DNA of 38,491 nt from Ruegeria sp. (lineage in GTDB: Bacteria > Pseudomonadota > Alphaproteobacteria > Rhodobacterales > Rhodobacteraceae), in contig NZ_JALCBM010000002.1 in assembly GCF_028066395.1 (NCBI RefSeq), positions 59,421 to 97,911 of the forward strand, read 5' to 3'. The notes beneath the pieces were generated by a model. That model saw only the letters and a list, made by a program, of their open reading frames with translations, made no database searches and had not been told where the DNA came from. The position numbers and the translations under genes were made by a program. This document shows, piece by piece, positions 1 to 38,491 of this stretch. Within the stretch, counting starts at the first letter, position 1. Each line of letters begins with the position of its first letter.

Positions 1-2344
1 GCGCCTCGGCCCCGCCGCCCTGCCCGGCACCACCGGCCATGGCCAGATCGCGGCGAAGCTGTGCAACCTCGTTCTGTAATGCCTTGCGTTCGTCCAGCAG
101 GGATTTGACACGGGACACGACGTCATCCGGCTGCGCCTTCAACTCGCTCGCGATCTGCGTCAGCCGGTGATCCTGCGCCGAGAGATAACGGAATGCCTCA
201 TCCCCGGTCAGTGCCTCAATCCGGCGCACACCGGCGCTGCTGGCGCTGTCGCCCAGCACCACAAAGGTGCCAATATCGCCGGTCTGGCGCACATGGGTGC
301 CACCGCACAGTTCAATCGACCAGGTCTCACCATCATGGCCCTTGCCCGTGGGCGCCTTGCCCATCGAGACCACGCGGACCTCATCGCCATATTTCTCACC
401 AAACAGCGCCTGCGCCCCCAGCGCGCGCGCGTCATCGGGGGTCATGACCCGGGTCTCAACAGTCGAGTTCTGGCGGATGAACTCATTCACCTCACGCTCG
501 ACCTTCTGCACCTCATCCGCTGTCAACGCCTTGGAATGGCTGAAGTCAAACCGCAGCCGGTCCGCCGCATTCAGTGAGCCGCGCTGCGCCACGTGATCAC
601 CCAGCGTTTCACGCAGCGCCTCATGCAGCAGGTGGGTGGCCGAGTGGTTGGCGCGAATGGCGGTGCGGCGGGCGTGATCGACCTCCAACTCGACCGCGTC
701 GCCTTTGGAGATCGCGCCCTGACTGACGGTCACGCGATGCGCATAGACCTTGCCGTCAGCGAATTTGCGGGTGTCTTCAACCTGCGATACGTCCTGCAGG
801 TTTTCGAGACGCCGGATTTCACCCGTGTCGCCGATCTGGCCGCCAGCCTCGCCATAAAACGGCGTCTGGTTGACGACGACCCAGCCGGTATCGCCCTGCC
901 CGATCTCATCGACCAGCGTGCCATCGACGACCAACGCGGCCACCTGACCTTCGGCCTTTTCAGTATCATAGCCCAGAAAATCCGTGGCCCCGGCGCTGTC
1001 GAGCACGTCAAACCAAACCGCCTGATCAGCGGCCTCACCCGAGCCAGCCCACGCCGCCCGTGCCTTGGCCTTTTGCTCGGCCATGGCCGCATCGAACCCA
1101 TCAGTGTCCACGGTCCGGCCCTTTTCGCGCAGGGCATCCTGCGTCAGGTCCAGCGGGAAGCCGTATGTGTCATAAAGCTTGAACGCCGCATCCCCGGGCA
1201 GCGGCGCGCCGTCTGCCAGACCCGAAACCTCATCATCCAGCAGCTTCAAACCACGGTCCAACGTCTGCTTGAACCGGGTTTCTTCCAGCAACAACGTCTC
1301 TTCGATCAGCGGCTGCGCCTGACCCAGTTCGGAATATTGCGCACCCATCAGCTGCACCAGCGAGGGCACCAGCCGGTGCATGACCGGGTCTTTCGCCCCC
1401 AGCAGATGCGCGTGACGCATGGCGCGGCGCATGATCCGGCGCAGCACATAGCCGCGCCCGTCATTGGACGGCATCACCCCATCGGCAATCAGGAACGAGG
1501 TCGAGCGCAAGTGATCCGCGATCACCCGGTGATGCACGTTCTGATCGCCATAGGGATCAACGCCGGTGGCCTCGGCCGAGGCTTCGATCAGCGTCTTGAA
1601 CAGGTCGGTGTCATAGTTGTCATGACTGCCTTGCAGCAGCGCGCCGATCCGCTCCAGCCCCATGCCGGTGTCGATCGACTGCATGTCGAGTTCCACCATC
1701 GAGCCGTCCTCGAACTGCTCGTTCTGCATGAAAACGATGTTCCAGATTTCGATGAACCGGTCGCCATCTTCCTCGGCCGAGCCCGGAGGGCCACCCCAGA
1801 TGTGATCGCCGTGGTCATAGAAAATCTCGGTACACGGACCGCAGGGGCCGGTCGGGCCCATCTGCCAGAAATTGTCGCTGGTCGCGATGCGGATGATCCG
1901 GTCTTCGGGCACGCCGACCTTTTTCCAGATCTCGAACGCCTCATCATCGGTGTGATAGACCGTGGTCAGCAGGCGGCTCTTGTCGATGCCGAATTCCTTG
2001 GTGATCAGCTCCCAGGCAAAGGGGATCGCCTCGTGCTTGAAGTAGTCGCCGAACGAGAAATTCCCCAGCATCTCGAAAAACGTATGATGCCGCGCGGTGT
2101 ATCCCACATTGTCCAGATCGTTATGCTTGCCGCCTGCCCGCACGCATTTCTGTGCCGTTGTAGCCCGGCTATAGTCGCGGGTTTCAAGCCCGGTGAACAG
2201 GTTCTTGAACTGCACCATGCCCGAGTTCACGAACATCAGCGTCGGGTCATTGCGCGGCACCAGCGGGCTGGACGCCACCACCTCGTGCCCCTGCTTGGCA
2301 AAGTAGTTCAAAAAGGTCGAGCGGATATCGTTCAGCGTTGGCAT
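1..2344 (-). CDS. alaS: Alanyl-tRNA synthetase, C-terminus cut by window edge
   Basis: This cytoplasmic class II synthetase charges tRNA-Ala and edits mischarged Ser/Gly. The minus-strand frame is open from ATG 2344 to the window edge, giving about 781 residues; family members have about 880, so roughly 100 C-terminal residues lie outside. The N-terminus carries the class II motif around [18 protein letters not shown] (residues 80-100) and a [11 protein letters not shown] segment. The editing domain has its full metal-binding set: HSATH (H567, H571) and CGGTH (C680, H684). The last visible part is the predicted coiled-coil linker to the C-Ala domain. It lies 180 nt downstream of recA on the same strand, a common alphaproteobacterial arrangement. 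A hairpin between them suggests that much recA transcription stops before alaS. The identification is certain. Confidence 0.98.
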
Positions 2345-2430
2345 GGGGCTCTCTCAGCGCGCAAAAATAGTCGTTTGCGCAGGTTTAGCCCTGTCCCCGG
2401 GGAGTGTCCACAGTTGAGGCCCCCTCGACG

Positions 2431-2462
2431 GAAACAAGGCGGCCCCGGTGGACCGCCCTGTT
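2431..2462 (-). terminator. Candidate terminator/attenuator hairpin after recA
   Basis: Read on the minus strand, an imperfect stem (AACA and GGCGG arms paired with CCGCC and TGTT, with two mismatches) lies about 60 nt past the recA stop and is followed by a short T-rich TTGTTT stretch. It lies upstream of alaS, so it could set the recA:alaS transcript ratio. The weak U tract and the mismatches keep confidence moderate. Confidence 0.5.
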
Positions 2463-2524
2463 CCAAGTATTCTCAGCACCTTCGGAGTGCCGGGGGATTT
2501 CTGCTGTTCCCTCTCTCGCGTCTG

Positions 2525-3592
2525 TCAGGCCTCTAGAATATCGTCATCCTCGGCCATATTCGGCGGCATGTCGAAATCCAGCCCATGCGCGGCGCGGATT
2601 TTGTCTTCGATCTCAAGTGCCGCACGGCTGTTGTCGCGCAGATACTGCTTGGCGTTCTCGCGCCCCTGCCCGATCCGCTCATCGCCATAGCTGAACCATG
2701 AGCCCGACTTCTCGACCACACCGGCCTTGACGCCCAGATCCAGAAGTTCGCCCATTTTGCTGATGCCTTCGCCATACATGATGTCGAACTCCACCTGCTT
2801 GAAGGGCGGCGCCACCTTGTTTTTCACAACCTTCACGCGGGTCTGGTTGCCGACCACCTCGTCCCGATCCTTGATCGCGCCGATGCGGCGGATGTCCAGA
2901 CGGACCGAGCTGTAGAATTTCAGCGCATTGCCCCCGGTCGTGGTTTCCGGGCTGCCAAACATGACGCCGATCTTCATCCTGATCTGGTTGATGAAGATCA
3001 CCATGCAGTTCGAACGGCTGATCGAGCCGGTCAGCTTGCGCATCGCCTGGCTCATCAAACGGGCCTGCACGCCGACATTGCTGTCGCCCATATCGCCCTC
3101 AAGTTCCGATTTCGGCGTCAGCGCCGCCACCGAGTCGACCACGACCATGTTCACCGCACCCGACCGCACCAGCGTATCGGTGATCTCCAACGCCTGCTCG
3201 CCGGTATCGGGCTGCGAGATCAGCAACTCGTCCAGATCGACACCCAGCTTGCGGGCATATTGCGGATCCAGCGCATGTTCTGCGTCCACAAAGGCACAGA
3301 CACCACCGCGTTTTTGCTGTTCGGCAATACAATGCAGCGTCAGCGTGGTCTTACCGGAACTCTCAGGCCCGTAAATCTCGACAATCCGGCCCATCGGTAG
3401 GCCGCCGATTCCCAGCGCGATATCCAGCCCCAGCGAACCGGTCGAGCTTGCGTCGATATCCTGCTTGGCATCCTCGCCCAGCTTCATGATCGAGCCCTTG
3501 CCGAACTGCCGTTCGATCTGCGCCAACGCGCTGTCGAGCGCCTTTTGCTTGTCTGCGTTTTTCTTGTCGCTCATCGTCAGAAGATCCGCCAT
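2525..3592 (-). CDS. recA: Recombinase RecA
   Basis: RecA is the DNA-dependent ATPase that forms the strand-exchange filament and stimulates LexA self-cleavage. The protein has 355 residues, normal for the family. The Walker A motif GPESSGKT is at residues 75-82, the L2 region contains [17 protein letters not shown], and the acidic tail ends [10 protein letters not shown] chose ATG 3592 ([11 protein letters not shown]) because an AGGGAAGG purine run lies upstream. ATG 3574 (MSDKK) is an alternative, and the longer open frame from 3637 would run close to the promoter. Upstream are a TTGAAA-N17-CATAAG promoter and, just after the -10, a GAAC-N7-GAAC site, so SOS control is expected. The neighbouring sulfotransferase-like gene is divergent. 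Confidence 0.98.
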
Positions 3593-3647
3593 TGTCCTGT
3601 CGCCTTCCCTTTTGTCACACCCGTCAACGGGCGGCAATCACTGCTTT

Positions 3648-3662
3648 GTTCGCCTCTTGTTC
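3648..3662 (-). promoter_or_regulatory. LexA (SOS) operator of recA
   Basis: The plus strand reads GTTC-GCCTCTT-GTTC, which is GAAC-N7-GAAC on the recA strand. This is an exact match to the direct-repeat SOS box of Alphaproteobacteria. It lies 56 nt upstream of the chosen recA ATG and immediately downstream of the predicted -10 element, where bound LexA would block RNA polymerase. Function is inferred from the match and position. Confidence 0.9.
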
Positions 3663-3691
3663 CTTATGAGATCAAAAAGAGAACATTTCAA
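3663..3691 (-). promoter_or_regulatory. Predicted sigma-70-type promoter of recA
   Basis: On the minus strand TTGAAA (3691-3686) and CATAAG (3668-3663) are separated by 17 nt, abutting the LexA box. The -35 is close to TTGACA and the -10 matches TATAAT at four of six positions. The coupling to the SOS box makes it credible. Confidence 0.65.
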
Positions 3692-3783
3692 TAAAAACTT
3701 ACAAATTTCACTGTTCCGCAATTGTATTAAGGATAGGTTTACGCCAGTCTGAAATCTCAAAAGCCTTGAAGGCAAAGGGAAAA

Positions 3784-4377
3784 ATGCTTGTTTTCTATGA
3801 AGAACGACTGGCGCTGTTGTCTGTTCCAAAGACCGGCAGTTCGGCCTATCTAAGCGCCCTGCGCGACCGGGCGGACCTTGTTGTAGCCGGACCGCCCGAG
3901 TTGAAACATGCCTCGGTCCGCCGGTATGACCGCTTTTTCCAGCACATGTTTCAGAAGATGTTCGATACCGAAATGGAGATCATGGCCGTCGTGCGCGACC
4001 CCGTCGACTGGCTGGGCAGTTGGTACAGATATCGCAGCCGCCCGGAGCTGGACGGCCATCCAAACTCAACCAGTGGCGAAAGTTTCGAGGGGTTCGTTCA
4101 AGCCTATCTGAACACACCCCGCCCCGCCTTTGCTGATGTCGGCAGCCAAACCGAGTTTTTCCAGACCCGCAGCAACGGCGCGGGTGCGACGCATGTTTTC
4201 AAATACGAACATCAGGACAAAATACTGGATTTCCTGCAAAACCGCCTGAATTGCGAAATCCAGCTACCGCAGGAAAATGTCTCGCCCAAGCGGGACCTGG
4301 ACCTGTCTGACAAAACCCTGGCCAAGTACCGCCGCAAACACGCTAGTGAGTTTGCCCTGCATGAGGCGGCGCAATAA
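3784..4377 (+). CDS. Small sulfotransferase-family-like protein
   Basis: The protein has about 197 residues and resembles the compact sulfotransferase family seen in marine Rhodobacteraceae. Near the N-terminus LLSVPKTGSSAYLSAL fits a 5'-phosphosulfate-binding loop, and VVRDPVDWLGSWYRYRSR fits the 3'-phosphate (PAPS) segment. It has no signal peptide or membrane segment, so it is probably cytoplasmic. The acceptor cannot be predicted. ATG 3784 gives the usual MLVFYEERLALL start; an in-frame TTG at 3766 would add six residues with a worse start context. It is divergent from recA and converges on cckA, and its stop codon lies in the loop of a hairpin shared with cckA. True sulfotransferase activity is unproven. 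Confidence 0.75.
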   Translation: MLVFYEERLALLSVPKTGSSAYLSALRDRADLVVAGPPELKHASVRRYDRFFQHMFQKMFDTEMEIMAVVRDPVDWLGSWYRYRSRPELDGHPNSTSGESFEGFVQAYLNTPRPAFADVGSQTEFFQTRSNGAGATHVFKYEHQDKILDFLQNRLNCEIQLPQENVSPKRDLDLSDKTLAKYRRKHASEFALHEAAQ

Positions 4378-4385
4378 CCGCCTCA
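4362..4385. terminator. Bidirectional terminator hairpin between convergent genes
   Basis: A perfect 8-bp inverted repeat, TGAGGCGG (4362-4369) and CCGCCTCA (4378-4385), has an 8-nt loop holding the TAA of the plus-strand gene. The right arm includes the stop codon of cckA. The position suits transcription stops in both directions, though neither side has a strong U tract. Confidence 0.55.
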
Positions 4386-6671
4386 GTTGAGTTGTTGAAA
4401 CACCGCCTCGGTCAGTTGGGTCAGTGAGAACGGTTTGGGCAGGAAGGTCGAATTCTCGATCTCGGGCCCCGAATCGCCAAACGCGCCCTCGGCATAGCCG
4501 GACATGAAGATCACGCGCACATCCGGGCGCTGTTCCATCGCCTGACGCACCCAGGTGGGTCCATCCATGCCGGGCATGACCACATCGGTGACGAACACAT
4601 CCACCGACAGGCTGTCATCCTCCAGCAAGTGCAAGGCGGCCTCGGCCGAATCCGCCTCAAGCACCGTATAGCCCTTCAGGCGCAGCGCGCGGGTGGCAAA
4701 GGCGCGGACGGGGGCCTCGTCTTCGACCAGCAACACCACGCCTTCGCCTTGCTGGCTGCCCTGTTCCTCGGGCGGGGCGATGGTGTCGGGTTCTGCCACT
4801 TCGACCACTTTGCAGACCGGCAGGAACACGGTGAATTCGGTGCCACGGCCCTGCACGCTGTCGACAAAGATGAAACCGCCAGTCTGTTTGACGATGCCAT
4901 AGACGGTGGACAGGCCCAGCCCGGTGCCTTCGCCGGTGCGTTTGGTGGTATAGAACGGCTCGAACACTTTTTGCAGCTTGTCGGCGGGGATGCCGATGCC
5001 GCTATCGACCACCTTGACGGTCACATATTCGCCCGGCTGCACCGTGGCCCGGTCACGGGTCAGGGGCTGGTCCAGCGAGACGACCTCGGTCTCGATCCTG
5101 ATCTCGCCGCCCTCGGGCATTGCATCGCGGGCGTTGACCACAAGGTTCATCAGCACCTGTTCCAACTGCCGTTTGTCCGCCCGCACCGGTTTCAACACCG
5201 GATCATGGCTGAGGGTCAGGCGCACCTTCTCGCCGACCAGACGGTTCAGCAGATGGATCAGGTCCGAGATCGTGTCGCGCAGATCCAGCACCTCGGGCCG
5301 CAGAGTCTGTTTGCGCGAAAACGCCAGCAACTGACTGACCAAGGCCGCCGCGCGGTTGGCGTTCTGGTTGATCTGCACCAGATCGCCATAATTGGCATCA
5401 TTCTGATCATGGCGCAGCAACAGCAGGTCGCAATGGCCCGAGATCGCCGTCAGCAGGTTGTTGAAGTCATGCGCCACCCCTCCGGCCAACTGCCCGACCG
5501 CCTGCATTTTCTGCCCCTGCACGAACTGCGCCTCAAGCGTCTTGAGTTCGGTGGCGTCGTTCAGAACGGCCAGCAGACAAATCTGCCCCTCCCAAAGGAT
5601 GCGGGACAGGGTGACCTGAACGAATACTTCCTTGTCGCGCCGGGTCAGGCGCAGGAATTCGGAATGGGGCGGCTGATCCTGTTCGGCGCTGCGCGACAGC
5701 CAGTTCAGAATCGGATGGCCCAGCCCCTGCATCAGGTCTTCGATATTGCTGCGGCCCGGCTGCAGTTCACCCACCAGACGATCGGCCAGAGGGTTGGTTT
5801 CCAGAATATCACCCTCGGGCGACAGGCGCATGATCGGCACCGGCAGATCGGCAAAGGACATCGCCCCCTGCGCGGGTTGCGTGTACTTGACCGGCATCAG
5901 CAGCAGATCACGTTCGAACCCGCTGCGCCGCAGGGTGGACACCAGAACGGTTTGCGGGCCGCTGGTGGTGCGCAGACGCACCATACCGCCACTGCGCGAA
6001 ACCTCACCCTTGGTAATCTGCTCCAACCCCGTCAGGTTTTCGCCCAGCAGTTTCCGCGCCGCGCCGTTGGCCTGAATGATGGCATCGTCATGGCCGACCG
6101 TTAGGACCGGGGTTGCAATCGCCTCCCACTGGCGTTGCGCTTCCAGCCCGATGCGCCAGCAATACAGGTTGTCTTCCAGTTCCGTCACGCTGACCGGGGC
6201 GGCCTGCCCCCGGGCCACGATATCCTCGCAGGCATACCCCCGCCCCTGCGCCCGCGATTGCAGCCGCAGCAGAATGGCCGCCGGATTGGCAAAGATCGAC
6301 CCCAGACAGGCATCCAGCCGCACCCCCTTGCGCACCTGAAACCGCTGGCGGGCCCGGGCGTTGGCCACTTGTATCTCACCCTCGGCATTGGTGATGAAAC
6401 AGGCATTGCCCTCCTGTTCGATCACAGCGGCCAGCGCCGCGTTGTGGCGACTGGCCACCCTGCCCCCGATCCAGCCCAGCAGCACATAGCCCGCCGCAAC
6501 CACAAAGAAGGATGCCCCGATGACAATCAGCCCGGTGTTCCAGACATCCGGCAAGACGCCAAAAGCAGGCAATGCGCACAGCACCGCGGCGATCACCCCC
6601 AGCGCGATCAGACGCGCGCGTTCATGCCGTTGAGGCACTGGCGAGGACAAGCTCTCGGCTAAATCTGTCAT
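4383..6671 (-). CDS. cckA: Hybrid histidine kinase CckA
   Basis: CckA is the membrane-bound bifunctional kinase/phosphatase at the top of the CckA-ChpT-CtrA phosphorelay, which in Rhodobacterales mainly controls motility, gene transfer agent and quorum-related genes. Two membrane helices lie in the first 80 residues, followed by PAS-like sensor regions. The HisKA H-box GGVAHDFNNLLTA has H401, the HATPase shows DSGIGIPADKL and GEGTGLGLSTVYGIV, and a C-terminal receiver has TDVVMPGMDG with phosphoacceptor D696. The order PAS-HisKA-HATPase-REC and about 762 residues fit CckA. The start is uncertain: ATG 6671 (MTDLAES) is chosen, but GTG 6701 would add ten residues. A perfect CtrA-type site lies upstream, suggesting feedback control. 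Confidence 0.93.
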   Translation of the reverse strand: MTDLAESLSSPVPQRHERARLIALGVIAAVLCALPAFGVLPDVWNTGLIVIGASFFVVAAGYVLLGWIGGRVASRHNAALAAVIEQEGNACFITNAEGEIQVANARARQRFQVRKGVRLDACLGSIFANPAAILLRLQSRAQGRGYACEDIVARGQAAPVSVTELEDNLYCWRIGLEAQRQWEAIATPVLTVGHDDAIIQANGAARKLLGENLTGLEQITKGEVSRSGGMVRLRTTSGPQTVLVSTLRRSGFERDLLLMPVKYTQPAQGAMSFADLPVPIMRLSPEGDILETNPLADRLVGELQPGRSNIEDLMQGLGHPILNWLSRSAEQDQPPHSEFLRLTRRDKEVFVQVTLSRILWEGQICLLAVLNDATELKTLEAQFVQGQKMQAVGQLAGGVAHDFNNLLTAISGHCDLLLLRHDQNDANYGDLVQINQNANRAAALVSQLLAFSRKQTLRPEVLDLRDTISDLIHLLNRLVGEKVRLTLSHDPVLKPVRADKRQLEQVLMNLVVNARDAMPEGGEIRIETEVVSLDQPLTRDRATVQPGEYVTVKVVDSGIGIPADKLQKVFEPFYTTKRTGEGTGLGLSTVYGIVKQTGGFIFVDSVQGRGTEFTVFLPVCKVVEVAEPDTIAPPEEQGSQQGEGVVLLVEDEAPVRAFATRALRLKGYTVLEADSAEAALHLLEDDSLSVDVFVTDVVMPGMDGPTWVRQAMEQRPDVRVIFMSGYAEGAFGDSGPEIENSTFLPKPFSLTQLTEAVFQQLN

Positions 6672-6717
6672 CAATTTCCCAATGCGAACGATCTTGAGCA
6701 CTATCGAAGGGCAATGG

Positions 6718-6740
6718 TTAACCTCTGCTTAACGGGTTAA
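6718..6740. promoter_or_regulatory. CtrA-type binding site upstream of cckA
   Basis: TTAA-CCTCTGC-TTAAC (6718-6733) is an exact TTAA-N7-TTAA(C) CtrA site, and it also reads as TTAA-N7-TTAAC on the opposite strand. A third TTAA half-site follows at 6737-6740. It lies 17-47 nt upstream of the two possible cckA starts. Binding is inferred from the motif, not shown. Confidence 0.75.
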
Positions 6741-6777
6741 GCAGGGAAACTCGTCTTTTGGTTGATAGTTCAGATGC

Positions 6778-7941
6778 TCAGTTTCGCGTCAAGTGCGCGG
6801 TGAAGAAACCGTCCGTGCCGTGGGAAACCCGCCACGATTTGCGGAAACCTACCGTCCAGTCCGGGTGGTCCTGCACGAATTCATCCACGATGGCGTCGTT
6901 TTCAACCACCAGCATCGAGCATGTCGCATAGGCCAAGGTTCCCTCGGGCGCGACAAGCGGCGCAACGGTTCCGAGAATCTCGGCCTGAATCCGGGTCAGA
7001 TCTTGCAACCCGTCCGGTGTCAGCGCCCATTTCCCGGCCGGGGCTCGCCGCCACGAACCGCTGCCGGAACAGGGCACATCGGTCAATATAATGTCGAAAG
7101 GGCCGTGATCGGCCAGTTCCGCGCCGGGTAAAACCGTGATCTCCGCCCCGGCCCGTTCAGCGCGTGCAGGCAGGTCGCGCATGCGCGCGGGGTTGGCGTC
7201 ATGGGCAAAGACACGCACATCCTTGTTGCGCGCCGCCAACGCCAACGCCTTGCCACCGCCACCGGCGCAATAGTCCAGCACCCGCATGCCCGGTTGCAGC
7301 TCCAGCGCGGCAACAACGGCCTGACTGGCCGCATCCTGCAACTCCACCAGCCCGGTCGTGTAGGCGCGGCTCTGCGCGATTTTGCGGGCGTTTCCGGTGA
7401 CGTCCAGGGCTGTATTGCAGGCAGGATGCAGCTGCGCCTCGATCCCATCCTCGGCGAGAATGGCAATGGCCTGTGCCATGTCGCTACGGGACAGGTTGAC
7501 CCTCAGATGCACCGGCGCACGGGTTTGCAGCGCTTGGGCTACGGGCTCGGCCTGATCGCCCAAAGATCGCGTGAACTCGGGCCAGAGCCAGTCGGGTATG
7601 TCCAGACGTTCAGCATCCTTCACGAAGTCCCGCGCCACTTCAGCGGCGGTAACCGGGGACGGTGCATGGCGGTCGCCGGTAAAAAGCGACGCCGGGTCCT
7701 GACCTGCGGCCCGAAGCTGACCGATCATCAACCCACGCCCGGTCCCGGCCCCGCCCAATGCCGCAAAGGATCGTTTCCGGCGCAGCGCATCGAAGACATG
7801 ATCGCGAATAGCGGCGCGGTCCTTGGAGCCCGCAAACCGGCTGCGCCGTGCCCAGCCGGTCAGCGCCTTTTCCACCGGGGCGCCGGTCAGGATCTCGTCC
7901 AAGATCTCGATCGCGGCCTGAACGCGGGCAGCCGGTGTCAT
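6778..7941 (-). CDS. RsmB/NOP-family rRNA cytosine-C5 methyltransferase
   Basis: This 387-residue protein belongs to the SAM-dependent RsmB/NOP RNA m5C methyltransferases. The N-terminal half (residues about 1-135) is NusB-like helical, as in RsmB. The Rossmann domain has the SAM loop DYCAGGGGKALALA, the motif IV catalytic segment DVPCSGSGSWRR, and a second conserved Cys in ATCSML. ATG 7941 has a purine-rich upstream segment (AAGGATCGGAGAG). The gene starts 38 nt after guaB ends, in the same direction, so the two are probably co-transcribed. Its substrate is likely 16S rRNA, but several paralogues share this architecture, so I assign only the family. Confidence 0.88.
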   Translation of the reverse strand: MTPAARVQAAIEILDEILTGAPVEKALTGWARRSRFAGSKDRAAIRDHVFDALRRKRSFAALGGAGTGRGLMIGQLRAAGQDPASLFTGDRHAPSPVTAAEVARDFVKDAERLDIPDWLWPEFTRSLGDQAEPVAQALQTRAPVHLRVNLSRSDMAQAIAILAEDGIEAQLHPACNTALDVTGNARKIAQSRAYTTGLVELQDAASQAVVAALELQPGMRVLDYCAGGGGKALALAARNKDVRVFAHDANPARMRDLPARAERAGAEITVLPGAELADHGPFDIILTDVPCSGSGSWRRAPAGKWALTPDGLQDLTRIQAEILGTVAPLVAPEGTLAYATCSMLVVENDAIVDEFVQDHPDWTVGFRKSWRVSHGTDGFFTAHLTRN

Positions 7942-7979
7942 TGCACTCTCCGATCCTTTGCGTCAGCGGTCTGACGGGA

Positions 7980-9593
<1,614 letters not shown>

Positions 9594-9643
9594 TCAAATC
9601 CATATCCTGCGCCTCATACGCGCGAATAAAAAGGCAGGCCGTC

Positions 9644-11692
9644 ATGACCACCGATCCTCTTGTCGTCTTTACCCCCTCGGGCAAACGCGGGCATTTTCCC
9701 GTGGGGACTCCGATCCTGACCGCTGCGCGCCAGCTTGGGGTCGATCTGGATTCGGTCTGCGGCGGGCGCGGTATCTGCTCGAAATGCCAGATCACCCCCA
9801 GCTATGGCGAGTTTCCCAAGCATGGCGTCACCGTATCCGAGGACGCGCTGAGCGAATGGAACGCGGTCGAGCAGCGCTATGACGACAAGCGCGGGCTGAA
9901 ACCGGGCCGCCGTCTGGGCTGTCAGGCCTCGGTACAGGGCGATGTGGTGATCGACGTGCCGCCCGAAAGTCAGGTCCACCGTCAGGTCGTCCGCAAGGCC
10001 GCTGCCGCCCGTGCCATCACCATGGACCCGGCCACGCGGCTGTATTTTGTCGTGGTGGAGGAGCCCGACATGCACTCGCCCACCGGCGATCTGGAACGTC
10101 TGGAACGCGCCCTGCGCGAGCAATGGAAGATCGAGGCCGTCACCGCCGATCTGTCGCTGATGTCCAAGCTGCAGCCCGTCCTGCGCAAGGGCAAGTGGGA
10201 GGTCACCGTGGCCGTCCACAAAGGCCACAAGGACAGCGTCGCGCGCGTCGTGGAAATCTGGCCCGGTCTGCATGAACAGGGGCTGTATGGTCTGGCCATC
10301 GACCTCGGCTCGACCACCATCGCCGCGCATCTGACCGATCTGGAAACCGGTGAGGTCAAGGCATCCTCGGGCCTGATGAACCCGCAGATCCGGTTCGGCG
10401 AGGACCTGATGAGCCGGGTGTCCTATTCGATGATGAACCCCGGCGGCGACAAGGAAATGACCAAGGCGGTGCGCGAGGCGATCAACGACCTGGCCACCTC
10501 AATCGCCGAAGAGGCCGGGATCGATGCGGCGCTGATTGTCGAGACGGTGTTTGTCTGCAACCCGGTCATGCACCACCTGCTACTGGGTCTGGACCCGGTT
10601 GAGCTGGGTCAGGCCCCGTTTGCGCTGGCGACCTCGGAATCCATGTCTCTGCCCGCGCGTGAGATGGACCTGACCACCATGAACCCGCGCGCGCAGGTCT
10701 ATATCCTGCCCTGCATCGCCGGCCATGTGGGCGCTGACTGCGCCGCCGTGGCGCTGTCCGAGGAACCGGGCAAATCCGAAGACCTCGTGCTGATCGTGGA
10801 CGTGGGCACCAACGCGGAAATCCTGCTGGGCAACACCAGCCGCGTGCTGGCCTGCTCCTCGCCCACCGGCCCGGCCTTTGAGGGCGCGCAGATCAGTTCC
10901 GGCCAGCGCGCCGCGCCCGGCGCCATCGAACGGATCGAGATCGACCCGGTCACCAAGGAACCCCGCTTCCGCATCATCGGGTCCGAGAAATGGTCCGACG
11001 AAGACGGCTTCGATCAGGACATCGCCACCACCGGCATCACCGGCATCTGCGGCTCGGGCATTATCGAGGCCGTGGCCGAGATGCGCATCGCCGGGCTGCT
11101 GGATGAAAGCGGCCTGATCGGTTCGGCCGCACAAACCGGCACGGCGCGGTCCATCCCCGAAGGCCGCACCCACGCCTATCTGATCCACGATGCCAGCGCC
11201 GAGGGCGGCCCGCGCATCACCGTCACCCAGGGCGACATCCGCGCCATCCAACTGGCCAAATCCGCGCTTTACGCCGGTGCTCGCCTGCTGATGGACGAGA
11301 TGGAGGTCGACAAGGTCGACCGTGTGGTGCTGGCCGGGGCGTTCGGGGCCCATATCTCGACCAAACACGCGATGGTTCTGGGCATGATCCCCGATGCGCC
11401 GCTTGAAAAGGTCTCCAGCGCGGGCAATGCCGCCGGAACCGGCGCGCGGATTGCGCTGTGCAACATCGGATCACGGGCCGAGATCGAACGTGTCGTGCGC
11501 GAGATCACCAAGATCGAAACCGCCATCGAGCCCAAGTTCCAGGACCATTTCGTCGCCGCCAACGCGATCCCGCACAAAACCGACCCGTTCCCGGAACTGG
11601 CACAGGTGGTCACCCTGCCCGCGCCCAGCTTCAACACCGGCGGGGCCGAGGCCGAATCGGGCGGCGGCCGCCGCCGCCGTCGTCGGGGTTGA
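9644..11692 (+). CDS. RamA-like corrinoid reactivation protein (2Fe-2S, DUF4445)
   Basis: This 682-residue protein is of the RACo/RamA type, which uses ATP to drive re-reduction of accidentally oxidised Co(II) corrinoid in methyltransferase systems. The N-terminal ferredoxin-like domain has a 2Fe-2S set C39, C45, C48 (CGGRGICSKC) and C93 (LGCQ). A middle domain leads to an ASKHA-fold ATPase from about residue 219 (AIDLGSTTIAAHL, VDVGTNAEILLG, GICGSGIIEA, VLAGAFGAH). The extreme C-terminus is GGGRRRRRRG, an unusual basic tail. The start ATG 9644 has an AAGG upstream. It is divergent from guaB, with a methyl-THF:corrinoid methyltransferase operon 2 kb away. In roseobacters such proteins are known to support split, cobalamin-dependent methionine synthase; that role is inferred here. 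Confidence 0.88.
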   Translation: MTTDPLVVFTPSGKRGHFPVGTPILTAARQLGVDLDSVCGGRGICSKCQITPSYGEFPKHGVTVSEDALSEWNAVEQRYDDKRGLKPGRRLGCQASVQGDVVIDVPPESQVHRQVVRKAAAARAITMDPATRLYFVVVEEPDMHSPTGDLERLERALREQWKIEAVTADLSLMSKLQPVLRKGKWEVTVAVHKGHKDSVARVVEIWPGLHEQGLYGLAIDLGSTTIAAHLTDLETGEVKASSGLMNPQIRFGEDLMSRVSYSMMNPGGDKEMTKAVREAINDLATSIAEEAGIDAALIVETVFVCNPVMHHLLLGLDPVELGQAPFALATSESMSLPAREMDLTTMNPRAQVYILPCIAGHVGADCAAVALSEEPGKSEDLVLIVDVGTNAEILLGNTSRVLACSSPTGPAFEGAQISSGQRAAPGAIERIEIDPVTKEPRFRIIGSEKWSDEDGFDQDIATTGITGICGSGIIEAVAEMRIAGLLDESGLIGSAAQTGTARSIPEGRTHAYLIHDASAEGGPRITVTQGDIRAIQLAKSALYAGARLLMDEMEVDKVDRVVLAGAFGAHISTKHAMVLGMIPDAPLEKVSSAGNAAGTGARIALCNIGSRAEIERVVREITKIETAIEPKFQDHFVAANAIPHKTDPFPELAQVVTLPAPSFNTGGAEAESGGGRRRRRRG

Positions 11693-11694
11693 TC

Positions 11695-12377
11695 CTAGAA
11701 CAGAACCGAGGCCACGACTCGGAGCGTCAGACCGGGTCGTGACAGCCACAAGGGGCGCAGATCGGCGGGCTGGCCGTTGATGATCGTGGCCTCAACGTCC
11801 AGATGATCCAGTTGTTCGGGCGGTGTTTCCATCGGGTTTCCCGAGAGGATGGTGAAATCAGCCCGCTGACCGGGCGCGATTTCCCCGAAACGCCCGCCCT
11901 GCCCCAATTGGATCGCCGCATTTGCGGTCATCGCCGTCAAGGCATCCCCAACCGACAAGCCTTGATCCGGGGCAAAACCTTTCCGTCAGGGCCCAACCGC
12001 GTGACAGCGGTTTTCAACGTCGTCATGGGCTGCAAAGGCGTGGCCGGGTGATCACCAGGAAAACTCACCACCGCGCCCAGCAAGGCGCTGGCGATGGGAT
12101 GGGTGTGCGGTTCGACCAATCCGGGCAACACGGTTTTGCCCGGAAACTCAACGCGTGAAACGGTGCCATCCGCATCCAGTTTCAATGCCGTCCCGACCGC
12201 GACGACCTCTCCGCCATCGACCAGCACGGCGTTTGCATTGATCACGCCCGGTGACCAGACCTGATCCGCGACGACAAGGTAGCGGTCAGGATACCGCTCG
12301 GGGCGCGCGACCCAGAACCAGGCAGCGGCCAGAAAAACGATTAGAGCAAGAAAATACTTTAGAAATTTCAAAAACAA
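11695..12377 (-). pseudogene. Amidohydrolase remnant with internal deletion and frameshift
   Basis: The first fragment (12377 down to 11937) begins with a membrane anchor (MFLKFLKYFLALIVFLAAAW), followed by the amidohydrolase entrance PGKTVLPGLVEPHTHP with the metal-binding HxH. The second fragment (about 11990 down to 11695) is a typical amidohydrolase C-terminus, SVGDALTAMTANAA then GEIAPGQRADFTILSGNP, in a different reading frame. Intact YtcJ-like relatives have about 550-600 residues, so roughly 350 residues of the barrel are missing. Neither piece could hold a working active site. The two pieces overlap near 11940-11990, where the frame is lost. It ends 2 nt from the convergent RamA-like gene. 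Sequencing error cannot explain a deletion of this size. Confidence 0.8.
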
Positions 12378-12481
12378 ACACTCTCCAACGTGGCAAAGGT
12401 TAGGAAATGGCGTTTCAGCCTGCCCAGCCTGACATCACGTCACAAGAGGTGGATTGGTCAGATGGCTTTGTTGGGGAAATC

Positions 12482-12555
12482 TGGAGCGGGTAGCGGGAAT
12501 CGAACCCGCGCGTTCAGCTTGGGAAGCTGACAGGCTACCATTACATCATACCCGC
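12482..12555 (-). tRNA. tRNA-Gly (anticodon CCC)
   Basis: The minus strand folds into a full cloverleaf. The acceptor stem is GCGGGTA/TACCCGC with an encoded CCA, the anticodon stem TCAGC/GCTGA encloses loop TTCCCAA (anticodon CCC), and the T arm contains GGTTCGATTCC. It lies 44 nt downstream of ppk2 on the same strand. Confidence 0.95.
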
Positions 12556-12599
12556 CGCGCCCTCTGGATACCCTGCCCTTTTCCGGGGTTCAAGCGGGT

Positions 12600-13424
12600 T
12601 CAGTCGGTCCGGGCGCGCAAACTGTCGATCAATGCCTGATCCACGTCCAGCACGCGCCCGGCCGCATCCAGCGTCTTGTGATCCAGATGCTGCGGGTTCA
12701 GGTCAACCCCCACCGAAAACGCATCAACAATCGCCGACATCGCCTTGATACGGGCGTATTTCTTGTTGTTGGCCGGGATCACATGCCAGGGCGCGATCTC
12801 GGTCGAGGTCTGGGTCAGCATCTCATCCACGGCCTCTTCGGTCTGACCCCATTTCTCGCGGTTTCGAAAATCCTCGTAGGTCAGTTTCCAGCGTTTCGTC
12901 GGATTGCGCAGCCGTTCGGTAAAGCGCGCCATCTGTTCTTCGGGCGAGATGTGGAAGAACAGTTTGACGATCCGCGTGCCGTCATCGACCAGCATCCGTT
13001 CAAAATCGTTGATCTCGCGATAGGCCGCGCGCCAGCGGGCCTCGGGCGTCAGCTGTTCGACCCTTTCCACCAGCACACGCCCGTACCAGCTGCGGTCAAA
13101 GGCCGAGATCGCGCCCGCAGGTGGCAGCCTTTCCCAGAAACGCAGCAGGTAATGACGGCTGAGGTAATAGTTGCGTGGCGCGCCAATGGGCCAGACCTTG
13201 AAACTGCGCGGGTCCAGGGCCTGGCTGATGCGGCGGATCGTGCCGCCCTTGCCCGCCGCGTCCCAGCCTTCGAACACCAGCACCCCTTTGAGGCCGTGAA
13301 ACAGGAACGCCTGCTGGATCAGTGCCAATTGGGCCTGCAGATCGGCAAGCTGTTCCAGATAGGCGCGCTTGCCCAGTCGGTGCGACAGATCGGCATCCGC
13401 CAGTTTCGGAGGGGTTTGGGTCAT
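12600..13424 (-). CDS. ppk2: Polyphosphate kinase 2 family protein
   Basis: PPK2 enzymes transfer phosphate between polyphosphate and nucleotides. The 274-residue protein is a single PPK2 domain: Walker A GWDAAGKG at residues 53-60, the Walker B-like FDRSWYGR around D110, and the lid region with RFTERLRNPTKRWKL. The length and single domain fit class I, most often used to make GTP or ATP from polyP, but substrate preference cannot be read from sequence. ATG 13424 (MTQTPPK) has an AGGTG upstream; the longer open frame would run through the terminator upstream and is rejected. It lies 118 nt downstream of the methyltransferase operon, behind a strong terminator, so it is probably transcribed separately. 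A polyP-degrading Ppx is encoded 2.7 kb away. Confidence 0.92.
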   Translation of the reverse strand: MTQTPPKLADADLSHRLGKRAYLEQLADLQAQLALIQQAFLFHGLKGVLVFEGWDAAGKGGTIRRISQALDPRSFKVWPIGAPRNYYLSRHYLLRFWERLPPAGAISAFDRSWYGRVLVERVEQLTPEARWRAAYREINDFERMLVDDGTRIVKLFFHISPEEQMARFTERLRNPTKRWKLTYEDFRNREKWGQTEEAVDEMLTQTSTEIAPWHVIPANNKKYARIKAMSAIVDAFSVGVDLNPQHLDHKTLDAAGRVLDVDQALIDSLRARTD

Positions 13425-13493
13425 CGGCGCACCTGTTCTTCTGCAACAGGCACAGTTTTGCGACGCAGACTCCGAAGCACAATGATCCGCATC

Positions 13494-13523
13494 AAAAAAG
13501 GCCGGGCAAGCGGCCCGGCCTTT
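13494..13523 (-). terminator. Rho-independent terminator of the C1 operon
   Basis: AAAGGCCGGGC (13497-13507) and GCCCGGCCTTT (13513-13523) form a perfect 11-bp stem with a 5-nt loop. On the minus strand it is followed by a run of six T. It lies 20 nt past the methyltransferase stop, a clear intrinsic terminator. Confidence 0.93.
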
Positions 13524-13542
13524 GTGCAATCTATGGCGCGGT

Positions 13543-14604
13543 TCAGGCGCGGCGGCGGCGTCCCCCACCGCGACGGCCACCGGCGGCACCGGCAGCGCCC
13601 GCCTCATCCGGGGCTTTGTTGAATCGAATCCACTCGCCGCCATGGGCGTCGTTGTTGGTCAGCAGGTTGGCGGCGCGGATGGCCTCCATTTCCTTGCCCG
13701 CGCGCGGCTTGGTCGAGCCCAGACCGAACATCTGCACGAACGCCTCATCATCCATGCCTTCAGGCAGGATGATCCCGGCGGTGGCGACGGCCTCTTTCTT
13801 CTCGGCGATTTTCTTTTGCGTCACCGGCAAGGCGACCGGGTTCATGATCGCCGAGGTCATGCCAGCGCCCATCGCCATCGGCAGGAAGGCGTTGTTGATG
13901 CCGTGACGGTTCGGCAGACCGAACGAGATGTTGGACGCACCACAGGTGGTGTTCACGCCCAGTTCCTCGCGCAGACGACGGACCAGAGCGAACACCTGCT
14001 GCCCGGCGGTTGCCATCGCGCCGATGGGCATGACCAGCGGGTCAACCACGATGTCATGGGCCGGGATGCCGTGATCGGCTGCGCGTTCCACGATGGTCTT
14101 GGCGACGGCAAAGCGCACATCGGGGTCTTCCGAGATACCCGTGTCGTCATTCGAGATCGCAACAACCGGCACGTTGTATTTCTTGACCAGCGGCAGCACC
14201 ATTTCCAGACGCTCTTCTTCGCCGGTGACCGAGTTCAGCAGCGGGCGGCCTTCGGCTGCGGCCAGACCGGCCTCCAAAGCACCGGGAACCGACGAGTCGA
14301 TGCACAGCGGCACATCGACCAGACCCTGCACCAGCTCGACGATTTTGGTCATCAGCGGCGGCTCGGTCTCGTTCGGGTTGGGGTTCGAGTTGTAGACAAC
14401 GCCCGCGTTGATATCCAGAACCGTGGCCCCGGCGGCAACCTGCGCCAGCGCGTCTTTCTCGACGGTCGAGAAATCGCCCGCCTCAAGCTCGGCAGCCAGT
14501 TTCTTGCGGCCCGTCGGGTTGATCCGTTCCCCGATGACGCAGAACGGTTCGTCAAAGCCCAGAACGGCGGTTTTTGTTTTTGATTCGACGACTGTACGGG
14601 TCAT
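13543..14604 (-). CDS. Methyltetrahydrofolate:corrinoid methyltransferase
   Basis: This 353-residue protein is a pterin-binding (DHPS-like) TIM barrel of the MtvB/AcsE/MetH-middle-domain type, which moves the methyl group of methyl-THF to Co(I) corrinoid. Visible signatures are VIGERINPTGRKKL, ATVLDINAG, PLCIDSS and CGASNISFGLPNR. It lacks the cobalamin and homocysteine domains of a full MetH, so it must work with a separate corrinoid protein, which is not in this window. The C-terminus ends in an Arg/Gly tail (GGRRGGGRRRRA), like the RamA-like protein. It starts 9 nt after the MTHFR-like gene and ends at a strong terminator, so it is the last gene of the operon. The most likely role is a split methionine synthase; demethylation of a methylated substrate is the alternative. 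Confidence 0.88.
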   Translation of the reverse strand: MTRTVVESKTKTAVLGFDEPFCVIGERINPTGRKKLAAELEAGDFSTVEKDALAQVAAGATVLDINAGVVYNSNPNPNETEPPLMTKIVELVQGLVDVPLCIDSSVPGALEAGLAAAEGRPLLNSVTGEEERLEMVLPLVKKYNVPVVAISNDDTGISEDPDVRFAVAKTIVERAADHGIPAHDIVVDPLVMPIGAMATAGQQVFALVRRLREELGVNTTCGASNISFGLPNRHGINNAFLPMAMGAGMTSAIMNPVALPVTQKKIAEKKEAVATAGIILPEGMDDEAFVQMFGLGSTKPRAGKEMEAIRAANLLTNNDAHGGEWIRFNKAPDEAGAAGAAGGRRGGGRRRRA

Positions 14605-14613
14605 GTCCGGTCC

Positions 14614-15540
14614 TTAGGAGTTTACGGGCTTTGCCGAAGCGCCGCCATTGTTGATGGCCCAGTTGGCATTGGTCTTGATGCCGCCAAGCGGGAAGAAGTG
14701 TACATTGGTGATGTTGAAATCCGGGTTGGCGGCCTTGTGTTCGGCCAGTTCGGTCAGAACATCGGTCGGCTCATAGGGCAGCAGCAGCTTGGACACATCC
14801 ATGGCGCGTTTCTGCAGAACCTTCAGCGAGGGGCCGACACCGCAGGCGATGGCGAATTTGATCAGCGTCTGCAGCTTGGCCGGACCCGCGATGCCGATAT
14901 GGATCGGCAGATCGATACCGGCCTCTTTCAGGCTGTCCGCCCATGCGATGATCGGCTTGGCGTCGAACGCGAACTGCGTGGCCAGCGCCATTTCCGCATC
15001 GGTGGTTTCGTTGAACTTCTGCTTCCAGCGCAGCGCCTCGTCCACGTTTTTGGTCGAGCCGTCGGGGTCGATATCCTTGTTGCCCTCGGGGTGGCCTGCC
15101 ACGTGCAGACGCTTGAAGCCCGCCTTGTCGAACAGACCGGATTCCATCAGTTGCATGGAGCTGTCGAAATCGCCATGGGGTTTGTCCACGCCACCGGCCA
15201 GCAGCAGCGCCTGATCAACGCCCGCCTCGCCCTGATACATGGAGATCCAGTTCTGCAGCGTCGCGGCATCTTTGATGATGCGCGCCGGGAAATGCGGCAT
15301 GACCGGATAGCCTTCGGCGGCGATGCGCTTGGCGGTCTTGACCATGTCCTCGATGGGCGTGCCCTCGATATGGGCGATGTAGACGCGGGTGCCTTCGGGC
15401 AGCAGCGCGCGGAAATCCTCGACCTTTTCGGCGGTGCGGGGCATCACCTCGATCGAATAGCCCTGCAAAAAGGCTTCGACGGTCGGATTCACCGGGCCGT
15501 TGTCGGCCGCATCACGTTTCTTGAAGTTCAGCAAAGCCAT
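14614..15540 (-). CDS. Methylenetetrahydrofolate reductase-family protein
   Basis: This 308-residue protein resembles the alphaproteobacterial MTHFR-family branch found next to corrinoid methyltransferases. It would reduce methylene-THF to methyl-THF using a flavin. Segments consistent with the barrel are PRTAEKVEDFRALLP, YIAHIEGTP, ALLLAGGVDKPHGDFDSSM, KRLHVAGHPEGN and PIHIGIAGPAKLQTL. It is clearly diverged from the E. coli MetF type. ATG 15540 (MALLNFKK) is preceded by GGGAGG. It starts 26 nt after the PF13769 protein and 9 nt before the methyltransferase, so the three form an operon. The position supplies methyl-THF directly to the following enzyme. Confidence 0.85.
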   Translation of the reverse strand: MALLNFKKRDAADNGPVNPTVEAFLQGYSIEVMPRTAEKVEDFRALLPEGTRVYIAHIEGTPIEDMVKTAKRIAAEGYPVMPHFPARIIKDAATLQNWISMYQGEAGVDQALLLAGGVDKPHGDFDSSMQLMESGLFDKAGFKRLHVAGHPEGNKDIDPDGSTKNVDEALRWKQKFNETTDAEMALATQFAFDAKPIIAWADSLKEAGIDLPIHIGIAGPAKLQTLIKFAIACGVGPSLKVLQKRAMDVSKLLLPYEPTDVLTELAEHKAANPDFNITNVHFFPLGGIKTNANWAINNGGASAKPVNS

Positions 15541-15566
15541 TGCGGCCTCCCATAGCTGTCGCGGGC

Positions 15567-15863
15567 TCATGCCCAACCGTCATTGGCGATCAGGGTCTTG
15601 ATCCGGTCCTGATCGTATTCCGTTTCCAGACGCACGGCCTCGGCCTCGGCGATTTCCGAGGGGTCGCCCTCAACCGCAAAAGGCTCGGCCTTGCGCCATT
15701 CGGCCAGATAGGCATCACTGTCCTTGGCGTTCACCTTCATCGCGGCCCGGTCGATGGCTTGTTCGAACCGTTCCTCCAACTGCCGTTTTGCGCCGCGCCG
15801 GCCCTTGCCGACGATGACTTGGGCGGGAATGTCGCGCCAGTAAACGATGGTGACGTCAGGCAT
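15567..15863 (-). CDS. Small PF13769 ('virulence factor') domain protein
   Basis: This 98-residue protein starts MPDVTIVYWRDIPAQVIVG and belongs to the family named virulence factor (PF13769), whose real function is unknown. It has no signal peptide or membrane helix. A strong Shine-Dalgarno (TTAGGAGGAAT) precedes ATG 15863. It is the first gene of the operon with the MTHFR-like and corrinoid methyltransferase genes, which points to a role in C1/cobalamin methyl transfer rather than virulence. The charged segment RGAKRQLEERFEQAIDRAA is probably helical and could mediate protein contacts. I name only the family; the role is an inference from context. Confidence 0.82.
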   Translation of the reverse strand: MPDVTIVYWRDIPAQVIVGKGRRGAKRQLEERFEQAIDRAAMKVNAKDSDAYLAEWRKAEPFAVEGDPSEIAEAEAVRLETEYDQDRIKTLIANDGWA

Positions 15864-16103
15864 TGCCGTGATTCCTCCTAACCAGATGAGCCGGTTCTAA
15901 ACTTCTATCCACACGCGGGTCGGTCGGATTTCGACACCCGACGCATTTGCAGCGACGTTTTTGACCACGATGGCATACCGCGCTTTTATCCGACCCCGCC
16001 GCAAAGCTGCACATCAAAATCCTCATGACCTTAATGAGCGTCTTGCGTGATCGAAGTGGCCGACCTATGGTCGGGGTAACTCGAAAATCGGAGGGCGTTG
16101 AAG

Positions 16104-17216
16104 ATGGCGCCCAAGCGTCCCAAAGGTGCGGGCGCGTTCCCGAAAGCGGTCGAAAGCCCCGCGCCGGCAAGACCCGATCCGGATGCATTATATGCGGCAC
16201 TGGATCTGGGGACAAATAGCTGCCGCATGTTGATAGCCCAGCCCAAGGGCAGCGGGTTCCATGTGGTGGATAGCTTCTCCAAATCGGTGCAGTTGGGCGC
16301 CGGTCTGGAACGCACCGGACGGCTGTCGCGGGCGTCGATGGCACGCACCGTGCAGGCGCTGCGCATCTGTCAGCAAAAGCTGAAACGCAACAAGGTCCGA
16401 CGCATGCGTCTGGTCGCAACCGAGGCGTGTCGGCGCGCCAAGAATTCGCGCGATTTCATCCGGCAGGTGAAACGCGAGACCGGCCTGACGCTTGAGATCA
16501 TCCAGCCCGAGGAAGAGGCGCGTCTGGCCGTCATCTCCTGCGCCCCTCTGGTGTCGACCAAGACGGATCAATTGCTGGTGGTGGATATCGGTGGCGGCTC
16601 GACCGAGTTGGTGTGGATCGACATCTCATCCGTGCCGCGCCGGGATCGTCCGGCAGCCATAATGCGGCTGCATAACGGGTTTCACACCAGTGACAGCCCG
16701 TTTCCGGCAGCCAAGGTGGTGGATTGGATCAGCGTTCCGCTGGGCGTGGCCACCCTGCGTGATCAGTTCAACGATGTGGAAGACGATTCCGCCCGTTTCG
16801 CGCTGATGAGCTGGTTTTTCGAGGAAAATCTGGCCGATTTCGCCCCCTATAAGGACGAACAGGCGCGCGCCGGGTTTCAGATCGTCGGCACCAGCGGCAC
16901 GGTGACCACCGTGGCGGCCTCGCATCTGGGGCTGAAACGCTATGACCGGACCAAGGTCGACGGTCTGCGCATGACCAGCGATCAGATTGACAAAGTGATA
17001 CGAGGGTATCTAGAACTCGGCCCTCAGGGTCGCCGCCGTGATCCCCGCATTGGGGATGACCGGCAGGCGCTGATCATGTCCGGCTCGGCCATTTTGCAGG
17101 CATTGCTGCGCTGCTGGCCCACCGACCGCCTTTCCGTGGCGGATCGGGGGCTGCGCGAAGGTCTGCTTTATGCGCAGATGAGCGCGGATGGCGTATTGGA
17201 AGACGGACCATTCTGA
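16104..17216 (+). CDS. ppx: Exopolyphosphatase / GppA-type phosphatase
   Basis: This 370-residue ASKHA-fold protein is of the Ppx/GppA family, which removes terminal phosphate from polyphosphate or hydrolyses pppGpp. The phosphate-1 motif is [15 protein letters not shown] (about residues 31-45) and the second ATPase motif is [14 protein letters not shown]. It lacks the C-terminal helical extension of E. coli Ppx, so it is of the short form. ATG 16104 has GGAGG nine nucleotides upstream; a TTG at 16098 is too close to that site. The stop overlaps the rlmE start (TGATG), so the two are translationally coupled. PolyP and pppGpp activities cannot be told apart by sequence. Confidence 0.88.
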
Positions 17217-17932
17217 TGGCAAAGACACCGACCGGCAAAAACAACTCGGGCCGCGGACAGCGCGACCTGAAGGTCAAGGTCAAGACCGCGCGCGGGCGCA
17301 AGCTCAGCTCGACCCGCTGGCTTGAGCGGCAGTTGAACGACCCCTATGTCAAACGCGCGAATGCCGAAGGGTATCGCGGGCGCGCGGCGTTCAAGATACT
17401 GGAGCTGGACGATAAGTTCCGCTTTCTGGTGCCAGGCGCGCGGGTGGTCGATCTGGGCTGCGCCCCGGGCGGCTGGCTGCAGGTGGCGGTGCAGCGCGTG
17501 AATGCGCTGGGCGAGAAAAGCGGCAAACGGATCGGCACCATTCTGGGCGTTGACCTGCAAGAGGTCGAACCGGTTGCGGGTGCCGAAACCCACGTGCTGG
17601 ATTTCATGGAAGATGACGCCGATCAAAAGGTCAAGGATTGGCTGGGTGGCAAGGCGGATGTGGTGATGTCGGACATGGCCGCCGCATCCTCGGGCCACAA
17701 GCAGACCGACCATCTGCGGATCATGGCACTGTGCGAAACCGCCGCTTACTTTGCCTTTGACGTGCTGGAAGAAGGCGGAACCTTCGTCGCCAAGGTACTG
17801 GCCGGAGGGGCCGAGGGCGATCTGCAGAAGCTGTTGAAGCAGAAATTCACCAAAGTGGCCAATGTGAAACCACCCGCGTCGCGGTCTGACAGTTCCGAGA
17901 AATTCGTGGTGGCCACCGGGTTCCGGGGTTAA
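17216..17932 (+). CDS. rlmE: 23S rRNA 2'-O-methyltransferase RlmE (FtsJ)
   Basis: RlmE methylates the 2'-O of a uridine in the peptidyl-transferase A loop of 23S rRNA. The 238-residue protein has a basic N-terminal tail, then the FtsJ fold: [14 protein letters not shown] (first catalytic Lys, K60), SAM motif [26 protein letters not shown] (catalytic Asp near 152), [13 protein letters not shown] (second Lys near 191), and [13 protein letters not shown] (Glu near 228). The K-D-K-E tetrad is complete. The start ATG 17216 overlaps the ppx stop. It converges on the small unknown gene with only 3 nt between stops. Confidence 0.95.
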
Positions 17933-17935
17933 GCA

Positions 17936-18130
17936 TCAATCCAGATCAAACTTGCCGTCGATGATGCGCTGCTTGCGCAAGGACGCTGTAGCGGTGCCTT
18001 GTATCAGCAGGGCCTCTCCGTGACTGACATAGGTGGTTTTCTTCGACCGCAACTCGGCAATGCGCTGATCCAGCGTGGTTTTGCGTAGGCCCGCAAGGGG
18101 TTTGATCTTGGTTGGAAAACGTAACGACAT
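17936..18130 (-). CDS. Small conserved-looking hypothetical protein
   Basis: I do not recognise this 64-residue protein. From ATG 18130 (MSLRFPTKIKPLAGLRKTTLDQRIAEL) it is basic and mostly predicted helical, with no signal peptide or membrane segment. An AGGTG lies just upstream of the start, and codon use matches its neighbours, so it is probably real. A start at 18193 would add 21 residues, but without a ribosome site. It sits alone between convergent rlmE and the nested inverted repeat. The charge and helical heptads would fit a small RNA- or protein-binding factor, but that is speculation. Confidence 0.55.
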   Translation of the reverse strand: MSLRFPTKIKPLAGLRKTTLDQRIAELRSKKTTYVSHGEALLIQGTATASLRKQRIIDGKFDLD

Positions 18131-18217
18131 GGGGCACCTAAAAACATCGATGCCCCTCACATATCCGTGAAATTTGCCGGGAACATGGCGCAATTCGGCC
18201 TGTTCGGTGCCGATTGC

Positions 18218-18313
18218 AGCGCTTTGCGTTTTATCAGGAATATCTTCATCGGAATGCGCGTTCGACCGAAGGGAGAGGCAGCGTATTCCGATTCAAATCA
18301 AACGCAAAGCGCT
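18218..18313. repeat. Nested inverted repeat, possible long hairpin
   Basis: Outer arms AGCGCTTTGCGTTT (18218-18231) and AAACGCAAAGCGCT (18300-18313) are perfectly complementary over 14 bp. Inside, ATCGGAATGCGC (18248-18259) and GCGTATTCCGAT (18281-18292) pair at 11 of 12 positions, leaving a 21-nt apical loop. The right arm ends 8 nt past the YihY-family stop. No target-site duplication or ORF is visible. It may be a terminator, a small RNA or a MITE-like relic. Confidence 0.8.
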
Positions 18314-18321
18314 CTTGAGGC

Positions 18322-19185
18322 CTAACCCGCCGCCTGTTGCGCGTTGCGCAAGTCGATCAGCGCGCCATTATACTCCGCCCCAAGGATCAAGATGGCCGCG
18401 CAGAGATACAGAAAAATCAGCGCCGCCATCGCCCCCGCCAGACCCGCATAGGTGGCGCTGTATGTGGCGAATTGGGCGATATAGATCGAGAACCCCCACC
18501 CTCCGGCCGCCCAAAGCGCGAGAGTCAGGATCACCCCCGGCAGGATCTGTCCCAGACTGTGCCGCCGTGTGGGCAGGATCAGATGCGCCAGCAGCACCGT
18601 GCCTGCTGGCACCGCCACCGTGAAGGTCCAGCGCAGCCGGTCGACCGACAGCCAGTCGCCCACATCCACGGCGGTTTTCTCAGAGACCAGCCGGGTATAA
18701 ACCGGCAGGACAACCTCGACCGCGGCGATGGCCAGAATGGCGGCACCGCCGACGATAACCAGCCCGAGACACAACAGCCGCGTCTTCCAGAACGGCCAAC
18801 CATCCTGGTCGTGATAGGCCTGCGTCATCGCCTTACGCACCGCAGCCACCCCGTTCGAGGCGAAATAGATCGCCAACAAACCGCCCAAGGTGATCACTCC
18901 GGTCCCTGCCCCGGCCAGTACCGCGCGCAGTTCGGAAACGATGGGCGCGGCCACATCCTGCGGCCAGGCGCCGAAGATCAGCTCGATCAACTCATCGGTG
19001 ACATAGCCCTGCGATAACGCCCCCGCCAGCGCGACGGTGAACAGCACGAAAGGGAACAGCGCCATCATCAGGGACATGGCGACATGGCTGCTCATGACGA
19101 AACCATCCTTGTTGTTGAACCGGCGCAGGGCCAGCCAGAAGGCGCGGAAAAACAGACCGGAAGAGGGAATCGCAGCTTGTGTCAT
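18322..19185 (-). CDS. YihY/UPF0761-family inner membrane protein
   Basis: This 287-residue protein belongs to the YihY family, formerly and wrongly called ribonuclease BN. It has six predicted membrane helices, with the typical N-terminal segment VMSSHVAMSLMMALFPFVLF, the GVITLGGLLAIYFASNGV segment, and the last helices LAGAMAALIFLYLCAAILILGAE. Its function is unknown; transport is often guessed. It is divergent from the AI-2E-family permease with 144 nt between starts. The gene ends 8 nt before the long inverted repeat, which may be its terminator. Confidence 0.87.
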   Translation of the reverse strand: MTQAAIPSSGLFFRAFWLALRRFNNKDGFVMSSHVAMSLMMALFPFVLFTVALAGALSQGYVTDELIELIFGAWPQDVAAPIVSELRAVLAGAGTGVITLGGLLAIYFASNGVAAVRKAMTQAYHDQDGWPFWKTRLLCLGLVIVGGAAILAIAAVEVVLPVYTRLVSEKTAVDVGDWLSVDRLRWTFTVAVPAGTVLLAHLILPTRRHSLGQILPGVILTLALWAAGGWGFSIYIAQFATYSATYAGLAGAMAALIFLYLCAAILILGAEYNGALIDLRNAQQAAG

Positions 19186-19273
19186 ACCCCGAGCCTACCC
19201 CACGTTGCGTCGGGTCTGAACATGGCAATCCGGGGAAATTCCCGAAATCGGGCCGATAAACGCCTGAGCGGAT

Positions 19274-19316
19274 TGCATAAACCCGCGCGCCTGTGCAGGA
19301 TCATGGGGTTTATGCA
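19274..19316. repeat. Inverted repeat upstream of the AI-2E permease start
   Basis: TGCATAAACCC (19274-19284) and GGGTTTATGCA (19306-19316) are a perfect 11-bp inverted repeat with a 21-nt spacer, ending 13 nt before ATG 19330. As an mRNA hairpin it would lie next to the AAGG ribosome site; as DNA it could be an operator. Confidence 0.6.
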
Positions 19317-19329
19317 TCAAGGCCGTGAC

Positions 19330-20421
19330 ATGACCCCGGACAGTCCAGACAGCCCGCCCCGTTCCCGCCTGTCGCTGGCGGCGGTGCGCGATATCACCAT
19401 CGTGGCCACGCTGGTGGTGCTGGGGCTCTATGCGGGGGCGCGGTTCCTGATCCCGCTGACCATGGCACTGCTGGTCAATGTACTGATCATCGCGCTGGCC
19501 GACCGGGTGCGCGCGCTGACCCGGGCGCCGGTCTGGCTGGCCAATATCGCCGGGGTCACCGTGGTTCTGGCCGGGTTGTTCATGATCATGTACGTGCTGG
19601 GCAGTCAGGCCACGCAATTTGCCCGCTCGATCAACACCTATGAGAACCAGTTCGACACCGCCGTCAACCGCATCACCGGGCTGGTGGGCAATGACGTGAC
19701 CAGCTTTATCCGCGACAATCTGGTCAGCATCGACATGTCCTATGTCGCAAGGCTGCTGCTGGGCAGCGCCACATCCTTGCTGAACCAGTTCTTTCTGATC
19801 AGCCTCTACGTCGCCTTCCTGATGGCCGAGCGGCTGGCCTTTCGCAAGAAAATCCAGCTGGCAGCGGGCAATCCGCGATTGGGCGCCGATCTGGCTGCGG
19901 TGCTGGATGCGATTTCCTATAGCTTGCAGCGTTACGTGGGCGTCAAGACCTTCATCAGCCTGATCACCGCCACCATCAGCTATACGGTGTTCCGCGCATT
20001 GGGGCTGGAATATGCCGAGACATGGGCGGTTCTGACCTTTGCGCTGAACTTCATCCCCTCGATCGGGTCGATCATCGCGGTGGTGTTCCCGGCGATGATC
20101 GCGCTGGTGCAGTTTGAAAGCATCGGTCCGTTTCTGGTGATCGTCCTGGGTTGCGGCACCCTGCAATTCCTGATCGGCAACTTTCTGGACCCCGCCATGC
20201 TGGGCCGGTCGCTGAACATGTCGACCTTTCTGGTCATTCTGGCGCTGACCTTCTGGACCACCATCTGGGGTCTGATCGGCGCATTCCTGAGCGTGCCGCT
20301 GACCGTCTGCATCCTGATCATCTTCAGCCACATCCCCGCCCTGCGACCTGTCGCGATCCTGATGTCACTGGACGGTCGATTGGGCGAAGACAATACACGC
20401 CGGTCAACTCTGGCAGAGTGA
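19330..20421 (+). CDS. AI-2E family membrane permease
   Basis: This 363-residue protein belongs to the AI-2E transporter (TqsA/YdiK/PerM) family of inner-membrane permeases. Two pairs of N-terminal helices (residues about 20-90) precede an extracytoplasmic or cytoplasmic amphipathic stretch, then the conserved C-terminal helices with ALNFIPSIGSIIAVVFPAMIAL and IGNFLDPAMLGRSLNMSTFLVILALTFW. Members export varied small molecules or Na+; AI-2 export should not be assumed. ATG 19330 (MTPDSPDSP) has AAGG seven nucleotides upstream; ATG 19303 and 19312 are alternatives inside an inverted repeat. The 3' end overlaps the convergent Crp/Fnr gene by 18 nt. Confidence 0.88.
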   Translation: MTPDSPDSPPRSRLSLAAVRDITIVATLVVLGLYAGARFLIPLTMALLVNVLIIALADRVRALTRAPVWLANIAGVTVVLAGLFMIMYVLGSQATQFARSINTYENQFDTAVNRITGLVGNDVTSFIRDNLVSIDMSYVARLLLGSATSLLNQFFLISLYVAFLMAERLAFRKKIQLAAGNPRLGADLAAVLDAISYSLQRYVGVKTFISLITATISYTVFRALGLEYAETWAVLTFALNFIPSIGSIIAVVFPAMIALVQFESIGPFLVIVLGCGTLQFLIGNFLDPAMLGRSLNMSTFLVILALTFWTTIWGLIGAFLSVPLTVCILIIFSHIPALRPVAILMSLDGRLGEDNTRRSTLAE

Positions 20422-21084
20422 GATCAGCGCGCCCCGGTCTTTCAGCCGCAACCGGCCATAACCACCCTCGATCAGCCCCTGTTTGACCAGCCGTTGCAGC
20501 GACCGGTGCAGGGTCGGCATCGACACGGCGATCATCGCGGCCAGTTCCTCTTGCGAGACCTGAATCCAGCCGTCGGGGTCGGCGGCGACCTCCTCAAGAT
20601 GCAGCAGGCGCAGGACCAGCCGTTTCAAGGTGCCGGTCACCCCGAGATTGGCGATGATCCGCAGGGCCTTTTGCATGTTTTCATGGGACAAGGCGTAGAA
20701 ATCGCGCAGATAGTCCGGGTTGTCCTTCACCAGACGTTCAAGACGTGAACTGGGAAAGAACAGCGTCTCAGTCCGCTGGGTCGCAATCACGCTGATCAGC
20801 CGCCGGGTCGAGGCAAAAAGCGCCAGATCGCCAACCCAGAACCCGCCGCCTTCCTGATGCAGTGTGAAATTCTGACCATCATCAGCAGGCGCCGTGATCC
20901 GCACCCCACCGCTGAGCACGCCGTATATGCCATCCGCCGGATCACCCTGATGAAACAGGGCCGCGTCCGGCTCATAAATCTTGCTGACCCCGCAAGCCAG
21001 AAACGCCTTCTGAAACCCGGCATTTCGTGTGGCCAACCACCCCGAAAGCTCCAAGCTATCTGGATTATTAAATTTTTTTAGCAT
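20404..21084 (-). CDS. Crp/Fnr-family transcriptional regulator
   Basis: This 226-residue protein has an N-terminal cyclic-nucleotide-binding-like beta barrel (residues about 25-140), a long dimerisation helix, and a C-terminal winged HTH (QVSQEELAAMIAVSMPTLHRSLQRLVKQGLIEGGYGRLRL). It lacks the four clustered cysteines of Fnr, so it is not a 4Fe-4S oxygen sensor; the cAMP phosphate-binding motif is also not clear, so the ligand is unknown. ATG 21084 is preceded by an AT-rich stretch. It is divergent from the sulfatase gene with 195 nt between starts, so control of that row, and autoregulation, are plausible. It overlaps the AI-2E permease tail by 18 nt. Confidence 0.88.
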   Translation of the reverse strand: MLKKFNNPDSLELSGWLATRNAGFQKAFLACGVSKIYEPDAALFHQGDPADGIYGVLSGGVRITAPADDGQNFTLHQEGGGFWVGDLALFASTRRLISVIATQRTETLFFPSSRLERLVKDNPDYLRDFYALSHENMQKALRIIANLGVTGTLKRLVLRLLHLEEVAADPDGWIQVSQEELAAMIAVSMPTLHRSLQRLVKQGLIEGGYGRLRLKDRGALISLCQS

Positions 21085-21153
21085 CTATATATTTAAATTT
21101 CATCATGTGATAATTTTCGAATTGCTGCACTGGCATAGGTTAGCGCCATACGA

Positions 21154-21182
21154 TTCCCGTGCAATCTGAATTTCTACGGGAA
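21154..21182. promoter_or_regulatory. Candidate operator in the crp-like/sulfatase divergent region
   Basis: TTCCCGT (21154-21160) and ACGGGAA (21176-21182) form a perfect 7-bp inverted repeat with a 15-nt spacer, between the divergent Crp-like regulator and sulfatase. A second short palindrome-like ATCATGTGAT lies near 21101-21110. They do not match the standard CRP or FNR consensus, so the link is positional only. Confidence 0.35.
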
Positions 21183-21279
21183 ATCTATAGCTTAACGCCG
21201 GGCATTGAAATCATTTCAAACCGCGGATGCAGGTTCATTTTCCCCGGACATGTTTCGTCCATCAATTCAGGAGCATCTT

Positions 21280-22890
21280 ATGTTACCAACCTCACAGTTC
21301 CTAAAAAACTGGCGTACCCGGATGCGTCAGGCCGCCGTGGCCTCGATCACGGTTGTGCTGGCGATGCCCGCCTGGGCGCAGGATCAAAAGCCCAATATTC
21401 TGGTCATCTGGGGGGACGATATCGGGCAGTCCAATATCTCGGCCTATACGATGGGTCTGATGGGGTATCAGACGCCCAATATCGACCGGGTCGCCAAGGA
21501 AGGCATGATCTTCACCGATTATTATGGTGAGCAATCCTGCACCGCCGGGCGGTCGTCATACATCATGGGGCAATCAGTGTTCCGCACGGGCCTGTCCAAG
21601 GTGGGGCTGCCGGGGGCCGAGCTTGGCATGCAGACCGAAGACCCGACCATCGCGGGCCTGCTGAAGGACCACGGCTACATGACCGGTCAGTTCGGCAAGA
21701 ACCATCTGGGCGACAAGGATGAGCATCTGCCCACAAACCACGGGTTTGATGAGTTTTTCGGCAACCTCTACCACCTGAACGCCGAAGAGGAACCGGAAAA
21801 CGAAGATTATCCCGGTGACGCGGTTCTGGCAGACGGCCGCACCTTCCGCGAGGCCTATGGCCCGCGCGGCGTGATCAAGTCCAGCGCCGATGGCGAGATC
21901 GAAGACACCGGCCCTCTGACCCGCAAGCGCATGGAAACGGTGGATGAGGAAACCGTCGCCGCCGCCATCGACTTCATCAAGCGTGCCAATGAACAGGGTA
22001 AGCCATTCTATGTCTGGTGGAACGGCACGCGCATGCATTTCCGCACCCATGTGAAGGACGAGATGCGCGCACAAGCGAATGAGATCGCCGGTCGTGTGGC
22101 CGATGAATACTCCGCAGGCATGATCGAACATGACATGCATGTGGGTCAGCTGCTGGACCTGCTGGATGAGTTGGGCATCGCCGACAACACCATCGTTCAC
22201 TATTCTACCGACAACGGCCCGCATATGAACACCTGGCCGGATGCCGCCATGACGCCGTTCTGGAGCGAAAAGAACACCAATTGGGAAGGCGGCTGGCGCG
22301 TGCCCTCGATGGTGCGCTGGCCCGGTCAGATCGAACCCGGATCGGTCACCAATGAGATCGTGCATCACATGGACTGGCTGCCCACCTATCTGGCCGTCGC
22401 CGGGGATGCCGAGATCAAGGACAAGCTGAAGGCCGGATATAGCTCACCCGCCATGGGCCGCGACTACAAGGTGCATCTGGATGGCTATAACATCCTGCCG
22501 CTGCTGACCGGTGAGACCTCGGACAGCCCGCGCCGCGAGATCTTCTATTTCTCGGATGACGGCGACCTGACCGCTTTGCGCTTTGACGACTGGAAGCTGA
22601 TCTTCCTGGAGCAGAAAGCCTGGGGCACCCTGCGCGCCTGGATGGAACCGTGGACGGAACTGCGCATCCCGCTGATCATCAACCTGCGCCGCGACCCGTA
22701 TGAGCGCGCCTATCGGACCTCGAACACCTATTACGACTGGCTGCTGGACCGGGCCTATTTCCTGGTGCCTGCGCAGCAATATGTGGGTCAGTTCCTGTCC
22801 ACCTTCCAGGAGTTCCCGCCCCGGCAAGAGGCCGCCAGCTTCAATCTGGATCAGGTGATGGAGAAGCTGACGACGCCAACCAACAACTGA
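21280..22890 (+). CDS. Periplasmic arylsulfatase-type sulfatase
   Basis: This 536-residue type I sulfatase hydrolyses sulfate esters with a formylglycine residue. An N-terminal Sec signal peptide (RMRQAAVASITVVLAMPAWAQ, cut near residue 33) sends it to the periplasm. Metal-binding GDDIG has D46 and D47. The core motif CTAGR at residues 87-91 has the Cys (C87) converted to formylglycine. STDNGPH provides further metal ligands. The C-terminus (VGQFLSTFQEFPPRQEAASFNLDQVMEKL) matches the arylsulfatase subfamily. ATG 21280 has AGGAG upstream. No formylglycine-generating enzyme is in the window. A HAD phosphatase and a Cls-like gene follow. The natural substrate is unknown. Confidence 0.93.
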   Translation: MLPTSQFLKNWRTRMRQAAVASITVVLAMPAWAQDQKPNILVIWGDDIGQSNISAYTMGLMGYQTPNIDRVAKEGMIFTDYYGEQSCTAGRSSYIMGQSVFRTGLSKVGLPGAELGMQTEDPTIAGLLKDHGYMTGQFGKNHLGDKDEHLPTNHGFDEFFGNLYHLNAEEEPENEDYPGDAVLADGRTFREAYGPRGVIKSSADGEIEDTGPLTRKRMETVDEETVAAAIDFIKRANEQGKPFYVWWNGTRMHFRTHVKDEMRAQANEIAGRVADEYSAGMIEHDMHVGQLLDLLDELGIADNTIVHYSTDNGPHMNTWPDAAMTPFWSEKNTNWEGGWRVPSMVRWPGQIEPGSVTNEIVHHMDWLPTYLAVAGDAEIKDKLKAGYSSPAMGRDYKVHLDGYNILPLLTGETSDSPRREIFYFSDDGDLTALRFDDWKLIFLEQKAWGTLRAWMEPWTELRIPLIINLRRDPYERAYRTSNTYYDWLLDRAYFLVPAQQYVGQFLSTFQEFPPRQEAASFNLDQVMEKLTTPTNN

Positions 22891-22915
22891 CGCGTCAGAC
22901 ATGAAACAAAGCCCG

Positions 22916-22938
22916 GGGGCCGCTGCACAGGCGGCCCC
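22916..22938 (+). terminator. Hairpin between sulfatase and HAD genes
   Basis: GGGGCCGC (22916-22923) and GCGGCCCC (22931-22938) form a perfect 8-bp stem with a 7-nt loop, 25 nt after the sulfatase stop. No U tract follows, so it may be a leaky terminator or an mRNA-stabilising hairpin. Confidence 0.45.
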
Positions 22939-22965
22939 TGACGATTTGAACCGGAGCCTTTTGTC

Positions 22966-23931
22966 ATGAAATTCCCCTCACTGACCATCCTGTTGACCTG
23001 CCTTCCATTGATTTCATTCGCCGACCCGCTGCCCAGTTGGACAGATTCGACCTCCAAGAACCGGATCGTCGCCTTTGTCGAAACCGTCACCGACCCGACC
23101 CATGCCGACTATGTCACCCCGGCCGAGCGGATTGCCGTCTTTGACAATGACGGCACGCTCTGGGCCGAACAGCCGGTCTATTTCCAGTTCATCTTCGCCA
23201 TGGATCGCCTGCGCGAACTGGCCGAACAGGACCCATCGATCCTGACCTCCCCTGCCCTGAAAGCCGCCGTCGAGGGCGATATCGAGACCATCCTGCAAGG
23301 CGGCCATGATGCACTGATCGAAGTGGTGAATGCCTCACACACCGGCACCAGCGTCGAGGATTTCCAGACTGCCGTCGCCAACTGGCTGGATACTGCCCGG
23401 CACCCCGAGACCAACCTGCCCTATGACCGGATGACCTATCAGCCGATGGTCGAACTGCTGCGCTATCTGCGCGATGAGGGGTTCAAGACCTATATCGTCT
23501 CGGGCGGTGGGCTGCATTTCATGCGGGTCTTTGCCGAAGACGCTTATGGTATCCCGCCCGAGCAGGTGTTGGGCACCTATGGCGAGACGGCCTATGACAG
23601 CAGCACCGGCATCACCAAGACCACCGGCATCGCCTTTGTTGATGATAAAGAGGGCAAACCGGTCAATATCGAACGCACCATTGGTCGTCGCCCGATACTG
23701 GCAGGCGGCAATTCCGACGGTGATTTCGCCATGCTGGAATGGACCACGGCGGGTGATGGGCCTCGGCTGGGTGTGTTGGTGCATCACACAGATGGCGAGC
23801 GCGAGTGGGCCTATGACCGCGAAAGCCCGATTGGCCGGCTGGTCGACGGGCTGGATAAAGGCCCCGATATGGGTTGGGTCATTGTTGATATGGCAAATGA
23901 CTGGTCCCGCATCTACACTGGCGCGAACTGA
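22966..23931 (+). CDS. Secreted HAD-superfamily phosphatase
   Basis: This 321-residue HAD hydrolase has an N-terminal signal peptide (MKFPSLTILLTCLPLISFA), so it is likely periplasmic, unusual for the superfamily. Motif I is FDNDGTLW with nucleophile D60 and acid/base D62, motif II is the Ser in YIVSGGG, and motif IV is GGNSDGD. The helical cap lies between motifs I and II (about residues 70-160). It resembles SerB-like phosphatases, but the substrate is unknown. ATG 22966 has GGAG about ten nucleotides upstream. It follows the sulfatase after 75 nt with a hairpin and precedes the Cls-like gene by 23 nt. The row may scavenge sulfate and phosphate from organic esters, an inference. Confidence 0.86.
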   Translation: MKFPSLTILLTCLPLISFADPLPSWTDSTSKNRIVAFVETVTDPTHADYVTPAERIAVFDNDGTLWAEQPVYFQFIFAMDRLRELAEQDPSILTSPALKAAVEGDIETILQGGHDALIEVVNASHTGTSVEDFQTAVANWLDTARHPETNLPYDRMTYQPMVELLRYLRDEGFKTYIVSGGGLHFMRVFAEDAYGIPPEQVLGTYGETAYDSSTGITKTTGIAFVDDKEGKPVNIERTIGRRPILAGGNSDGDFAMLEWTTAGDGPRLGVLVHHTDGEREWAYDRESPIGRLVDGLDKGPDMGWVIVDMANDWSRIYTGAN

Positions 23932-23954
23932 CCTCATAGGAACTCAACGCCGCG

Positions 23955-25367
23955 ATGTGGACCCTGCTTGTTTCGCTTGCTGTCTTTGCGATCTATTGCG
24001 TCGCGGCGGTTCTGGCCCTGCGCGCGGCGCAAACCGCGCGCACGCCGCAGGGCGCGGTGGGCTGGGTGGTCTTCCTGCTGACCGCGCCGTTTTTTGGCGT
24101 GCCGCTCTATCTGTTTCTGGGCCACCACCGGTTTCGCGGCTACCGCATCGCCCGGCGTGAGAGTGAGCGGGTGGTCGAAGGCATCAAATCCTTCGCCGAT
24201 TTCTCGCAACCCGACCCGGAAACGATGCGCATCAACCCCCGCCCGTTCGAGGCGCTGGCCCATCTGCCCGTCTCACGCGGCAACGGTGCCCGGCTGCTGA
24301 TCGACGGCGAGGCCACGTTTAAAGCAATATTCGAGGCCATTGATGCCGCGCAGAACTATATCCTGATCCAGTTCTATATCGTCCGCGACGATGCGCTGGG
24401 CCGGGATTTGCGCGACCGGCTGCTGGCGGCGGTCGAACGCGGCGTGCATGTGCGATTCATGACCGACGCAGTGGGCAGCTATGGCCTGCCGACCGCCTAT
24501 CTGGAAAGCCTGCGCGCAGGCGGGGTGGATGTGGCCGACCCACGCCAGCAGCGAGGGCCGAATTTCCGCTTTCAGCTCAACTATCGCAATCACCGCAAAA
24601 CGGTGATCATCGATGGCGATACCGGGTTTATCGGCGGCCACAATGTGGGGGTCGAGTATCTGGGCCAAAACCCCCGCTTTGGCCGTTGGCGCGACACGCA
24701 TGTGCAGATGACTGGCCATATCGTCCGGCAATTGCAGTTGATCTTCATTGAAGACTGGCACTGGGCCCGCAGCGAGGATCTGATCGACCAGCTGGATTGG
24801 GCCGGCAGCGAATCCGATCAGGACATGAACGCGCTGCTGGTGGCCACCGGCCCCGGCGACGATACCGAAACCGGCGCGATGATGTTCTTTTCCGCTATCG
24901 CCGAGGCAAAGGAGCGTCTGTGGATCGCTTCACCCTATTTCGTGCCGGATATCGACATCATGGCCGCCCTGCAACACGCCGCCCTGCGCGGCGTCGATGT
25001 GCGCATTCTGGTGCCCGAGGTGATCGACCACCGCCTGCCCTGGCTAGCCGCCTTTGCCTATTTCGACGAAATCCGCGACTGTGGCGCGCGCGTCTTCCGC
25101 TATACCGACGGGTTCATGCATCAGAAGGTCATTCTGGTCGATGACACGCTGGCCGCCGTGGGCACCACCAATCTGGACAACCGCTCTTTCCGGCTGAATT
25201 TTGAGGCGATGGCTCTGTTCTTCGATCCCCGTGCGGCGCAGGCCGTGCAGGACATGCTGCAAACCGATTTCGAGGCCAGTTACGAGCTGACGCGCAGCCT
25301 GCAACAGCAATCCGCCTATATCCGCTATGGCGCGCCCATTGCGCGGCTGTTTGCGCCGATCCTTTAG
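23955..25367 (+). CDS. cls: Cardiolipin synthase (phospholipase D family)
   Basis: This 470-residue membrane enzyme condenses phospholipids to cardiolipin. Two N-terminal membrane helices (about residues 1-25 and 36-57, with the typical PLYLFLGHHRFRGYR) precede two PLD domains. The first HKD motif is NHRKTVIIDGDTGFIGGHN (His near 213), and the second is MHQKVILVDDTLAAVGTTNLDNRS (His near 389). Both HxK(x4)D sets are complete, so it should be active. ATG 23955 has AGGA upstream. It lies 23 nt after the HAD gene, likely in one transcript. Its tail overlaps the convergent K+-channel-like gene by 4 nt. Confidence 0.93.
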   Translation: MWTLLVSLAVFAIYCVAAVLALRAAQTARTPQGAVGWVVFLLTAPFFGVPLYLFLGHHRFRGYRIARRESERVVEGIKSFADFSQPDPETMRINPRPFEALAHLPVSRGNGARLLIDGEATFKAIFEAIDAAQNYILIQFYIVRDDALGRDLRDRLLAAVERGVHVRFMTDAVGSYGLPTAYLESLRAGGVDVADPRQQRGPNFRFQLNYRNHRKTVIIDGDTGFIGGHNVGVEYLGQNPRFGRWRDTHVQMTGHIVRQLQLIFIEDWHWARSEDLIDQLDWAGSESDQDMNALLVATGPGDDTETGAMMFFSAIAEAKERLWIASPYFVPDIDIMAALQHAALRGVDVRILVPEVIDHRLPWLAAFAYFDEIRDCGARVFRYTDGFMHQKVILVDDTLAAVGTTNLDNRSFRLNFEAMALFFDPRAAQAVQDMLQTDFEASYELTRSLQQQSAYIRYGAPIARLFAPIL

Positions 25368-25798
25368 GTCAGAAACCGCTCCTGAAACACGCGGGTCATC
25401 AGGGCCACCATGAATGCGGTCGACAGACCAAAAGCCAGCAATCCGGTGACCGAGGCGAAAGCGCCGAATATCCGCAACCCCTCGCCCAGAACGATATCGC
25501 CGTAGCCCAGCGTCGTGAATGTCACCAGCGAGAAATAGATCGCCGTGTTCCAGTCCGGCAGCACATCGCCCAGCACCCAAACGATGGCCCAGATCCAGAC
25601 CTGCACCGTATGCGTCAGGACGATGAACAGCAGCGCTATGGTGATCGGCCCGGCAGTGGTCATCGTCACGCTGCGATTTTCCCATTTCGCCATGAACCGG
25701 CGCACCACCATCACACACCATGTCAGCAATATGATCTCGATCAGAAAGCAGATGCCCAGATACAGGCTGCCCCATAAAATCTGCTGCAGCAAAGTCAT
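25364..25798 (-). CDS. Two-pore-helix K+ channel-like protein
   Basis: This 144-residue membrane protein carries an Ion_trans_2-type pore: an N-terminal hydrophobic helix, a second helix ITIALLFIVLTHTVQVWIWA, then the selectivity filter TTLGYGD at residues 95-101, followed by an inner helix. It lacks the cytosolic RCK/TrkA-N gating domain, so it is a minimal channel or a subunit. ATG 25798 is the natural start. It overlaps the cardiolipin synthase end by 4 nt and is divergent from the ABC module. K+ conduction is inferred from the filter. Confidence 0.85.
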   Translation of the reverse strand: MTLLQQILWGSLYLGICFLIEIILLTWCVMVVRRFMAKWENRSVTMTTAGPITIALLFIVLTHTVQVWIWAIVWVLGDVLPDWNTAIYFSLVTFTTLGYGDIVLGEGLRIFGAFASVTGLLAFGLSTAFMVALMTRVFQERFLT

Positions 25799-25961
25799 TT
25801 ACCGGACCCTTTGTCATCTGCTTCTGGCGTCTCTGGCAAGAATGGGGGTTTGCGCCGGAATGAACAACCCCACCTGCGGCGAATGGCTCCCTGCGGGTGG
25901 TCTGCACTGGACACCACAGGCGGGGGCTGCACATTGTGACAGGCACGACGCGAGGGTTTAC

Positions 25962-26609
25962 ATGCTTCTGACCATTGATCATGTCCGGAAATCCTATCCC
26001 GGCGGGCGACCTGTTCTGAGCGATGTCTCGCTGACACTGGATCAGGGTGAGACGCTGGCCCTGACCGGGGAAAGCGGCAGCGGCAAAAGCACCCTGCTGC
26101 ATCTGGCCGCCGCCTTGGACGGGTTCGATGGCGGAGAGATCACCTTGCGTGGCACCGCGCTGTCCACGCTCGACGACACGGGCCGGGCGGCGTTGCGGCG
26201 CGAAACCCTGTCGCTGGTGTTTCAGCAGTTCAACCTGATCCCCTCGCTGACCGTGGCGCAGAACCTGTCGATCCACGCCCGCCTTGCGGGGCGCGACGAT
26301 CCCGAATGGGTCGCCCATCTGGCCGAGCGTCTTGGTCTGGCCGATCTAATGGATCGCTTCCCCGAGCAGCTCTCGGGCGGGCAGCAGCAGCGCGTCGCGA
26401 TCGGACGCGCGATGGCGACACGGCCCGCGCTGTTGCTGGCGGATGAGCCGACGGGAAATCTGGACGAAACCGCCAGCGCCGTGGTGCTGGATCTGATGCT
26501 GTCTCTGGTCGCGGATACCGGCGCTGCGCTGCTGCTGGTGACCCATTCGCAGGACATCGCCGCGCGGCTGGACCGGCGGGCGCATCTGTCGGGCGGTCGG
26601 ATCGCATGA
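25962..26609 (+). CDS. LolD/MacB-type ABC transporter ATPase
   Basis: This 215-residue ABC ATPase is of the LolD/MacB group. Walker A is GESGSGKS at residues 36-43, the signature LSGGQQQRVAIGRAMA begins near 137, Walker B is LLLADEPTGNLDE, and the H-loop is LLLVTHS. ATG 25962 (MLLTIDHVRK) has GAGGG six nucleotides upstream; longer frames run into the divergent channel gene and are rejected. The stop overlaps the permease start (ATGA), so they are translationally coupled and probably form one transporter. With the AttH-like gene that follows it makes an att-like module of unknown substrate. Confidence 0.94.
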   Translation: MLLTIDHVRKSYPGGRPVLSDVSLTLDQGETLALTGESGSGKSTLLHLAAALDGFDGGEITLRGTALSTLDDTGRAALRRETLSLVFQQFNLIPSLTVAQNLSIHARLAGRDDPEWVAHLAERLGLADLMDRFPEQLSGGQQQRVAIGRAMATRPALLLADEPTGNLDETASAVVLDLMLSLVADTGAALLLVTHSQDIAARLDRRAHLSGGRIA

Positions 26610-29017
26610 CCGGCCCCTGCCTGCAGGTCCTGCTGTCGCACTGGCGCACCCATCGGCTGCAACTGCTGACCCTGCTGACCGGCATCGCGCTGGCTACCGG
26701 GCTGTGGTCGGCGGTGCAGGCCATCAATGCCGAGGCGCGCGCCAGCTATGCCCGCGCCAGCGCACAACTGGCGCAAGGCCAGTTTGATGAGTTGCACGAC
26801 CCCTCCGGCCCGATCCCCCTGTCGCGCTATGTCGATCTGCGCCGTGCAGGCTGGCAGGTGGCCGCGGTTCTGCAGGGCGACCTGCGGGTCAACGGGCGCA
26901 TTCTGCGCCTGTTGGGCGTGGATATGGTCAGCTATCCCGCCCTGCCCGCCGTGACGCAGGCCGAGGAAAGTGAGACGCCCCCCGACCCTGCCGACGTATT
27001 GACCGCGCCGGGGCGATTGCTGATGCATCCCGATATGGAGCCTCTGTTCCGTGGGTCAGAAGAATATCCGCCGATCATCCTCAGCACCGCGCTGCCACCC
27101 GATCTGGTCCTGACCGATATCGGCGTGGCCGAGCGGTTGCTGAACCAGCCCGGCCTGATCTCACGTCTGGTGATCCTGCCCGAACAGCCTTCCGTCAGAC
27201 CGCCGCTGTCACAGATCGCGCCCGAGCTGGTGCGCACAGAACCTTCGGCCCGAACCGATGCGGCGCGGCTGACCGACAGTTTTCATCTGAACCTTTCGGC
27301 CTTTGGTCTGCTGTCCTTTGCCGTGGGGTTGTTCATCGTCAACGGCACCGTTGGGCTGGCCTTTGCCCAGCGGCGCGGGATGATCCGCACCCTGCGCGCG
27401 CTGGGGGTGCCGATGCGCACCCTCGTCCAGCTGATCCTGTCCGAACTGGTGCTGCTGGCCCTGATCGGCGGCGTTCTGGGCCTGATACTGGGCTATTTCC
27501 TGGCCGGAGCCCTTCTCCCCGATGTCGCCGCCACCCTGCGCGGGCTTTATGATGCCCCGGTCGAGGGGCAACTGACCCTGCGCCCGGAATGGGCACTGGC
27601 CGGGCTAGCGATGGCGGTCGGAGGTACTCTGGTCGCCAGTGGCCACGCGCTGTGGAAACTGTCCCGCATGCCTCTGCTGGCCGGGCCGGGATTGCAGGCT
27701 TGGGGCGGGGCCGCATCGCAACGCGTGGCGGGTGCGGCAGGTCTGGGTCTGCTGGGTCTGGGACTGGTCTTGCATGTCAGCGCCGATGGGCTGATCGCCG
27801 GGTTTGCCATGCTGGCCTGCCTGCTGACCGGCGCTGCTCTGGTGTTGCCGATCTTTCTGTCCACCCTGCTGAGCGCAACGGCGCGACGGGCGCGTGGACC
27901 GCTGGCGCAATGGGTCTGGGCCGATATGCGCGCGCAATTGCCCGGCTTGTCACTGGCATTGATGGCCCTGCTGCTGGCGCTGGCGGCAAATGTCGGCGTC
28001 GGCACCATGGTGTCGAGTTTTCGGCTGACCTTCACCGGCTGGCTCGATCAGCGGCTGGCCTCGGAACTCTATGTCACCGCGCGGGATGACGAACAGGGCT
28101 CGCAGATCGCCGCGTGGCTTGCCCCACAGGTCGACGCCGTGCTGCCGATCCGCAGTACCGAGATGACCCATGAGACGGGGCCGTTGTTCCTTTATGGTGT
28201 GGTCGATGACGAGACCTATCGCCAGAAATGGCCCCTGATCGCCCGCAGCCCCGGCGCGTGGGACATGGTGATGAGCGGCGACGCGATCCTGATCAACGAA
28301 CAACTCGCCCGCCGCGCCGATCTGTGGCCCGGAGACAGCCTGACCCTGACCCCGGACCAGACCCTGACCATCGCGGGCGTCTATTCCGACTATGGCAACC
28401 CGACCGGGCAGGCCATCGTCGCCATGCCGCTGTTCCAGACCATCGCCCCCAACAGTTCCGCCCGGCGATTTGGTATCCGGGTGGCGCCCGAGCGCGCCGC
28501 CGATCTGGCGCAGGCCATGCGCGATCAGTTCGACCTGCCGCCCCGGGCCGTCACCCCGCAAGGCGCGATGAAGGCGCAGTCACTGGCGATATTCGACAAG
28601 ACCTTTGTAGTCACCTCGGCGCTGAACGTGCTGACACTTGGGGTGGCGGGGTTCGCGATCCTGACCAGCCTGCTGACGCTCTGGACCCAGCGCCTGCCGC
28701 AGGTTGCACCGGTCTGGGCGCTGGGCCTGACAAGGGCGGAACTGGCGCGGCTGGAACTGTTGCGCAGTGTCCTGCTGGCCGCGCTGACCGCTTGTCTGGC
28801 CTTGCCGCTGGGGCTGGTGCTGGCCTGGGTGTTGCTGGCGGTGATCAACGTGCAGGCCTTTGGCTGGCGGTTGCCCATGTTCCTGTTCCCCGCCGACTGG
28901 CTGCGCCTGTTCGCGCTGACCCTGCTGGCCGCCGCCCTTGCTGCCGCCCTGCCCGCCTGGCGGCTGCTGCGCATAAGACCGGCGGATTTGCTGAGGGTAT
29001 TTGCCAATGAACGTTAG
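26606..29017 (+). CDS. FtsX-family ABC transporter permease
   Basis: This 803-residue permease has two FtsX-type halves, as expected for a permease working with a LolD/MacB-type ATPase. One helix is near the N-terminus (LQLLTLLTGIALATGLWSAV), a large periplasmic region follows, then helices around residues 225-320, a second copy with helices from about 370-475, another periplasmic region, and C-terminal helices. Such permeases transfer mechanical force to periplasmic lipoproteins or substrates rather than forming a classical pore. The start ATG 26606 overlaps the ATPase stop, and the end overlaps the AttH-like gene by 11 nt. The substrate is unknown. Confidence 0.9.
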   Translation: MTGPCLQVLLSHWRTHRLQLLTLLTGIALATGLWSAVQAINAEARASYARASAQLAQGQFDELHDPSGPIPLSRYVDLRRAGWQVAAVLQGDLRVNGRILRLLGVDMVSYPALPAVTQAEESETPPDPADVLTAPGRLLMHPDMEPLFRGSEEYPPIILSTALPPDLVLTDIGVAERLLNQPGLISRLVILPEQPSVRPPLSQIAPELVRTEPSARTDAARLTDSFHLNLSAFGLLSFAVGLFIVNGTVGLAFAQRRGMIRTLRALGVPMRTLVQLILSELVLLALIGGVLGLILGYFLAGALLPDVAATLRGLYDAPVEGQLTLRPEWALAGLAMAVGGTLVASGHALWKLSRMPLLAGPGLQAWGGAASQRVAGAAGLGLLGLGLVLHVSADGLIAGFAMLACLLTGAALVLPIFLSTLLSATARRARGPLAQWVWADMRAQLPGLSLALMALLLALAANVGVGTMVSSFRLTFTGWLDQRLASELYVTARDDEQGSQIAAWLAPQVDAVLPIRSTEMTHETGPLFLYGVVDDETYRQKWPLIARSPGAWDMVMSGDAILINEQLARRADLWPGDSLTLTPDQTLTIAGVYSDYGNPTGQAIVAMPLFQTIAPNSSARRFGIRVAPERAADLAQAMRDQFDLPPRAVTPQGAMKAQSLAIFDKTFVVTSALNVLTLGVAGFAILTSLLTLWTQRLPQVAPVWALGLTRAELARLELLRSVLLAALTACLALPLGLVLAWVLLAVINVQAFGWRLPMFLFPADWLRLFALTLLAAALAAALPAWRLLRIRPADLLRVFANER

Positions 29018-30041
29018 GCTATTCGTGCTCCTTCTCTGGCTGCCCTGCGCCGCATGGGCGCAAGGCTACGCCGGGCTGGGTGGCAGTGCCGAGGGCTTTG
29101 AGGTGCCACACCCCGGTCACCAATTCGATTTCCCCCGCGATCACGGGCCGCATCCGTCCTACCGGATCGAATGGTGGTACCTGACCGCCAATCTTAAAGG
29201 CGAAGACGGGCGCGACTACGGCATCCAATGGACCCTGTTCCGATCCGCCCTGAAACCTGCCGAGGCCGAAGGTTGGCAAAGCCCGCAGCTGTGGATGGGT
29301 CACGCCGCTGTCACCACGCCCGACGCGCATTACTTTGCCGAGCGCCTGTCACGCGGCGGCATCGGACAGGCCGGGGTCACAGCACAGCCCTTCGCGGCCT
29401 GGATCGACGAATGGCACATGCGCGGCGCGGATATGGACAGCCTGCACCTGACCGCAAACGGGGCGGAGTTTGGCTATGACCTGTCCCTGCAAGCCAACGG
29501 TCCCTTGGTGTTTCACGGGCAGGATGGTTATTCGGTGAAATCCGCCGACGGACAGGCCAGCCACTATTATTCGCAACCATTTTATCAGGTGCGGGGCACC
29601 CTGCGCCTGCCGGATGGAGATATCGCCGTCACCGGGCAAGGCTGGCTGGACCGCGAATGGTCCTCGCAACCACTGGCCGCAGATCAGAGCGGGTGGGACT
29701 GGTTTTCGCTCAGCTTCGATGATGGAGACAAGTTGATGGCCTTCCGCCTGCGCGGCGCGCGGGGGGATTTCACCGCCGCCACGTGGATCGGCGCGGATGG
29801 GCAGACCACCGCCCTGCCCGATGGCGTGGTGCAGGTCACGGCGCTGCAAACCGCCCGGGTCGCGGATCGCGACGTGCCGGTGACATGGCGCGTGGCGCTG
29901 CCGGATCGGGATCTGGATGTCGAGGTCTCGGCCCTGACGCCCAAGGCATGGATGGGCACGCGGTTCGAGTATTGGGAAGGCCCGGTGCGCGTCACCGGCA
30001 GCCATCCCGGCAAGGGCTATCTGGAAATGACCGGGTATTGA
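29007..30041 (+). CDS. AttH/CrtC lipocalin-like secreted protein
   Basis: This 344-residue protein belongs to the AttH/carotenoid 1,2-hydratase-like lipocalin family. A signal peptide (MNVRLFVLLLWLPCAAWAQ) sends it to the periplasm. Family features include the YRIEWWYLTANL start of the fold, GIQWTLFR, and GQGWLDREWSSQPL. A true carotenoid hydratase role is unlikely because no carotenoid genes are present. It is translationally coupled to the ABC permease (11-nt overlap; GAGGG nine nucleotides before ATG 29007), so it probably works with that transporter, as attH does with attEFG in other bacteria. A hairpin overlaps its stop codon. Confidence 0.88.
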   Translation: MNVRLFVLLLWLPCAAWAQGYAGLGGSAEGFEVPHPGHQFDFPRDHGPHPSYRIEWWYLTANLKGEDGRDYGIQWTLFRSALKPAEAEGWQSPQLWMGHAAVTTPDAHYFAERLSRGGIGQAGVTAQPFAAWIDEWHMRGADMDSLHLTANGAEFGYDLSLQANGPLVFHGQDGYSVKSADGQASHYYSQPFYQVRGTLRLPDGDIAVTGQGWLDREWSSQPLAADQSGWDWFSLSFDDGDKLMAFRLRGARGDFTAATWIGADGQTTALPDGVVQVTALQTARVADRDVPVTWRVALPDRDLDVEVSALTPKAWMGTRFEYWEGPVRVTGSHPGKGYLEMTGY

Positions 30042-30062
30042 GGGGGCGCAACGGCCCCCTCA
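30039..30062. terminator. Bidirectional terminator hairpin, attH-like/usp
   Basis: TGAGGGGGC (30039-30047) and GCCCCCTCA (30054-30062) form a perfect 9-bp stem with a 6-nt loop, overlapping the AttH-like TGA and ending 3 nt before the usp stop on the other strand. No strong U tract is seen; the convergent position supports termination for both genes. Confidence 0.6.
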
Positions 30063-30065
30063 GAC

Positions 30066-30497
30066 CTACCGGACCACGTAGACCGAGACCGTCGAATGCC
30101 GCACCACCCGTGCTGCATTCGGACCCAGCAGATAATCCTTGAGGTCGGGCCGATGCGCGCCGATCACGATCAGATCGCTGCCAGCCGACTGCGCCGTATG
30201 CAGAATCTCCTGATAGGCGGTGCCGGTGGCCACAACATGGCGGACTTTGGCATTTCGGTCCGTCCCCAGAACAGAATCCCCCAGCGATTCAAGCGCTTTG
30301 TGGGCGGTTTCGACGGCCTGCGCGTGATGCTCGGGCTCGAAGAAATTGCTGACGAAGGATTCGCCGTAATCGGGCAACACCGTGACCACATCCAGTTGCG
30401 CACCATCCAGATCGGCCAGGCGCGCGGCTTGCCGCAGCACCTCGGCATCGGTTTCGGGTTTGCCGGCGTCAACAGCACACAGAACAGACTTTATCAT
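30066..30497 (-). CDS. Universal stress protein coupled to TRAP transporter
   Basis: This 143-residue UspA-family protein (MIKSVLCAVDAG start) has the alpha/beta fold and the C-terminal nucleotide segment GAHRPDLKDYLLGPNAARVVRH. The usual GxxGxxxxxxxxxG(S/T) is altered: the second Gly is Arg and the final GS is GP, as in USPs tied to TRAP transporters. Such a protein (TeaD) is known to bind ATP and limit ectoine uptake by TeaABC in Halomonas. Here it overlaps the TRAP permease stop by 4 nt (ATGA), so the two are made together and a regulatory role on the transporter is a fair inference. The fold is certain, the role not shown. Confidence 0.9.
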   Translation of the reverse strand: MIKSVLCAVDAGKPETDAEVLRQAARLADLDGAQLDVVTVLPDYGESFVSNFFEPEHHAQAVETAHKALESLGDSVLGTDRNAKVRHVVATGTAYQEILHTAQSAGSDLIVIGAHRPDLKDYLLGPNAARVVRHSTVSVYVVR

Positions 30498-33103
30498 GCG
30501 GGCACCTCTTGTCTGGCGGCACGGCCGCGTTGCAGGAAGGCGATCAGACCCAACAGGATCAGCGCCGGGATAAAGATCAACTGCTGCGGCGGTTGGCTGG
30601 ACGGCAGGCTGACCGAGGTCAGACGCACAGCCTCATCCCCGTAATAGTCGAAGATATCCAGCTCATCCGCGACCGGCGTGCCGAACAGTGGCTCCTCCAG
30701 CTTGATCAGCCCATCCTCGGGGATCAGCAGCAGGCCCATCGCCTCGACCTTTGCGGCGCCGCCGTCTTCATCACCGACCGTGACCACGACGGTGGTATCG
30801 ACCATCTCCAGCGTGTCGAAATCGGGTCCGGCCACGATCAATCGCACCTCGGTCCCCGGTGGGGTCTGGCCAATGGTTTCCTCAAAGGCCGCCGGATCAA
30901 CCGAACTGTAGGGCGGCACAAGCCGGTCCATGAAGAAGTCGGGCCGGAACAGGGCAAAGGCCACGAAGATCAGCGCGACGCTTTCGTAGATACGGCTGTG
31001 GGTGACGAAGTAACCCATCGTTCCGGCGGTGAAGACCAGAATGGCAATCGTGGCCGAGATCGCGACGATAATCCCTTCGACCCATGTCACATCAATCAGC
31101 AGCAGATCGGTGTTGAAGATGAACACGAAGGGCAGCGCCACGGTACGCAAGCTATAGAAGAACGCCGTGAACCCGGTTCGGATCGCATCCCCGCCCGACA
31201 CGGCGGCAGCGGCGAAACTCGCCAAACCCACCGGAGGGGTCACGTCAGCCATGATGCCAAAGTAGAAGACGAACAGATGCACCGCGATCAACGGCACGAT
31301 CAACCCGCTTTGCGCGCCCAGTTCCACGACCACACCAGCCATCAGAGAGCTGACAACGATATAGTTCGCCGTGGTCGGCAGGCCCATGCCAAGGATCAGG
31401 CTGAGAATACCCACCATCACCAGCATCAGGATCAGATTGCCGCCCGACAGGAACTCGACCAGATCGGCCATCACCTGCCCCACTCCGGTCAACGTCACGG
31501 TGCCCACGATCACACCCGCCGTGGCCGTGGCTAAGGCGATCCCGATCATGTTGCGCGCGCCGTCGATCAGGCCCTGCCACAGGTCGGCAACGCCGTCGAT
31601 GAAGCTGTTGTAAACGTGGCTCTCACCCCGGAACATCGCCTTCAGTGGCTTCTGCGTCAGCAGGATCACGAACAGCAACGCGGTGGCCCAGAAGGCCGAC
31701 AGGCCGGGCGATTTCTGTTCGATCATCAGGAAGTAGACCAGAACGATGATCGGCAGCAGATAGTGCAGACCGGCCTTGTAGATATCGGCGATGACCGGCA
31801 GCGACACCTCTTTGGCGTTGGGATCATCGGGTTCCAGATCCGGCACCTGAGCGGCCAGATACAGCAGGCCCACATAGATCGCGCAGATGATCAGGCTGAG
31901 GATCATACCGGCAGAGGATGGCGCCCAGCTGGTCACCGCCTCGACCGGGAATTGCGAGCCATAGCAGAGCCCCGCAAAGACGAGGAAGAAGGACAGCATC
32001 CCCACAACCGTCCGCGCCAGATGCACGTCGCGGTCACCCAGCGTGGGCATGTTCCGCTTCACCGCCTCAAGATGCACGATATAGACCAGCGCGATGTAGG
32101 AAATCGCGGCGGGCAGGAAGGCGTGGGTGATGACCTCGACATAAGAAATGCCGACATATTCCACCATCAGGAAGGCCGCAGCCCCCATCACCGGCGGCAT
32201 GATCTGGCCGTTCACGGAACTGGCAACCTCAACCGAGCCCGCCTGTTCACTGCTGAACCCGACGCGTTTCATCAGCGGGATGGTGAACGTGCCAGTGGTC
32301 ACAACGTTGGCGATGGACGAGCCCGAGATCAGGCCAGTCGCAGCCGAACCGACAACGGCGGCCTTGGCGGGGCCACCGCGCAGGTGACCCAGCGCGCCGA
32401 ACGCCATCTTGATGAAGTAGTTCCCTGCCCCGGCCTTATCCAGCAAGGCCCCGAACAGCACGAACAGGAACACGAATTTCGTGGAAACACCCAGGGCGAT
32501 GCCAAACACACCCTCGGACGTGATCCACATGTGGCTCATGGCCTTCTTCAGGCTCGCGCCTTTCCAGCGGATTACCTCAGGCACCCATTCGGATGAGCCG
32601 AAGAACACATAAGCCAAGAATATCGTCGCGATGATCGCCATCGCCGGCCCAAGCGCGCGACGTGCGGCCTCGAATAGCAGCAGCAGACCGACCAGAGCCA
32701 CCCATTTGTCAGTGTCATCGGCCAGACCGCCCGCATCAACGATCTTGGTGTAGAAGAAATAGCCGTAAAGGGCGACAAAGGCCCCCAGCAGCCCCATGAT
32801 CCAGTCCTGAACCGGGATATAATCCCGCGGGCTGGTCTTCAGCGCCGGATAGGCTGCAAAGGCCAGAAACAGCGCAAAGGCCAGATGAAACTGCCGTGCG
32901 TTGTTCACCACGCTGCCGGGCAGTACGTAATTGGCCAGCGGCGAGGCCAGAACCACCTGAAAAATCGACCAGATCGCCGCGACGATGGCCAGAAAAATAC
33001 CAACATTACCGACCGGATTGCGCCCACCCGCATCGGATGAGGCAACAAGCTCTTGCAGCTCTTCTTCGGATAACGGTCGGTTGGATTGTGTCTCGGAACT
33101 CAT
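30494..33103 (-). CDS. TRAP transporter fused 4TM/12TM permease
   Basis: This 869-residue inner-membrane protein is the fused small (DctQ-like) and large (DctM-like) subunit of a TAXI-type TRAP transporter, driven by an ion gradient. Several N-terminal helices, including VGIFLAIVAAIWSIFQVVLA, are followed by the DctM-like part with GSAATGLISGSSIANVVTTGTFTIPLM and GMGLPTTANYIVVSS. The last 150 or so residues resemble the DUF3394 extension common in these fusions. ATG 33103 (MSSETQSN) has GGGGAGAG upstream. It lies 99 nt after the TAXI binding-protein gene, behind a hairpin, and overlaps the usp gene by 4 nt. The substrate is unknown; TAXI systems often take up dicarboxylates or amino acids. 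Confidence 0.93.
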   Translation of the reverse strand: MSSETQSNRPLSEEELQELVASSDAGGRNPVGNVGIFLAIVAAIWSIFQVVLASPLANYVLPGSVVNNARQFHLAFALFLAFAAYPALKTSPRDYIPVQDWIMGLLGAFVALYGYFFYTKIVDAGGLADDTDKWVALVGLLLLFEAARRALGPAMAIIATIFLAYVFFGSSEWVPEVIRWKGASLKKAMSHMWITSEGVFGIALGVSTKFVFLFVLFGALLDKAGAGNYFIKMAFGALGHLRGGPAKAAVVGSAATGLISGSSIANVVTTGTFTIPLMKRVGFSSEQAGSVEVASSVNGQIMPPVMGAAAFLMVEYVGISYVEVITHAFLPAAISYIALVYIVHLEAVKRNMPTLGDRDVHLARTVVGMLSFFLVFAGLCYGSQFPVEAVTSWAPSSAGMILSLIICAIYVGLLYLAAQVPDLEPDDPNAKEVSLPVIADIYKAGLHYLLPIIVLVYFLMIEQKSPGLSAFWATALLFVILLTQKPLKAMFRGESHVYNSFIDGVADLWQGLIDGARNMIGIALATATAGVIVGTVTLTGVGQVMADLVEFLSGGNLILMLVMVGILSLILGMGLPTTANYIVVSSLMAGVVVELGAQSGLIVPLIAVHLFVFYFGIMADVTPPVGLASFAAAAVSGGDAIRTGFTAFFYSLRTVALPFVFIFNTDLLLIDVTWVEGIIVAISATIAILVFTAGTMGYFVTHSRIYESVALIFVAFALFRPDFFMDRLVPPYSSVDPAAFEETIGQTPPGTEVRLIVAGPDFDTLEMVDTTVVVTVGDEDGGAAKVEAMGLLLIPEDGLIKLEEPLFGTPVADELDIFDYYGDEAVRLTSVSLPSSQPPQQLIFIPALILLGLIAFLQRGRAARQEVPA

Positions 33104-33165
33104 GCAAATCTCTCCCCGTCGCGGCCTTTTCCGGCCTGCTGAACCACCCGTTTTCCGGGCTTGAT

Positions 33166-33190
33166 GCAAGGCGCCCCGGGGGCGCCCTGC
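33166..33190 (-). terminator. Attenuating hairpin between TAXI and TRAP genes
   Basis: GGCGCC (33170-33175) and GGCGCC (33181-33186) pair, extended by GCA/TGC at the ends, 12 nt after the binding-protein stop. No U tract follows. Such a hairpin could stabilise the upstream message or cut read-through, so more binding protein than permease is made. Confidence 0.5.
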
Positions 33191-33202
33191 TTTAGGTCTG
33201 GC

Positions 33203-34171
33203 TTACTGAATCCAGCCTTTTTCTTTGTAGTATTTCTCGGCGCCCGGATGCAGCGGGGCCGACAGGCCGTCCGCAATCATCTCTTCAGGCTTGAGGTTGG
33301 CGAATGCCGGGTGCAGCTTTTTGAAGTCGTCGAAGTTCTCAAAAACCGAGCTGACAACCGCATAAACCGCGTCCTCCGACACATCAGCCGAGGTCACGAA
33401 GGTCGCGCCCACACCAAATGTCGCCGTGTCACCGTCCGACCCGCGATACATGCCGCCGGGGATGGTCGCGGTACGGTAGAACGAGTTGTCGCCCACCAGC
33501 TTGTCGACCGCATCACCGCTGACATTCACCAGAACCGAGTCACATGCGGTGGTCGCTTCCTGAATCGAGCCCGAGGGGTGACCCACGGTATAGACCATCG
33601 CGTCGATCTGGTTGTCGCACAGAGCCGCCGACTGCTCAGCCGCTTTCAACTCGGTCGCCAGTTCGAAATCGTCAGTGGTCCAACCCATTTCGCCCAGCAG
33701 AACCTCCATGGTGCCGCGCTGACCGGACCCGGGGTTACCGATATTGACGCGCTTGCCTTTCAGGTCCTCGAAATTGGCAATGCCGGAATCGGCACGGGCC
33801 ACAACGGTGAAGGGTTCCGGGTGGACCGAGAACACCGCACGCAGGTTCTCAAACGGCCCGGCGTCTTCGAATTTCGAGCTGCCGTTATAGGCATGGTACT
33901 GCCAGTCGGACTGCGCCACACCAAACTCCAGCTCGCCTTCGCGAATGGTGTTGATGTTGTAGACCGAACCACCGGTCGATTCGACCGAGCAGCGCACGCC
34001 ATGTTCCTTGCGCCCCTTGTTCACCAGACGGCAGATCGCTCCGCCGGTCGGATAGTAAACGCCGGTCACGCCGCCGGTGCCGATGGTGATGAACTCTTCG
34101 GCATAAGCTGCCGGAGCCATCATGGCAGCGGTCACAAACGCGCCGAGGCTAAGCTTGCTGCTGTTTTTCAT
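33203..34171 (-). CDS. TAXI-family TRAP substrate-binding protein
   Basis: This 322-residue periplasmic binding protein starts with a signal peptide ([26 protein letters not shown], cleavage after about residue 24). The family core begins [34 protein letters not shown], and [21 protein letters not shown] matches the TAXI ligand-binding region. ATG 34171 has GGGAG upstream; the longer frame to 34327 has no start site. It is the first gene of the TAXI-permease-USP row. The leader of about 580 nt upstream is described separately. The ligand cannot be predicted; glutamate/glutamine and dicarboxylates are known for relatives. Confidence 0.93.
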
Positions 34172-34430
34172 TAAATTACTCCCGTTTTTTGTTTTGTGGG
34201 TGGAAAACGACAATTCCCCCGGCCCTGAAGGCCGTGCCGAAAACCAGACCGGCCCGTCCTGCGACAGGTGGCGATCTGCGAATTTTCCATAATCTCCCAA
34301 CGGCCTTGAGGTTTCATTCAGATACATCGAATGTCAAGACCAGCGCCGCGCCGGATTACCCAAAGCCTCAGATTTGACGCGGGATGCAAAACTTTCCCCG
34401 CTGACGCGCCATGCATGCCCAAATTTTGTT

Positions 34431-34440
34431 CAAACGTTTG
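34431..34440. promoter_or_regulatory. Palindrome CAAACGTTTG, LacI-type operator candidate
   Basis: A perfect 10-bp palindrome with central CG, the form common to LacI/GalR-family operators. It lies 260 nt upstream of the TAXI gene start. No LacI-family gene is in the window, so function is only possible. Confidence 0.3.
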
Positions 34441-34470
34441 GTAGTGGCGTAAAGGATTGAAATTTCAACA

Positions 34471-34590
34471 TCATCCACGCGCGATTCGGCGACGCCTGCG
34501 CGATTTCAGCCATTGATTCACCGGCCGTTCGTAGAACAGATAGATGGCCACCAACGCGGGCGCAATTGCCCGCAGGTATTGAAACCTCAT
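34471..34590 (-). pseudogene. Probable acyltransferase-3 remnant
   Basis: A 39-residue frame starts MRFQYLRAIA, which resembles the N-terminus of acyltransferase-3 (OafA/ExoZ-like) membrane proteins. It continues ALVAIYLFYERPVNQWLKSRRRR, which resembles their C-terminus, where a YxxxERPVNxWL element precedes a basic tail. About 300 residues expected between them are absent, so it reads as an internal deletion that joined both ends in frame. There is no Shine-Dalgarno before ATG 34590. A short real membrane peptide is the alternative. The match is by eye and needs a search. Confidence 0.42.
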
Positions 34591-34752
34591 GAAATACGAC
34601 AATGGGCCGCGAGGGTAACAATCCTCAGAAACAAACACTGCAACTTTGCCATAAGGCGCAGAACCGACCAAGTTCAGCCATGGAAAAGGCTGCACTCCGT
34701 CCAGTCGCAGCAAACAGATCGGTCTTCACACAATGCAACGGTGTCAGGATTG

Positions 34753-34838
34753 TGGTGCCCAAGGAGAGACTCGAACTCTCACGCCCGTGAAGGCGGGGGA
34801 TTTTGAATCCCCTGCGTCTACCATTCCGCCACTTGGGC
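34753..34838 (-). tRNA. tRNA-Leu (anticodon CAA)
   Basis: The minus strand gives an 86-nt class II tRNA: acceptor GCCCAAG/CTTGGGC with encoded CCA, anticodon stem GGGGA/TCCCC around loop TTCAAAA (anticodon CAA), a long variable arm, and T arm GAGAGTTCGAGTCTCTC. Confidence 0.95.
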
Positions 34839-34982
34839 CACGCCTTTGGATTAGCGCCCTGTTCCCCGAAGGTCCAGAGGCAAAAAACATCCCAGCCTGC
34901 GAATGTTTTGACAACCATGCTTGACGGTGGATCGGGCGCGTGGTTTGGCTGATCCGGCCCAAGAACTGGAAATGAACGCCTC

Positions 34983-35561
34983 ATGCTGCAATCCCTTTAC
35001 AACTGGACCATCCGTCTGGCGGATCACCCGCGTGCCCTGTGGGCGCTGGCCGTGGTCGCCTTTGTGGAAAGCTCGTTCTTTCCGATCCCGCCGGATGTGC
35101 TGATGATCCCGATGATTCTGGCCCGCCCCTCGCGCGCGTGGCTGATTGCCTCGGTGGCGCTGGTGGCCTCGGTGCTGGGCGGGTTGCTTGGCTATGCGAT
35201 CGGAGCCTTCTTTTACGACAGCATCGGCCAGCCAGTGCTGGAGGCGATGGGCAAGGCCCATGCGATGGAGGAATTCAACACCCGCTTCAACGATTTCGGC
35301 TTCTGGGCCGTGCTGGGCGCCGGTGTGACCCCCTTCCCCTATAAGGTCATCACCATCATGTCCGGTTGGACGGGGATGCCGTTGGGCACGTTCATCGCGA
35401 CCTCGATCCTGGCCCGCGCTTTGCGGTTCTTCCTGGTGGCCGGGCTGCTTTGGAAATTCGGCGAACCGATCCGCGACTTTATCGAAAAGCGGTTGGGGCT
35501 GATGTTCACCCTGTTCATCATCCTGCTGTTTGGCGGGTTTTTCGCAGTGCGATACCTATGA
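34983..35561 (+). CDS. YqaA/DedA-family membrane protein
   Basis: This 192-residue inner-membrane protein is of the YqaA branch of the DedA/SNARE-associated superfamily, whose members include lipid scramblases and envelope homeostasis factors. It has about five hydrophobic segments, the motif FVESSFFPIPPDVLMIPM near residue 26, and GAGVTPFPYKVITIMSGW near residue 112. The conserved acidic and proline positions of the re-entrant loops are present. ATG 34983 starts after a weak GGAA. The stop overlaps the dsbB start (ATGA), so both are made together. The role is inferred from family only. Confidence 0.88.
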   Translation: MLQSLYNWTIRLADHPRALWALAVVAFVESSFFPIPPDVLMIPMILARPSRAWLIASVALVASVLGGLLGYAIGAFFYDSIGQPVLEAMGKAHAMEEFNTRFNDFGFWAVLGAGVTPFPYKVITIMSGWTGMPLGTFIATSILARALRFFLVAGLLWKFGEPIRDFIEKRLGLMFTLFIILLFGGFFAVRYL

Positions 35562-36022
35562 CACGGCGCACCTCCCTGATCATTCTCGCGGCTGGTGGGT
35601 CAGCCGCGATGTTGCTGGCGGCTTGGGGATTTCAGTATCTGGGCGGCATGGCGCCGTGCAAGATGTGCATCTGGCAACGCTACCCCCACGGCGCGGCGGC
35701 GGTGATCGGCGTCCTCGCGCTGGCCCTGCCCAGCCTGCAGGTTTTGCCACTGATCGGAGCGCTCGCCGCGCTGATCACCGCCGGGATTGGTGTGTTTCAT
35801 GCGGGGGTCGAGCGGAAATGGTGGGAAGGCCCCTCCAGCTGCACCTCGGGCGATATCAGCGGATTGTCGGCAGAGGAACTGCTGAACCAGATCATGACCG
35901 CCCCGCTGGTGCGCTGTGACGAGATTCCGTGGGAGATGTTTGGCCTCTCCATGGCCGGGTGGAACGCGGTGATTTCCGCCGGTCTGGCGCTGATCTGGAT
36001 CGCAGCCTGGCGTACACGTTAG
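35558..36022 (+). CDS. dsbB: Disulfide bond formation protein DsbB
   Basis: DsbB reoxidises DsbA and passes electrons to quinone. The 154-residue protein has four membrane helices, the first periplasmic redox pair C34-x-x-C37 (PCKMC) with the conserved WQRYPH after it, and the second pair C95 (SSCTSG) and C120 (VRCDEIPW). All four redox cysteines are present. ATG 35558 overlaps the YqaA-like stop by 4 nt. Its end overlaps the convergent HNH gene by 4 nt. It is of the short DsbB form usual in Rhodobacteraceae. The partner DsbA is not in the window. Confidence 0.93.
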   Translation: MTRRTSLIILAAGGSAAMLLAAWGFQYLGGMAPCKMCIWQRYPHGAAAVIGVLALALPSLQVLPLIGALAALITAGIGVFHAGVERKWWEGPSSCTSGDISGLSAEELLNQIMTAPLVRCDEIPWEMFGLSMAGWNAVISAGLALIWIAAWRTR

Positions 36023-36603
36023 GCGTCGAGCTCAGCATCCCAATAGAGAAAGTCGATCCAGCTTTCATGCAGGTGGTTGGGCGGGAATTTCCGCCCGATA
36101 TTGCGCAGCGCCTCGGCATCAGGTTGACGCGGCGGTTTGCGCAGGTTCATCCCGGCCTGCCGCAGCGATTTCGACCCTTTGCGCAGGTTGCAGGGGCTGC
36201 AGGCCGCCACCACGTTCTGCCAGCTTGTCACCCCGCCCGCCGCGCGCGGCACCACGTGGTCAAAGGTCAGATCCCCCCGGCTGCCGCAATACTGGCAGCG
36301 GAATTCGTCCCGCAGAAATAAATTAAAGCGCGTGAAGGCCACGCGCTTTCTGGGTTTGACATAATCTTTCAGGACAACGACCGAGGGTATTCGGATTTCC
36401 GTACTCGGGCTTCGGACCACCTCGTCATATTCGGCGACGATATCGACCCGGTCCAGCCAGGCGGCCTTGATCGCCTCTTGCCAGGGCCAAAGGGACAGCG
36501 GGTAATAGGACAAGGGGCGGTAATCGGCGTTCAGAACCAATGCCGGATGATGCCTTAGCGCACCGGGGTCCCTGACAAATTCGGTCCTGAAGTCTCCGTC
36601 CAT
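36019..36603 (-). CDS. HNH endonuclease-family protein
   Basis: This 194-residue protein has an N-terminal region LVLNADYRPLSYYPLSLWPWQEAI typical of conserved chromosomal HNH proteins, then an HNH domain with a zinc site C103-x-x-C106 (CQYC) and C135-x-x-C138 (CSPC), and the catalytic DHVVPRAAGG (H116) with Asn in CNLRKG. It is a stand-alone housekeeping-type HNH protein without a phage or restriction context; its target is unknown. ATG 36603 (MDGDFRTEF) has GAGGAG upstream. A longer frame to 36864 overlaps the divergent pseudouridine synthase and is rejected. It overlaps dsbB by 4 nt at the 3' end. Confidence 0.9.
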   Translation of the reverse strand: MDGDFRTEFVRDPGALRHHPALVLNADYRPLSYYPLSLWPWQEAIKAAWLDRVDIVAEYDEVVRSPSTEIRIPSVVVLKDYVKPRKRVAFTRFNLFLRDEFRCQYCGSRGDLTFDHVVPRAAGGVTSWQNVVAACSPCNLRKGSKSLRQAGMNLRKPPRQPDAEALRNIGRKFPPNHLHESWIDFLYWDAELDA

Positions 36604-36769
36604 AACAGAATCGCTCCTCGCTCTGCACTGCCCGTTTTTGACATCAGAGCGGGGAACACCCGCCCCGGCCTTACCTTGACTATATATCGTGTTAAAACTC
36701 TGACAAGCCCTGAGTTTCCACAACATCTCGGGTATTGCATAGGTCGTGCGGGTAACAGGGATGTGACAG

Positions 36770-36778
36770 TTATCCACA
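36770..36778 (+). promoter_or_regulatory. Single perfect DnaA box
   Basis: TTATCCACA matches the DnaA 9-mer consensus exactly, in the divergent region 26 nt before the pseudouridine synthase start. No second perfect box or AT-rich unwinding element is near, so it may regulate or titrate DnaA, or be chance. Confidence 0.4.
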
Positions 36779-36804
36779 GGTTGCGCCTTTAGGGCCTGCG
36801 GGCT

Positions 36805-37422
36805 ATGGCGGGGTCCATGTCCTGGTTCATCCGTTTCAACAAACCCTTCGACGTGCTGCCGCAATTCACCGACCGCGCCAATGCGGACAGCCCGCGCCGC
36901 ACCCTGTCGGATTTCATCGACCTGCCGCGTGTTTATCCGGCCGGGCGGCTGGATCGCGACAGCGAAGGGCTGATGCTACTGACCGACAATGGCAAGCTGC
37001 AGGCGCAAATCTCTGATCCCAAGCACAAGATGGCCAAGACCTATTGGGTGCAGATCGAAGGGATACCCGACGCCGCCGCACTGCAGGCCCTGCGCGATGG
37101 AGTTGAGTTAAAGGACGGCCTGACCCGTCCCGCCAAGGCCCGACTGATGGAGGCGCCAGAGGCGCTCTGGCCGCGCACGCCCCCCATTCGTGAACGCAAA
37201 TCGGTGCCTGACAGCTGGGTGGAACTGACCCTGCGCGAGGGCCGCAACCGGCAGGTGCGGCGGATGACAGCGGCAGTGGGCCATCCCACTCTACGCCTGA
37301 TCCGCGTCCGCATCGGCGACTGGACTCTTGACGGGTTGGAACCCGGCAAATGGGACAGCCTGCCCATGCCCACTCTGAAAGTCGAGCAAACGCGCAAACG
37401 CGACCGCCGCCCCCGCCGGTGA
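36805..37422 (+). CDS. RluE/RsuA-type rRNA pseudouridine synthase
   Basis: This protein of about 205 residues is a single-domain RsuA/RluE-type pseudouridine synthase without an S4 domain, the form of RluE (23S rRNA). [11 protein letters not shown] opens the fold, the catalytic Asp is in [15 protein letters not shown], and [25 protein letters not shown] is the third motif. A basic tail ([10 protein letters not shown]) may add RNA contacts. ATG 36805 is given, but ATG 36817 (MSWFIRF) is equally likely because RluE relatives start there. It is divergent from the HNH gene, with a DnaA box upstream. The VOC-family gene follows 31 nt downstream. Confidence 0.9.
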
Positions 37423-37453
37423 CAGGGGCCGCAATCGCGGTTAAACTCGGGTC

Positions 37454-37879
37454 ATGAAGATTACCAAGGGCATCCCCGCCCCGTCCGCCATTCTCGAAGC
37501 CGCATTATACGTAAATGATTTGGATGCAGCCGAGCGATTCTATGGCGAAGTTCTGGGGCTAGAGCGCATTCAGCGCGTCGCCGACCGGCATGTGTTCTAC
37601 CGGGTCGGCGGGTCGGTTCTGCTGCTGTTCAACCCGGACCAAACTGAACAGCCACCCACAAACCCCGATCTGCCGGTGCCGCCCCATGGCGCACGTGGCC
37701 CCGGGCATGTCTGTCTGGTGCTGACCCGGGATGAGATCGCGGTGATGCGCAAACATCTGCTGAACTGGAACATCCCCGTCGATGCCGAGTTCGACTGGCC
37801 GGGTGGTGCAAGGTCGCTCTATATCCGCGACCCGGCGGGCAATTCCGTCGAATTTGCCGAGGGGCATTTGTGGGCCTAA
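37454..37879 (+). CDS. VOC-superfamily (glyoxalase-like) protein
   Basis: This 141-residue protein is a single vicinal-oxygen-chelate domain pair: AALYVNDLDAAERFYGEVLGL in the first module, GPGHVCLVLTRDE and IRDPAGNSVEFAEGH in the second. The usual first metal ligand His is replaced by Glu (E15 in ILEAAL); the second-module His (GH) and Glu (VEF) are present. A metal enzyme is still possible, but the class (glyoxalase, dioxygenase, resistance protein) cannot be told. ATG 37454 follows the pseudouridine synthase by 31 nt on the same strand, so the two may be co-transcribed. Confidence 0.85.
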   Translation: MKITKGIPAPSAILEAALYVNDLDAAERFYGEVLGLERIQRVADRHVFYRVGGSVLLLFNPDQTEQPPTNPDLPVPPHGARGPGHVCLVLTRDEIAVMRKHLLNWNIPVDAEFDWPGGARSLYIRDPAGNSVEFAEGHLWA

Positions 37880-37917
37880 CGCAAGCCAAAGCGGCTGAAA
37901 ATTGAGATTTTAACCAG

Positions 37918-38358
37918 TCAGCCACACGGAAAAGCTATTGTTATAGCTTCTACGACCAAGCCTCTCGCTGGAAGGTTCAATTGTTTTGGATTGTGCTGAA
38001 GGAATTCGGAGACAACATCTTTGAATTCTCCGTGGCTAATGTGACTTGGCACACATCTTGTCGAAGTCATAGATTTGGCGAGTTCGGTCCGTTCTTGGTG
38101 GGATAAATCTGGAGCTAACGCCGCCAATGTCGCATATGCACCGACTTGTTCACCGTCGATTACACCGGTGATGTATCCTAAGCATATTCCCTGACGGGCA
38201 AGGTCATCGCCTCGGCACGCTTCGTGCAACATACTCCCTAAGAAATACTCGGCAGATGATTGGGCTTTCGCTACATCAGCCACCCCAGCAATAAAACATG
38301 CCGCCAACAACCAGCCCCAAGCCAATACATGCGACTTGTGTAATGTCAAAATTCCCAC
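37918..38358 (-). CDS. Secreted Rap1a/Tai-like small protein
   Basis: This protein of up to 146 residues starts at GTG 38358, or at TTG 38349 just after AGGTGGG. It has a signal peptide (VLAWGWLLAACFIAGVADVAKAQ). The mature part has C-rich features of the Rap1a/Tai family of type VI secretion immunity proteins: LHEACRGDD, GICLGYITGVIDG, CVPSHIS, NPKQLNLPARGLVVEAITIAFPC. Its GC content is visibly lower than its neighbours and codon use is different, suggesting recent gain. There is no T6SS effector next to it. It may instead be a housekeeping Rap1a-like protein; the family call is by eye. Confidence 0.65.
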   Translation of the reverse strand: MGILTLHKSHVLAWGWLLAACFIAGVADVAKAQSSAEYFLGSMLHEACRGDDLARQGICLGYITGVIDGEQVGAYATLAALAPDLSHQERTELAKSMTSTRCVPSHISHGEFKDVVSEFLQHNPKQLNLPARGLVVEAITIAFPCG

Positions 38359-38452
38359 CTTTGGCTACTCTGTTCCCTTCTTCTACCAATAATGGTGCAA
38401 CGGCAGGCTTCGCCCACATCCTCTCGCATCATGGGGCGGACGGTGATCATGG

Positions 38453-38491
38453 TCAGAGGCTCAGCTTGTCGCGCATGAAGGCCAGCGCCAC
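38453..38491 (-). CDS. C-terminal end of a gene cut by window edge
   Basis: On the minus strand the last 13 codons read VALAFMRDKLSL and stop (TGA, 38455-38453), with a normal high-GC codon pattern. It could be the end of a gene that starts outside the window. Twelve residues are too few to name it. Confidence 0.4.
   Translation of the reverse strand: MALAFMRDKLSL

Follow-up and report, generated by a model that had tools for sequence, protein, structure and literature searches.

In Phaeobacter inhibens and Ruegeria pomeroyi, a split B12-dependent methionine synthase made of MtgB, MtgC, MtgD and MtgE, together with RamA and DUF1638, comprises the same kinds of protein and the same pathway as the system analyzed here (PMC5764234, PMC12478193). 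One corrinoid carrier serves both methionine synthesis and demethylation; function was established genetically, and mutants of these relatives are methionine auxotrophs or fail on glycine betaine (PMC5764234, PMC12478193). PGA1_c15200, a RamA-like gene of P. inhibens, is required for methionine-free growth (PMC5764234), in R. pomeroyi metF2 follows mtgD (PMC12478193), and Price et al. inferred that DUF1638 acts in B12 reactivation. The homocysteine, folate, cobalamin and reactivation functions are also those of MetH (PMC5764234), which unites them on one chain, whereas here they reside on separate proteins. The quaternary amine systems of Eubacterium resemble the present one in that several MttB homologues are paired with one corrinoid protein (PMC12478193). 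The arginine-rich tags reported below appear to be undescribed for this system: PMC12478193 gave no match to the words "tail," "arginine," or "disordered," PMC5764234 none to "arginine-rich," and PMC12366255 none to "arginine."

Results

Two Unrelated Enzymes in the Window End in Arginine-Rich Tails

The window is a stretch of 38,491 nucleotides from a Ruegeria sp. genome (contig NZ_JALCBM010000002.1). Its relevant features are listed here, with "hub" denoting the corrinoid carrier MtgC and "client" an enzyme proposed to dock on it.

9644..11692, + strand: RamA-like corrinoid reactivase with a 2Fe-2S domain and a RACo/ASKHA core, proposed client of the corrinoid hub (Pfam; NCBIfam below cut-offs; P. 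inhibens relative PGA1_c15200)
11600..11659, + strand: linker from the folded core of RamA to the tag, residues 653-672 (the RACo_C_ter match stops at residue 652)
11660..11689, + strand: RamA C-terminal tag GGGRRRRRRG (sequence; Arg cluster in orthologues)
13543..14604, - strand: MtgD, methyl-THF:corrinoid methyltransferase, a pterin-binding TIM barrel and proposed hub client (PRK07535; Pterin_bind; Foldseek)
13546..13602, - strand: MtgD C-terminus, residues 335-353, predicted disordered (AlphaFold2 pLDDT <50)
13546..13581, - strand: MtgD C-terminal tag GGRRGGGRRRRA (sequence; Arg cluster in orthologues)
14614..15540, - strand: MetF2, a paralogue of methylene-THF reductase from this methyl pathway that should have no contact with the corrinoid; untagged and used as a negative control (weak MTHFR matches)

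An earlier note on this DNA had described Gly/Arg tails on a RamA-like reactivase and a methyltransferase of unrelated fold, and both tails are real. The RamA-like ORF opens with ATG at 9644, stops at 11690-11692 on the + strand, and ends in AEAESGGGRRRRRRG; MtgD (14604-13543, - strand) ends in AGAAGAAGGRRGGGRRRRA. RamA matches Pfam RACo_C_ter (5.6e-86), Raco_middle, RACo_linker, and Fer2, all four above cut-off, and scores 94.8 of the 500 bits needed for NCBIfam TIGR04270 (RamA) and 401.2 of 800 for NF040756 (AcsV), so it is a relative of both families and a member of neither. Its linker differs in length and sequence among orthologues, and in the solved RamA relative RACo (3ZYY), matched over 7-645, the chain ends nine residues past the match. 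MtgD reaches 406.7 bits against PRK07535 (cut-off 259), matches Pfam Pterin_bind, and has MeTr and MetH folate-barrel structures as its top Foldseek matches. Its AlphaFold2 model is usable (mean pLDDT 78.4 overall) and falls below 50 at residues 335-353, where the tail is predicted to be disordered. The two enzymes are thus unrelated in fold, as had been claimed, and descent of their tails from a common ancestor is ruled out, because the domains differ and the tagged end itself differs between families.

Under a strict rule requiring at least five Arg within any 8-residue stretch of the last 25 residues, the 26 genes called heuristically in the window include three that match, two of them RamA and MtgD; the third encodes a PseudoU_synth_2 protein by Pfam. 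The same rule is matched by 2 of 443 background genes from random regions of related genomes and by 3 of 865 genes around MtgD loci. The chance that both enzymes of one system match is on the order of 1e-5 (relatedness ignored), and the comparative data make chance untenable. Two DNA-level searches were discarded as unusable: an SGN-codon scan of the own genome (74 matches against 115 in the reversed control) and a first DNA pattern (7 against 6).

The Tailed Enzymes Belong to a Split Methionine Synthase

RamA and MtgD are parts of the known split B12 methionine synthase/glycine-betaine demethylase (MtgB, C, D, and E plus RamA). The genome encodes MtgD as a separate pterin-binding methyltransferase, as well as a separate homocysteine-binding MtgE (the PF02574 protein at G000:C9, with orthologues class-wide), the RamA-like reactivase, and MttB-family donors. 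PF02607 (B12-binding_2) matches a single protein of 232 aa, the separate corrinoid protein, and this search of the assembly, which is 89.66% complete, returned no second B12-binding cap protein such as MetH. MtgE ends in RRTRRRRRA, and its PF02574 paralogue in the same genome has no tail. In G046, among other genomes, MtgE lies close to MtgC. A basic N-terminal stretch is present on all 12 MttB/MtgB homologues; over 20 residues, its net charge is at least +5 in 11 of them and +4 in the twelfth.

Arginine Tags Recur on Four Enzyme Families

We surveyed a class-wide set, in which a few phylum genomes were added to a sample spanning 23 families of the class, and a second, named set of mostly Rhodobacterales MtgD loci. 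A looser rule was applied to C-termini (at least four Arg in eight residues), and MttB N-termini were scored by a net charge of at least +5. In the class-wide set, the C-terminal tag is found on 29 of 31 hub-type RamA, 30 of 30 MtgD, and 27 of 29 MtgE, counts that omit duplicates and the G038 MtgE at a contig end (L158). Among five non-hub MtgE, the one "tagged" case (L171) duplicates a hub MtgE in truncated form. MttB proteins carry the tag at the N-terminus in 109 of 115 untruncated cases, a slightly generous figure since scoring could begin as many as 25 residues before the aligned start and may take in residues ahead of the true start codon (for example, in L235 and L266). These 115 comprise 110 of 120 class-wide rows plus five from phylum neighborhoods; two truncated frames were dropped, and the rows left out were nine that are mostly fragments or at contig edges plus L133, a C-terminal fragment. 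The tag is also present in the solved MttB 4YYC; in the chains 2QNE and 9YCE, related to the Eubacterium systems, the aligned core is preceded by only 15 and 2 residues, in constructs that may be trimmed.

Background rates are far lower: 12 of 443 genes at the C-terminus (four Arg in eight) and 29 of 443 at the N-terminus (net +5), both from heuristic gene calls and the latter read from predicted starts. In the named set, all 80 MtgD loci are tagged, with 77 distinct tails, and all 12 RamA genes near them have an Arg cluster, against 15 of 865 other genes. Fisher tests of enrichment overstate the significance, as the relatives are not independent. Within the pathway, MetF2 is tagged in 0 of 76 MtgD loci of the named set, and Pfam-confirmed DUF1638 is untagged in seven of the seven clusters read.

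Several expectations of the earlier note could be compared with these counts. It had asked whether the tails occur together. The class sample has 24 hub-bearing genomes, and 18 of them have the tail on each of RamA, MtgD, and MtgE; three more have only two assessable clients, both tailed. The other three lack at least one tail at the very end: in G013 the RamA tag is followed by ∼40 more residues, G050 has no MtgE tail, and G069 has neither a RamA nor an MtgE tail, with the MtgC motif intact in the latter two. It had also looked to MttB-family proteins, where the tag does appear, and to unrelated proteins of the same genomes, where tails are not equally frequent.

Ends varied alongside other corrinoid systems. 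In two such systems, those of G066 and G107, the RamA relative is tailless and the MtgD-like protein fails the same rule; the MtgD-like end in G107 (L268) is weakly basic. Divergent MttB proteins used as negative controls gave a mixed picture: L264, where the hub motif is absent, and L267 are untagged, but L265 and L266 still have basic N-terminal stretches despite an own adjacent corrinoid gene without the hub motif. An annotated 418-aa homologue of MttB in S. meliloti (L349) is untagged. The phylum sample contained no genome with MttB and without the hub: of its 397 genomes, 49 have hub MtgC, and these include every one of the 48 with MttB.

The tails are of low complexity and variable length, and most hosts are GC-rich, so neutral runs of CGN/GGN codons could in principle drift into such ends. 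We regard this as extremely unlikely and reject it on the low-GC genomes, the background rates, and MetF2. A genome whose local GC is 32-35% retains the tags, encoded by a mixture of CGN, AGA, and AGG codons, and two genomes at ∼42-44% GC largely retain them, with AGA/AGG among the codons. They occupy set ends in four unrelated families across the 23 families sampled (93-100% against <3% of background C-termini), and MetF2 stays at 0/76.

The Corrinoid Carrier Has an Acidic N-Terminus

Contrary to what the earlier note had entertained, the corrinoid protein carries no basic tag; its charge is the opposite. MtgC has an acidic N-terminus in which the core L..L....L..Q, surrounded by acidic residues, lies just before DDLYDG. 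We retrieved 59 distinct hub MtgC sequences (62 loci, a subset of the hubs found) by a DDLYDG-type motif present in all 62. The Leu/Gln core is invariant in all 59, and the fuller motif is found in 57 of 59 in relaxed and 36 of 59 in strict form; among 11 other corrinoid proteins, the relaxed motif is absent (0/11). Net charge over the 18 residues before DDLYDG is -4 or lower in every MtgC and between +2 and -4 in the 11 others; the two ranges touch at -4. The own MtgC has a net charge of -24 overall and -15 in its first 40 residues. In a divergent MtgC on a plasmid (L347), which lies beside tagged clients, this end is less acidic (net -2). AlphaFold2 modeling of MtgC failed (pLDDT 38, two sequences).

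Other carriers differ at this end. Where MtgC has 18 residues, the solved corrinoid protein 1Y80 has four, and in four MetH-type proteins the stretch of the cap that aligns here lacks the acidic motif. In MtaBC of Methanosarcina barkeri, the corrinoid protein, like MtgC, has an N-terminal addition, which sits in a groove formed between MtaB subunits and seems to stabilize the complex (PMC9842639). That addition is a domain for one dedicated partner, whereas the short acidic motif of MtgC would serve many basic-tagged clients. Lacking a tag and being oppositely charged, MtgC is a candidate receptor.

Outside the class, two genomes combine tagged MttB, MtgD, and RamA with an acidic MtgC; the stretches read there did not include MtgE.

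Arg/Gly-rich tails are frequent on nucleic-acid binding proteins. The enzymes might gather on a polyanion (RNA, polyphosphate, DNA, or acidic lipid) through their tags, with no direct recognition of MtgC, and in the window the third tailed gene is an RNA pseudouridylate synthase by Pfam and a PPK2-family gene lies between the RamA and MtgD genes. We consider such gathering unlikely. MtgC, strongly acidic and without a basic tag, would not be helped to join a polyanion-gathered cluster, and two further proteins of the pathway, MetF2 and DUF1638, are without tags. The PPK2 neighbor was given no weight as a polyphosphate clue, since mtgD and ramA are adjacent, leaving no room for that gene, in 13 of 14 clusters read outside the genus (L272-L276, L278, L307-L310, L313, L314, and L347); in L277 they lie 12 kb apart.

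The opposite charge of the hub would also suit multivalent, condensate-like assembly in place of one-to-one docking. An oligomeric MttB, a homohexamer in M. barkeri (PMC9842639), would offer several Arg tags, and the MtgD tail is of low complexity and predicted disordered. The tags are short, however, and we consider this assembly distinctly unlikely; it differs from docking more in stoichiometry than in chemistry.

Terminal disordered tails can act as degrons. Regulation through the tags, as targets of a protease or modifying enzyme or as autoinhibitory tails folding onto their own acidic core, has in its favor that the cores of RamA, MtgD, and MttB are net negative (computed for one cluster), so that a tail could bind its own core. 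We hold it to be very unlikely, as it accounts neither for why corrinoid-serving enzymes have the tag in common nor for why the acidic motif was observed only in hub MtgC.

Discussion

We infer that the RamA and MtgD tails are one instance of a common docking tag, by which clients would dock on MtgC through charge complementarity in place of the covalent tethers of MetH; we put the probability of this reading at roughly 60%. B12 methionine synthase and the quaternary-amine demethylases are here separate proteins that all need one corrinoid carrier. In this genome, MtgC would partner with the 12 MttB/MtgB homologues, with MtgD for folate, with MtgE for homocysteine, and with RamA for reductive reactivation. 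All four client families have a linker and an Arg-rich cluster, C-terminal in MtgD, MtgE, and RamA and N-terminal in MttB, to which the acidic N-terminus of MtgC would be the complement. Binding would be weak and exchange fast, so that the tags would keep clients close to MtgC much as covalent linkers hold the parts of MetH together, with catalysis and specificity left to the folded domains.

The earlier note had proposed a docking tag that brings together the enzymes of one methyl-transfer system. The co-occurrence of tails, the tagged MttB proteins, and the background rarity favor that idea; the untagged corrinoid protein and the presence of four client families rather than two depart from it. 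Terminal docking domains and short linear motifs join separate catalytic modules, for example in modular synthases, and are likewise short terminal elements; here, one charge code would span four unrelated families with a common hub.

Several observations weigh against docking. DUF1638, a presumed reactivation partner, is untagged; the MttB proteins L265 and L266 are basic next to a corrinoid gene without the hub motif; the MtgC of L347 is less acidic beside tagged clients; the charge ranges of hub and other corrinoid proteins touch; and tails are missing in G050 and G069 despite an intact MtgC motif. Bmt, a P. inhibens homologue of MtgE, can act by itself on DMSP and betaine in vitro (PMC12366255), so it may not depend on the hub. 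Poly-Arg peptides readily bind RNA and polyphosphate, which leaves the specificity of docking unexplained.

A broader proposal, which we offer tentatively and at less than even odds, is an electrostatic plug code common in bacteria: a short disordered Arg tag at either end would make any methyltransferase a client of one acidic B12 carrier, a non-covalent, open-ended stand-in for the covalent architecture of methionine synthase. If so, new substrate-specific demethylases could be added without the evolution of a new carrier. It would be unusual in bacteria for enzymes of four unrelated families to share one short linear motif.

Expression of mtgC across the global ocean often exceeds that of previously known glycine betaine pathways (PMC12478193). 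As to how one corrinoid carrier could serve a dozen different partners, the tag and the complementary hub motif would offer a concrete and easily tested answer, and the tag may serve as a sequence handle to predict corrinoid clients among uncharacterized MttB proteins.

Arginine-rich tails in the window

Parts of a split methionine synthase and glycine betaine system lie in the window: RamA, MtgD, and the methylene-THF reductase paralogue MetF2. The host genome is Ruegeria-like, and the MtgD is 97% identical to that of Ruegeria sp. Ofav3-42. The genes discussed here are as follows:

9644-11692, plus strand: RamA-like gene (three RACo domains and Fer2 in Pfam); C-terminal end GGGRRRRRRG
12600-13421, minus strand: gene for a polyphosphate kinase of the PPK2 family, separating ramA from mtgD
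14604-13543, minus strand: MtgD, methyl-THF:corrinoid methyltransferase (Pfam Pterin_bind); C-terminal end GGRRGGGRRRRA
15567-15863, minus strand: small PF13769 ("Virulence_fact") protein, adjoining metF2
36805-37419, plus strand: RNA pseudouridylate synthase (Pfam), the third window gene with an Arg-rich C terminus

The RamA-like protein (three RACo domains plus Fer2) and MtgD (Pterin_bind) contain different Pfam domains and are therefore unrelated, as the earlier note had held. Structure prediction gives a disordered MtgD tail. Ahead of its last helices, MtgD (13600-14604, minus strand) also has ∼44 extra residues, found again in a genome of the same family (G018) and missing from nine MtgD of other families in one alignment. 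The mtgD and ramA genes abut in 13 of the 14 clusters read outside the window's genus. Next to RamA, two separate short frames (11695-12377, minus strand) look by eye like the two ends, N- and C-terminal, of a single amidohydrolase-like protein lacking its middle, perhaps the remnant of a decayed gene. The PF13769 protein may be part of the corrinoid system, because a second one adjoins DUF1638, a presumed B12-reactivation partner, in another locus (L308, 11723-12067).

In Phaeobacter inhibens, mutant fitness data are reported to show methionine made by a synthase split into three proteins and assisted by RamA-like and DUF1638 proteins (Price et al. 2018, PMC5764234). Part names follow Mausz et al. 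2025 (PMC12478193): MtgC (corrinoid), MtgD (pterin), MtgE (homocysteine), and MtgB (PF06253 donors, here MttB); mutants reported there show that MtgC and MtgD act in methionine synthesis as well as in glycine betaine use. We named other proteins by domain, similarity, and neighbourhood.

The window's own assembly encodes one B12-binding-cap protein, two PF02574 proteins, and 12 PF06253 proteins. The C terminus of the MtgE-type PF02574 protein reads APERRTRRRRRA; the paralogue in this genome has no such tail. Each of the 12 MttB homologues is basic near its N terminus, with stretches such as MSEANTRRRTRGGGGAARRAERTA or MNDQSRNSPRSGGRAARRAARA; the net charge in 20 residues is at least +5 in 11 and +4 in the other. 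The corrinoid protein, MtgC, starts MSDEEDIVLSELNDDELVEQMFDDLYDGLKEEIEEG, has a net charge of -15 over its first 40 residues, and carries no Arg-type tag.

Tags across the class and phylum

In a class sample of 114 genomes, we found RamA relatives in 26, of which 24 were of the type associated with the MtgC hub, from 23 families. We searched these 26 genomes, along with 10 lacking RamA, for MtgD, MttB, MtgE, and MtgC, added sequences lying in loci of a phylum search, and read the protein ends. At least four Arg in some eight-residue stretch of the last 25 residues occurred in 29/31 RamA, 30/30 MtgD, and 27/29 MtgE of the hub type, and in 0/2, 0/3, and 1/5 of their non-hub relatives; the single positive duplicates a hub MtgE in truncated form. 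As background, 31 randomly chosen 20-kb regions of these genomes gave 12/443 C termini by this rule. A 20-residue stretch of net charge at least +5 was present in the N-terminal region of 109 of 115 untruncated MttB and in 29/443 background N termini; two of the six below this value (L264 and L267) are divergent, and the other four have weaker tags. L264 (G064:C98), which adjoins its own corrinoid gene, has no basic N-terminal stretch. Fisher values are tiny (at most 2e-32) but count relatives as if they were independent, and we therefore put weight on the breadth of families.

Counted per genome, 18 of the 24 have tails on all three of RamA, MtgD, and MtgE, and three more have them on both assessable proteins. 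Tails are missing from MtgE in G050 and from RamA and MtgE in G069; in G013, ∼40 further residues follow the RamA tag. One genome (G033) has tagged RamA, MtgD, and MttB with a hub MtgC although its sole MtgE-like match lies in a 1242-residue MetH-type frame; the tags are thus independent of MtgE.

We rejected low-complexity drift: a genome with a local GC content of 32-35% (G051) retains all four tags, encoded by mixed CGN, AGA, and AGG codons. Two genomes at ∼42-44% GC (G038 and G050) retain most tags.

A GTDB genome scan for MtgD provided a denser sample. In its best 80 loci, mostly Rhodobacterales by record title, MtgD has at least four Arg in eight residues in 80/80 and at least five in 72, with 77 different ends. 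RamA, where present in these loci, is tailed in 12/12, MetF2 in 0/76, and other genes in 15/865 (3 at the stricter rule). Alignments show a variable linker and a tail in which some arginines are fully or almost fully conserved. On the annotated Paracoccus methylovorus plasmid p1, RamA and MtgD are tagged, the MttB tag falls inside the protein by the database's own start codons, and two MetF proteins, DUF1638, and MtgC carry no tag. An MtgD 91% identical to that of the window (L371) comes from a probably mislabelled or contaminated record bearing the actinobacterial name Nocardioides marinus.

Hub MtgC occurs in 49 of 397 genomes of a phylum sample. Two of the 49 lie outside the window's class, and both have tagged MttB, MtgD, and RamA with an acidic MtgC; the 20 kb read contained no MtgE. 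MttB was found in 48 of the 397, all among these 49. The remaining hub genome (G207, locus L312) yielded no PF06253 match at the threshold applied; its acidic motif is intact, and it is possibly a methionine-only version.

Among solved relatives, the tag is present in 4YYC, an MttB presumably from S. meliloti. The RACo chain 3ZYY ends nine residues beyond its match, and a stretch of 18 residues in MtgC corresponds to four in the corrinoid protein 1Y80. Ahead of their matches, 2QNE carries 15 residues and 9YCE carries 2 (lengths only).

An acidic end on the carrier

We located 59 distinct hub MtgC sequences, from 62 loci, by a DDLYDG-type motif. All 59 have L..L....L..Q ahead of it, and in every one the 18 residues leading up to it carry a net charge no higher than -4; 57 have a relaxed acidic motif and 36 the strict form, [DE][DE][IL][ID]L..L.D[DE][DE]L..QM.DDLYDG. 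The mean net charge is -6.2 over 56 distinct segments, including a plasmid copy at -2. The relaxed motif is absent from eleven other corrinoid proteins and MetH caps, in which the corresponding segment has a net charge of +2 to -4. Among the proteins examined, the opposite-charge motif is private to the hub.

A possible docking system

Four families, those passing methyl groups or electrons to or from the corrinoid, are tagged; the carrier is oppositely charged; and MetF2 has no tag. The most economical interpretation is that the tags would dock these clients on the acidic end of MtgC, the probable receptor. As a precedent, an N-terminal addition of the corrinoid protein MtaC is reported to stabilise its methyltransferase complex (PMC9842639).

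The main rival is that a polyanion such as RNA binds the tags instead of MtgC; the Arg-rich tail of the window's pseudouridylate synthase would fit RNA binding. Several observations count against docking on MtgC. DUF1638 is untagged in 7/7 clusters, the acidic end is weak in one plasmid MtgC, and an MtgD-like protein outside the hub system (G107) has a weakly basic end. Two MttB (L265, G064:C30; L266, G072:C116) are N-terminally basic, and each adjoins its own corrinoid gene, whose product lacks the motif. The P. inhibens MtgE homologue Bmt is also reported to be active alone in vitro (PMC12366255).

We found no account of the tags or of the acidic MtgC end in searches of open-access papers. 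The enzymes were already known, and the tag system appears new to description. MetH carries these functions on a single polypeptide, whereas here they reside on separate proteins; docking of the tags on MtgC would restore proximity and still allow a dozen donors to use one carrier.
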